From: a virus
IMG/VR virus record: IMGVR_UViG_3300015263_000257
Location: 1 to 23,413 of that record
DNA: 23,413 nt
Reading direction: 5' to 3' (one strand)
In this document: positions 1 through 23,413 of the stretch, in pieces
Numbering within the stretch: the first letter of the stretch is position 1
Layout: each line of letters opens with the position of its first letter
The notes under the pieces: model-generated
Databases searched by the model: none
What the model was told of the DNA's origin: nothing
The model's input: the letters and a program-made list of their open reading frames with translations, nothing else
Position numbers and translations under genes: made by a program

Positions 1-2
1 GT

Positions 3-92
3 ATAAATAAACGGTTGACATTTGCTGGTAACTCCTGTAAAGTTATTAGAGTGATTGGGAACGGCAATTCCGCGAATCACATCTATTTATAA
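3..92 (+). CDS. C-terminal end of an upstream gene (partial)
   Basis: The frame starting at base 3 is open from the window edge to a TAA at 90-92; the other two forward frames are stopped within the first 40 bases. The 29 visible residues read ...KRLTFAGNSCKVIRVIG... and end NHIYL. I do not recognise the family. The stop lies four bases before the closing stem of the first structured RNA (96-230). The later array elements at 1852, 2191 and 2624 likewise begin a few bases after a stop codon, which supports this being a real gene end. A short open stretch like this could be chance. Confidence 0.45.
   Translation: MNKRLTFAGNSCKVIRVIGNGNSANHIYL
84..91 (-). promoter_or_regulatory. TATAAATA late-promoter-like octamer, minus strand
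   Basis: The minus strand reads TATAAATA here. This is the T4-type late promoter core recognised by gp55/gp33 RNA polymerase. It would fire leftward out of the window. One or two matches of an 8-mer are expected by chance in a window this size, so it is weak evidence on its own. Confidence 0.2.
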
Positions 93-95
93 AAA

Positions 96-230
96 GGGAT
101 GATTACAGCCACAATATCTCGTATCTTCGGATACTCTTAGAGCAAAGTCTAGGTGAAACTAGAATAGGGACACAACCCGAAACAATAGAAGAGGTCTTAT
201 TAGGTTCCCGAAATCAAGAACCGCCATCCC
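96..230 (+). ncRNA. Structured RNA element 0 (Ro-associated family, divergent interior)
   Basis: The ends pair as GGGATG (96-101) with CATCCC (225-230). Eight bases after the first base of the stem comes TACAGCC, matching the T-W-C-A-G-C block of the five other elements. CATCCC is followed by GTAGAA, as in element 3. The interior is not a recognisable tRNA. It holds hairpins GTATC-TTCG-GATAC (121-134), TCTAG-GTGAAA-CTAGA (148-163), GGG-ACACAA-CCC (167-178) and GGTTC-N10-GAACC (203-222). The canonical tRNA begins nine bases downstream, so the two may be co-transcribed. Family membership rests on the ends only. Confidence 0.55.
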
Positions 231-239
231 GTAGAATAT

Positions 240-318
240 GCTCTCTTAGCTCAGTTGGTTAGAGCGGAATACTCTAAATATTTGTCATGCGTGGGTTCGA
301 GTCCCACAGAGGGCACCA
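240..318 (+). tRNA. tRNA with CUA anticodon (putative amber suppressor)
   Basis: This is a full cloverleaf in normal order with encoded CCA. Acceptor GCTCTCT (240-246) pairs with AGAGGGC (308-314) with one G-U pair; D arm GCTC/GAGC (249-252/262-265); anticodon stem GAATA/TATTT (267-271/279-283); loop CTCTAAA; T arm GTGGG-TTCGAGT-CCCAC (291-307); discriminator A315; CCA 316-318. The loop puts CTA (274-276) at positions 34-36, which reads UAG. The variable region is seven bases (284-290), longer than the usual four to five of class I tRNAs, so the molecule is slightly odd. No other anticodon register pairs as well. Only one small candidate ORF in the window ends in TAG, which is compatible with suppression but does not prove it. 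Confidence 0.8.
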
Positions 319-327
319 AGTTTCATG

Positions 328-335
328 TATAAATA
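328..335 (+). promoter_or_regulatory. TATAAATA late-promoter-like octamer
   Basis: An exact TATAAATA lies between the tRNA and the ATG at 368, about 33 bases upstream of that start. It matches the T4-type late promoter core. The position directly upstream of a gene with its own ribosome binding site makes it the best placed of the copies in this region. Confidence 0.45.
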
Positions 336-367
336 GTATATGTCGTGTAGTAATAAAGGGTATGTTA

Positions 368-682
368 ATGAAAACATTAACAACATTTTTGAACGAATCA
401 AGCCAAAGTAAAAAAGTATATGTCGGAAACTGTGTCAATTCTTTTGATGATGATGGCGAGTGTGTTGTACACCATCTTCCATATAGAGACACAACCGATT
501 TTGCTCAAGGTGAAGAAAATTCTAAGAAAATTAATAAATCGGAGTTTAACAAGCATGTTGATATTCCGAGTCACCTAGATAAGATTCATAAATCTAAAGA
601 TACTGTTTATTTGCACGACAGAGATAATAATGTACATATGATGTATGATCCGAAGAAAGATGTGCATCACTTTTTTGTCTAA
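368..682 (+). CDS. Conserved-looking hypothetical protein, 104 aa
   Basis: Start chosen at ATG 368 because AAAGGG (356-361) is seven bases upstream; an earlier in-frame ATG at 362 is too close to that site, and earlier codons fall inside the tRNA. The product is small, hydrophilic and rich in His, Lys and Asp. It begins MKTLTTFLNE and ends with a His-rich tail (VHHFFV). No signal peptide, membrane segment or domain is recognised. A TATAAATA octamer 33 bases upstream suggests late expression. It precedes the leader ORF/hairpin region and shares the strand of the whole accessory block. Function unknown. Confidence 0.75.
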   Translation: MKTLTTFLNESSQSKKVYVGNCVNSFDDDGECVVHHLPYRDTTDFAQGEENSKKINKSEFNKHVDIPSHLDKIHKSKDTVYLHDRDNNVHMMYDPKKDVHHFFV

Positions 683-701
683 TTAAAAAAGGAACAATAA
701 T

Positions 702-755
702 ATGACGAATGAAGGACATGGCGGCTAGCCGTATCACGCAATAGGTCCACCGTAA
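702..755 (+). CDS. Short leader-like ORF with an in-frame TAG
   Basis: An AAAAAAGGA ribosome binding site (685-693) stands eight bases before ATG 702. The frame reads MTNEGHGG, then TAG at 726-728, then PYHAIGPP and TAA at 753-755. Read normally it is an eight-residue peptide; with amber read-through it becomes about 17 residues, rich in Gly and Pro. The TAA is the first base triplet of the long hairpin that abuts the next gene's ribosome binding site. This geometry, with a CUA tRNA encoded 380 bases upstream, suggests a possible regulatory leader peptide. It may be a chance ORF; there is no homology support. Confidence 0.35.
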
Positions 756-792
756 ATTATAGTTGAACACAAATAAACTCAACTGTAATTTA
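753..792 (+). promoter_or_regulatory. Long hairpin abutting the ribosome binding site of the gene at 805
   Basis: Bases 753-766 pair with 779-792 over 14 positions (one T-G wobble), with a 12-base loop. The ribosome binding site AAGGA (793-797) begins at the base after the hairpin. The 5' arm overlaps the stop codon of the leader ORF. There is no T-run after it, so it is more likely an RNA-stability or translation-control element than a terminator. A smaller palindrome, CGGCTAGCCG, lies just upstream and contains the TAG. Confidence 0.6.
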
Positions 793-804
793 AAGGAACC
801 TATT

Positions 805-1188
805 ATGACTAATTTTATTGAAACATTCAAGGCTAAGGCCCACTCAAAGACTCTAACCTGTGCAGATATGGTTGCACTATGCATCTATCGCACTGTCAAA
901 GCCAAGTCGGAAGACAAGGTAACAATACTCAAACATTTTCTCAAAAAATCATTTACCGCTGGTAAGGTCTGTGCTCATAGGCAGTATCCTTATCAGGCTA
1001 TCACCAATGCGATGTATGGATTCAGCCATCAACTTCGTGGTGGTAGAAAGTGGATTGATGGTGAATGGAAAGTGACTAATGGATTTGTCCTTGGTGTCGA
1101 TGTAATGGAAATTTTGACGGATGAAGAGCTATTGACATTCCGTGAACTTGCCGCTATGATTGATAAAGACTTTGTAAGGAATCTTTGA
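805..1188 (+). CDS. Hypothetical protein, 127 aa
   Basis: ATG 805 is chosen because AAAGGA (792-797) lies eight bases upstream; the frame is open farther up to 763 but that part is in the hairpin. The product is basic and mixed alpha/beta in appearance. Its C-terminal part has an acidic helix (EILTDEELLTFRELAAM, about residues 103-120). No catalytic motif, signal peptide or membrane segment is visible. It ends TGA one base before the ATG of the PTH2-like gene at 1190, so the two are probably translated together. I do not recognise the family. Confidence 0.7.
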   Translation: MTNFIETFKAKAHSKTLTCADMVALCIYRTVKAKSEDKVTILKHFLKKSFTAGKVCAHRQYPYQAITNAMYGFSHQLRGGRKWIDGEWKVTNGFVLGVDVMEILTDEELLTFRELAAMIDKDFVRNL

Positions 1189-1189
1189 T

Positions 1190-1573
1190 ATGAGACATTA
1201 TGCTTATTTTTTCACACGACAGGATATCTCTCCTGAATATCAAGTAGTTCAGACTGCACATGCTGCATTTCAACTTGGTGTGTTTTCCCAACATGGGACG
1301 CCGTATGAAGGTGATGGGATAGTATCTCCACCACAACTTCACGGTATGCAAATCGATCCACGCGAAACTTATTTCACTGTGGTTGGTGTACGCAATCTGA
1401 CTGCTCTTAATGCAGTTGAACTTATTTTGAATAAGTTTGGTTTTGCGTATGAAGCATTTTTCGAGCCTGATCTTAATGGTGGTGAACATACTTCCATTGC
1501 AGTATACCCAATTGCAGAGGATAAAAAAGGTCCGTTGGACGCATTTAACCTCTTGACAATTGGTAGAAAGTAA
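1190..1573 (+). CDS. PTH2-like (peptidyl-tRNA hydrolase type II fold) protein, 127 aa
   Basis: The N-terminus (YAYFFTRQDISPEY, then VVQTAHAAFQLG at about residues 19-30) resembles the first strand and following helix of the PTH2 fold, in which a Q-x-x-H-A motif sits. The C-terminal EPDLNGGEHTSIAVYP (about 92-107) matches the D-x-x-x-x-x-T strand region. Phages commonly carry such short PTH2-like proteins. The lysine of true PTH2 catalytic sites is not obvious, so hydrolase activity is uncertain; it may bind tRNA or another RNA instead. It is one base downstream of the gene at 805 and seven upstream of the gene at 1580. The setting, amid a tRNA and tRNA-like RNAs, is suggestive. Family call is by pattern memory only. 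Confidence 0.55.
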   Translation: MRHYAYFFTRQDISPEYQVVQTAHAAFQLGVFSQHGTPYEGDGIVSPPQLHGMQIDPRETYFTVVGVRNLTALNAVELILNKFGFAYEAFFEPDLNGGEHTSIAVYPIAEDKKGPLDAFNLLTIGRK

Positions 1574-1579
1574 TATATA

Positions 1580-1846
1580 ATGGCAGTATATACAGAATTG
1601 ACCAAAGACGATTTCAAGAAAATTATCTTTGATTACTTTGGTGATACTGCCAAGTTAGTCTCTTTTGAACCAATATCGGAGGGTGTATCAAACACTAATT
1701 ATATGGTCACTCTCCGATATTATACAGAAGAAGAACTAAAGCTTATCCGTGAAGAAATGGTTAAGCAGAATGAAAGAGCTTCGGAAGTAGCTAAGAAACG
1801 TGGATACAAACGTGATCCTAGAATCGAAGCTGCTAATCTGAAATAA
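1580..1846 (+). CDS. Small protein with a homoserine-kinase-like (ThrB/APH) N-terminus
   Basis: Residues 1-44 (MAVYTELTKDDF..., then FEPISEGVSNTNYMVTL) closely resemble the start of alphaproteobacterial homoserine kinase, where MAVYT and G-I-A-E-G-V-E-N-S-N open the aminoglycoside-phosphotransferase-like fold. After that the similarity ends, and residues 45-88 are a charged helix (EEELKLIREEMVKQNERASE). The protein is 88 residues against about 320 for the enzyme, so it cannot be an active kinase. It looks like a captured gene start joined to a new tail, and points to a rhizobial-type donor. Ribosome binding site is weak. The first tRNA-like element (1852) begins five bases after the stop. Confidence 0.65.
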   Translation: MAVYTELTKDDFKKIIFDYFGDTAKLVSFEPISEGVSNTNYMVTLRYYTEEELKLIREEMVKQNERASEVAKKRGYKRDPRIEAANLK

Positions 1847-1851
1847 GTTTT

Positions 1852-1948
1852 AGGATCGGTTCAGCAACCAAATAGTACGCCAATGGATGGCAATTTGTCT
1901 GCAAAACAAACCTTGGGGGTTCGATTCCCTCTACAAACCAACGATCCT
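1852..1948 (+). ncRNA. tRNA-like RNA element 1 (Cys, GCA anticodon)
   Basis: Closing stem AGGATCG (1852-1858) / CGATCCT (1942-1948); TTCAGCAA follows at the family spacing. Interior arms, in normal tRNA order: D-like GCC-AATGGAT-GGC; a perfect anticodon arm TTTGT-CTGCAAA-ACAAA whose GCA anticodon is that of cysteine; T arm GGGGG-TTCGATT-CCCTC. No acceptor stem forms between the flanks of these arms, so the family closing stem takes its place, joined by a roughly 17-base linker on the 5' side and about 10 on the 3' side. It is therefore not a standard tRNA gene. It lies between the stop of the gene at 1580 and the ribosome binding site of the gene at 1969; GTTGAA follows the stem. Confidence 0.8.
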
Positions 1949-1968
1949 GTTGAATCATGGAGAACATT

Positions 1969-2184
1969 ATGTCACAATGTGTTTGGAATGCCATGTTAGA
2001 CGATAAGTATGACTGTACAGTGATGCGTACAGGTGATTATACTGGCGTTCTAACAATTAAAGAAAATGATGAAACACTCTTTACAAAAGATGTTGAATTG
2101 AGTTATAATGCACAGTTCGGTCCAGATGCATTTGATGTTATGGACTGGCAGAATATGATTATTGAGTTTATCGATAGTCAATAA
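1969..2184 (+). CDS. Small acidic hypothetical protein, 71 aa
   Basis: ATG 1969 is preferred over the in-frame ATG at 1957 because GGAGA (1959-1963) then sits five bases upstream. The product starts MSQCVWNAML, has an alternating beta-like stretch (YTGVLTIKENDETLFTKDV) and a C-terminal helix ending MIIEFIDSQ. It is acidic with no signal peptide or membrane segment. It is wedged between two tRNA-like RNA elements: 20 bases after element 1 and six before element 2. Family not recognised; small acidic phage proteins in accessory regions often target host factors, but nothing here shows that. Confidence 0.7.
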   Translation: MSQCVWNAMLDDKYDCTVMRTGDYTGVLTIKENDETLFTKDVELSYNAQFGPDAFDVMDWQNMIIEFIDSQ

Positions 2185-2190
2185 AGTTTT

Positions 2191-2444
2191 GGGCTGTCTA
2201 CAGCATGTATTTCATTCCATCATAAGGACGAGGTTGCGGTGTTCGAGTCCCGCCGCCCCCACCACAATCCATTACCTCTTTGACCCTTAAGTAGGGTACG
2301 GTGGCTTTCTGGTCTATTCGTAAGTGGCCATAACGGTACATACCGGTTAGCGATAAGGTGTCAATAAGCTGTTGACATACCTGACGTAATGGATTATGAT
2401 GGGGGCGTAGCTCAACTGGTAGAGCGCGTAGAAATGTACAGCCC
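2191..2444 (+). ncRNA. Permuted tRNA-like RNA element 2 (Met, CAU anticodon)
   Basis: Closing stem GGGCTGT (2191-2197) / ACAGCCC (2438-2444), then CTACAGCA at the family spacing; GTTGAA follows the 3' strand. The tRNA 3' half comes first: TCC-ATCATAA-GGACG (CAT anticodon), a T arm with loop TTCGAGT and one bulged T in its stem, acceptor strand CGCCCCC (2254-2260), A, CCA (2262-2264). Then a structured 136-base insert. Then the 5' half: GGGGGCG (2401-2407, pairing all seven acceptor bases), TA, D arm GCTC/GAGC, G, CG. Joining ...GAGC-G-CG to TCC-ATCATAA-GGACG rebuilds a perfect five-pair Met anticodon stem. The order of halves is thus circularly permuted, with the break inside the anticodon stem. 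Confidence 0.88.
2266..2395 (+). other. Structured insert closing the acceptor stem of element 2
   Basis: A perfect 10-base inverted repeat, AATCCATTAC (2266-2275) / GTAATGGATT (2386-2395), stacks above the acceptor stem of element 2 across a five-by-five internal loop that contains the encoded CCA. Inside are further hairpins, such as CGGTA-CA-TACCG (about 2335-2346) and TGTCAA...TTGACA (about 2359-2377). It has no ORF. It makes element 2 about twice the length of its siblings. I do not recognise it as a known intron or riboswitch. Confidence 0.65.
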
Positions 2445-2464
2445 GTTGAATTAAAGGATTGATA

Positions 2465-2617
2465 ATGGTCAAAGATGTTTTTGAAGAGTTTACAATTGAT
2501 CTAGTTGTCAATTGCAACATGAATATGTTTGATGCACGAAAAATTGTTACATTCCTTCGTGGTGAAGGAATTATTGATTATGATATTCTCAGAAAGTATT
2601 ACTCTGAGAGTGAATAA
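2465..2617 (+). CDS. Small acidic hypothetical protein, 50 aa
   Basis: ATG 2465 has AAAGGA (2454-2459) five bases upstream, directly after the GTTGAATT tail of element 2. The product begins MVKDVFEEFTIDLVV and ends RKYYSESE; it is acidic and probably helical, with a central DARKIVTFLRGEG stretch. No domain recognised. Its stop is six bases before the closing stem of element 3. With the gene at 1969 it makes an alternating pattern of small protein, RNA, small protein, RNA. A good ribosome binding site and tight packing argue it is real despite its size. Confidence 0.7.
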   Translation: MVKDVFEEFTIDLVVNCNMNMFDARKIVTFLRGEGIIDYDILRKYYSESE

Positions 2618-2623
2618 AGTTTA

Positions 2624-2749
2624 GGGATGCTTACCGCAACTTGAAGCTATATGGAAACTATGGGTCGTTGGTTCGAATCCAACCCTCCCGGCCATTTATC
2701 GGGAGGTAGCTCAGCTTGGTAGAGCAATAGACAGCAAAAAGTGCATCCC
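2624..2749 (+). ncRNA. Permuted tRNA-like RNA element 3 (Pro type)
   Basis: Closing stem GGGATGC (2624-2630) / GCATCCC (2743-2749), then TTACCGCAA at the family spacing. The 3' half comes first: TGGAAACTAT, variable GGGTC, T arm GTTGG-TTCGAAT-CCAAC, acceptor strand CCTCCCG, G, CCA. A five-base linker TTTAT leads straight into the 5' half, CGGGAGG (seven perfect acceptor pairs), TA, D arm GCTC-AGCTTGGTA-GAGC, and ATAG, which pairs with CTAT of the 3' half. C1-G72 is typical of tRNA-Pro, and TGG stands at the anticodon position, though base 33 is A rather than T. It is circularly permuted with a closed acceptor hairpin, and the anticodon stem opens into the closing stem. Confidence 0.88.
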
Positions 2750-2770
2750 GTAGAAAAAACATGACATATC

Positions 2771-2914
2771 ATGCTTGACAAGCTAGTTCAGTTGATATAT
2801 CATGTACGAATTAAGGCAGACTACAGCAATCTTTACTTCTTTTTTGAAACAAAGGTCCGAGAAGGTTCGATTCCTTCGTGTGTTATGGTTAAGGAAACAC
2901 AACCTGCCTGTTGA
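2771..2914 (+). CDS. Possible small ORF, 47 aa, overlapping element 4
   Basis: ATG 2771 opens a frame to TGA 2914 that runs through the whole of RNA element 4. It would begin MLDKLVQLIYHVRIK, contain YSNLYFFFETKVREG and end with Cys. The composition looks protein-like, but there is no convincing ribosome binding site, and the same bases form clear T and anticodon arms. A 47-codon frame is not rare by chance. I list it because both readings cannot be dismissed; the RNA reading is better supported. Confidence 0.2.
   Translation: MLDKLVQLIYHVRIKADYSNLYFFFETKVREGSIPSCVMVKETQPAC
2814..2909 (+). ncRNA. tRNA-like RNA element 4 (Phe, GAA anticodon, no D arm)
   Basis: Closing stem AGGCAG (2814-2819) / CTGCCT (2904-2909), with CTACAGCAA at the family spacing and GTTGAT after it. 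Inside: anticodon arm CTTTT-TTGAAAC-AAAGG (2839-2855) with anticodon GAA (2846-2848), variable TCCGA, T arm GAAGG-TTCGATT-CCTTC (2861-2877), then a hairpin TGTGTT (2879-2884) / AACACA (2896-2901) at the place of the acceptor stem. No D arm remains. The order (anticodon, T arm, 3' acceptor strand, loop, 5' acceptor strand) is that of a permuted tRNA whose ends lie between D and anticodon arms, with the D arm lost. The CCA is not kept. Confidence 0.75.
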
Positions 2915-2918
2915 TTAA

Positions 2919-2981
2919 AGGTTAATTTCAGCAATCTAAATGCACTTGACTTGTAATCAAAACCGCAAAAAACGTTAACCT
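2919..2981 (+). ncRNA. tRNA-like RNA element 5 (minimal, Thr-type anticodon hairpin)
   Basis: Closing stem AGGTTAA (2919-2925) / TTAACCT (2975-2981), then TTTCAGCAA at the family spacing. The interior keeps only one hairpin, TTGA-CTTGTAA-TCAA (2946-2960), with the form of an anticodon arm: C32, T33, anticodon TGT (2952-2954, Thr), A37, A38. There is no T or D arm. At 63 bases it is the shortest member. It begins nine bases after element 4 ends, and its 3' strand runs into ATGGAGAA, the ribosome binding region of the Ro60-like gene. Confidence 0.65.
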
Positions 2982-3001
2982 GTATATAATGGAGAATTAA
3001 T

Positions 3002-4414
3002 ATGTCTTTTAAGAATGCCGTACTCGCAACTCCTGTTAAGGCCCGCACTACCAATGGTATGAAGGCTATCCGTTCAACTCTTTCCGAGACCGTTGATCTA
3101 TTCTTCAAGATCGGTGCTTCACGTGGTAAGAACATTACCTCACAGTTTGAACGCGCCTATCAGGAAGATCGTGATGTGGCTCTTCGTATCGCACAGTGGG
3201 CACGTGATGCTCGCGGCGGTGCCGGTGAGCGTGAGCTTTTCCGTCAGGTACTTCGTTACCTAGAAAAGAACCACAAGGAAGACTTGATTGAAACTCGTCT
3301 TCTAAAGAACACTGCTGAAATTGGTCGTTGGGATGATCTTTTGATCTTTACTGATGCCGAAGTCAAGCAGATTGCTTTCGGTCTTATCCGCGATGCTCTA
3401 GAGGCTGGAAACGGTCTTTGCGCTAAGTGGATGCCTCGTAAGGGCGAGAAGGCTGTAGAGCTTCGTGAGTTCCTTGGTTGGTCTCCTAAGTTCTATCGTA
3501 AGCGTCTTGTCGAGCTTACTGGCGTTGTAGAGAGCAAGATGTGTGCGAAGTGTTGGAATGAAATTAACTTTTCCCATGTTCCTTCACTTGCTATGTCTCG
3601 TTATTCCAAGGCATTTGGTCGTAATGCTCCCGATGCATTCACCAAGTACAAGGAAGCATTGAAGAAGGGTGATCCTTCTGTTAAGGTCAATGCAGGTGCT
3701 GTTTACCCATATGATATCGTGAAGAACGTACATTATGGTGACAACAAGCTTGCCGATGAACAGTGGAAGGCTCTGCCTAACTTCATGGGTGATGCCATGG
3801 TTCTACCACTTGTTGACGTTTCTGGTTCTATGACTGCTCGTGTAGGATCAGCAAACAGCAAGGGTGTTACTCTTACCTGTCTAGACGTTGCCGTTTCTCT
3901 TGGTTTGTATTGTGCAGACAAGAACACTGGTCCCTTCAAGGATTTGTTCTTGACCTTCTCAACCAACCCAACCTTCCAGCACTTGAAGGGTACCCTTTCC
4001 CAGAAGGTTAACCAGCTTCGTCGTGCTGATTGGGAAATGTCAACCAACCTACACGGTGCCTTCAACGAAATCTTGAAGGTAGCAGTTCGTAACAAGGTTG
4101 ATCCTGCTGATATGCCTAAGGTTCTCCTAATCATGTCAGATATGCAGTTCAACCAGTGCACCAAGTTCGATAACAGCGCGATTGAAATGATCCGCCGTAA
4201 GTACGAGGAAGCCGGTTACGAAGTTCCTGCTGTAGTCTTCTGGAACATCAATGCCTACGATAATGTTCCTGTGAAGTTCGATGAGAAGGGCGTTGCTCTT
4301 GTCTCTGGATTCTCACCAGCGATCATGAAGGCGGTACTTGGTGCTGATCTAGAAGGTCTAACACCAGAAGCAGTAATGCGTAAGGCAGTAATGTCTGACC
4401 GCTACACTCTTTAA
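3002..4414 (+). CDS. Ro60-like RNA-binding protein (TROVE/DUF2828 plus vWA domain)
   Basis: The 470 residues have the two-part plan of Ro60: a helical-repeat RNA-binding domain (about 25-260) and a von Willebrand A domain (about 265-460). Family signatures are RDARGGAGER (68-77) and INFSHVPSLAMSRY (188-201). The vWA metal site shows as DVSGS (272-276), a later Thr in STNLHGAF and Asp in MSDMQ. In bacteria, Ro60 (Rsr) binds Y RNAs and misfolded RNAs and can tether nucleases. Here the gene directly follows the array of tRNA-like RNAs, separated by 20 bases from the last, with GGAGAA before its ATG. Codon choice looks like that of a well-expressed gene. A terminator follows. The TROVE versus DUF2828 label is uncertain; the two groups look related. 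Confidence 0.85.
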   Translation: MSFKNAVLATPVKARTTNGMKAIRSTLSETVDLFFKIGASRGKNITSQFERAYQEDRDVALRIAQWARDARGGAGERELFRQVLRYLEKNHKEDLIETRLLKNTAEIGRWDDLLIFTDAEVKQIAFGLIRDALEAGNGLCAKWMPRKGEKAVELREFLGWSPKFYRKRLVELTGVVESKMCAKCWNEINFSHVPSLAMSRYSKAFGRNAPDAFTKYKEALKKGDPSVKVNAGAVYPYDIVKNVHYGDNKLADEQWKALPNFMGDAMVLPLVDVSGSMTARVGSANSKGVTLTCLDVAVSLGLYCADKNTGPFKDLFLTFSTNPTFQHLKGTLSQKVNQLRRADWEMSTNLHGAFNEILKVAVRNKVDPADMPKVLLIMSDMQFNQCTKFDNSAIEMIRRKYEEAGYEVPAVVFWNINAYDNVPVKFDEKGVALVSGFSPAIMKAVLGADLEGLTPEAVMRKAVMSDRYTL

Positions 4415-4422
4415 TGGGGAGG

Positions 4423-4460
4423 ATGGGGGATGAGAGAAATCTTGTCCCCCATTTTGTTTT
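4423..4460 (+). terminator. Rho-independent terminator after the Ro60-like gene
   Basis: ATGGGGGA (4423-4430) pairs with TCCCCCAT (4445-4452) around a 14-base loop, followed by TTTTGTTTT. It lies eight bases after the stop and should end the transcript of the RNA array and Ro60-like gene. Confidence 0.9.
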
Positions 4461-4504
4461 ACGATGAACTGCTCTATAAGAGCGATGAGTCGAGGTAACA
4501 CAGG

Positions 4505-4533
4505 TTGACAATACCATAGAAAACGGTTATATA
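4505..4533 (+). promoter_or_regulatory. sigma70-type promoter
   Basis: Consensus TTGACA (4505-4510), a 17-base spacer, and TATATA (4528-4533). It is the best host-type promoter in the window and would drive transcription from about 4540 through the hairpin region into the lysin, gp33 and gp59 genes. This suggests early or middle expression of that block. Confidence 0.75.
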
Positions 4534-4740
4534 TACCTTATATGAAGTTTTCGGTATTACTAAATATAATTTTACCAAGGGGATTTTCGAATCTCCATTG
4601 ACCATTACAAAAGCTTCAAGTCCTTATGTGGCTAAGAAAGCGTTTATGTCCAAAATCGCATAAAACTACTTTATGTGAAAAGTAGCATAAACACCGACGA
4701 AAACACTAATGATTTTGCATTCCTAGTAATGGAGGGATGG
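4534..4740 (+). other. Gene-free leader region with several hairpins
   Basis: Downstream of the promoter I find no convincing gene for about 200 bases. Hairpins are GGGGATT-TTCG-AATCTCC (4579-4596), TTTATG-N10-CATAAA (4643-4664) and CTACTTT-ATGTGA-AAAGTAG (4666-4685), the last followed by a second CATAAA. The region could be a structured 5' leader or a small RNA. No tRNA arm and no copy of the array's T-W-C-A-G-C-A-A block is present. Confidence 0.5.
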
Positions 4741-4815
4741 ATGACTAGAAAAGACTCCCTTGGGAGTTCTATGTCTATCATAGATATAGGTTCAATAGGC
4801 GTTGAGACACGCTAG
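4741..4815 (+). CDS. Very small ORF, 24 aa, ending TAG-TAA
   Basis: GGAGGG (4731-4736) stands four bases before ATG 4741; a second in-frame ATG at 4729 is less well placed. The product begins MTRKDSLGSSMSIID and ends GVETR. It stops at TAG (4813-4815) with TAA directly after (4816-4818). It is the only candidate gene in the window that ends in TAG, and the in-frame TAA would limit amber read-through to one residue. ACTCCC-TT-GGGAGT at 4754-4767 adds a hairpin inside it. No homology is recognised; it could be part of the untranslated leader. Confidence 0.4.
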   Translation: MTRKDSLGSSMSIIDIGSIGVETR

Positions 4816-4859
4816 TAACGTTGTTCCGTATCCAAAATCGTTATATAGGATACGAACAA

Positions 4860-5312
4860 ATGTTAAATATAAAGCGTACATTGATCGGGCTAGCAGCCCT
4901 ATTCATTTTCACCACTCCTGCACATGCAGCCGATGCAAGACAAATCGAATGTATTGCACGAAATGCCGCATATGAGGCAGGTAATCAGGGTGATAAGGGT
5001 ATGATTGCTGTGTCCAATGTTGTTATGAACCGCACACGTGATGATAGATTCCCATCTACACCATGTGGTGTTATCCACCAGAAGAAGCGCGGAGTGTGTC
5101 AGTTCTCATGGGTTTGCCAGAGAAGACTACCCCATCTTGATCTAGAAGTTCTTCGCCGTGCACGTATAATTGCAGAGCGAGTATATCTAGCCGGTGCAAG
5201 AGACGTTACTGCTGGTGCCCTATTTTATCATGCTGATTATGTTCGCCCACGTTGGGCATACGTTTTCAAACGTACAACACGAATTGGCGATCACATTTTT
5301 TATAGAGGTTGA
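4860..5312 (+). CDS. Secreted SleB/CwlJ-type cell-wall hydrolase (probable endolysin)
   Basis: ATG 4860 is chosen because AGGA (4847-4850) is nine bases upstream and the protein then opens with a classic Sec signal: basic MLNIKR, a hydrophobic core, and TPAHA cut site at about residue 23. The mature part matches the SleB/CwlJ hydrolase family: IARNAAYEAGNQGDKG with the conserved Glu, VSNVVMNR, a CQFSW stretch, and ALFYHADYVRPRWA. This family cuts peptidoglycan glycan strands and serves as lysin in several phages of alphaproteobacteria. At 150 residues it is one domain only. Secretion by signal peptide means it may not need a holin for export. Four Cys residues could form disulfides in the periplasm. 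The gp33 gene starts three bases after its stop. Confidence 0.85.
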   Translation: MLNIKRTLIGLAALFIFTTPAHAADARQIECIARNAAYEAGNQGDKGMIAVSNVVMNRTRDDRFPSTPCGVIHQKKRGVCQFSWVCQRRLPHLDLEVLRRARIIAERVYLAGARDVTAGALFYHADYVRPRWAYVFKRTTRIGDHIFYRG

Positions 5313-5315
5313 TGA

Positions 5316-5558
5316 ATGAGCGATCTTAAGCTTGCCAAATTGATTGATTCAGATAAGTTTTACAAAGAAATTGATTCTCTTGTGAAAGAATATGATTTCA
5401 GTTATCTTGATGCGATTGTATTCTTTTGTGAAAAGAATGAAATGGAAATTGAAACTGCTGCTTCATTGATTAAAGGCAATCTTAGGATCAAATCACACCT
5501 ACAATCTGATGGTGAAGCGTTGAACTTTCTGGCGAAGTCTGCTAGACTCCCTATATAA
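5316..5558 (+). CDS. 33: Late-transcription co-activator, gp33-like
   Basis: The 80 residues resemble T4-superfamily gp33: YLDAIVFFCEKNEMEIETAA (about 30-50), SLIKGNLRIKSHLQ, and the C-terminal EALNFLAKSARLPI. In T4, gp33 binds the beta-flap of host RNA polymerase and links gp55-directed late transcription to the sliding clamp gp45. Its presence agrees with TATAAATA late promoters elsewhere in the window. The ribosome binding site (AGAGG) lies in the end of the lysin gene, and translation is likely coupled. Confidence 0.75.
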   Translation: MSDLKLAKLIDSDKFYKEIDSLVKEYDFSYLDAIVFFCEKNEMEIETAASLIKGNLRIKSHLQSDGEALNFLAKSARLPI

Positions 5559-5585
5559 GGACAACGCTTCACTATAGGAGATATC

Positions 5586-6164
5586 ATGACACCGTTTGAA
5601 GCCTATAAAACTTTTCTAGGCATTAAATATCATTTTACTACAGAACAATATGATTATGTGAAGTACCACGGCAAAGTACGTGCTACTATTCAAGCCTTCG
5701 AAAAGAGAAGGGATAAGTTTCATTTTGCGAAACTAGCCAAACACAAAGATGTTGAAGGCTTTCTTATCGCTAACTATGTCTCTGGTGATTTCACAGGATG
5801 GGTAGGCGATCTATTCACAGATGAGTCAGAAAAGACATATTATGACTGGTTGTCTCGTCAACAGTCACTATCATATAAATTCAAAACAGACCTAGAGAAG
5901 CTTGAAGACGATTTTGTATCATACTTCAAAGTTAATGGTGGACAACACCCTAAGCTTTTGGTATTATATAAGCGTGATGAGATTAGTATTGAAACTCTCA
6001 CCATCCTCAATCGTTTTCTGAAGTTTTTCCCTGTATGGGATCAGAAGATCAACGATACCGTGATTTGGCCCAAGATACATAACAAGTGCATTAAGTATGA
6101 GCCTTTCATACATTATGACAAAGAAAAGATCAAGGGCATTTTGAAGGACATTATGAATGTATAA
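5586..6164 (+). CDS. 59: Helicase loader, gp59-like
   Basis: The 192 residues match T4 gp59, the protein that loads the gp41 helicase onto gp32-coated DNA at forks. Family features are the N-terminal TPFEAYKTFLGIKYHF, YDYVKYHGKVRA, FEKRRDKFHFAKLAK (about 39-53), the WVGDLF stretch and the two-domain all-helical composition. AGGAG (5577-5581) is a good ribosome binding site. The next gene overlaps its last eight bases. It stands upstream of gp32, as in T4, with one extra gene between. Confidence 0.85.
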   Translation: MTPFEAYKTFLGIKYHFTTEQYDYVKYHGKVRATIQAFEKRRDKFHFAKLAKHKDVEGFLIANYVSGDFTGWVGDLFTDESEKTYYDWLSRQQSLSYKFKTDLEKLEDDFVSYFKVNGGQHPKLLVLYKRDEISIETLTILNRFLKFFPVWDQKINDTVIWPKIHNKCIKYEPFIHYDKEKIKGILKDIMNV

Positions 6165-6843
6165 TGATAAAGTTGAGATTCGTGACGTTGAAGTGGATGG
6201 AGAAACCAATTGGTACTGGATCAAGGGCGACACAGGTTGCTTTAACGGTGCCAGTGATGATTGGGTAGGATTCCACAAAGAAAAGTACTTTACACACGTG
6301 AAGAACTTTGATACAATAGTCACCGCTGGAACGAACTGCGGTATGTATGTTCGCTTCTACGCAAAGAAGTTCAAGCATGTATATGCATTTGAACCAGAAC
6401 CAATTGCATTCTATTGCATGGTTAACAACAATCCCGTCGATAATGTAGTCAAGATGAATTGTGCTCTAGGGCATGGACATGGAATTGTTGGCATTCATCG
6501 CACTCCACCCGGTGGACCAGAGTTGAATGTTGGAATGAACGTAATTCAGAATGCTACTGAAGAGTTCAAGATTCCGATGATTACTATCGACAGTCTAGGT
6601 CTACAAGCTTGTGATCTACTACAGCTAGACCTAGAAGGATTTGAAATTTATGCTTTACAAGGTGCCAAAAACACCATTCTAAAGTATAAACCTGTCATTG
6701 CTGCTGAACGCTTTAACAAGCCGGAAGATAAACAGTTTATGTCAGAATTAGGATATCGCTACGTAGATCAGTCAAATTTTGATGCCATCTACATTCCAAG
6801 CGATATAAATAGTGACGGTGAGGTATTCGTTTACCAATCCTAA
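6157..6843 (+). CDS. FkbM-family methyltransferase, 228 aa
   Basis: The fold of an S-adenosylmethionine-dependent FkbM methyltransferase is visible: TIVTAGTNCGMYVRFYAKKF (about 50-69) as motif I, VYAFEPEPIAF as the acidic motif II, MITIDSLGL, and LLQLDLEGFEIYALQGA (about 157-173), the diagnostic D-x-E-G-x-E. The motif I glycines read A-G-T-N-C-G, slightly off the usual pattern. FkbM enzymes O-methylate sugars or related groups; the substrate here is unknown. The start overlaps the end of gp59, with AAGGA eight bases upstream, so the two are translationally coupled. It interrupts the T4 59-32 gene pair and is probably acquired. Confidence 0.8.
   Translation: MYNDKVEIRDVEVDGETNWYWIKGDTGCFNGASDDWVGFHKEKYFTHVKNFDTIVTAGTNCGMYVRFYAKKFKHVYAFEPEPIAFYCMVNNNPVDNVVKMNCALGHGHGIVGIHRTPPGGPELNVGMNVIQNATEEFKIPMITIDSLGLQACDLLQLDLEGFEIYALQGAKNTILKYKPVIAAERFNKPEDKQFMSELGYRYVDQSNFDAIYIPSDINSDGEVFVYQS
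6804..6811 (+). promoter_or_regulatory. TATAAATA late-promoter-like octamer upstream of gp32
   Basis: An exact TATAAATA lies inside the end of the methyltransferase gene, 87 bases before the gp32 start. In T4, gene 32 also has a late promoter. The match is to the core only, and chance is possible. Confidence 0.35.
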
Positions 6844-6897
6844 CATTAAACATACGTTGAACACATTTAATACAACGAAATACGAAAGGTAATACAT

Positions 6898-7863
6898 ATG
6901 TCATTTTCCGCAATGAAGCGCAACTCTGGATCAGACCTAGAAAAGCTTAACCAAGAGCTAGCCAAGATGAATTCTGGCTCAAGCAACAGCCAAGATGAAC
7001 GCATCTGGACCTGCAAGACCGACAAGGCAGGTAATGGTTTTGCTGAAATTCGCTTCCTCCCAACATCACCACAGGACGGTGAAGATAGCGCACCTTGGGT
7101 ACGCATCTGGACTCATGGCTTTAAGGGACCCGGTGGCTGGTACATCGAAAACTCCCGTACTACCCTAGGTCAGGGTGAACAAGACCCCGTAGCAGAGTGG
7201 AATACCGAGCTATGGAATCAGGGTGAAGGCTCAGAAGGTCGCAAGCGCGTAAGCGGCAGCGGTAAGGATAATCCGGGTACTAAGCGTAAGCTTAACTACT
7301 ACAGCAACATCTATGTTGTCAAGGACCCTGCCAACCCAGAGAACGAAGGTAAGGTTTTCCTCTTCAAGTATGGTAAGAAGATTTTTGACAAGCTCAATGA
7401 ACTTATGCACCCACCTGAAGACCCAATCGATCCTAAGAATCCAATCAATCCATTCAACTTTTGGACAGGTGCTAACTTCAAGCTGAAGATTCGTCGCTTT
7501 GAAGGTCAGGCAAACTACGATCAGTCAGTGTTTGCTGCTCCTGCTCCACTGCTTGATGACGATGATGCAATGGAAGAAATCTGGAACAAGCAGTACAGCC
7601 TAAAGGAACTTATTGCTCCTGATAAGTTCAAGAGCTACGAAGACCTTAAGAAGCGTCTTGATCGTGTTCTAGGCAATGCTGGTTCTGCTCAGCCTCGCCA
7701 GAAGGCACAGGAAGAGCGTCAGGCATGGGATGAGGATGCAAGCCCTGCACAGAAGTTCAAGGCTAAGGAAGCTCCTAAGGCTCCTGCATCAACAGCCGAT
7801 GATGAAGACGATGACTTCGCCTTCTTCAAGAGCCTCGCAGAAGACGATGATGTTCCATTTTGA
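6898..7863 (+). CDS. 32: Single-stranded DNA-binding protein, gp32-like
   Basis: The 321 residues follow gp32: N-terminal cooperativity segment (MSFSAMKRNSG), an OB-fold core with WYIENSRTTLG, KLNYYSNIYVVKDP, GKVFLFKYGKKIFDKL and NPFNFWTGANFKLKI, and a very acidic C-terminal tail (DDEDDDFAFF...DDDVPF) that recruits partner proteins such as gp59. The Cys/His zinc site of T4 gp32 is missing: the region between the WYIEN and KLNYY strands has no Cys, as in cyanophage-type gp32. The ribosome binding site is AAAGG (6886-6890). In T4 gp32 binds its own leader; I see no clear pseudoknot here. A terminator follows. Confidence 0.92.
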   Translation: MSFSAMKRNSGSDLEKLNQELAKMNSGSSNSQDERIWTCKTDKAGNGFAEIRFLPTSPQDGEDSAPWVRIWTHGFKGPGGWYIENSRTTLGQGEQDPVAEWNTELWNQGEGSEGRKRVSGSGKDNPGTKRKLNYYSNIYVVKDPANPENEGKVFLFKYGKKIFDKLNELMHPPEDPIDPKNPINPFNFWTGANFKLKIRRFEGQANYDQSVFAAPAPLLDDDDAMEEIWNKQYSLKELIAPDKFKSYEDLKKRLDRVLGNAGSAQPRQKAQEERQAWDEDASPAQKFKAKEAPKAPASTADDEDDDFAFFKSLAEDDDVPF

Positions 7864-7871
7864 TTAAACTT

Positions 7872-7901
7872 GAGGGGGATCGAAAGGTCCCCCTCTTTTT
7901 A
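7872..7901. terminator. Terminator between convergent gp32 and tail-hydrolase genes
   Basis: GAGGGGGA (7872-7879) pairs with TCCCCCTC (7888-7895), loop TCGAAAGG, followed by TTTTTAT on the + strand. It ends the gp32 transcript. The stem is symmetric and may also serve the minus-strand gene ending at 7899, though the T-run on that side is poor. Confidence 0.88.
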
Positions 7902-9833
7902 TATACCGTAGTACTTGTACATATCGATGTTGTGTTGCGTACCATATAGTCTTGCTTGTTCCGCAGTAACATCATATCTGTATTGTGGCGCATTACTATT
8001 CCAGACTTGGAACCTATCTGCGCCAGTTCTTCTAATATAGTGGTTAATAGCCCCTTGGGCTGTTCTTTCTACAGCAAACCTCATCATATTCAATCCCTTG
8101 ATTGTCTCACCAGTTCTTGTTCTTGGTGCTGCAACAGGTTCGGCTGCTCTACCACCAACAATCCATGGACGTTCATTGTAAAAGCTGATAGGATTGATCT
8201 GTTGATTGTTTCTGTGGACTTCGAAGTGAAGGTGTGGACCAGTTGACAAACCAGTGCTACCCACTCTACCTATGATATCATTTTCATTAACATTAGCACC
8301 TTCTGATACATTAATCGAACTAAGGTGTGCATATCTTGTAATATAATCATTGTTGTGGTCAATATCTACAGTGTTACCATATCCGTTCATTGGTCCTGCA
8401 TGTGTGACTCTACCTCTAATGTAAGCATGTACGGAAGAGCCTGTTGGCGCACCAATATCAATTCCTCTATGCATACGTCTACCACCCAATACAGGATGGT
8501 CTCTCATTCCAAAGCCACTGGTAACTCTTCCTTGTCTGCCAGTTGCCTCTTGTGAAGCAACGCCATTGTATATCGCGTATGCATTTGCTAGTCTTTGACC
8601 ATACGCAGCTTCATGTCCAGCCGCTCTTTCATAATTTTGTAAGAAAGAACCAACAGCCTGATCTACAGTTGTCGTTCTTCTTAATGCATCGCCAGCCGCT
8701 TTTTCGCTGTTGTTAAGCTCCCACTGTACATATTGAAGCTGTTGTTCAAACGTAGTTCCACGTAGTGACCTTACACCTAGTGCTCTCATAGGTTTATCAC
8801 CAGATTGACGATCTGCTCTCCATTGTGCTATACCCCAAGCACCTTGTCCACCACCAGCCGGATTGTATGCGTTTGGATCAAGGTTTGGACCAGATTCACG
8901 CTGCATTACACCAACAATAGCTGCCGCTTGTTCTGGCGACCATCCTTGAGACTTAAAGTATTCAAATGCTCTTCTGGCATTATCTGTTGAACCCGCAGGT
9001 GGATAACTGCCCATAGCACCACCCCCGCCGCCAGTAATGCCAAGAAATTCACCAGCACTTCTTACCCAACCAGTAACATTTTCAATAGTTCTGTCTAGGA
9101 AGTCTGCAAATCTTTCTGAGTATGATGGCCCGGTTGGTTCTTGTGCTCTGACTCTTTCTGCTTGCTGCGTTCTGTTCATGGCAGCTTCAACGCTTTGGGT
9201 AGAAGTATCTGGCTGTCTGGTAGGTCTTTCCGCCGCACTAGCGGGTGTCGCCCCACCAAATGCGACTGCCCCGGCACCAACAACCGCCGCACCTACAGCA
9301 GCTTTTTTCCAAGGTATTTTACCAAGAATTCCCATACCTGTTCTGGCAGGAGAAGCAATATCAACAATATCGTCTGCTATCTCTACCGCCGTTTGCACTA
9401 CACTTTCTACTGTACCTTTTCCACCAGTTATGTTAATCTTTCTTAGCTTGGTTGCCAGTAAATCTACGTTATACGAAACTTCATTAATAGAAGTCAGTAA
9501 CGTTGCAATACCATCTTCTGATAACTGTGGTCCGCTCATAGTAGCAGATATGTTTGGTGTGCCTTCAAGTACGTTTTCTTTTTCTACCCCTTGAAAATTT
9601 CTTTGTTGATATTGGTGTAAGTTTCTGATATTAAGGGCAGATGCATATATCTGATTCATCGCTCCTTGTAGCGAAGTCAATGAGTTTGATATGTTCTTTA
9701 AATCTTTTGAGGAAAGTTCAGCACCCTTACGGACAGCATCTTTTGGATCAGGAATGTTGACATACAATCCCTTTCGTACTATATTAAGTACGGTCTTATC
9801 GTCAAGCTGATTTAATACGTCTATAAGTGCCAT
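7899..9833 (-). CDS. Tail-associated double peptidoglycan hydrolase (lysozyme-like plus M23)
   Basis: The 644 residues have four parts. Residues 1-170 are a helical, probably virion-anchoring region. A short hydrophobic stretch follows (about 175-200, rich in Gly and Ala). Residues about 280-400 match the phage tail lysozyme family: ARRAFEYFKSQGWSPEQAAA, VMQRESG and GAWGIAQW. Residues about 435-555 are an M23 metallopeptidase with HRGIDIG (455-461) and HLHFEVH (534-540), the zinc ligands of LytM-type enzymes. Such virion proteins open peptidoglycan during DNA entry. It is the last gene of the minus-strand block, nine bases after the gene at 9843. The gp5-like spike encoded at 18394 has no lysozyme, so this protein probably takes over that job. 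Confidence 0.85.
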   Translation of the reverse strand: MALIDVLNQLDDKTVLNIVRKGLYVNIPDPKDAVRKGAELSSKDLKNISNSLTSLQGAMNQIYASALNIRNLHQYQQRNFQGVEKENVLEGTPNISATMSGPQLSEDGIATLLTSINEVSYNVDLLATKLRKINITGGKGTVESVVQTAVEIADDIVDIASPARTGMGILGKIPWKKAAVGAAVVGAGAVAFGGATPASAAERPTRQPDTSTQSVEAAMNRTQQAERVRAQEPTGPSYSERFADFLDRTIENVTGWVRSAGEFLGITGGGGGAMGSYPPAGSTDNARRAFEYFKSQGWSPEQAAAIVGVMQRESGPNLDPNAYNPAGGGQGAWGIAQWRADRQSGDKPMRALGVRSLRGTTFEQQLQYVQWELNNSEKAAGDALRRTTTVDQAVGSFLQNYERAAGHEAAYGQRLANAYAIYNGVASQEATGRQGRVTSGFGMRDHPVLGGRRMHRGIDIGAPTGSSVHAYIRGRVTHAGPMNGYGNTVDIDHNNDYITRYAHLSSINVSEGANVNENDIIGRVGSTGLSTGPHLHFEVHRNNQQINPISFYNERPWIVGGRAAEPVAAPRTRTGETIKGLNMMRFAVERTAQGAINHYIRRTGADRFQVWNSNAPQYRYDVTAEQARLYGTQHNIDMYKYYGI

Positions 9834-9842
9834 CTATAACTC

Positions 9843-11606
9843 TTAATAATTAAAGTAAATTATTCTTTTAATATTTTCGATATTGTCTGCCCTGTAAACA
9901 GGATCAGGTATCGCACCTATACCGTCTGCGCCGCCACGTGGTGTTGCTCTTGTTTGTGGGAAGAACATTTCTCTGTTAACATCATAACCAAACTGTTCCC
10001 ACTCATTTGCCACAGGAACAGATTGTGCATTAATAAATTCACCGTGTGAAGCTTGTGACGGTTGCTGTTCAGCTACAGATAATTGTGCACCAGTATCTGC
10101 GGCTGGGGGCTGCATTTCTGATGCTGGGCCACTTTCGGAACTAGACATAGCAGCACCAGAAGTTCCGCCAGATGTAGGTGATGGAGTAGGTGTTGCCGGT
10201 GATCCAGATAATGTTGCTCTTGGCTCTGGTGTGCTTGTCGCACTTTCCGGTCTTTGCATTGTCATGGTTGGTATTTGTACATCATCCATTCTTGGTGCCG
10301 GTGTCGGAGCTTTCGTTTTTATAGCTTGACCAAGATATTCTTTAACGATATCTTCCAAGACTTCTTTTAACATGGTCATTCTTGGACCAAAGTCTGGGTC
10401 TTCCTCTGGCTGAATACCAAATACACCAGAATAGCTATCACGAGCAAGTGTTGCTATGAATGCAGGGATTGCTGTCATTGGTCCACCAAGACCTGAGATC
10501 AAATCTAATCCCGCACCAACAACGTCACCTTTAACCAATCTGCTTGCTGCGCTGGCAATACCGATACCAGCACCAATAATAGGAATTGATCTTAGAACCG
10601 TTTTACCTAAGCCTCTTTCGATTAAAGGACCAGCAACTCTTTTCACAGCAACCGCCAACACAGACTTATTCATAGCCTGTTGACCAACTTTTGTTGCTGC
10701 CGCTTTACTCAGTCCAGTACCAATAAGCTGTGCAATCCTTGTCGATGCTAATGCTGTTCCGGCAGTTTTAAGGGCAGTGCCTACAGTAGATTTTCCTATA
10801 CCGCTTGTGAGTTTTGCCCACAATGATGGTTTGTTCATTAATGCGGCTTCGGCAGATGCAAATTTCCCGGCTTGATTTTTGAAGAATCTTCTTCCGGTTT
10901 TGTCTACTCCTTCTGTAAAACCTTCTTTTAATACTTTTCCTTTGGGTATTTTAGTGGCATTGATTTTACCTTTACCTCTTTTGCCTTTTTTGGTAGGAGT
11001 AGAATCAGGTCCATCGCCACCAGCATCTATCTGATCATTGATAACGCCGATGAGACTTTCAAGCCTATCATTCAGACTGTTCATTGCATCTGTAATAGGC
11101 ACCAACAATTCAGAAGTCAATCCATTATCTGGACCTTCTGGTATAAGTGAACTGGTTTTGTCTTCTTCTAACTGATTTTCTTTTGCAACACGATTAGCTT
11201 GAGCAATTTGACTGAGAAGAATGTCCTGTTGTTCTCTAGTAATAATACCGATGCTGTTAGCAGTAGCAACCAATTGTTCTAGTTGTGATGTAATAGTAGC
11301 AATCGATGGATTTGAAACGTTGCTTACAGTTTGTGGCTGCTCCATGGTAGGCATAGCAGCGCCACTAACCGCCGCACCTTTACGTGCTCCCTTGCCCATA
11401 GCAGCACCAGCCATGCCAAGAGGACTACCGCCACCAGCACCGGAAGGTTTAATACCAAACAGTCTACTATAAAGGTCTGTTTTAAATATCTGACCCTTAG
11501 TCATTCCCTTAAAGGCTTTGTCAGTACCCAGAGTAATCCCTGTGGTTCTTTTTAACAACTCCTTCCCAAATGGTAATGGTTTAGAGGGTGTCTTCTTTTT
11601 TGCCAC
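9843..11606 (-). CDS. Low-complexity tail or hub protein (tape-measure candidate)
   Basis: Start is GTG at 11606; AAGGA lies about ten bases upstream in the gp51 tail. The 587 residues begin with a basic MAKKKTPSKPLPFGKELLKR. They have an Ala/Gly-rich middle with hydrophobic stretches (SIPIIGAGIGIASAASRL, then LISGLGGPMTAIPAFIATLA at about 335-390), and a Ser/Thr/Pro-rich region (about 440-520). Tape-measure proteins often have such hydrophobic segments and follow the frameshifting chaperone pair directly, as here after gp26/gp51. The length would be short for a long tail, so it may instead be an inner hub or injected protein. No catalytic domain is seen. Function is inferred from position. 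Confidence 0.6.
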   Translation of the reverse strand: MAKKKTPSKPLPFGKELLKRTTGITLGTDKAFKGMTKGQIFKTDLYSRLFGIKPSGAGGGSPLGMAGAAMGKGARKGAAVSGAAMPTMEQPQTVSNVSNPSIATITSQLEQLVATANSIGIITREQQDILLSQIAQANRVAKENQLEEDKTSSLIPEGPDNGLTSELLVPITDAMNSLNDRLESLIGVINDQIDAGGDGPDSTPTKKGKRGKGKINATKIPKGKVLKEGFTEGVDKTGRRFFKNQAGKFASAEAALMNKPSLWAKLTSGIGKSTVGTALKTAGTALASTRIAQLIGTGLSKAAATKVGQQAMNKSVLAVAVKRVAGPLIERGLGKTVLRSIPIIGAGIGIASAASRLVKGDVVGAGLDLISGLGGPMTAIPAFIATLARDSYSGVFGIQPEEDPDFGPRMTMLKEVLEDIVKEYLGQAIKTKAPTPAPRMDDVQIPTMTMQRPESATSTPEPRATLSGSPATPTPSPTSGGTSGAAMSSSESGPASEMQPPAADTGAQLSVAEQQPSQASHGEFINAQSVPVANEWEQFGYDVNREMFFPQTRATPRGGADGIGAIPDPVYRADNIENIKRIIYFNY

Positions 11607-11619
11607 TTATGACGAGTCC

Positions 11620-11793
11620 TTATCCTTCAGCTTCTCTTTTTTCATTCAAAAATGTTATAAGCATGTCAACATAAATGTCACGTTCATAGGGCATCATATC
11701 TTCTATTTCTTCAATCGAATACTTATGGTGCTGAACCATGGAGAACATTGTTGTGTAATAATTCGCCAATGTATTATGGCTCAGCCCCAAGTA
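11620..11793 (-). CDS. 51: gp51-like segment, probably made by -1 frameshift from gp26
   Basis: In the frame one base back from gp26, 57 codons run without a stop to TAA at 11620-11622. The translation starts YLGLSHNTLANYY and contains HHKYSIEEIEDMMPYERDIY, typical of T4-superfamily gp51, the hub-assembly catalyst. It has no start codon with a ribosome binding site at its beginning; the first ATG is 16 codons in and lacks one. It is joined to gp26 at a T7 run near gp26's end. A fusion of about 290 residues would result from slippage, as in gpG/gpGT tail chaperones. Confidence 0.7.
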   Translation of the reverse strand, partial: YLGLSHNTLANYYTTMFSMVQHHKYSIEEIEDMMPYERDIYVDMLITFLNEKREAEG

Positions 11794-12491
11794 AAAAAAT
11801 CGCTTAGCGTTGTCAATTCGATTACTCTTTCATTACCAAGAGAATTAGTATATACGATCTTGTAATACATCTGCGGCAAGTTGTCAAAGAATTCACGAAT
11901 CTTATTGAATGTTTCGATATCTAGATTGTCGATCCATTCTGATAGTTCCTTATCGGAGTAGTCTTTGGCTGGATAAACGTTTTCTGCATCAAAGATACTA
12001 TCAATACAATTACGAATTAAATATTCCACAACGTCACTAGCAGAAGCATCAGTTGGAGCGTCATCGATAATTGTGACCGAAGGGTACTTCATTTTAATTC
12101 CAACATCTTCTGTAATCATGACAATGTTGGAAGCTTCTTTCTTTTGAATCATTTCGATTTCATCAAGATCAATTTCAAAGTCGTATGTTTTGCCGTCTTC
12201 AACGTCACGATATGTTACTTCGATAATGTTGTTGATTGATCTTGCACGTAGCTTCAAAAACATGTATTCTAGATCGAATGTAGCAAGGCTGTCAACATCG
12301 AATCCCTCTTGCTGACAACAGTTATTGATTACTTGTTTAATGGCAAGAATGATTGATTTGTCATCACGCTCTTGCTGTGCGATGAGAAGAATCTTTTCTT
12401 CTTTAACTGTGAATGGACGAAACTTCACATTTGTTTTTTGTGAAGGAATGTTCATATCAAAAATTGGCTTATCAAGTTTAGGTAATGTCAT
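11781..12491 (-). CDS. 26: Baseplate hub assembly protein, gp26-like
   Basis: The 236 residues resemble the T4 baseplate protein gp26: N-terminal LPKLDKPIFDMNIPSQ, VKFRPFTVKEEKILLIAQQ (about 21-39), then an acidic middle and LPQMYYKIVYTNSLG near the end. In T4 it acts in hub assembly with gp51, gp28 and gp29. AAGGAG lies upstream of ATG 12491. The zero-frame protein ends LSDFFTWG; the codons GAT-TTT-TTT-ACT contain the slippery run that leads into gp51. The gene follows the tube-like gene with ten bases between. Confidence 0.82.
   Translation of the reverse strand: MTLPKLDKPIFDMNIPSQKTNVKFRPFTVKEEKILLIAQQERDDKSIILAIKQVINNCCQQEGFDVDSLATFDLEYMFLKLRARSINNIIEVTYRDVEDGKTYDFEIDLDEIEMIQKKEASNIVMITEDVGIKMKYPSVTIIDDAPTDASASDVVEYLIRNCIDSIFDAENVYPAKDYSDKELSEWIDNLDIETFNKIREFFDNLPQMYYKIVYTNSLGNERVIELTTLSDFFTWG
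11793..11799 (-). promoter_or_regulatory. Slippery T_TTT_TTT site for -1 frameshift (gp26 to gp51)
   Basis: On the minus strand seven T's form X-XXY-YYZ in the gp26 frame. Slipping one base back leaves the open gp51 frame beginning TAC-TTG-GGG, and gp26 itself stops only four codons later. The position at the very end of the first protein matches the gpG/gpGT tail-chaperone arrangement. Confidence 0.65.
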
Positions 12492-12501
12492 TATTTACTC
12501 C

Positions 12502-13239
12502 TTAGGCTCTTCCCACGTTATTTGTTATAGATGTATTTAAAGCAAGCGTTTCTGATCTTGCATTAGATGCTTCACCAGCCGCTGTTCCCCTATCGGAAGA
12601 GAATTCTGGTGAGCTATCATATTTTATTTCATAATCGGTATACGCAAATGGTATCTTTAATCTCATCAAATCCGATGAATTCCAATCGACACTGGTTGAA
12701 GGAAATCCCATAGGAAAAGCATTATATGCGGTAAAAGTCATTGATCTATTGAGTTTTGTACCAGACCCAGAATCTTTAAATACTTCTACGACAATTTTTG
12801 CGGCATAGTTGTCTCTATAGCCAACCTCATATGCTGCCCATGGCTTTGAAGATGAACTTCCCGAAGACGGTCCATTCGCATTAAATAGATCGGAAGCACC
12901 TTTACCTTTAAAGTTTACAATACAGTTCATCCAATCATAAAGTGTCTTGTGTACATCTGAATTCGCATCAACTATAAATGATAGGCTAAGCTCATCAAAC
13001 ATCACATTGTATGGGTGACGCTCAACTGGACCATAGCCTAATCTTGGTGGTCCATCAGCCGAAGCAAACTGCACCCCCGGTAGAGTTGCAGAGTCGCAAC
13101 GAACTTGCAACGATCTTAACTCGTTCTGTCTTCTAGACAGATAATGGCTACTTTCAAAATAAATAGTTGCCAAATATTTGTTATTTTTAAGAACACCACG
13201 AGTATTAATATCTGTGGTGAATTGATTTATGTTTAGCAT
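12502..13239 (-). CDS. Tail-tube-fold structural protein (gp19/gp54-like)
   Basis: The true start is ATG 13239, which shares one base with the stop of the preceding gene (TAATG); the frame is open further upstream, but that part lies inside the other gene. The 245 residues begin MLNINQFTTDINTRGVLKNN. They show the tube-fold pattern of T4 gp19-related proteins: YLATIYFESS, LQVRCDSATLPGVQFA (the C-x-x-x-x-L-P strand of tube proteins), DELSLSFIVDANSDVHKTLYDWMN and a late IPFAYTDYEIKY strand. A Gly/Ser-rich insert (GPSSGSSSSK) is unusual. It could be a tube protein, a tube initiator or a hub ring. The neighbours are baseplate assembly genes, so I favour a baseplate-proximal tube ring. Confidence 0.6.
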   Translation of the reverse strand: MLNINQFTTDINTRGVLKNNKYLATIYFESSHYLSRRQNELRSLQVRCDSATLPGVQFASADGPPRLGYGPVERHPYNVMFDELSLSFIVDANSDVHKTLYDWMNCIVNFKGKGASDLFNANGPSSGSSSSKPWAAYEVGYRDNYAAKIVVEVFKDSGSGTKLNRSMTFTAYNAFPMGFPSTSVDWNSSDLMRLKIPFAYTDYEIKYDSSPEFSSDRGTAAGEASNARSETLALNTSITNNVGRA

Positions 13240-13886
13240 TAGGTCGTACCCATCTGTTTCTTGACTTCTGCCCAGACTTGAGTCTTGTTCTTCTTTTCGA
13301 ATCTTTCGAGTGGCAAGAATAGTGCAATATCCCATTCAGCCGGATAGATGTAGGCGAATTGAGATTTCATGTGTGAGAAAAGATATTGCTTGACACAGGG
13401 TTTAAAATACTTCAGTTTAGATGCAGCGTTCAATGCTTGATATGAAAGCTGAAGCTTGGTTGTAGAATCATATCTATTGTTATTGGCTAGATCATATAGA
13501 CCGTCCATTAACTTTGCTCTCATAGGCAAAGGAAGATAGTGAAGGTTGATGCCCCAGAATCTATCTGACTGTACTCTAAATGGAAAGATGAGAGGAAACT
13601 TATCGTAGAACGGTAGTGTGTCTTTATACTTAGGATCGTACATATACATGTACATTTGGCCGGGTTCGATATCAACAGTAAGTCTTGATTGATCCTCTTG
13701 CATCAATCTCTTTTCGTTGATTCTGGCATACTCTTTTCTTCCCGCTCTTGGTCCAGCCCCGCCACGAACACGAGAGTTATAGTCCTTGGCTGTTTCTCTG
13801 TACCAATCACGTGCATCTTGGGTTCGCGCAGGTAGCTTACCTGAACGAATACCATTAATCAAAATGTCATCAAATATTTTTGCCAT
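13239..13886 (-). CDS. Conserved T4-superfamily structural protein, function unknown
   Basis: The 215 residues begin MAKIFDDILINGIRSGK. Conserved-looking parts are PGQMYMYMYDPKYKDTLPFY (about 76-95), PLIFPFRVQSDRFWGINLHY and LPLPMRAKLMDGLYDL. I have seen this combination in virion genes of cyanophage-type T4 relatives, annotated only as structural. The start overlaps the end of the gp4 gene (TAATG). It is not gp53, which is encoded at 16149. No enzymatic motif is visible. Confidence 0.7.
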   Translation of the reverse strand: MAKIFDDILINGIRSGKLPARTQDARDWYRETAKDYNSRVRGGAGPRAGRKEYARINEKRLMQEDQSRLTVDIEPGQMYMYMYDPKYKDTLPFYDKFPLIFPFRVQSDRFWGINLHYLPLPMRAKLMDGLYDLANNNRYDSTTKLQLSYQALNAASKLKYFKPCVKQYLFSHMKSQFAYIYPAEWDIALFLPLERFEKKNKTQVWAEVKKQMGTT

Positions 13887-14335
13887 TAGAAGTTTAACCC
13901 AAGTTCTTTCTCTGTTATAATAACGAAGTTCCAGCCTCTATCGGCACAGAATTCACGTGCTGCTTTCCATTTGGCAGAGTTGACACCCCAAGTCATAACC
14001 TCATTCAAATAGCGTCTGGTTGGCTTTCCTTTACCTTCCATAATCGCTGGTGGCTGAGTCTGCTTGAACGGTTTTACCTCTATCAAATTTATTTCTGTCT
14101 CTCCATATTTATTGCGCTGCTTAACATAAAAGTCAACGAAATAACGATGGATTCTATTGTCAATCGGAGACCTGTATCGTATAACGACTTCTTCACTCGA
14201 CCATTCAATAACGTCAGGATGAGAATCAAGCTTTTGCATCACCATCAATTCCCATCTTGAACGATAAATAATATTAGTCGGATCGCCTTTATATTTCGCA
14301 GGGTTCCTTGGTTTGAAGGTTCCTTTGTATGCCAT
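13886..14335 (-). CDS. 4: Head completion nuclease-like protein, gp4
   Basis: ATG 14335 (MAYKGTFKPRNPAKYKGD) is preferred over ATG 14368 because the family begins with this segment. The 149 residues match T4 gp4 (gp50): GDPTNIIYRSRWELMVMQKL (about 17-36), EEVVIRYRSPIDNRIHRYF, VDFYV, INLIEVKPFKQTQPP (about 85-100) and KWKAAREFCADRGW. The Glu, the Asp of VDFYV and the E-V-K make a PD-(D/E)XK-type nuclease core. gp4 acts in the last steps of head completion before tail joining. It heads the minus-strand block, divergent from the baseplate block that starts at 14395. Confidence 0.85.
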   Translation of the reverse strand: MAYKGTFKPRNPAKYKGDPTNIIYRSRWELMVMQKLDSHPDVIEWSSEEVVIRYRSPIDNRIHRYFVDFYVKQRNKYGETEINLIEVKPFKQTQPPAIMEGKGKPTRRYLNEVMTWGVNSAKWKAAREFCADRGWNFVIITEKELGLNF

Positions 14336-14350
14336 TGTTATAATATCTCG

Positions 14351-14358
14351 TATAAATA
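14351..14358 (+). promoter_or_regulatory. TATAAATA late-promoter-like octamer for the baseplate block
   Basis: Exact TATAAATA in the 59-base divergent gap between gp4 (minus) and the gene at 14395 (plus), 37 bases before that start. On the minus strand a near match (AATAAATA, about 14371-14378) could serve the gp4 block. The placement strongly suggests a two-way late promoter region. Confidence 0.55.
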
Positions 14359-14394
14359 AATTACGCAATGTATTTATTCAAGGAAAAAAGATCA

Positions 14395-14790
14395 ATGGCG
14401 TTTAATGTCAACGACTATATCAAACCGGCATCCAAACCTTTTGCCAATCGAATAGTCGATCCAATCATCAGTCAGGCTATTACAGGAAGACCAAATAGTG
14501 TCAAGTCTGTTGCGACTCATGCTGCTTCTAGCATGTTGACAAATGCTGGCGTTTCCGAAAAAGGAATAGGTGCGATTTCTTCTAGCACAACAAGCGACAT
14601 TGTATCCGAAGTTTCCGATGCATTTTATACAATGGCGAATTTAAATCCCGCAAGAGCAACAAGAGAGAGTTTGTTGAAGTCTCGTTTTGGTAGATTGTCA
14701 ACTGCCGATTATTTAAGTAATAGTGATCCTGAAACTAGAATTTCAGCGTTTAAGAGTGAACAAAACATAGAAATTATTGCGGTGGTATAA
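14395..14790 (+). CDS. Small baseplate-block protein, 131 aa
   Basis: Start ATG 14395 is chosen for the MAFNVNDYIKP opening and the upstream AAGGA (14380-14384); a start at 14368 would overlap the promoter gap. The product is Ser/Ala-rich and mostly helical, with SVATHAASSMLTNAGVSEKG in the middle and NIEIIAVV at the end. No family is recognised. It is first in the plus-strand baseplate operon, four bases before the gp48-like gene, so a structural or assembly role is likely from position alone. Confidence 0.7.
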   Translation: MAFNVNDYIKPASKPFANRIVDPIISQAITGRPNSVKSVATHAASSMLTNAGVSEKGIGAISSSTTSDIVSEVSDAFYTMANLNPARATRESLLKSRFGRLSTADYLSNSDPETRISAFKSEQNIEIIAVV

Positions 14791-14794
14791 TATA

Positions 14795-16144
14795 ATGGCA
14801 AGTATCTACGAAACCACTCCATCAAGAGCGACGAATCCAACAGGTTCAGCCATTGGTAAATATTATACTAGAATTCGTTTAGGTGAGTATAAGAGACCAA
14901 ATCCTTTCAGAGAAATGGAAGTAAACGAAAGATTGGTTGTGTATCTACCATTACCGGATCAATTGGTGGATAATACAACAGTAAAGTACTCAGAAAACAA
15001 TCTAGAAGCTGTTGGCGATTTTATCAACAATCCACTTGAATCTGGTCCTACACTTCTCTTACGTAAAGCTGGCACAGCTATAGAATCAGGTGCAAGCGGT
15101 TTTGGTGGTGCAGCAGCGACTGCCATGCCCGGTGGTAGTAGTACTGCCGGTGATTTCATGCAAAAGCAGATAAGCAGTATCATGCCAGCAGAGAAGATTA
15201 ACTCTGCCATTCAACAAGAAATGGGTATGGCACCAAACCCTAATCCATCTGTGATGTTTCAGGGGCCATCATTGAGAAGCTTTGTATTTAGTTGGTCTTT
15301 CTATCCTAAGAGTGCTAAAGAGTCTCAAGACATTTCAAATTTGATATTAAAACTAAAGGCAAGAGCACTTCCAACATTTAACAAGGGGAGCAATACTACT
15401 GTACTAAATTATCCTTATATGTGTCAATTGAATTTCTTTCCTTGGGATTCTGGTGGAACAGGAGCGTTCCATTGGTCTCCAAATAGCATAATCAAAATCA
15501 AAAAATGTTTCATGGATTCTGTCAGTGTAAAGTATAATCCTTTTGGTACTCCTGCGTTCTTTGAAGGAACTAATCTTCCCATTTCATACCAATTGACAAT
15601 CTCATTTAAAGAAATAGAGTATGTGACAGGCCGCGATTGGGACCCTGCATATGCGGCACAAGCAAATGCGATTTATGGTGAATTTAATGCAGGAACCGCT
15701 TTACTTGGTATAGCGGGTACTATCATTAGTAATGGTGTAGTAGCCGCCGCAGGTGTTCTAAAAGAATCTGGCGATTTGATTAATATTGGTACAAGATTAT
15801 TTACAGGGGTAGGATCAGTACCGTTGACTCAAGAACAACAGGCTCGTATAGTTAGTGGTAGTGAAACAATTTCCAAGTTAGATTCTGGTACAAAAACTGG
15901 TTTCTATAATCCAGAAACCAACACAATAACTACTTTTGAAAAAACCAGTGATGGAAAGTTTGTGTATAGACTTTATGGAAATGTTACAGTAACTCCACAA
16001 CCAGATGGCGGAAACACTTATAATTATGACCCGGCTGCAACTTTTGGTACACCAATAACATATAACACAGAAAGAGAAGCCTTAGAGGCAGAAGCCACTC
16101 GTCGTGCACTTGCTAGTGGAACACCATTGACTAACGTTAGGTAA
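14795..16144 (+). CDS. 48: Baseplate tail-tube cap, gp48-like
   Basis: ATG 14795 gives MASIYETTPSRATNPTG; the frame is open six codons upstream but that lies in the preceding gene. Of 449 residues, features fitting gp48-family tube caps are an N-terminal segment NERLVVYLPLPDQLVDN, SLRSFVFSWSFYPKSAKESQ (about 165-184), LILKLKARALPTF, and ISYQLTISFKEIEY. The last 150 residues are extra relative to T4 gp48 (about 364 residues). In T4 gp48 sits on the hub and starts the tail tube with gp54. The gene is followed by gp53 after four bases. The identity rests on pattern and gene order. Confidence 0.65.
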   Translation: MASIYETTPSRATNPTGSAIGKYYTRIRLGEYKRPNPFREMEVNERLVVYLPLPDQLVDNTTVKYSENNLEAVGDFINNPLESGPTLLLRKAGTAIESGASGFGGAAATAMPGGSSTAGDFMQKQISSIMPAEKINSAIQQEMGMAPNPNPSVMFQGPSLRSFVFSWSFYPKSAKESQDISNLILKLKARALPTFNKGSNTTVLNYPYMCQLNFFPWDSGGTGAFHWSPNSIIKIKKCFMDSVSVKYNPFGTPAFFEGTNLPISYQLTISFKEIEYVTGRDWDPAYAAQANAIYGEFNAGTALLGIAGTIISNGVVAAAGVLKESGDLINIGTRLFTGVGSVPLTQEQQARIVSGSETISKLDSGTKTGFYNPETNTITTFEKTSDGKFVYRLYGNVTVTPQPDGGNTYNYDPAATFGTPITYNTEREALEAEATRRALASGTPLTNVR

Positions 16145-16148
16145 AGAA

Positions 16149-16997
16149 ATGAACTTCTTTAATAAAATACCGACAATCACATATAACAATAATCTAGCCA
16201 GAAACATTATGGCTAGAGCTAGATTGTCTGATGCCACAAAATCAAATTCAAGGTTGTTCTTTCCTTATACTATTAAGGAAGAGGATAGAGTTGACAATCT
16301 TTCGAATTCTTATTATGGCAGTCCTAACTATACGTGGCTGATATGGTTTGCCAATGATACCATCGATCCTTACTATGATTTGCCTCTATCAGAACTAGAG
16401 CTTATGGATTTTATTGCCAGTAAGTACGGTTCGATTGAGCTAGCACAAAGAAAGATAGCCTACTTTAAGACCAATTGGGAAGATCAGGCAATCAAGATTA
16501 CAAAAGAATCTTATGACAAGATTAACGATGGTTCTAAGAGATATTGGAAACCTTTACTTGATTATAATTTAAACGTTCAAGGATATACTAGAAAACAAGA
16601 AGACGAATTTCTTAATACCAATAGAATAGCAACAATGAACATCAACAATATATCCGGCACTTTTAAGATCGGTGAAGAAATTCAGGTCAATGGTACCAAC
16701 TATGGATTTAACGTAAGTTCAGACAGTTCTACGGTTGTTCTTCAGCATGTTTATGGTTACTTCTACTCTGGTGATACTATTATTGGTAAAGAATCTGGGA
16801 CAACTGCCACAATCTCTACTGTAGAAAACGTTATTTCTACTACGCTGGCTTTCACACATTCCAATTATTGGAAACCGATTTCATATTATGATCACGAATT
16901 GATTGAGAATGAAAAGAAAAAGAATATACAATTACTTGATGCTCAGCAAATGTTTGCCGCAGAGCAAGAGCTTAAGAGAGTGATGGAAGAAGAATGA
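16149..16997 (+). CDS. 53: Baseplate wedge protein, gp53-like
   Basis: The N-terminal half matches T4 gp53: YYGSPNYTWLIWFANDTIDPYYDLPLS (about 55-81 in total; compare the T4 pattern of N-P-x-x-Y-W-V-L-L then N-D-x-x-D-P-Y-Y), and the following SELELMDFIASKYGSIELAQ. A beta-rich insert (about 165-225, with INNISGTFKIGEEIQVNG) lengthens it to 282 residues against 196 in T4. The C-terminal ENEKKKNIQLLD fits the family's end helix. In the wedge gp53 binds the gp6-gp7-gp25 core and helps join wedges to the hub. It overlaps the next gene by four bases. Confidence 0.85.
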   Translation: MNFFNKIPTITYNNNLARNIMARARLSDATKSNSRLFFPYTIKEEDRVDNLSNSYYGSPNYTWLIWFANDTIDPYYDLPLSELELMDFIASKYGSIELAQRKIAYFKTNWEDQAIKITKESYDKINDGSKRYWKPLLDYNLNVQGYTRKQEDEFLNTNRIATMNINNISGTFKIGEEIQVNGTNYGFNVSSDSSTVVLQHVYGYFYSGDTIIGKESGTTATISTVENVISTTLAFTHSNYWKPISYYDHELIENEKKKNIQLLDAQQMFAAEQELKRVMEEE

Positions 16998-18391
16998 GCT
17001 TTTTTAGTACGCTTGCACGTGACATTTATGGTTCTCTTAGAAGGGCTAGTGGTACTAGCACTTATGGTGCTGGCGCAAGCACACCACCACAGGCAAAGGG
17101 CGCTAGAGACGATATTATCCCCGGCGATGTTCAGATTCACGCCATAAAGGCGTTTAAGCTAAACGGCGGCGTAGAGCATGACATGATGAGTCAGGTAACT
17201 GAGTTTCACATTTTTGAAAGTATAATATCTCCCGTCATCTTTGCTCATATGCAGATTGCCGATGCGATCAACCTACAGGAAGACTTTATATTTGACGATA
17301 CGGATACATACGTATATGTTGAATTTCAGACACCGGGAACAAAGTTTCCAATTAAACATATGTTCAAGGTCAATTCCGTAGGAAATAAAATTGACGTTCC
17401 TAGTAATGGCATGAAAACATATTCTCTACAGTTGATGAGTCCAGAAGCAGCCACTACAGCACAAGGTGACGTATCTGAATTCGAATTGAACACAACACCA
17501 AAGAATTTAATTAAGAAGATTCTTGATGAAAGCGTTGAATCGAATCCAACAATCATGGCATTAAAGAAGTCCTTTAAGTTGCCATCAAAGGCACAGTACC
17601 TTCATGATACCAAAGGAATCATCGTAAAGAATAAGTTGCAAATCAATCAGTTTCCAACAAATAAAAAAGCATTTCAGGCAATACACCAAATAGCAACTAT
17701 ATCAAATGTGTCTGTAGAAGATTACGTTCTTCACACTTTCTTTTTAAACCGTCATGGGTATCATTTCTCTTCTATTGAAAAGTTGATCAATGAAGGAAAG
17801 AAATTGTTTAAATTGGATCAGACTGATGCTGTATTTGTTTATGATAATTTAAGAAACGAAAACGTTGATGGCGTGAAGTTTCGCAATATCATTGCGTATA
17901 ATCAGATTAATACTGGTAATGCTGGTGAGTCTGCGGCCCTTGGTGTTGATAGTGATGTGAGAGTGTATGACCCACAGGCAAGCACACTAACCGCTTCCAC
18001 TAAAGCCACACAAGCAGATGCATCATCATCCACTTTAGTATCAAAACAAGACATAGCAAGACTTGGAAAAACCAGAACAGACGTTGTTATTTCTTCTGAA
18101 ATGAATTATCTCAATGAAATCTTGGATAAGAGAAGAAGACTTATTCTTAGAATGTCACAATTTGAAGCACAGATTATGATCTATGGGGATACTAATCTTG
18201 CCGTTGGCGATGTTATTGAATGTGTGTTTCCGCGTTCAAATAGCACTGAGACACCAACAGGCGCTGACAACGTATCAAAAAACAGTGGTAAATACATTAT
18301 CACACACTTGCGTCACATGGTATTGAATACAGATAGACCGCAGCATGTGATATCTTGTAATCTCATGAAAGCGGAACCTCAAAGGAGTTAA
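16994..18391 (+). CDS. 27: Baseplate hub protein, gp27-like
   Basis: The 465 residues fit the gp27 hub: after a flexible start, VEHDMMSQVTEFHIFESI (about 60-77) and ISPVIFAHMQIADAINL look like the first tube-like domain. EDYVLHTFFLNRHGYHFSS (about 240-258) and VGDVIECVFPRSNS, then YIITHLRHMVLNTD near the end, match the hub fold. T4 gp27 is 391 residues and forms the trimeric cup that holds the gp5 spike. The next gene is the gp5-like spike with a TAATG junction, and the same pairing occurs in T4. Confidence 0.75.
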   Translation: MSFFSTLARDIYGSLRRASGTSTYGAGASTPPQAKGARDDIIPGDVQIHAIKAFKLNGGVEHDMMSQVTEFHIFESIISPVIFAHMQIADAINLQEDFIFDDTDTYVYVEFQTPGTKFPIKHMFKVNSVGNKIDVPSNGMKTYSLQLMSPEAATTAQGDVSEFELNTTPKNLIKKILDESVESNPTIMALKKSFKLPSKAQYLHDTKGIIVKNKLQINQFPTNKKAFQAIHQIATISNVSVEDYVLHTFFLNRHGYHFSSIEKLINEGKKLFKLDQTDAVFVYDNLRNENVDGVKFRNIIAYNQINTGNAGESAALGVDSDVRVYDPQASTLTASTKATQADASSSTLVSKQDIARLGKTRTDVVISSEMNYLNEILDKRRRLILRMSQFEAQIMIYGDTNLAVGDVIECVFPRSNSTETPTGADNVSKNSGKYIITHLRHMVLNTDRPQHVISCNLMKAEPQRS

Positions 18392-18393
18392 TG

Positions 18394-19293
18394 ATGGAAG
18401 GTATGATTTGGTGGCAGGGTAATGTCAGGGACAATAATGATCCTGAAAAGTCTGGCAAGGTACAGGTAGAGATTTATGGTTGGTATGAGCTTCCCCCTGC
18501 TGGTAAAATAAGAAAAGAAAATCTACCATGGGCGGTGCCAATCCTGCCTACAACCAGTGCGACCTTTGAAGGCGTAAGCGATACTCCACAGTTTGAGAAT
18601 GGCTCTAGAGTATTTGGATTCTTCATTGACGGAGAACACGCAGGTTTAACTTCTAAGCCATACATCGTAGGTACGCTTCCGATTGCACCGGGTGAAGAGA
18701 ATAAAAATTCTATTCCTATGCTTGCTCGTGGTAAGGACACCATTAAACAAAAGAAAGTCTCGGAGATTGAACCAGAGTCTTCTTACAAGGCAGAATATCC
18801 ATTCAATAGAGTTATCCAAACACGCAATCACGTAATTGAGCTTGATGATACCAAAGGTTCTGAGCGCATTAGAATCCATCATGGTTCTGGTGCAGAAATC
18901 ACTATTCTACCAGATGGCACATTAAAGATCAAGTCCGTAAAAGATAGATTTGAGTTAGTGGGCGGAAACCTCAACATCGATGTTCGTGGCGACACCACCA
19001 TAAATAGTGACGGCAATCTTAAAATTAAAGCAGATAAAAATATTGATATTCAAAGCAAAGGTGATATCAATATGTCTGCTTCTGGAAAGATTTACACTAG
19101 AGGATATCTAGGTATCAATAATGCTTCTGGTGCTGATGTTATATTCGAGGCACCGGGTGGTGTTGGTGTTACCGAAGGTGGTCTATTTACTCTTGGCAGC
19201 TTTGTGTGCGGTAATGGCAAGGGCGGGGCAATCGTAGTCGGCGGTAGAACCCTGAGCTTCAATAACGGCATACTAACATACATAAGTGATTGA
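18394..19293 (+). CDS. 5: Central spike protein, gp5-like without lysozyme
   Basis: Two ATGs adjoin (18391, 18394); AAAGGAG (18381-18387) is better spaced to the second. The N-terminal OB-fold is clear: MIWWQGNVRDNNDPEKSGKV and VQVEIYGWYE, with LPWAVPILPTTSA and SRVFGFFIDG (about residues 3-80). Residues about 190-300 are repeated short strands (GDTTINSDGNLKIKADK, then DIQSKGDINMSASGK) of a triple beta-helix spike. The T4 gp5 lysozyme domain between these parts is absent, and the protein is 299 residues against 575. It should pierce the outer membrane, and the separate hydrolase at 7899 would handle the cell wall. Confidence 0.85.
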   Translation: MEGMIWWQGNVRDNNDPEKSGKVQVEIYGWYELPPAGKIRKENLPWAVPILPTTSATFEGVSDTPQFENGSRVFGFFIDGEHAGLTSKPYIVGTLPIAPGEENKNSIPMLARGKDTIKQKKVSEIEPESSYKAEYPFNRVIQTRNHVIELDDTKGSERIRIHHGSGAEITILPDGTLKIKSVKDRFELVGGNLNIDVRGDTTINSDGNLKIKADKNIDIQSKGDINMSASGKIYTRGYLGINNASGADVIFEAPGGVGVTEGGLFTLGSFVCGNGKGGAIVVGGRTLSFNNGILTYISD

Positions 19294-19297
19294 TGAA

Positions 19298-21058
19298 ATG
19301 GCATTAGATAGATTCGTAGAAGATTTGGGAAAAACAGTAGAGCAAGATGCAAAGTCTTTGGTCTCTGATGTAAAGAAACAATTTTCTAGAGACCAGTTAA
19401 AAAGTATGGTAACTCAGTCCATCACAAAGGGCATTGAGAGTTGCGAACTGGAACGTGGTAATAAAGCAGAAGAATCCAAGCCAAAGGCGGGGTCTACACT
19501 TGCTTATAAAATAAGACAAACGACAAAAGAAATTCGCGGTTCTCTTGACTGTGTTAAACTACAGCAACAAGTTCAAAAAGAGCTTGACAATATACAAGAA
19601 GAGATTAAAGGGACAACGGATGCGATTACCAAAAAGTTGGAAGAAGTATTCCCGCTAATTAAAGTTCCACTCAATCCTTTTAAGCTACCAAAGTTCATTG
19701 TCAAGCAAACAATCGGTAGAGTCCTTCCAGACCTTGAAGCTGCTTTAGATTTTCTTAAGAGAGCGGTTGAACTAGTCACCGCATTAGCTGATCTTGCCAA
19801 AGCAATTGAAGAAGTTCAGCCGCGACTAGAAGCCTGTGCTATGAGCATAGAGAAGCAAATCTTTGACCAAATTAAAAATGTAGTTCAGGAAGGTATTGAT
19901 GATCTTAAAAAAGAAATCAGCGATGCGATTGCCGATGCTATCTGTAACGGTCTCAAGGATGCAAAGGTAACACAGTCCGATCTTAAGAATGCATTTGAAG
20001 TAATTGACAGTGTAACCGCTTTAGTGAATGGTGTCAAGGATGTTAAACAAAGTATAGAAGGCACTATTGAAAATGCAATGGGGATGGTTCAAAAGTATTC
20101 TGGTGATCTACAGGGTTTGACAGGAATAGTACCACCTTTTGACACTTCCAACACACAAAACTTTATGGCAAGCTTGAGCAGCGATGCTTATACTCAGTAT
20201 ATTTCTGATGTTGTTAATGTGTATAATTCGCCAGAACCTGTGCTAGTAACACTTCCTGTCATTACAGGCAATGCTTATGTTGGAGAAACATTGTCTTGTT
20301 CAAATGGTGTATGGTCAGCAAACGGTGTCGTAACTTCTAACACTTTCACACATGGTTTCCAGTGGTATCGTGGTGGAACAGAAATCTATGGTGCTAACAC
20401 AAGCACATATGTTCCTGTAATCGATGATGTAGAGGCTTCTCTGTTTTGTATTGTGACTGCCGAAACTGCTGTGACCATAGAGACCGCGCAGACTGCTAAT
20501 ACTGCGCCAGTGCAGTTCCAGTTGACAGGAGCAAACAGACCTGTAATCTCTGGCACACCAATCGTAGGACAGACCCTTACATGTTCCACAGGCACATGGC
20601 CGACAGACGTATTCACATACTATTATGAGTGGGTACGTGATGGTTCTACCGTTGTCAAGGCTCGTTCTGCCAATAATCAATACACAGTTCAATTGGCTGA
20701 TCAGAATACATCAATCTCATGTAAGGTGTTTGCACAGACAACAAGATTTATCTTGCCAGCAACTGCAAATTCAGTGGTTATCGTTGCTGCACCAACAAAC
20801 ACAGTTCCACCAGTAATCACAGGAACCCCAACCGTTGGACAGACACTATCATCTAATACTGGTGTTTGGTCATCTAGCGGAACAACAAGCTATGCATATC
20901 AGTGGACTCGTGACTCCTTCGATATCTTTGGTGCAACAAGTAATACATATACATTAACAGGTGATGATCTTGGTGCCATGGTCGGCATCTATGTAACTGC
21001 TACAAACATTGCAGGATTTGATATCGCTAATGCAACTCCTGTAGGTCCTGTAACATAA
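19298..21058 (+). CDS. Baseplate-associated protein with three Ig-like domains
   Basis: ATG 19298 (MALDRFVEDLGK) is chosen; a GTG at 19286 in the same frame overlaps the spike gene. Residues 1-310 are helical and coiled-coil-like with many Lys/Glu/Gln (VKLQQQVQKELDNIQEEIKG, then ALADLAKAIEEVQPRLEA). Residues about 315-586 hold three repeats of about 90 residues. Each begins P-V-I-x-G-x-x-x-V-G-x-T-L with later G-x-W, a Y/F-x-x-x-W-x-R strand and a C or T-A-T-N-x-A-G end, the pattern of immunoglobulin-like domains in phage and bacterial surface proteins. Such domains often bind carbohydrate loosely and aid adsorption. Between the spike and gp25, it is likely part of the baseplate. Confidence 0.72.
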   Translation: MALDRFVEDLGKTVEQDAKSLVSDVKKQFSRDQLKSMVTQSITKGIESCELERGNKAEESKPKAGSTLAYKIRQTTKEIRGSLDCVKLQQQVQKELDNIQEEIKGTTDAITKKLEEVFPLIKVPLNPFKLPKFIVKQTIGRVLPDLEAALDFLKRAVELVTALADLAKAIEEVQPRLEACAMSIEKQIFDQIKNVVQEGIDDLKKEISDAIADAICNGLKDAKVTQSDLKNAFEVIDSVTALVNGVKDVKQSIEGTIENAMGMVQKYSGDLQGLTGIVPPFDTSNTQNFMASLSSDAYTQYISDVVNVYNSPEPVLVTLPVITGNAYVGETLSCSNGVWSANGVVTSNTFTHGFQWYRGGTEIYGANTSTYVPVIDDVEASLFCIVTAETAVTIETAQTANTAPVQFQLTGANRPVISGTPIVGQTLTCSTGTWPTDVFTYYYEWVRDGSTVVKARSANNQYTVQLADQNTSISCKVFAQTTRFILPATANSVVIVAAPTNTVPPVITGTPTVGQTLSSNTGVWSSSGTTSYAYQWTRDSFDIFGATSNTYTLTGDDLGAMVGIYVTATNIAGFDIANATPVGPVT

Positions 21059-21068
21059 GAGAAAATAA

Positions 21069-21491
21069 ATGGCAATAAAAAAAGACAGATTTGATGCTAA
21101 CGATAAAAAGAATCAAATTTATAGTGATTTCTTGAATGATTTAAATCCTCATCCTGTTATGAAGGATGTGGTTCGTTATGTCAATGAAGCTTCCATCAAT
21201 CGCTCCATTCGAAATTTACTTGCCACCAATAGAGGCGAAAGGCTTTATCAGCCAACAATTGGTTCTGATATTAATAAGCTTCTGTTTGAGCCGATGGATA
21301 ACACTATTGCTGAACTTATCTCTATCGCGGTGTCTGATACTATTAGACAACATGAACCAAGAGCGAAAGTAGTAAAGGTCGATGTTAAAGAGTTTCAAGA
21401 ACAGAATGCTTATCTGATAGATGTTTATTATATGATCATAAATAGATCAGACCCTGTACAATTAACCGTAACACTTAGCAGAGTAAGATAA
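21069..21491 (+). CDS. 25: Baseplate wedge protein, gp25-like
   Basis: The 140 residues match the gp25/GpW-type family of contractile injection systems: DLNPHPVMKDVVRYVNEASI (about 22-41), RSIRNLLATNRGERLYQPTIG (about 46-66 in total) and the partner-binding SDINKLLFEPMDN, then acidic-basic strand region KVVKVDVKEFQEQNAY. The R-G-E-R-x-x-x-P-x-x-G motif is diagnostic. gp25 clamps the gp6-gp7 bundle and nucleates the sheath. AGAGAAAAT precedes the ATG. It overlaps gp6 by one base (TAATG). Confidence 0.92.
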   Translation: MAIKKDRFDANDKKNQIYSDFLNDLNPHPVMKDVVRYVNEASINRSIRNLLATNRGERLYQPTIGSDINKLLFEPMDNTIAELISIAVSDTIRQHEPRAKVVKVDVKEFQEQNAYLIDVYYMIINRSDPVQLTVTLSRVR

Positions 21492-23281
21492 TGGCAGCTA
21501 ATTCAAGTATCATTCTAACCAACCTTGACTTTGATACGATCAAGAACACATTCAAGTCATACCTGAAATCACAAGATAGATTCAGAGACTATGACTTTGA
21601 CGGTTCGAATATGAACGTTCTTCTGGATATCATGTCATACAATACATTTCACAATGCCTTCTATCTTAACATGGTAGGCAACGAAATGTTTCTTGACTCT
21701 GCACAGCTAAGAGATTCAGTTATCTCTCACGCTAAAGAGTTAAACTACGTACCACAGTCATTCCGTTCTGCTACTGCTAATGTCGATATCCTCGTCACTT
21801 CCACGAATCTAAACAATCGCTCTCTTGTAATTAATAAGGGCGCATCATTCACCTCACGTTCACTGGACAGAAATTTTACGTTTAGTGTTGGTGAGAACAT
21901 TGTACTTGATGAATATACTTTAGACAATACAACTAATACTATTACGTTTACGGGAAAGAATATTACTCTTTATGAAGGGTATTACGTAAACGATTCTTAT
22001 GCATATTCCTATGATAGTCCAGCAAGGCTTTTAATTTCAAATAAGAATGTTGACATTGCATCTATCTCTGTTGTGGTTATTGAAGATAGTGGTGCGACAA
22101 CTCATGTCTATTCTCGTGCCAATTCTCTGTTTGATTTGGACGGAACATCAAAAGTATTCTTCGTACAGGGAGCAGAAGCAGACTCATACGAAATAACCTT
22201 TGGTGATGGTATCACAGGAAGAAGACCAAAGAACAACTCTATTATCACAATTGAATATCGTATCTCAAATGGTGAATTGCCTAACGGTTGTAATCAGTTT
22301 ACCGCAGACTCTACCATTCAAGGCGAAACAAACATCAGGGTCATCACAAACACTCCTGCTGGTGGTGGTAGCGTATATGAATCTGTAGAATCAATTAAAT
22401 TTAATGCTCCTAGACACTTCACAGCACAGGAACGTGCTATCACAACTGAAGACTACGAAACACTACTAAAGATCAATTTCCCAGAAGTCAATACCGTAAC
22501 TGCGTATGGCGGCGAGAATCTTAATCCACCACAATTTGGTAAGGTATACGTTTCTGTAGACCTTAAGGATGTTGACCGTCTACCAGATATCAAGAAAACA
22601 GAATACTACAATTTCTTGAAACCACGTTCACCTGTGTCAATCGATCCTGTATTCGTTGATCCAGAATATACCTATATCGGAATTAATTCTACAGTAAGAT
22701 ATAACGTCAACGTTACACGACTAACAAATGACGATATCAAGACTATCGTTGCAACATCTATTCTTAACTATGCACAGTCTAATCTTAATAATTTCAATCG
22801 TGTCTTCCGCTATTCTAAATTGGTTCAGGCTATCGATACCTCGCAGATTTCGATTATCTCAAACGAAACTGACATATCTGTGATAAAGATCGTTACACCA
22901 GAGCTAAACAAGTATCTGACATTTGACGTAGACTATAAGATTCCGCTTGACATTGAACATCGTAATCTCGACAATACGAACTATTGTGTCCGCACTTCCA
23001 TCATCATTTATAAGGGTATCAAGGCTCATATTCGTGATGATGGAAACGGCGTTCTCAACGTTGTTTCTGATATTACTGGATCGATCATTGAACCTGTTGG
23101 CACCATCAACTATGATGCTGGTCTTCTACAATTTTCAAACCTGAAGCTTGACAGTTTCTTTGGTAATGGAATCAAGATTAATGCGACACCACGATACAAA
23201 GATATCTCTACCATCAATAACGTTATCCTAAATATTATCGAAGACGACTTGTCAATCAATATCGAACCGGTTAGAGCATAA
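21491..23281 (+). CDS. 6: Baseplate wedge protein, gp6-like
   Basis: The 596 residues match T4 gp6 (660): N-terminal TNLDFDTIKNTFKSYLKSQ, DYDFDGSNMNVLLDIMSYNT (about 33-52) and NEMFLDSAQLRDSVISHAKE, the core helices that pair gp6 copies around the baseplate. The baseplate J-like domain follows, with YEITFGDGITGRRPKNNS (about 233-250), APRHFTAQERAITTEDYETL and LKPRSPVSIDPVFVDP. gp6 forms the inner iris that triggers sheath contraction. The stop TAA is followed at once by TAG. The next structural gene starts four bases after the stop. Confidence 0.92.
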   Translation: MAANSSIILTNLDFDTIKNTFKSYLKSQDRFRDYDFDGSNMNVLLDIMSYNTFHNAFYLNMVGNEMFLDSAQLRDSVISHAKELNYVPQSFRSATANVDILVTSTNLNNRSLVINKGASFTSRSLDRNFTFSVGENIVLDEYTLDNTTNTITFTGKNITLYEGYYVNDSYAYSYDSPARLLISNKNVDIASISVVVIEDSGATTHVYSRANSLFDLDGTSKVFFVQGAEADSYEITFGDGITGRRPKNNSIITIEYRISNGELPNGCNQFTADSTIQGETNIRVITNTPAGGGSVYESVESIKFNAPRHFTAQERAITTEDYETLLKINFPEVNTVTAYGGENLNPPQFGKVYVSVDLKDVDRLPDIKKTEYYNFLKPRSPVSIDPVFVDPEYTYIGINSTVRYNVNVTRLTNDDIKTIVATSILNYAQSNLNNFNRVFRYSKLVQAIDTSQISIISNETDISVIKIVTPELNKYLTFDVDYKIPLDIEHRNLDNTNYCVRTSIIIYKGIKAHIRDDGNGVLNVVSDITGSIIEPVGTINYDAGLLQFSNLKLDSFFGNGIKINATPRYKDISTINNVILNIIEDDLSINIEPVRA

Positions 23282-23284
23282 TAG

Positions 23285-23413
23285 ATGAGAAATATCGAAC
23301 AAAAGATTTCTCCATTAATTAAAAGTATGTTTCCTTCTTTTTATATGGAAGAGGGTCCAAACTTTGTTGCCTTTATGGAAGCATACTATGAGTGGCTTGA
23401 ACAGAATTTCCAG
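23285..23413 (+). CDS. Start of the next baseplate gene (partial)
   Basis: Forty-three codons from ATG 23285 to the window end, all open. The text begins MRNIEQKISPLIKSMFPSFY and goes on with GPNFVAFMEAYYEWLE. This opening, I-x-P-L-I-x-x-x-F-P-x-F-Y-x-E-E-G-P-x-F-V-x-F-x-x-x-Y-Y-E-W-L-E, is common among large baseplate proteins that follow gp6 in cyanophage-type T4 relatives. By position it corresponds to gene 7 of T4, but I do not see gp7 similarity. Cut off by the window. Confidence 0.75.
   Translation, partial: MRNIEQKISPLIKSMFPSFYMEEGPNFVAFMEAYYEWLEQNFQ

What the first reader, a model, noticed from the sequence alone, without database searches (positions are those of the whole stretch)
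96..4414. A phage Ro60-like gene preceded by an array of six related tRNA-like RNAs
Seen: six elements (96-230, 1852-1948, 2191-2444, 2624-2749, 2814-2909, 2919-2981) share a closing stem R-G-G-N4 / N4-C-C-Y with different but fully compensated bases, then T-W-C-A-G-C-A-A exactly eight bases after the stem starts, then G-T-W-G-A-A just outside. Five carry tRNA arms of five different identities. They end 20 bases before a Ro60-like gene. Known: YrlA-type Y RNAs beside bacterial Ro60 genes carry a tRNA-like domain with no free CCA, joined through the anticodon-side stem. Inference: this is a phage Ro60/Y-RNA system with a multiplied, diversified set of tRNA mimics, the shared stem and CAGCAA block being the Ro60 binding site. 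I know of no described array of this kind.
Basis: partly seen in the sequence, partly recalled or inferred. Interest (0 to 1): 0.95.

Follow-up and report, generated by a model that had tools for sequence, protein, structure and literature searches.

The report
Phage Ro60-like gene with tRNA-mimic RNAs
Many large phages carry a gene related by fold to the bacterial RNA-binding protein Ro60 and, usually beside it, an array of small non-coding RNAs that share one probable docking stem while their interiors imitate different parts of transfer RNAs, including anticodon arms; this looks like a widespread, largely undescribed kind of phage ribonucleoprotein.

Summary
Six elements lie upstream of a DUF2828/DUF7788 (phrog_850) gene whose predicted fold has one significant PDB match, Deinococcus Rsr/Ro60. 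Related loci carry the same arrays: 196 motif hits in the 2 kb upstream of the gene, against 5 on the whole opposite strand. When the two anchors were chosen without looking at pairing, 75 of 88 pairs had all four variable bases compensated; shuffled partners give 10%. A covariance model built only from metagenomic loci found the RNAs in 13 of 21 named phages with the gene (Straboviridae, FelixO1, cyanophage, Staphylococcus and others) and in none of six without it. A motif scan added Listeria phages, mycobacteriophages, Campylobacter and Enterococcus phages. The interiors are tRNA parts of several kinds: circularly permuted tRNAs (as in YrlA), anticodon plus T arms, and, new to me, isolated anticodon arms (35 of 83 short elements; 0.75 expected). 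Some phages carry an unpermuted form: tRNA-like RNAs with the same stem inserted as a closed hairpin. Ro binding and function are inferred, not shown. Likeliest: stem-docked tRNA mimics that tether or decoy tRNA-acting enzymes. A new variant of the bacterial Ro60/Y RNA system.

The parts
96..230 (+). Element E1: closing stem GGGATG/CATCCC, CAGCCA block, GTAGAA outside; interior of several hairpins, not tRNA-like
   Evidence: homologous elements in L019, L021, L022 (nhmmer)
240..315 (+). Ordinary tRNA gene with anticodon CUA (amber), next to the array but not part of it
   Evidence: ARAGORN; Rfam tRNA 59 bits
1852..1948 (+). Element E2: shared stem AGGATCG/CGATCCT and CAGCAA; linear D-like hairpin, anticodon arm and T arm, no acceptor stem
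   Evidence: covariance model R1, which was not trained on E2, 38.8 bits, E 3.6e-7
1894..1910 (+). E2 anticodon arm TTTGT-CTGCAAA-ACAAA (anticodon GCA, Cys-type)
1915..1931 (+). E2 T arm
2191..2444 (+). Element E3: shared stem GGGCTGT/ACAGCCC; circularly permuted complete tRNA (anticodon-like arm, T arm, acceptor 3' strand with ACCA, long hairpin insert, acceptor 5' strand, D arm)
   Evidence: conserved in L002, L003, L020
2254..2264 (+). E3 acceptor 3' strand CGCCCCC followed by ACCA, base-paired into an extended acceptor helix
2401..2425 (+). E3 acceptor 5' strand and D arm, 3' of the T arm (permuted order)
2624..2749 (+). Element E4: shared stem GGGATGC/GCATCCC; permuted tRNA (T arm 2667-2683, acceptor 3' strand with GCCA 2684-2694, acceptor 5' strand 2700-2706, D arm 2709-2725); matches Rfam YrlA
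   Evidence: Rfam RF02553 41.2 bits, E 3.9e-6
2775..2803 (+). Promoter-like sequence TTGACA-17-TATCAT directly in front of E5
   Evidence: consensus match, 11 of 12; function not shown
2814..2909 (+). Element E5: shared stem AGGCAG/CTGCCT, CAGCAA; T arm 2861-2877 and shortened permuted acceptor
2919..2981 (+). Element E6: shared stem AGGTTAA/TTAACCT, CAGCAA; only an anticodon arm inside
   Evidence: R1 61.2 bits (an identical copy, L001, was in the training set)
2946..2960 (+). E6 anticodon arm TTGA-CTTGTAA-TCAA (anticodon UGU, Thr-type)
3002..4414 (+). Ro60-like gene, 470 aa: helical N-terminal half plus von Willebrand factor A domain with MIDAS residues (D272-V-S274-G-S276, D380)
   Evidence: PF25043 E 1e-49 and PF11443 E 3.3e-27; phrog_850 E 4.7e-147; AlphaFold2 model, best PDB match 2NVO Rsr E 7e-8; invariant columns

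Best explanation
The locus encodes a phage ribonucleoprotein system of the Ro60/Y RNA kind. Shown by computation: a family of RNAs with one conserved terminal helix (7-9 bp of any sequence, then CAGCAA on the 5' side and an A-rich stretch before the 3' strand) accompanies a Ro60-fold protein across unrelated phages, and the helix carries interchangeable tRNA-derived modules (anticodon arm; anticodon plus T arm; permuted acceptor/T/D domain). Inferred: the helix with the CAGCAA internal loop is the docking site on the outer surface of the Ro ring, as in bacterial Y RNAs. Inferred, and my choice of mechanism: each module presents the recognition surface of part of a tRNA, so that the Ro particle captures, tethers or titrates tRNA-acting enzymes during infection, chiefly nucleases that attack tRNA (anticodon nucleases, PNPase). 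This would protect or redirect the tRNA pool of phages that depend on large tRNA clusters. Within this I cannot separate the 'decoy' from the 'tether' version.
For: Strand-specific clustering of elements at Ro-like genes (196 hits upstream, 5 on the minus strand; 101 plus versus 4 minus in actinophage and Felix-like loci). Unbiased compensation test and covariation score 0.62 versus 0.15 shuffled. Held-out detection in named phages at E down to 1.5e-10 and absence from T4, T5, phiKZ, phiCbK, XacN1 and PAK_P1, which also lack the gene. The only significant PDB fold match is Rsr. tRNA parts against dinucleotide shuffles: T arms 37 versus 0, permuted T-acceptor-D 16 versus 0; anticodon arms in short elements 35 versus 0.75. 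Un-permuted tRNA-like RNAs with the same helix as a closed hairpin next to the gene in S13, Ci1 and BUCT-ZZ01. RNA ligase, RtcB or CCA-transferase genes lie nearby in several phages. PMC12282133: in Listeria phage CKA15 three highly transcribed non-coding regions lie within 2 kb of the Ro-like gene and the authors propose Y RNAs; the closely related Listeria phages LP-048 and cka17 carry three of these elements there.
Against: No binding, expression or function was measured for this phage. Sequence profiles do not place the protein in the TROVE family. E1 and several long elements do not resemble tRNA. Some Ro-like phages show no element next to the gene (BF, K566, Alsa_2), or have them about 10 kb away (S13, Ci1). 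In Salmonella, YrlA was not cut by the anticodon nuclease that cuts tRNAs (PMC7790460), so a mimic need not be a substrate.
Confidence: 0.6

Rival explanations
1. Tether model as in Deinococcus RYPER: the tRNA-like modules recruit host PNPase or another exonuclease to the phage Ro ring, making a machine that degrades structured host RNA or defective tRNA and rRNA. The variety of modules reflects loose constraint rather than mimicry of particular tRNAs.
For: This is the studied mechanism of a bacterial Ro/Y RNA complex (Chen 2013, as cited in PMC7790460 and PMC8394870); permuted T-acceptor-D modules like YrlA occur in T4-like, Felix-type and mycobacterial phages.
Against: Anticodon-arm-only elements lack the acceptor/T/D domain through which YrlA is thought to reach PNPase; the anticodon loops are conserved in form (U33, A37) while their stems vary with compensation.
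Confidence: 0.25
2. Decoy model: anticodon-arm and tRNA mimics are substrates or competitive inhibitors for host anticodon nucleases and other tRNA-directed defence enzymes, with Ro as the carrier or the collector of cut RNAs.
For: Isolated anticodon arms with natural-looking loops and many anticodons, mostly with A or U at position 36 (49/52, against 414/696 in the phages' own tRNAs, Fisher 6e-8); array content changes between close relatives; tRNA-repair genes nearby; competitive inhibition of an anticodon nuclease was proposed for YrlA in PMC7790460; work on anticodon stem-loop analogues as anticodon-nuclease substrates (Jiang 2002) is cited in PMC13191261.
Against: No nuclease is known for the hosts; the base-36 bias could come from the AT-rich sequence or from loop geometry; short elements in mycobacteriophages and Felix-like phages have non-tRNA loops such as TGCGGAT.
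Confidence: 0.3
3. The elements are by-products of tRNA-gene clusters: decayed or recombined tRNA genes between which a shared stem arises by repeat spread, without a link to Ro.
For: Most of these phages carry many tRNA genes, and elements often lie inside the clusters.
Against: Compensated stems with 28 different variable sequences; absence from six phages without the Ro-like gene; presence beside the gene in phages with no tRNAs annotated nearby (Vetrix, L098).
Confidence: 0.05
4. The RNAs are pre-tRNA-like cargo rather than effectors: permuted or split tRNA precursors that Ro and RNA ligase process into functional tRNAs.
For: Permuted elements E3 and E4 end their acceptor strand with NCCA, and related phages have un-permuted versions with CCA.
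Against: The CCA of E3 is base-paired inside a long helix; anticodon-arm-only elements could never give a tRNA; the anticodon stems are often incomplete.
Confidence: 0.08

Closest known systems
YrlA-type bacterial Y RNA (Rfam RF02553) with Rsr
   Same: Terminal helix formed by the RNA ends, permuted T-acceptor-D tRNA domain, location beside a Ro60-fold gene; E4 matches the Rfam model at E 3.9e-6
   Different: The score stays below the family cut-off (41 versus 69 bits); several elements per locus; anticodon arms, which YrlA lacks, are present and can stand alone; the constant block CAGCAA opposite an A-rich strand differs from the Ro-site consensus I recall for bacterial Y RNAs (recall, not tested)
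Deinococcus radiodurans Rsr (PDB 2NVO)
   Same: Only significant fold match, over the full length; helical half plus vWA domain with MIDAS residues
   Different: 12% identity; Pfam places the phage protein in DUF2828/DUF7788, not TROVE
Putative Y RNAs of Listeria phage CKA15 (PMC12282133)
   Same: Highly transcribed non-coding regions upstream of an Rsr-like gene; related phages LP-048 and cka17 carry three elements of the present family there
   Different: The authors described no structure or motif. The hottest region named there (26,236-26,727) coincides in cka17 coordinates with a ROOL-type RNA, not with these elements, assuming the two genomes are collinear
Mycobacteriophage Ro/Y RNAs (Chen 2014, reported by PMC12282133)
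   Same: Mycobacteriophage loci here have a permuted tRNA element next to the Ro-like gene
   Different: Here it is the middle one of three elements, the outer two being short. The paper itself was not available to me

Membership tests
Ro60/Rsr (TROVE) protein | Fold: helical-repeat ring half plus vWA domain | tested here: met
   AlphaFold2 model pLDDT 77.6; the only PDB match with E <= 0.001 is 2NVO Rsr, full length
Ro60/Rsr (TROVE) protein | MIDAS residues in the vWA domain | tested here: met
   DxSxS (D272, S274, S276) and D380 invariant in 29 sequences
Ro60/Rsr (TROVE) protein | Match to the TROVE sequence profile | tested here: not met
   Pfam gives only DUF7788 and DUF2828; PDB TROVE chains reach only E 0.17
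Ro60/Rsr (TROVE) protein | Binds Y RNA | not testable with these tools
   Needs pull-down or gel shift
YrlA RNA (RF02553) | Score above the family cut-off of 69 bits | tested here: not met
   E4 41.2 bits; no other element matched
YrlA RNA (RF02553) | Permuted T arm, acceptor, D arm between the ends of a terminal helix | tested here: met
   E3 and E4; 16 of 139 longer elements versus 0 in shuffles; not met for E1, E2 and E6
YrlA RNA (RF02553) | Encoded near a Ro60-type gene | tested here: met
   89 of 98 loci have at least one element within 2 kb upstream
Array-wide RNA family (this report) | Co-occurs with the Ro-like gene and is absent without it | tested here: met
   Model R1: 13 of 21 named genomes with the gene at E <= 0.01, 0 of 6 without
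Functional tRNA | Recognised as a complete tRNA | tested here: not met
   ARAGORN finds none of the six elements

The most novel reading that the evidence does not exclude
Phages across many host phyla display a changeable library of tRNA fragments, anticodon arms above all, on a Ro60-type protein through a common docking helix, as decoys or baits for host enzymes that attack or modify tRNA: a dedicated RNA-based counter-defence particle.
Probability: 0.3. Interest if true: 0.95.

Novelty: new variant of a known kind. Interest (0 to 1): 0.83.

Why it matters
The role of bacterial Ro60 and Y RNA has been studied in few organisms and is still debated. Here the same kind of pairing occurs in many phages, in multiplied and varied form, in genetically tractable systems (FelixO1, mycobacteriophages, Listeria P100-like phages). 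If the modules are docked on Ro, their natural variety is a ready-made panel for learning what Ro particles do to tRNA and to tRNA-acting enzymes, and it suggests a new way in which phages might answer tRNA-targeting defences. It also explains some 'tRNA-OTHER' or pseudo-tRNA annotations in phage genomes.

Tried and rejected
YrlA model matches in the tRNA clusters of DLP6, Ci1 and S13 were rejected: the model overlaps the T arm of one ordinary tRNA and the D arm of the next. A general scan for the closed-hairpin form was not significant (61 plus versus 56 minus hits); only cases embedded in a tRNA fold next to the gene were kept. The hottest CKA15 region was first taken for the array but corresponds to the ROOL-type RNA. 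Weak Rfam microRNA and plastid matches in the window are chance or reverse-strand tRNA. A promoter-like hit inside E3 (2372-2400) overlaps its acceptor helix and was not interpreted. Comparison of mimic anticodons with the phages' own tRNA sets was uninformative because many carry large sets. Several key papers on bacterial Y RNAs were not held.
Full report
What is in the window. The window is a 23.4-kb fragment of a T4-like tailed phage: gp59-type helicase loader, gp32-type single-strand binding protein, tube, baseplate and head-closure genes. Six elements lie at 96-230, 1852-1948, 2191-2444, 2624-2749, 2814-2909 and 2919-2981, between short ORFs, on the strand of the 470-codon gene at 3002-4414. 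The block varies (CAGCAA three times; CAGCAT, CCGCAA and CAGCCA once each), and the outer GTWGAA is exact in four.

The protein. Pfam gives DUF7788 (1e-49) and DUF2828 (3.3e-27), PHROGs gives phrog_850 'RNA-binding protein' (4.7e-147), and no TROVE profile matches. Relatives occur in 682 phage records. The AlphaFold2 model has one PDB match at E <= 0.001: D. radiodurans Rsr, 2NVO, E 7e-8, over the whole length. MIDAS residues are invariant. 'Ro60-like by fold' is therefore supported; 'TROVE family by sequence' is not.

The elements are a real RNA family tied to this gene. I fetched 98 loci with the gene from IMG/VR and named phages. A motif scan found 196 elements in 172 kb just upstream of the gene, 29 in 431 kb downstream, 2 in 138 kb inside the gene and 5 on the whole minus strand; 89 of 98 loci have at least one upstream. 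To avoid circularity I then chose 5' anchors (RGG-N7-CAGCA) and 3' anchors (CCYGT) without looking at pairing. Of 88 distinct pairs, 75 have all four variable bases paired and 13 have three; shuffled partners give 10% with four and slid registers none. On an alignment of 51 short elements the covariation score is 0.62 against 0.15 in shuffles; the inner hairpin, which was not used for selection, is 84% paired with changes on both sides at all five pairs.

Held-out test. A covariance model (R1) from those 51 metagenomic elements was searched against 27 whole named phage genomes. Of 21 with the gene, 13 have hits at E <= 0.01, the best 1.5e-10 (Synechococcus phage BUCT-ZZ01). Of six without it (T4, T5, phiKZ, phiCbK, XacN1, PAK_P1; absence of the gene checked for each) none has. 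A looser motif scan adds Listeria, mycobacterial, Campylobacter, Enterococcus and Bacillus phages, with 3 minus-strand hits over 20 loci, and 24 actinophage and 15 mostly Felix-type loci (101 plus versus 4 minus). In the window R1 finds E6 (an identical copy was in the training set) and E2 (not in training, E 3.6e-7).

What the interiors are. Longer elements carry T arms (37 of 139 against none in 50 shuffles) and a full permuted order T arm, acceptor 3' strand, loop, acceptor 5' strand, D arm (16 against none), as in YrlA; E3 and E4 are of this kind. In actinophages and Felix-type phages the order is docking strand, CAGCAA, anticodon-like arm, T arm, acceptor hairpin, D arm, docking strand. 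Short elements of about 50-66 nt carry only a hairpin, and in 35 of 83 distinct ones it is an anticodon-type arm of 5 bp and a 7-nt loop with U33, against 0.75 expected and at most 3 in 100 shuffles. Loops include UGU, UCU, UUU, CUU, GUU, GUA, CAU, GAU and NGA anticodons. Base 36 is A or U in 49 of 52, against 414 of 696 real tRNAs in the same loci (Fisher 6e-8). E6 is of this kind. E2 has anticodon and T arms in normal order. E1 and its homologues are not tRNA-like.

An un-permuted form. Next to the gene in Cronobacter phage S13, Citrobacter phage Ci1 and Synechococcus phage BUCT-ZZ01, RNAs of 113-121 nt (several annotated as tRNA-OTHER, pseudo-tRNA or tRNA-Ser) fold as tRNAs with acceptor, T and D arms, with a closed hairpin holding the same A-rich/CAGCA (or CTGCA) internal loop inserted after the D arm. 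E3 shares the anticodon-arm sequence CATTCCATCATAAGGACG with one of them. The permuted and linear RNAs thus look like two topologies of one design: a tRNA or part of one joined to a common helix. This is my reading of the sequences, not a phylogenetic result.

Expression. No data exist for this phage. TTGACA-17-TATCAT precedes E5 and the triple array of Listeria phage cka17. In the related phage CKA15, three very highly transcribed non-coding regions lie within 2 kb of the Rsr-like gene, and the authors suggest Y RNAs (PMC12282133). By cka17 coordinates the hottest (26,236-26,727) corresponds to a ROOL-type RNA; the array is a candidate for another of the three, not proven.

How it most likely works. 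Shown by computation: the shared helix, its conservation with the Ro-fold gene, and the tRNA-part modules. Inferred: docking of the helix on Ro, by analogy with bacterial Y RNAs. Inferred with less support: the modules engage tRNA-acting enzymes, as tethers (PNPase in Deinococcus) or as decoys (competitive inhibition of an anticodon nuclease was proposed for YrlA in PMC7790460). Conserved anticodon-loop form, varied anticodons, changing array content and nearby RNA ligase, RtcB and CCA-transferase genes favour an involvement in tRNA attack and repair, but none decides between tether and decoy.

Novelty. Phage Ro/Y RNAs as such were known or suspected (mycobacteriophages, Listeria phage CKA15, and Ro/TROVE proteins in jumbo phages, PMC7824862). 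I found no description, in the papers held, of arrays sharing one docking helix, of isolated anticodon-arm Y-like RNAs, or of the linear and permuted pair. I rate it a new variant of the Ro60/Y RNA kind.

Noticed in passing
window 240-315 and all genes of the window: A tRNA with anticodon CUA sits beside E1, and none of 26 likely genes in the window ends in TAG (all TAA or TGA). 16 CUA tRNAs were also counted in the related loci. This suggests amber suppression with avoidance of TAG stops.
   Followed up: partly
L016:738-1034: Synechococcus phage BUCT-ZZ01 carries a permuted tmRNA (Rfam RF04321, 111.9 bits) about 4 kb upstream of its Ro-like gene.
   Followed up: partly
L096:3460-4011; L115:2461-3012: Listeria phages LP-048 and cka17 have a ROOL-type RNA (RF03087, 90 bits, just under the cut-off) between their tRNAs and the Y-like array; it coincides with the most transcribed region reported for CKA15.
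   Followed up: partly
window 2265-2400 (inside E3): A large structured insert closes the acceptor helix of E3; it is conserved in L002, L003 and L020, absent from the E3 homologue of L021, and has no Rfam match.
   Followed up: partly
L121:6472-6521, L148:6922-6975 and similar loci: Short elements of mycobacteriophages and of Felix-type phages share the hairpin loop TGCGGAT; others have TGCATAT or TGCATAA. These are not anticodon loops (no U33), and what they imitate is unknown.
   Followed up: no
window 735-807: A long inverted repeat lies just before the ORF at 805 (noted through spurious microRNA matches on both strands).
   Followed up: no
L101, L102, L104: The Rfam YrlA model rings on tandem ordinary tRNAs (T arm of one, D arm of the next), a source of false positives in phage tRNA clusters.
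   Followed up: yes
L096:7843-9054, L096:10614-11494, L106:2313-3572, L108:9071-9353, L015:10875-11359: RtcB, RNA ligase and CCA-transferase genes lie within a few kb of the Ro-like gene in several phages.
   Followed up: no

Follow-up and report, generated by a model that had tools for sequence, protein, structure and literature searches.

Anticodon-arm RNAs in a clamp array beside a phage Ro60-fold gene: possible decoys for anticodon nucleases

Why should a virus of bacteria carry, upstream of a gene for a Ro60-fold protein, a series of small RNA elements which display tRNA anticodon loops? This question is raised by the stretch of DNA analysed here, which comprises 23,413 nt of the IMG/VR record IMGVR_UViG_3300015263_000257 and is called the window in the following. 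A sequence-only reading had described five elements with anticodon loops of five identities, in RNAs that could probably not be charged, and had suggested that they are decoys for anticodon nucleases. The inventory proved incomplete, since a sixth element (96–236) and a closing structure common to all had been overlooked. The six elements (E0 to E5; 96–236, 1852–1954, 2191–2450, 2624–2755, 2814–2915 and 2919–2987, all on the + strand) share one stem-plus-motif, the "clamp", the stem of which has about 7 bp (AGGNNNN/NNNNCCT), encloses TNC[AC]GCA and is usually followed by GTTGA. At 91 loci, including a copy of the window (L001), 201 clamps were counted on the strand of the Ro60 gene, versus 14 on the opposite strand and 6 in one shuffle. 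Zero clamps were obtained at 16 of the 65 loci having enough upstream DNA, with a finder that requires a perfect stem and misses variants. A clamp match at 8607–8746 was discarded, as it falls within an ORF; Rfam matches to miRNA and plastid families in the window were dismissed as chance.

The six elements differ in what the clamp encloses. In E1 (1852–1954) the clamp replaces the acceptor stem of an unpermuted tRNA body, with a T arm at 1915–1931; Rfam gave a weak match to unpermuted tRNA (26.8 bits, cut-off 29). The Cys GCA arm of E1 (1894–1910), like the loops of E2, E4 and E5 described below, was confirmed by eye and by script, with a 5-bp stem, TTTGT/ACAAA, and the loop CTGCAAA. E4 (2814–2915) contains a T arm (2861–2877) and the Phe GAA arm (2839–2855; loop TTGAAAC, 5-bp stem CTTTT/AAAGG including one G-U pair), although RNAfold favours an alternative pairing of its core. 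E5 (2919–2987) is of the simplest class and consists of the clamp and a Thr UGU arm only (2946–2960; 4-bp stem, loop CTTGTAA). Thus, three of the five claimed identities correspond to canonical anticodon arms. For Met CAU in E2 (2191–2450), the loop ATCATAA is present at 2216–2228, but its stem has just 3 bp; Pro UGG in E3 (2624–2755) found no support, since no 7-nt loop with U33 on at least 3 pairs occurs there. E2 and E3 are clamps on circularly permuted tRNAs: the order of modules in E2 is T arm, acceptor 3' strand, an insert of about 135 nt, acceptor 5' strand and D arm, and E3, without a canonical anticodon arm, is YrlA-like, with a partial Rfam match of 41.2 bits (cut-off 69) to model positions 23–88 of 114. 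E0 (clamp GGGATG/CATCCC, with TACAGC and GTAGAA) has a large cargo, in which no anticodon arm was recognised; relatives were found in two other loci (L023, 4060–4198; L024, 2971–3178). ARAGORN, which looks for a cloverleaf with acceptor stem, called none of the five previously noted elements a tRNA, its sole call in the window being a CUA tRNA at 240–318.

The neighbouring gene (3002–4414, + strand) encodes a protein of 470 aa, in which Pfam recognises DUF2828 and DUF7788. Its AlphaFold model (pLDDT 80.9, pTM 0.80) matched the structure of Ro60 with RNA (2i91) with a Z score of 22.8 over 404 residues (rmsd 3.7), and the claim of a Ro60-like protein is upheld by the predicted fold, a HEAT-like ring and a von Willebrand A domain. 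In the latter, the residues D272, S274 and S276 of the DxSxS metal site are invariant across 22 sequences. Pfam at E values up to 0.1 listed these two DUFs alone and no TROVE domain, an absence which is weak evidence; searches of the PDB with the protein sequence and with a profile were unproductive. The translation-rescue flavour ascribed to the other neighbours was borne out as well. The tRNA at 240–318 (+ strand; Rfam tRNA, 59 bits) is of the amber-suppressor type and complete with CCA, and a permuted tmRNA lies upstream in L001. The gene at 1190–1573 (+ strand), without a Pfam match, yielded an AlphaFold model (pLDDT 75.5) with the fold of peptidyl-tRNA hydrolase 2 (PTH2); PTH2 structures filled the first 13 places among the Foldseek matches, 12 with E ≤ 0.001 (best 4.4e-5).

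Whether the anticodon arms are more than accidental can be judged from related phages, in which the simplest elements are clamp plus anticodon stem-loop (ASL) and nothing else. Isolates with such RNAs are Synechococcus phage BUCT-ZZ01 and Aeromonas phage 4_4572. Among the 57 distinct cores of this short class, 36 contained an ASL having U33 and R37, versus 2.8 on average and 8 at most in shuffles; this count comes from an anchored test which selects the best-pairing loop and is therefore biased toward pairing. A fairer test with one loop motif per core, for which 18 of the 57 cores were usable, gave 10/18, where 5000 swaps averaged 2.1 and did not exceed 8. U33, A37 and A38 on at least 4 pairs occurred in 34/57 short cores, and a T-arm motif in none of the 57; in the class with T arms, an ASL was found in 14/33 (null mean 1.6, maximum 5). 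Since the elements share kinship, none of these counts represents independent events. Six loci carry two short heads, with two different anticodons in each. Position 36 is A or U in 35 of 36 heads, versus 344 of 585 tRNA genes at the same loci. The majority of distinct elements (126/183) are longer than the short class; in 62 big ones no anticodon-arm head has been seen so far, and the big cargo of one locus (L010) gave no match in Rfam.

IMG/VR was searched with a pattern of fixed loop and closing A-T pair, blind to Ro60 and to pairing, and 60 clamped UGU/UUU elements were found. The ASL stem was kept in 60/60 of these, versus 1/33 unclamped matches; compensatory changes occurred at 4 of the 5 stem pairs, with a score reached by 0 of 500 shuffles. 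Ro60 was present in 48 of 60 contigs with clamped elements versus 0 of 16 unclamped controls, and none of the 25 matches of the UGU pattern in GTDB genomes was clamped. Computation thus shows a clamp family with a selected anticodon-arm head and linkage to Ro60, and bacterial genomes without clamped matches to the UGU pattern tested. It is likewise supported that the anticodon arm is the part under selection, with its U33, 7-nt loop and compensating stem, and that it occurs without the rest of the tRNA. In this respect the sequence-only interpretation stands in part: anticodon arms are selected for in clamp RNAs adjoining a Ro60-fold gene.

The architecture is very probably that of a Ro60-fold protein beside an array of small RNAs which share a clamp and of which many heads are copies of tRNA anticodon arms. 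The best explanation overall, with nearly an even chance of being right, would be a phage Ro60 ribonucleoprotein system in which these heads are decoys. The decoy function, directed at anticodon nucleases, is the best-fitting reading of the heads and also the least certain step, and it is advanced tentatively. Ro60 would bind the clamp and thereby stabilise or present the head; bacterial YrlA is closed by a different stem, so that the presumed binding rests on linkage. The heads might then occupy host proteins that read anticodon arms, chiefly anticodon nucleases of defence or toxin systems. With the nucleases decoyed, working tRNAs could survive the infection, and several anticodons per array could cover several nucleases.

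The decoy reading is favoured by the activity of Cas13a, which, when activated, prefers the tRNAs Lys UUU, Glu UUC, Gln UUG and Thr UGU and also cleaves small loops mimicking the anticodon arm (PMC11042736), and by a proposal from 2020 that YrlA inhibits an anticodon nuclease by competition (PMC7790460). It is weakened by results on retron-Eco7, from which a phage tRNA-Tyr no longer rescued when its anticodon or stem-loops were changed; the authors presume that a role of this tRNA in protein synthesis, not decoying, is required (PMC11555353). The preponderance of A or U at position 36, which is not required of a decoy set, also argues against it. The overall explanation is further weakened by the large share of elements exceeding the short class, including the 62 big ones that show no anticodon-arm head so far, and by the patchy occurrence of RNA-repair ligases in 16 large contigs, hand-picked and with no control set (PF09511 in 1/16, PF09414 in 7/16, RtcB in 0/16).

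The same bias at position 36 would suit a different, rather unlikely, function, namely that the heads serve as binding partners or sinks for tRNA-modifying enzymes acting at position 37, i.e., MiaA (A36A37A38) and the t6A enzymes (U36A37), or become modified in order to make the ribonucleoprotein work. Such enzymes read A or U at position 36 together with U33, A37 and A38, and the latter three are present on at least 4 pairs in most short cores; however, AU-rich elements could yield the same bias, and the related heads are not a count of independent events. A classical Ro60/Y-RNA role, with the RNAs acting as gates for Ro60 or as tethers of an exonuclease and with the anticodon arm as one convenient hairpin, appears unlikely. 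The Ro60 fold and the YrlA-type module kept in E2 and E3 are in agreement with it, as is the PNPase-Rsr-Y RNA complex of bacteria, in which the tRNA-like part of YrlA serves as the attachment for PNPase (PMC8394870), but a plain hairpin needs neither U33, A37 and A38 nor a loop of exactly 7 bases. With lower probability still, the anticodon arm may guide the Ro60 particle to ribosomes by pairing with codons in the A site, either for hibernation or for rescue. Decoding uses U33, A37 and A38, which the heads retain, and the PTH2-fold, CUA-tRNA and tmRNA neighbours would suit such a role; the anticodons are, however, many and unrelated, and a clamp-bound protein may not fit the A site. Neutral relics, i.e., tRNA genes caught in the clamp and now decaying, would be compatible with the evident tRNA origin, with the abundance of tRNA genes (623 spread over 72 of the 90 loci) and with the arm lost from E3; this very improbable explanation was rejected in view of the ASL excess in short cores, where the anticodon arm is the sole tRNA part to survive, the 60/60 stems kept and the compensatory changes. 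A single aminoacyl-tRNA synthetase is an unlikely target, since many identities occur, among them Ser, and SerRS ignores the anticodon.

If the heads are decoys, a more far-reaching and doubtful version would be a bait set scaffolded by Ro60, with interchangeable arms on a protein-held clamp, the anticodons of which would change in evolution so as to follow whichever tRNA-cutting defences the hosts possess. Such an RNA anti-defence system, built from parts of tRNA, would have at least four layouts: the bare arm, the tRNA body whose acceptor stem is the clamp, the permuted tRNA, and the tRNA with the clamp inside the anticodon arm. Bacterial Y RNAs have been described as tethers and tRNA mimics; many phages instead show the anticodon arm itself, often alone, beside Ro60, and the role of Y RNAs with tRNA parts becomes sharply testable through the loop alone. 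This display also hints at a way for phages to counter tRNA-cutting immunity by RNA, besides spare tRNAs or the repair of cut tRNAs.

Among known systems, the phage tRNAs active against retron-Eco7 and PrrC are similar as phage-made tRNA parts which plausibly counter tRNA-cutting immunity; they are, however, complete and thought to replace the cut tRNA (PMC11555353), whereas the array elements, as written, are unable to act as ordinary tRNAs. The protein resembles Ro60 proteins such as Rsr and the Ro60 of Thermus phage phiLo (9l5y) over its whole length (Z 12.0 to 22.8), although identities are about 12–18% and Pfam assigns it to DUF2828/DUF7788. In Listeria phage CKA15, the 2 kb preceding an Rsr-like gene include highly transcribed, presumably noncoding regions, i.e., putative Y RNAs, for which an anticodon arm is not mentioned in the accessible text of that report (PMC12282133); phage Y RNAs with anticodon arms were not found in the open-access literature. 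YrlA (RF02553) is, like the elements, a small RNA adjoining a Ro60-fold gene and closed by a long stem, and its permuted module of T arm, acceptor and D arm recurs in E2 and E3, not in E1, E4 and E5. Membership of the whole array in YrlA was rejected, because the Rfam score of E3 is below the cut-off, the other five elements are not listed at E values up to 1, and the closing stem of the Rfam consensus, GGCGAAUGC...CUUGUCGCC, is not matched by the clamp. The YrlA consensus is also without an anticodon arm, in contrast to E1, E4, E5 and 36 of 57 short relatives. We read the array as a phage-specific, Ro60-linked variant of Y RNA with an anticodon arm as its head.

Six noncoding elements (E0–E5) are located in the window, an IMG/VR virus record of 23,413 bases, upstream of the gene for a 470-residue protein (3002-4414, +); the same region is present on a second IMG/VR contig (L001), extended 2 kb further upstream. 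All six share a clamp, i.e., a closing stem of 6–8 bp beginning AGG or GGG, with TNC[AC]GC inside the stem and GTTGA, GTAGA or GTATA behind the 3' strand. The sequence-only reading had recognized five of the elements and overlooked E0 (96-236) and the clamp. In E1 (1852-1954) the clamp occupies the place of the tRNA acceptor stem, E2 (2191-2450) and E3 (2624-2755) are circularly permuted tRNAs with the layout of YrlA, E4 (2814-2915) contains an anticodon arm and a T arm, and E5 (2919-2987) consists of clamp and anticodon arm and nothing else. Among the anticodon loops proposed in that reading, 7-nt loops with U33 were confirmed for Cys GCA (E1, 5 bp), Phe GAA (E4, 5 bp with one G-U) and Thr UGU (E5, 4 bp); the Met CAU loop of E2 has a stem of only 3 bp, and the Pro UGG loop of E3 was unsupported. 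The acceptor strands of E2 are separated by an insert (2265-2400) of about 135 nt, which is structured, had no match in Rfam, and is kept in three relatives (L002 475-734, L003 3371-3630, L024 4498-4754; GGTGGCTTTCTGGTCTATTCGT...). A stretch 73.6% identical to E3 adjoins a tRNA array in Klebsiella phage KP13-16 (L015 4001-4109).

Loci of Ro60 relatives were taken from IMG/VR (13 loci, plus the best 80 of 594). A simple clamp finder applied to 91 loci, among them the window and the L001 copy, identified 201 matches on the Ro60 strand; the opposite strand had 14, and a single dinucleotide shuffle had 6. Of the 201, 156 were within 2.5 kb upstream of Ro60, and at least one match occurred in 49 of the 65 loci having 2.5 kb of upstream DNA. 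Removal of L001, of repeated cores and of a window match discarded as false (8607-8746) left 183 distinct elements, of which 57 were short (≤80 nt) and 62 big; a T-arm motif was present in a further 35, and the other 29, of middle length, lacked it. A big structured RNA is also found within clamps, at window 96-236, L005 2229-2482, L007 4440-4719, L008 2709-2993 and L010 4421-4701, the big class making up 62/183 elements. The fold of four big relatives comprises 76 pairs, 11 with compensatory change; the L010 cargo had no match in Rfam. Six further cargoes share a CCCGAATCTGG stretch and have no tRNA arm (L036 4788-4878, L039 1344-1433, L052 1131-1239, L060 177-268, L062 4893-4988, L065 4784-4876).

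The head held by the short clamps is an anticodon arm. Compared with 300 shuffles preserving the motif, a hairpin of at least 4 pairs with a 7-nt loop was found in 42 of the 57 short cores (shuffle mean 16.3, maximum 28), such a hairpin plus U33 and R37 in 36 (mean 2.8, maximum 8), and plus U33, A37 and A38 in 34 (mean 1.7, maximum 8). Since the T-arm motif occurred in 0/57 and the D-arm motif in 1/57 short cores, these elements retain the anticodon arm and no other. In the T-arm class, reduced to 33 without L073 8344 (coding-like) and L040 2050 (belonging to the big class), 14 elements carry an anticodon arm between the motif and the T arm (mean of the null 1.6, maximum 5). The anticodons of the 36 short heads were UGU (13), UGA (5), GUA (4), UCU (3), GGA, UUU and GAA (2 each), and GUU, CUU, UGG, GAU and UCA (once each); 11 of the 36 had a cognate tRNA gene in their locus, the loci being pieces.

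A search independent of Ro60 and of pairing used the pattern CAGCAA, ACTTGTAAT or ACTTTTAAT, CCTGTTG, with free gaps, over all IMG/VR contigs, and found 93 and 39 stretches, respectively; a scrambled loop of equal composition yielded 8, none of them clamped. A perfect clamp stem of at least 6 pairs was present in 60 of 93 distinct matches, and an anticodon stem of at least 4 pairs in 60/60 clamped versus 1/33 unclamped matches. In 15 distinct 17-mers 97.3% of cells were paired, with two-sided changes in 4 of 5 pairs and a covariation score reached by 0/500 shuffles. Of the 60 clamped matches, 29 had Ro60 encoded in the same stretch and strand, and 19 of the remaining 31 had it on the contig (total 48/60), compared with 0/16 unclamped control contigs. 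In GTDB species genomes the UGU pattern gave 25 matches, of which none was clamped or had Ro60 in its stretch; therefore, the UGU form of the clamped RNA looks phage-specific.

Clamp-like hairpins were also seen inside tRNA genes of isolate phages, annotated as odd tRNA, pseudo tRNA or not at all (L017 5669-5782; L018 5858-5972, 5979-6092; L020 5856-5976, 5986-6098; L101 7801-7913; L102 994-1110; L103 7522-7639). These layouts were read by eye. Among 78 Rfam matches across 14 loci of named phages, 8 were tRNA genes of 113–121 nt, 7 of them with an internal hairpin followed by TNC[ATG]GCA; the annotated pseudo-tRNA L018 5979-6092 contains the same hairpin. Rfam alignments of L020 and L102 place the insert in the anticodon arm, and a small hairpin GC-CTGTTAA-GC (Asn GUU) adjoins it in L017 and L101. 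The phages are Cronobacter S13, Citrobacter Ci1, Synechococcus BUCT-ZZ01 and Aeromonas Ahp1, 4_4572 and phiAS5; in 4_4572, clamp elements with Lys UUU and Met CAU arms lie just upstream of Ro60.

The 470-residue protein matched DUF2828 and DUF7788 in Pfam, and 682 of 50,697 phage records contain a gene for a relative. Its AlphaFold model (22 sequences, pLDDT 80.9, pTM 0.80) matched Ro60 2i91 over most of the protein (Z 22.8, 404 residues, rmsd 3.7), as well as 1yvp (Z 22.7), Ro60 of Thermus phage phiLo (9l5y, Z 14.4), Deinococcus Rsr (2nvo, Z 12.0) and, with Foldseek, 9kop (E 2.6e-9). From linkage alone we infer that Ro60 may bind the clamp. In Serratia phage BF (L104 1813-5021) an RNA ligase gene precedes Ro60 by two genes, and in Listeria phage LP-048 (L108 3492-7554) Ro60 is followed, within a few genes, by an RtcB-like ligase.

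A complete CUA tRNA (240-318), a PTH2 fold in the protein at 1190-1573 and, in L001, a permuted tmRNA about 0.5–0.9 kb ahead of the window start are consistent with the translation-rescue neighbourhood proposed earlier, a fit from which no function of the array follows. Permuted phage tmRNA genes lie close to Ro60 arrays in L001 (1122-1534), L003 (2019-2343) and L012 (2216-2593). The amber tRNA occurs amid 26 chosen window genes with stops TAA (20), TGA (6) and TAG (0). A long hairpin (735-807) lies just ahead of the gene at 805; its Rfam miRNA matches were attributed to chance. Plain text search located TATAAATA octamers, the late-promoter motif of T4-like phages, at 2, 328, 6804 and 14351 (+).

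The part under selection is the anticodon arm, across at least four layouts, with acceptor stem, T arm and D arm each dispensable, which argues that the head's partner should be something recognizing anticodon arms. Anticodon nucleases would be natural candidates, because they are active in defence against phages and several of them take small stem-loops as substrates. Activated Cas13a is reported to have Thr UGU and Lys UUU among its preferred tRNAs, and to cut small loops mimicking the arm as well (PMC11042736). Position 36 is A or U in 35/36 heads versus 344/585 tRNA genes found in these loci (Fisher p 4e-7, heads not independent); this bias could come from base composition or from an enzyme acting on position 37. 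It counts against the simple decoy of the sequence-only reading, in which heads may occupy anticodon nucleases, as does another study, where anticodon or stem-loop changes abolished rescue by phage tRNA-Tyr, which the authors presume to function as a tRNA (PMC11555353).

E0–E5 were ruled out as tRNA genes, and YrlA as defined by Rfam was ruled out by a score below the cut-off and a closing stem unlike the clamp. Work from 2020 on the RNA-repair operon of Salmonella had already raised YrlA as a possible competitive inhibitor of the nuclease, and found that it was not a substrate (PMC7790460). Among the open-access papers searched, none combined Y RNA, anticodon stem-loop and phage. Ro60-type proteins, and Y RNAs or YrlA, are already known from phages (PMC7824862; PMC7765460; PMC12282133).

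Follow-up and report, generated by a model that had tools for sequence, protein, structure and literature searches.

The segment at positions 2624–2749 of a 23,413-nucleotide stretch of viral DNA (IMG/VR record IMGVR_UViG_3300015263_000257, the whole of which is called the window here) reads as a tRNA-Pro whose 3' half precedes its 5' half. This raises the question of whether it encodes a tRNA, the remains of one, or an RNA that imitates a tRNA. The window is part of a T4-like phage (genes for gp32, gp59 and the late co-activator are present), and IMG/VR contig L002 represents the same virus, with 100% identity across 10.4 kb. We conclude that the element, designated E3, is very probably a Y RNA, small and non-coding, that belongs to a phage Ro60 particle.

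Structure of the permuted element

E3, like all window features given coordinates in this and the next two sections, lies on the plus strand. It is enclosed by a 7-bp closing stem in which GGGATGC (2624–2630) pairs with GCATCCC (2743–2749), the latter followed by GTAGA. Past the 5' strand is a conserved loop, TTACCGCAA (2631–2639), for which the family consensus is NTNC[AC]GCAA. Next comes TGG (2652–2654), which the sequence and an IMG/VR pattern scan indicate to be a Pro anticodon remnant in an opened anticodon loop; the base directly before it, equivalent to base 33, is A (2651). A 4-bp remnant of the anticodon stem is formed by CTAT (2658–2661) with ATAG (2727–2730). Within it are the T arm, GTTGG-TTCGAAT-CCAAC (2667–2683), the acceptor 3' strand CCTCCCG (2684–2690), G73 (2691), CCA (2692–2694), a TTTAT linker (2695–2699), the acceptor 5' strand CGGGAGG (2700–2706) and the D arm, GCTC-AGCTTGGTA-GAGC (2709–2725). 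The T loop is TTCGAAT and the D loop contains GG; both arms were also matched by the Rfam YrlA model, and both acceptor strands, with the G73, CCA and linker between them, were also assigned from the comparison of acceptors described below. The CCA is encoded, but internal.

Direct reading confirmed what the preliminary description had reported of the permuted order (CCTCCCG-G-CCA, TTTAT, CGGGAGG), the perfect acceptor stem (7/7 Watson-Crick pairs), the intact T and D arms, and the opening of the anticodon loop into the closing stem with A as base 33. Its C1-G72 pair of Pro type was also confirmed; the discriminator is G73, while A73 is usual in bacterial tRNA-Pro. Judged from the sequence, the only Pro-like features of E3 are C1-G72, the D loop and the anticodon remnant.

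ARAGORN called no tRNA in E3, and the closed 7-nt anticodon loop with U33 expected of a functional tRNA-Pro is absent from it. A plain free tRNA, or an artefact of a tRNA cluster, was ruled out by the silence of ARAGORN and the open anticodon loop. Minimum-free-energy folding alone did not return the cloverleaf (−31 to −36 kcal/mol for the intended fold vs −39 kcal/mol for the minimum-free-energy fold), and the fold of E3 therefore rests on comparison, not energy. No promoter-like site was found directly 5' of E3.

An array of six elements

E3 does not stand alone as a permuted tRNA: it is one member of an array of six (E0–E5) that share a closing stem and C[AC]GC loop and lie 5' of an open reading frame at 3002–4414. 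A scan of the window for a closing stem leading into C[AC]GC, with a matching 3' strand leading into GT[TA][GT]A, returned six elements on the plus strand and one on the minus strand, compared to 0.6 in shuffles. E0 (96–230; scan) has the same closing stem and loop motif as E3 and a module of ~120 nt. E1 (1852–1948; scan and Rfam) is a Y element whose module is a degenerate tRNA with its parts in the normal order; its Rfam tRNA score of 26.8 bits is below the cut-off of 29, and its anticodon loop, CTGCAAA, is intact. E2 (2191–2444; scan and folding) has a permuted tRNA core in which ACCA is intact and a structured insert of ~125 nt (fold z −3.4) separates the CCA from the 5' acceptor strand; E2 has homologues in loci L003 and L004, where the insert is 76% identical. 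E3 itself, a Y-RNA element with a permuted tRNA-Pro-like core, was supported by its sequence, Rfam, the scan and the acceptor comparison. E4 (2814–2909; scan and folding) has a T arm and an acceptor-like stem without a D arm, and ~10 nt 5' of it the promoter scan identified a sigma-70-like promoter, TTGACA-17-TATCAT (2775–2803). E5 (2919–2981; scan and loop test) is a short Y element bearing an apparent mimic of an anticodon stem-loop, TTGA-CTTGTAA-TCAA. Short open reading frames are interspersed among the elements, and the array stops shortly 5' of ORF 3002–4414.

As far as could be checked, DUF2828-linked arrays holding several sorts of tRNA piece have not been described, while the tRNA-mimic kind of RNA is already known. 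With the same proviso, what is new here is the arrays with swapped modules, including clade-limited anticodon-stem-loop mimics, and a Pro-type lineage with a Pro anticodon remnant.

The downstream gene encodes a predicted Ro60-like protein

The product of ORF 3002–4414, the putative binding partner of the elements, matched Pfam DUF7788 and DUF2828; there was no Pfam TROVE match. It has relatives in 682 phage records, some annotated as Ro-like RNA-binding protein, and is less than 60% identical to every one of them. A PDB sequence search gave only a weak match (E 0.016), and recognition of the Ro fold consequently required a structure model. The AlphaFold model (pLDDT 78) was compared to known structures, with Foldseek also run, and its matches to Ro60 structures had Z scores of 18.6 to 12.1 over 370–392 aligned residues: 18.6 for TROVE 9kop, 17.1 for the Thermus phage Ro60 9l5y, 14.5 for human Ro60 and 12.9 for D. 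radiodurans Rsr. Matches to single-domain vWA proteins were lower (Z 11.2 or less). According to the model, the protein has a full-length HEAT-ring and vWA Ro60 fold. It thus has its fold and gene family in common with phage Ro-like (DUF2828/TROVE) proteins, including the Ro60 of Thermus phage phiLo (PDB 9l5y), from which it differs in its low identity and in the lack of a Pfam TROVE match.

Comparison with YrlA and other permuted RNAs

Chen et al. (2014) reported Y RNAs next to Ro60 in over 250 species of bacteria and phages, with at least one tRNA-like Y RNA per species. The permuted Y RNA YrlA comprises a stem that tethers Rsr/Ro60 and a domain resembling tRNA in its D, T and acceptor arms, is modified by DusA and TruB, and binds PNPase (PMC8394870). 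Structurally, YrlA corresponds to a circularly permuted tRNA (PMC11472068). Phages carrying YrlA have been reported (PMC7765460), and RNAs of the Y kind have featured in earlier phage reports (PMC7765460, PMC7824862).

The Rfam YrlA model (RF02553) matched E3 at 2659–2732 with 41.2 bits (E 8e-7), where the cut-off is 69. The match covers model positions 23–88, the tRNA-like part, and model positions 1–22 and 89–114, the Ro-binding stem, were unmatched in E3, which has a different conserved stem and loop where that stem would stand. By Rfam's rule, as applied to the sequence, E3 is not a member of RF02553. By analogy, it most likely works like YrlA: it has the permuted T arm, closed acceptor and D arm of a YrlA-type domain, and, as expected of a Y RNA in the wide sense, it is encoded beside a Ro60 orthologue. 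A true YrlA used as a control (92 bits) had an outer stem, internal loop, inner stem, T arm, closed acceptor and D arm, which is the architecture of E3, and true YrlA was found four in tandem in one bacterial genome. In four genomes with DUF2828 genes, the YrlA search gave sub-threshold matches only; a class-wide search found true YrlA.

In common with YrlA (RF02553; Salmonella YrlA, PDB 6CU1), E3 has an outer stem that would bind Ro, an asymmetric internal loop and an inner stem, followed by the permuted arms, and its gene is near that of the Ro60 orthologue. The two differ in their stem and loop motif (NTNC[AC]GCAA ... GTTGA in E3 vs CGAAUGC ... CUUGUCG in YrlA), in the anticodon stem and Pro anticodon remnant that E3 has kept, in the sub-threshold Rfam score of E3, and in the partner, which for E3 is DUF2828-type and not TROVE by Pfam. 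Permuted tmRNA (RF04321), which occurs in the same virus, resembles E3 in that its 3' acceptor strand comes first, and the CCA and a spacer lie between it and the 5' acceptor strand. It differs in that the D arm of E3 is standard, the spacer of E3 measures 5 nt, and E3 has a Y closing stem and no tag-coding part. In red algae and archaea, circularly permuted tRNA genes likewise have the 3' half ahead of the 5' half; unlike those genes, E3 had no splice motif that we could see, and its anticodon loop opens into a Ro-type stem.

Conservation in related phage loci

At least one element was present 5' of the Ro-like gene in 87/87 related viral loci examined. The coding strand of these loci held 253 elements and the opposite strand 46, the scan being loose enough that part of the 253 are chance matches. 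The closing stem was a requirement of the scan, so its pairing is not independent evidence of covariation. The consensus of the elements is TTTT, [AG]GGATNN and NTNC[AC]GCAA, then, after the module, the stem and GTTGA. A sigma-70-like site ended within 30 nt upstream of 44 of 161 elements, vs a control mean of 3.8 and maximum of 10. Outside the clade, 12 of 16 cultured phages had one or more elements in the region scanned around the Ro-like gene, and the scan found none in that region in the other four; some of these outside elements have been annotated as tRNA-Ser, tRNA-OTHER or pseudo-tRNA. Searches with DNA only led to a Ro-like gene at all three inspected phage matches that had informative annotation, and two further phage matches adjoin unannotated genes of ~1.4 kb.

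Acceptor pairing is kept while CCA is mostly lost

To the closing stem we can add the pairing of the acceptor, which was analyzed in T-arm-to-D-arm cores with a short linker, 27 of which carry a Y-like stem, using 136 tandem tRNAs as controls. Six or seven of the seven acceptor pairs formed in 21/27 Y-stem cores, compared to mostly one to five in the controls. There were 25 different acceptor sequences among the 27 cores, and when partners were swapped among them only 2.2 cases on average had six or seven pairs. Read from these sequences, the acceptor stem in Y-stem cores is kept by covariation. A chance stem as the origin of E3 was ruled out by this pairing, the window shuffles and the 87-locus scan. 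NCCA was present in 4 of the 21 well-paired cores (two of them from the same virus) vs 123/136 tandem tRNAs. Since the acceptor stems pair while the CCA is mostly lost, charging appears not to be the point of these elements.

When IMG/VR was scanned for the Pro-type core by DNA pattern, with no use of protein sequence, 80 loci were returned: 52 were permuted-only, and in the other 28 the acceptor strand belonging to an ordinary tRNA lay upstream. NCCA was found in 11/52 of the former vs 14/28 of the latter. A Ro-like ORF occurred in 27 of the 52 permuted-only loci, on the same strand each time and mostly within 1 kb. Among loci with 2.5 kb of flank on both sides, the Ro-like gene stood beside 11/17, vs 0/10 linear-tRNA controls. 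The opened loop contained a Pro anticodon remnant, NGG[AG]A, in 27/52 permuted-only loci vs 5.3 expected, an enrichment because of which we consider the Pro label sound. The remnant would be either conserved or repeatedly acquired.

These findings bear out the earlier proposal that E3 is a mimic of the YrlA kind and not a free, chargeable tRNA, which gained support from the Rfam YrlA match to its tRNA-like part, the architecture of the true YrlA control, the gene for a protein of predicted Ro60 fold just 3', and the relatives that lack NCCA yet retain acceptor pairing.

Proposed role of E3

We propose that the Ro60-like protein from the downstream gene probably docks on the closing stem and the conserved C[AC]GCAA loop. 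At its opposite end, E3 would have a tRNA-Pro-derived body in which the Y stem takes the place of the anticodon loop and a short linker seals the acceptor end. If this body adopts a tRNA-like three-dimensional shape, and is modified accordingly, it could show the T/D elbow and acceptor stem to tRNA-binding proteins of the host or phage. It would be neither charged nor used in translation, and may either draw a partner protein to the Ro ring or compete for that partner. Mimicry of tRNA is already known for the Y RNAs of bacteria. A phage family with several different tRNA-like pieces on one docking stem offers natural variants that could show which tRNA features matter in Y-RNA mimicry. Phage Y arrays may also link Ro60 particles with phage-host conflict over tRNA.

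Anticodon-like loops and a possible purpose of the mimicry

The short elements provide evidence on what such mimicry might be for. In a test for 7-nt loops of the form [CT]T NNN [AG]A carried by four or more Watson-Crick pairs, 18 of 62 distinct short elements were positive vs 0.80 ± 0.89 after shuffling (400 shuffles, maximum 4), the pattern having been noticed beforehand in three of the tested loci (window/L002, L010 and L013). The loops carry at least ten different triplets. Based on these diverse C/U-U-NNN-R-A loops, the array's anticodon loops and tRNA bodies might occupy or sequester host anti-phage tRNA nucleases as decoys. That the modules of the close relatives L003 and L004 are not alike is consistent with such a role, as is the fact that competitive inhibition of an anticodon nuclease was named as one possibility for YrlA by the authors of the Salmonella rtcBA/YrlA study (PMC7790460). 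Nonetheless, the class was absent from the 16 short elements of other phage lineages (0/16), E3 has no closed anticodon loop, and no candidate target nuclease is known here. Nor was it supported that the anticodon arms had been copied from tRNAs bearing the matching anticodon, the stems being no closer to those tRNAs. We regard the decoy role as unlikely; it concerns the purpose of the mimicry and is compatible with E3 being a Y RNA.

We can also speculate, on a broader but still doubtful footing, that the Ro60 loci of this clade are cassettes holding exchangeable mimics of tRNA parts (permuted bodies, anticodon stem-loops and T-arm pieces) on one Ro-docking stem, and that the set serves to decoy or bait host enzymes by which tRNA is cut, modified or degraded.

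Nine-base hairpin loops were also enriched in short elements, in loci L044–L103 (35 vs 12.6 in shuffles), and often contained CATA.

Improbable alternatives: a permuted tRNA gene or tRNA debris

E3 could instead be a permuted tRNA gene whose linker is removed by RNase P and by trimming at the 3' side, so that a chargeable tRNA-Pro-like RNA in two pieces, ending in CCA, would result. Permuted tmRNAs are known to be cut at the corresponding position, and the permuted tmRNA of this same virus has an insert like that of E2 between the CCA and the 5' acceptor strand. The G-CCA is intact in E3, CCA is also present in E2 and its L003 and L004 homologues, and similar CCA-TTTAT-CGG linkers occur in L030 and Rhizobium phage TM30. 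With the CCA-TTTAT linker intact and a permuted tmRNA in the virus, E3 might be trimmed at the linker. Against a tRNA gene are the opening of the anticodon loop into the closing stem with A as base 33, the absence of NCCA from most relatives that have kept their acceptor pairing, and G73 in place of the A73 usual in tRNA-Pro. Based on these features, we judge a tRNA gene to be very improbable.

The varied and partly degenerate modules (E1 and E4), and the phage tRNA genes often near related loci, would suit pseudogene debris, i.e., tRNA fragments thrown by recombination near phage tRNA clusters and stabilized by chance stems, but this is scarcely credible given the closing-stem family in all 87 loci, the acceptor covariation, the promoter-like sites and the fixed orientation relative to the Ro gene.

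Neighboring RNAs and genes

Several other RNAs and genes were observed in and around these loci. In L002, ~0.6 kb 5' of the start of the window, positions 2156–2443 hold the permuted tmRNA (76.7 bits, cut-off 47), for which ARAGORN gave the tag VAANDNDIMDMRLAA and whose spacer resembles the insert of E2. Directly past E0, at 240–318 of the window, is an ordinary tRNA with a CUA anticodon (amber suppressor type); such a tRNA was present in 12/87 related loci, and TAG ends 0/26 window genes. A long near-perfect hairpin at 735–807 lies 5' of ORF 805–1188 and had Rfam matches at chance level only. At L010:1453–1554 a complete, normal-order tRNA-Gly(TCC) without CCA is located inside a Y closing stem, and at L018:2464–2707 (Vibrio phage BUCT194) two tRNA-like bodies are interleaved, a permuted one holding within its acceptor end another in linear order. 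A gene for an RtcB-like tRNA ligase is found ~1.3 kb past the Ro-like gene of Listeria phage LP-048 (L108:4843–5494), and an RNA ligase gene precedes the Ro-like gene in Serratia phage BF (L112).
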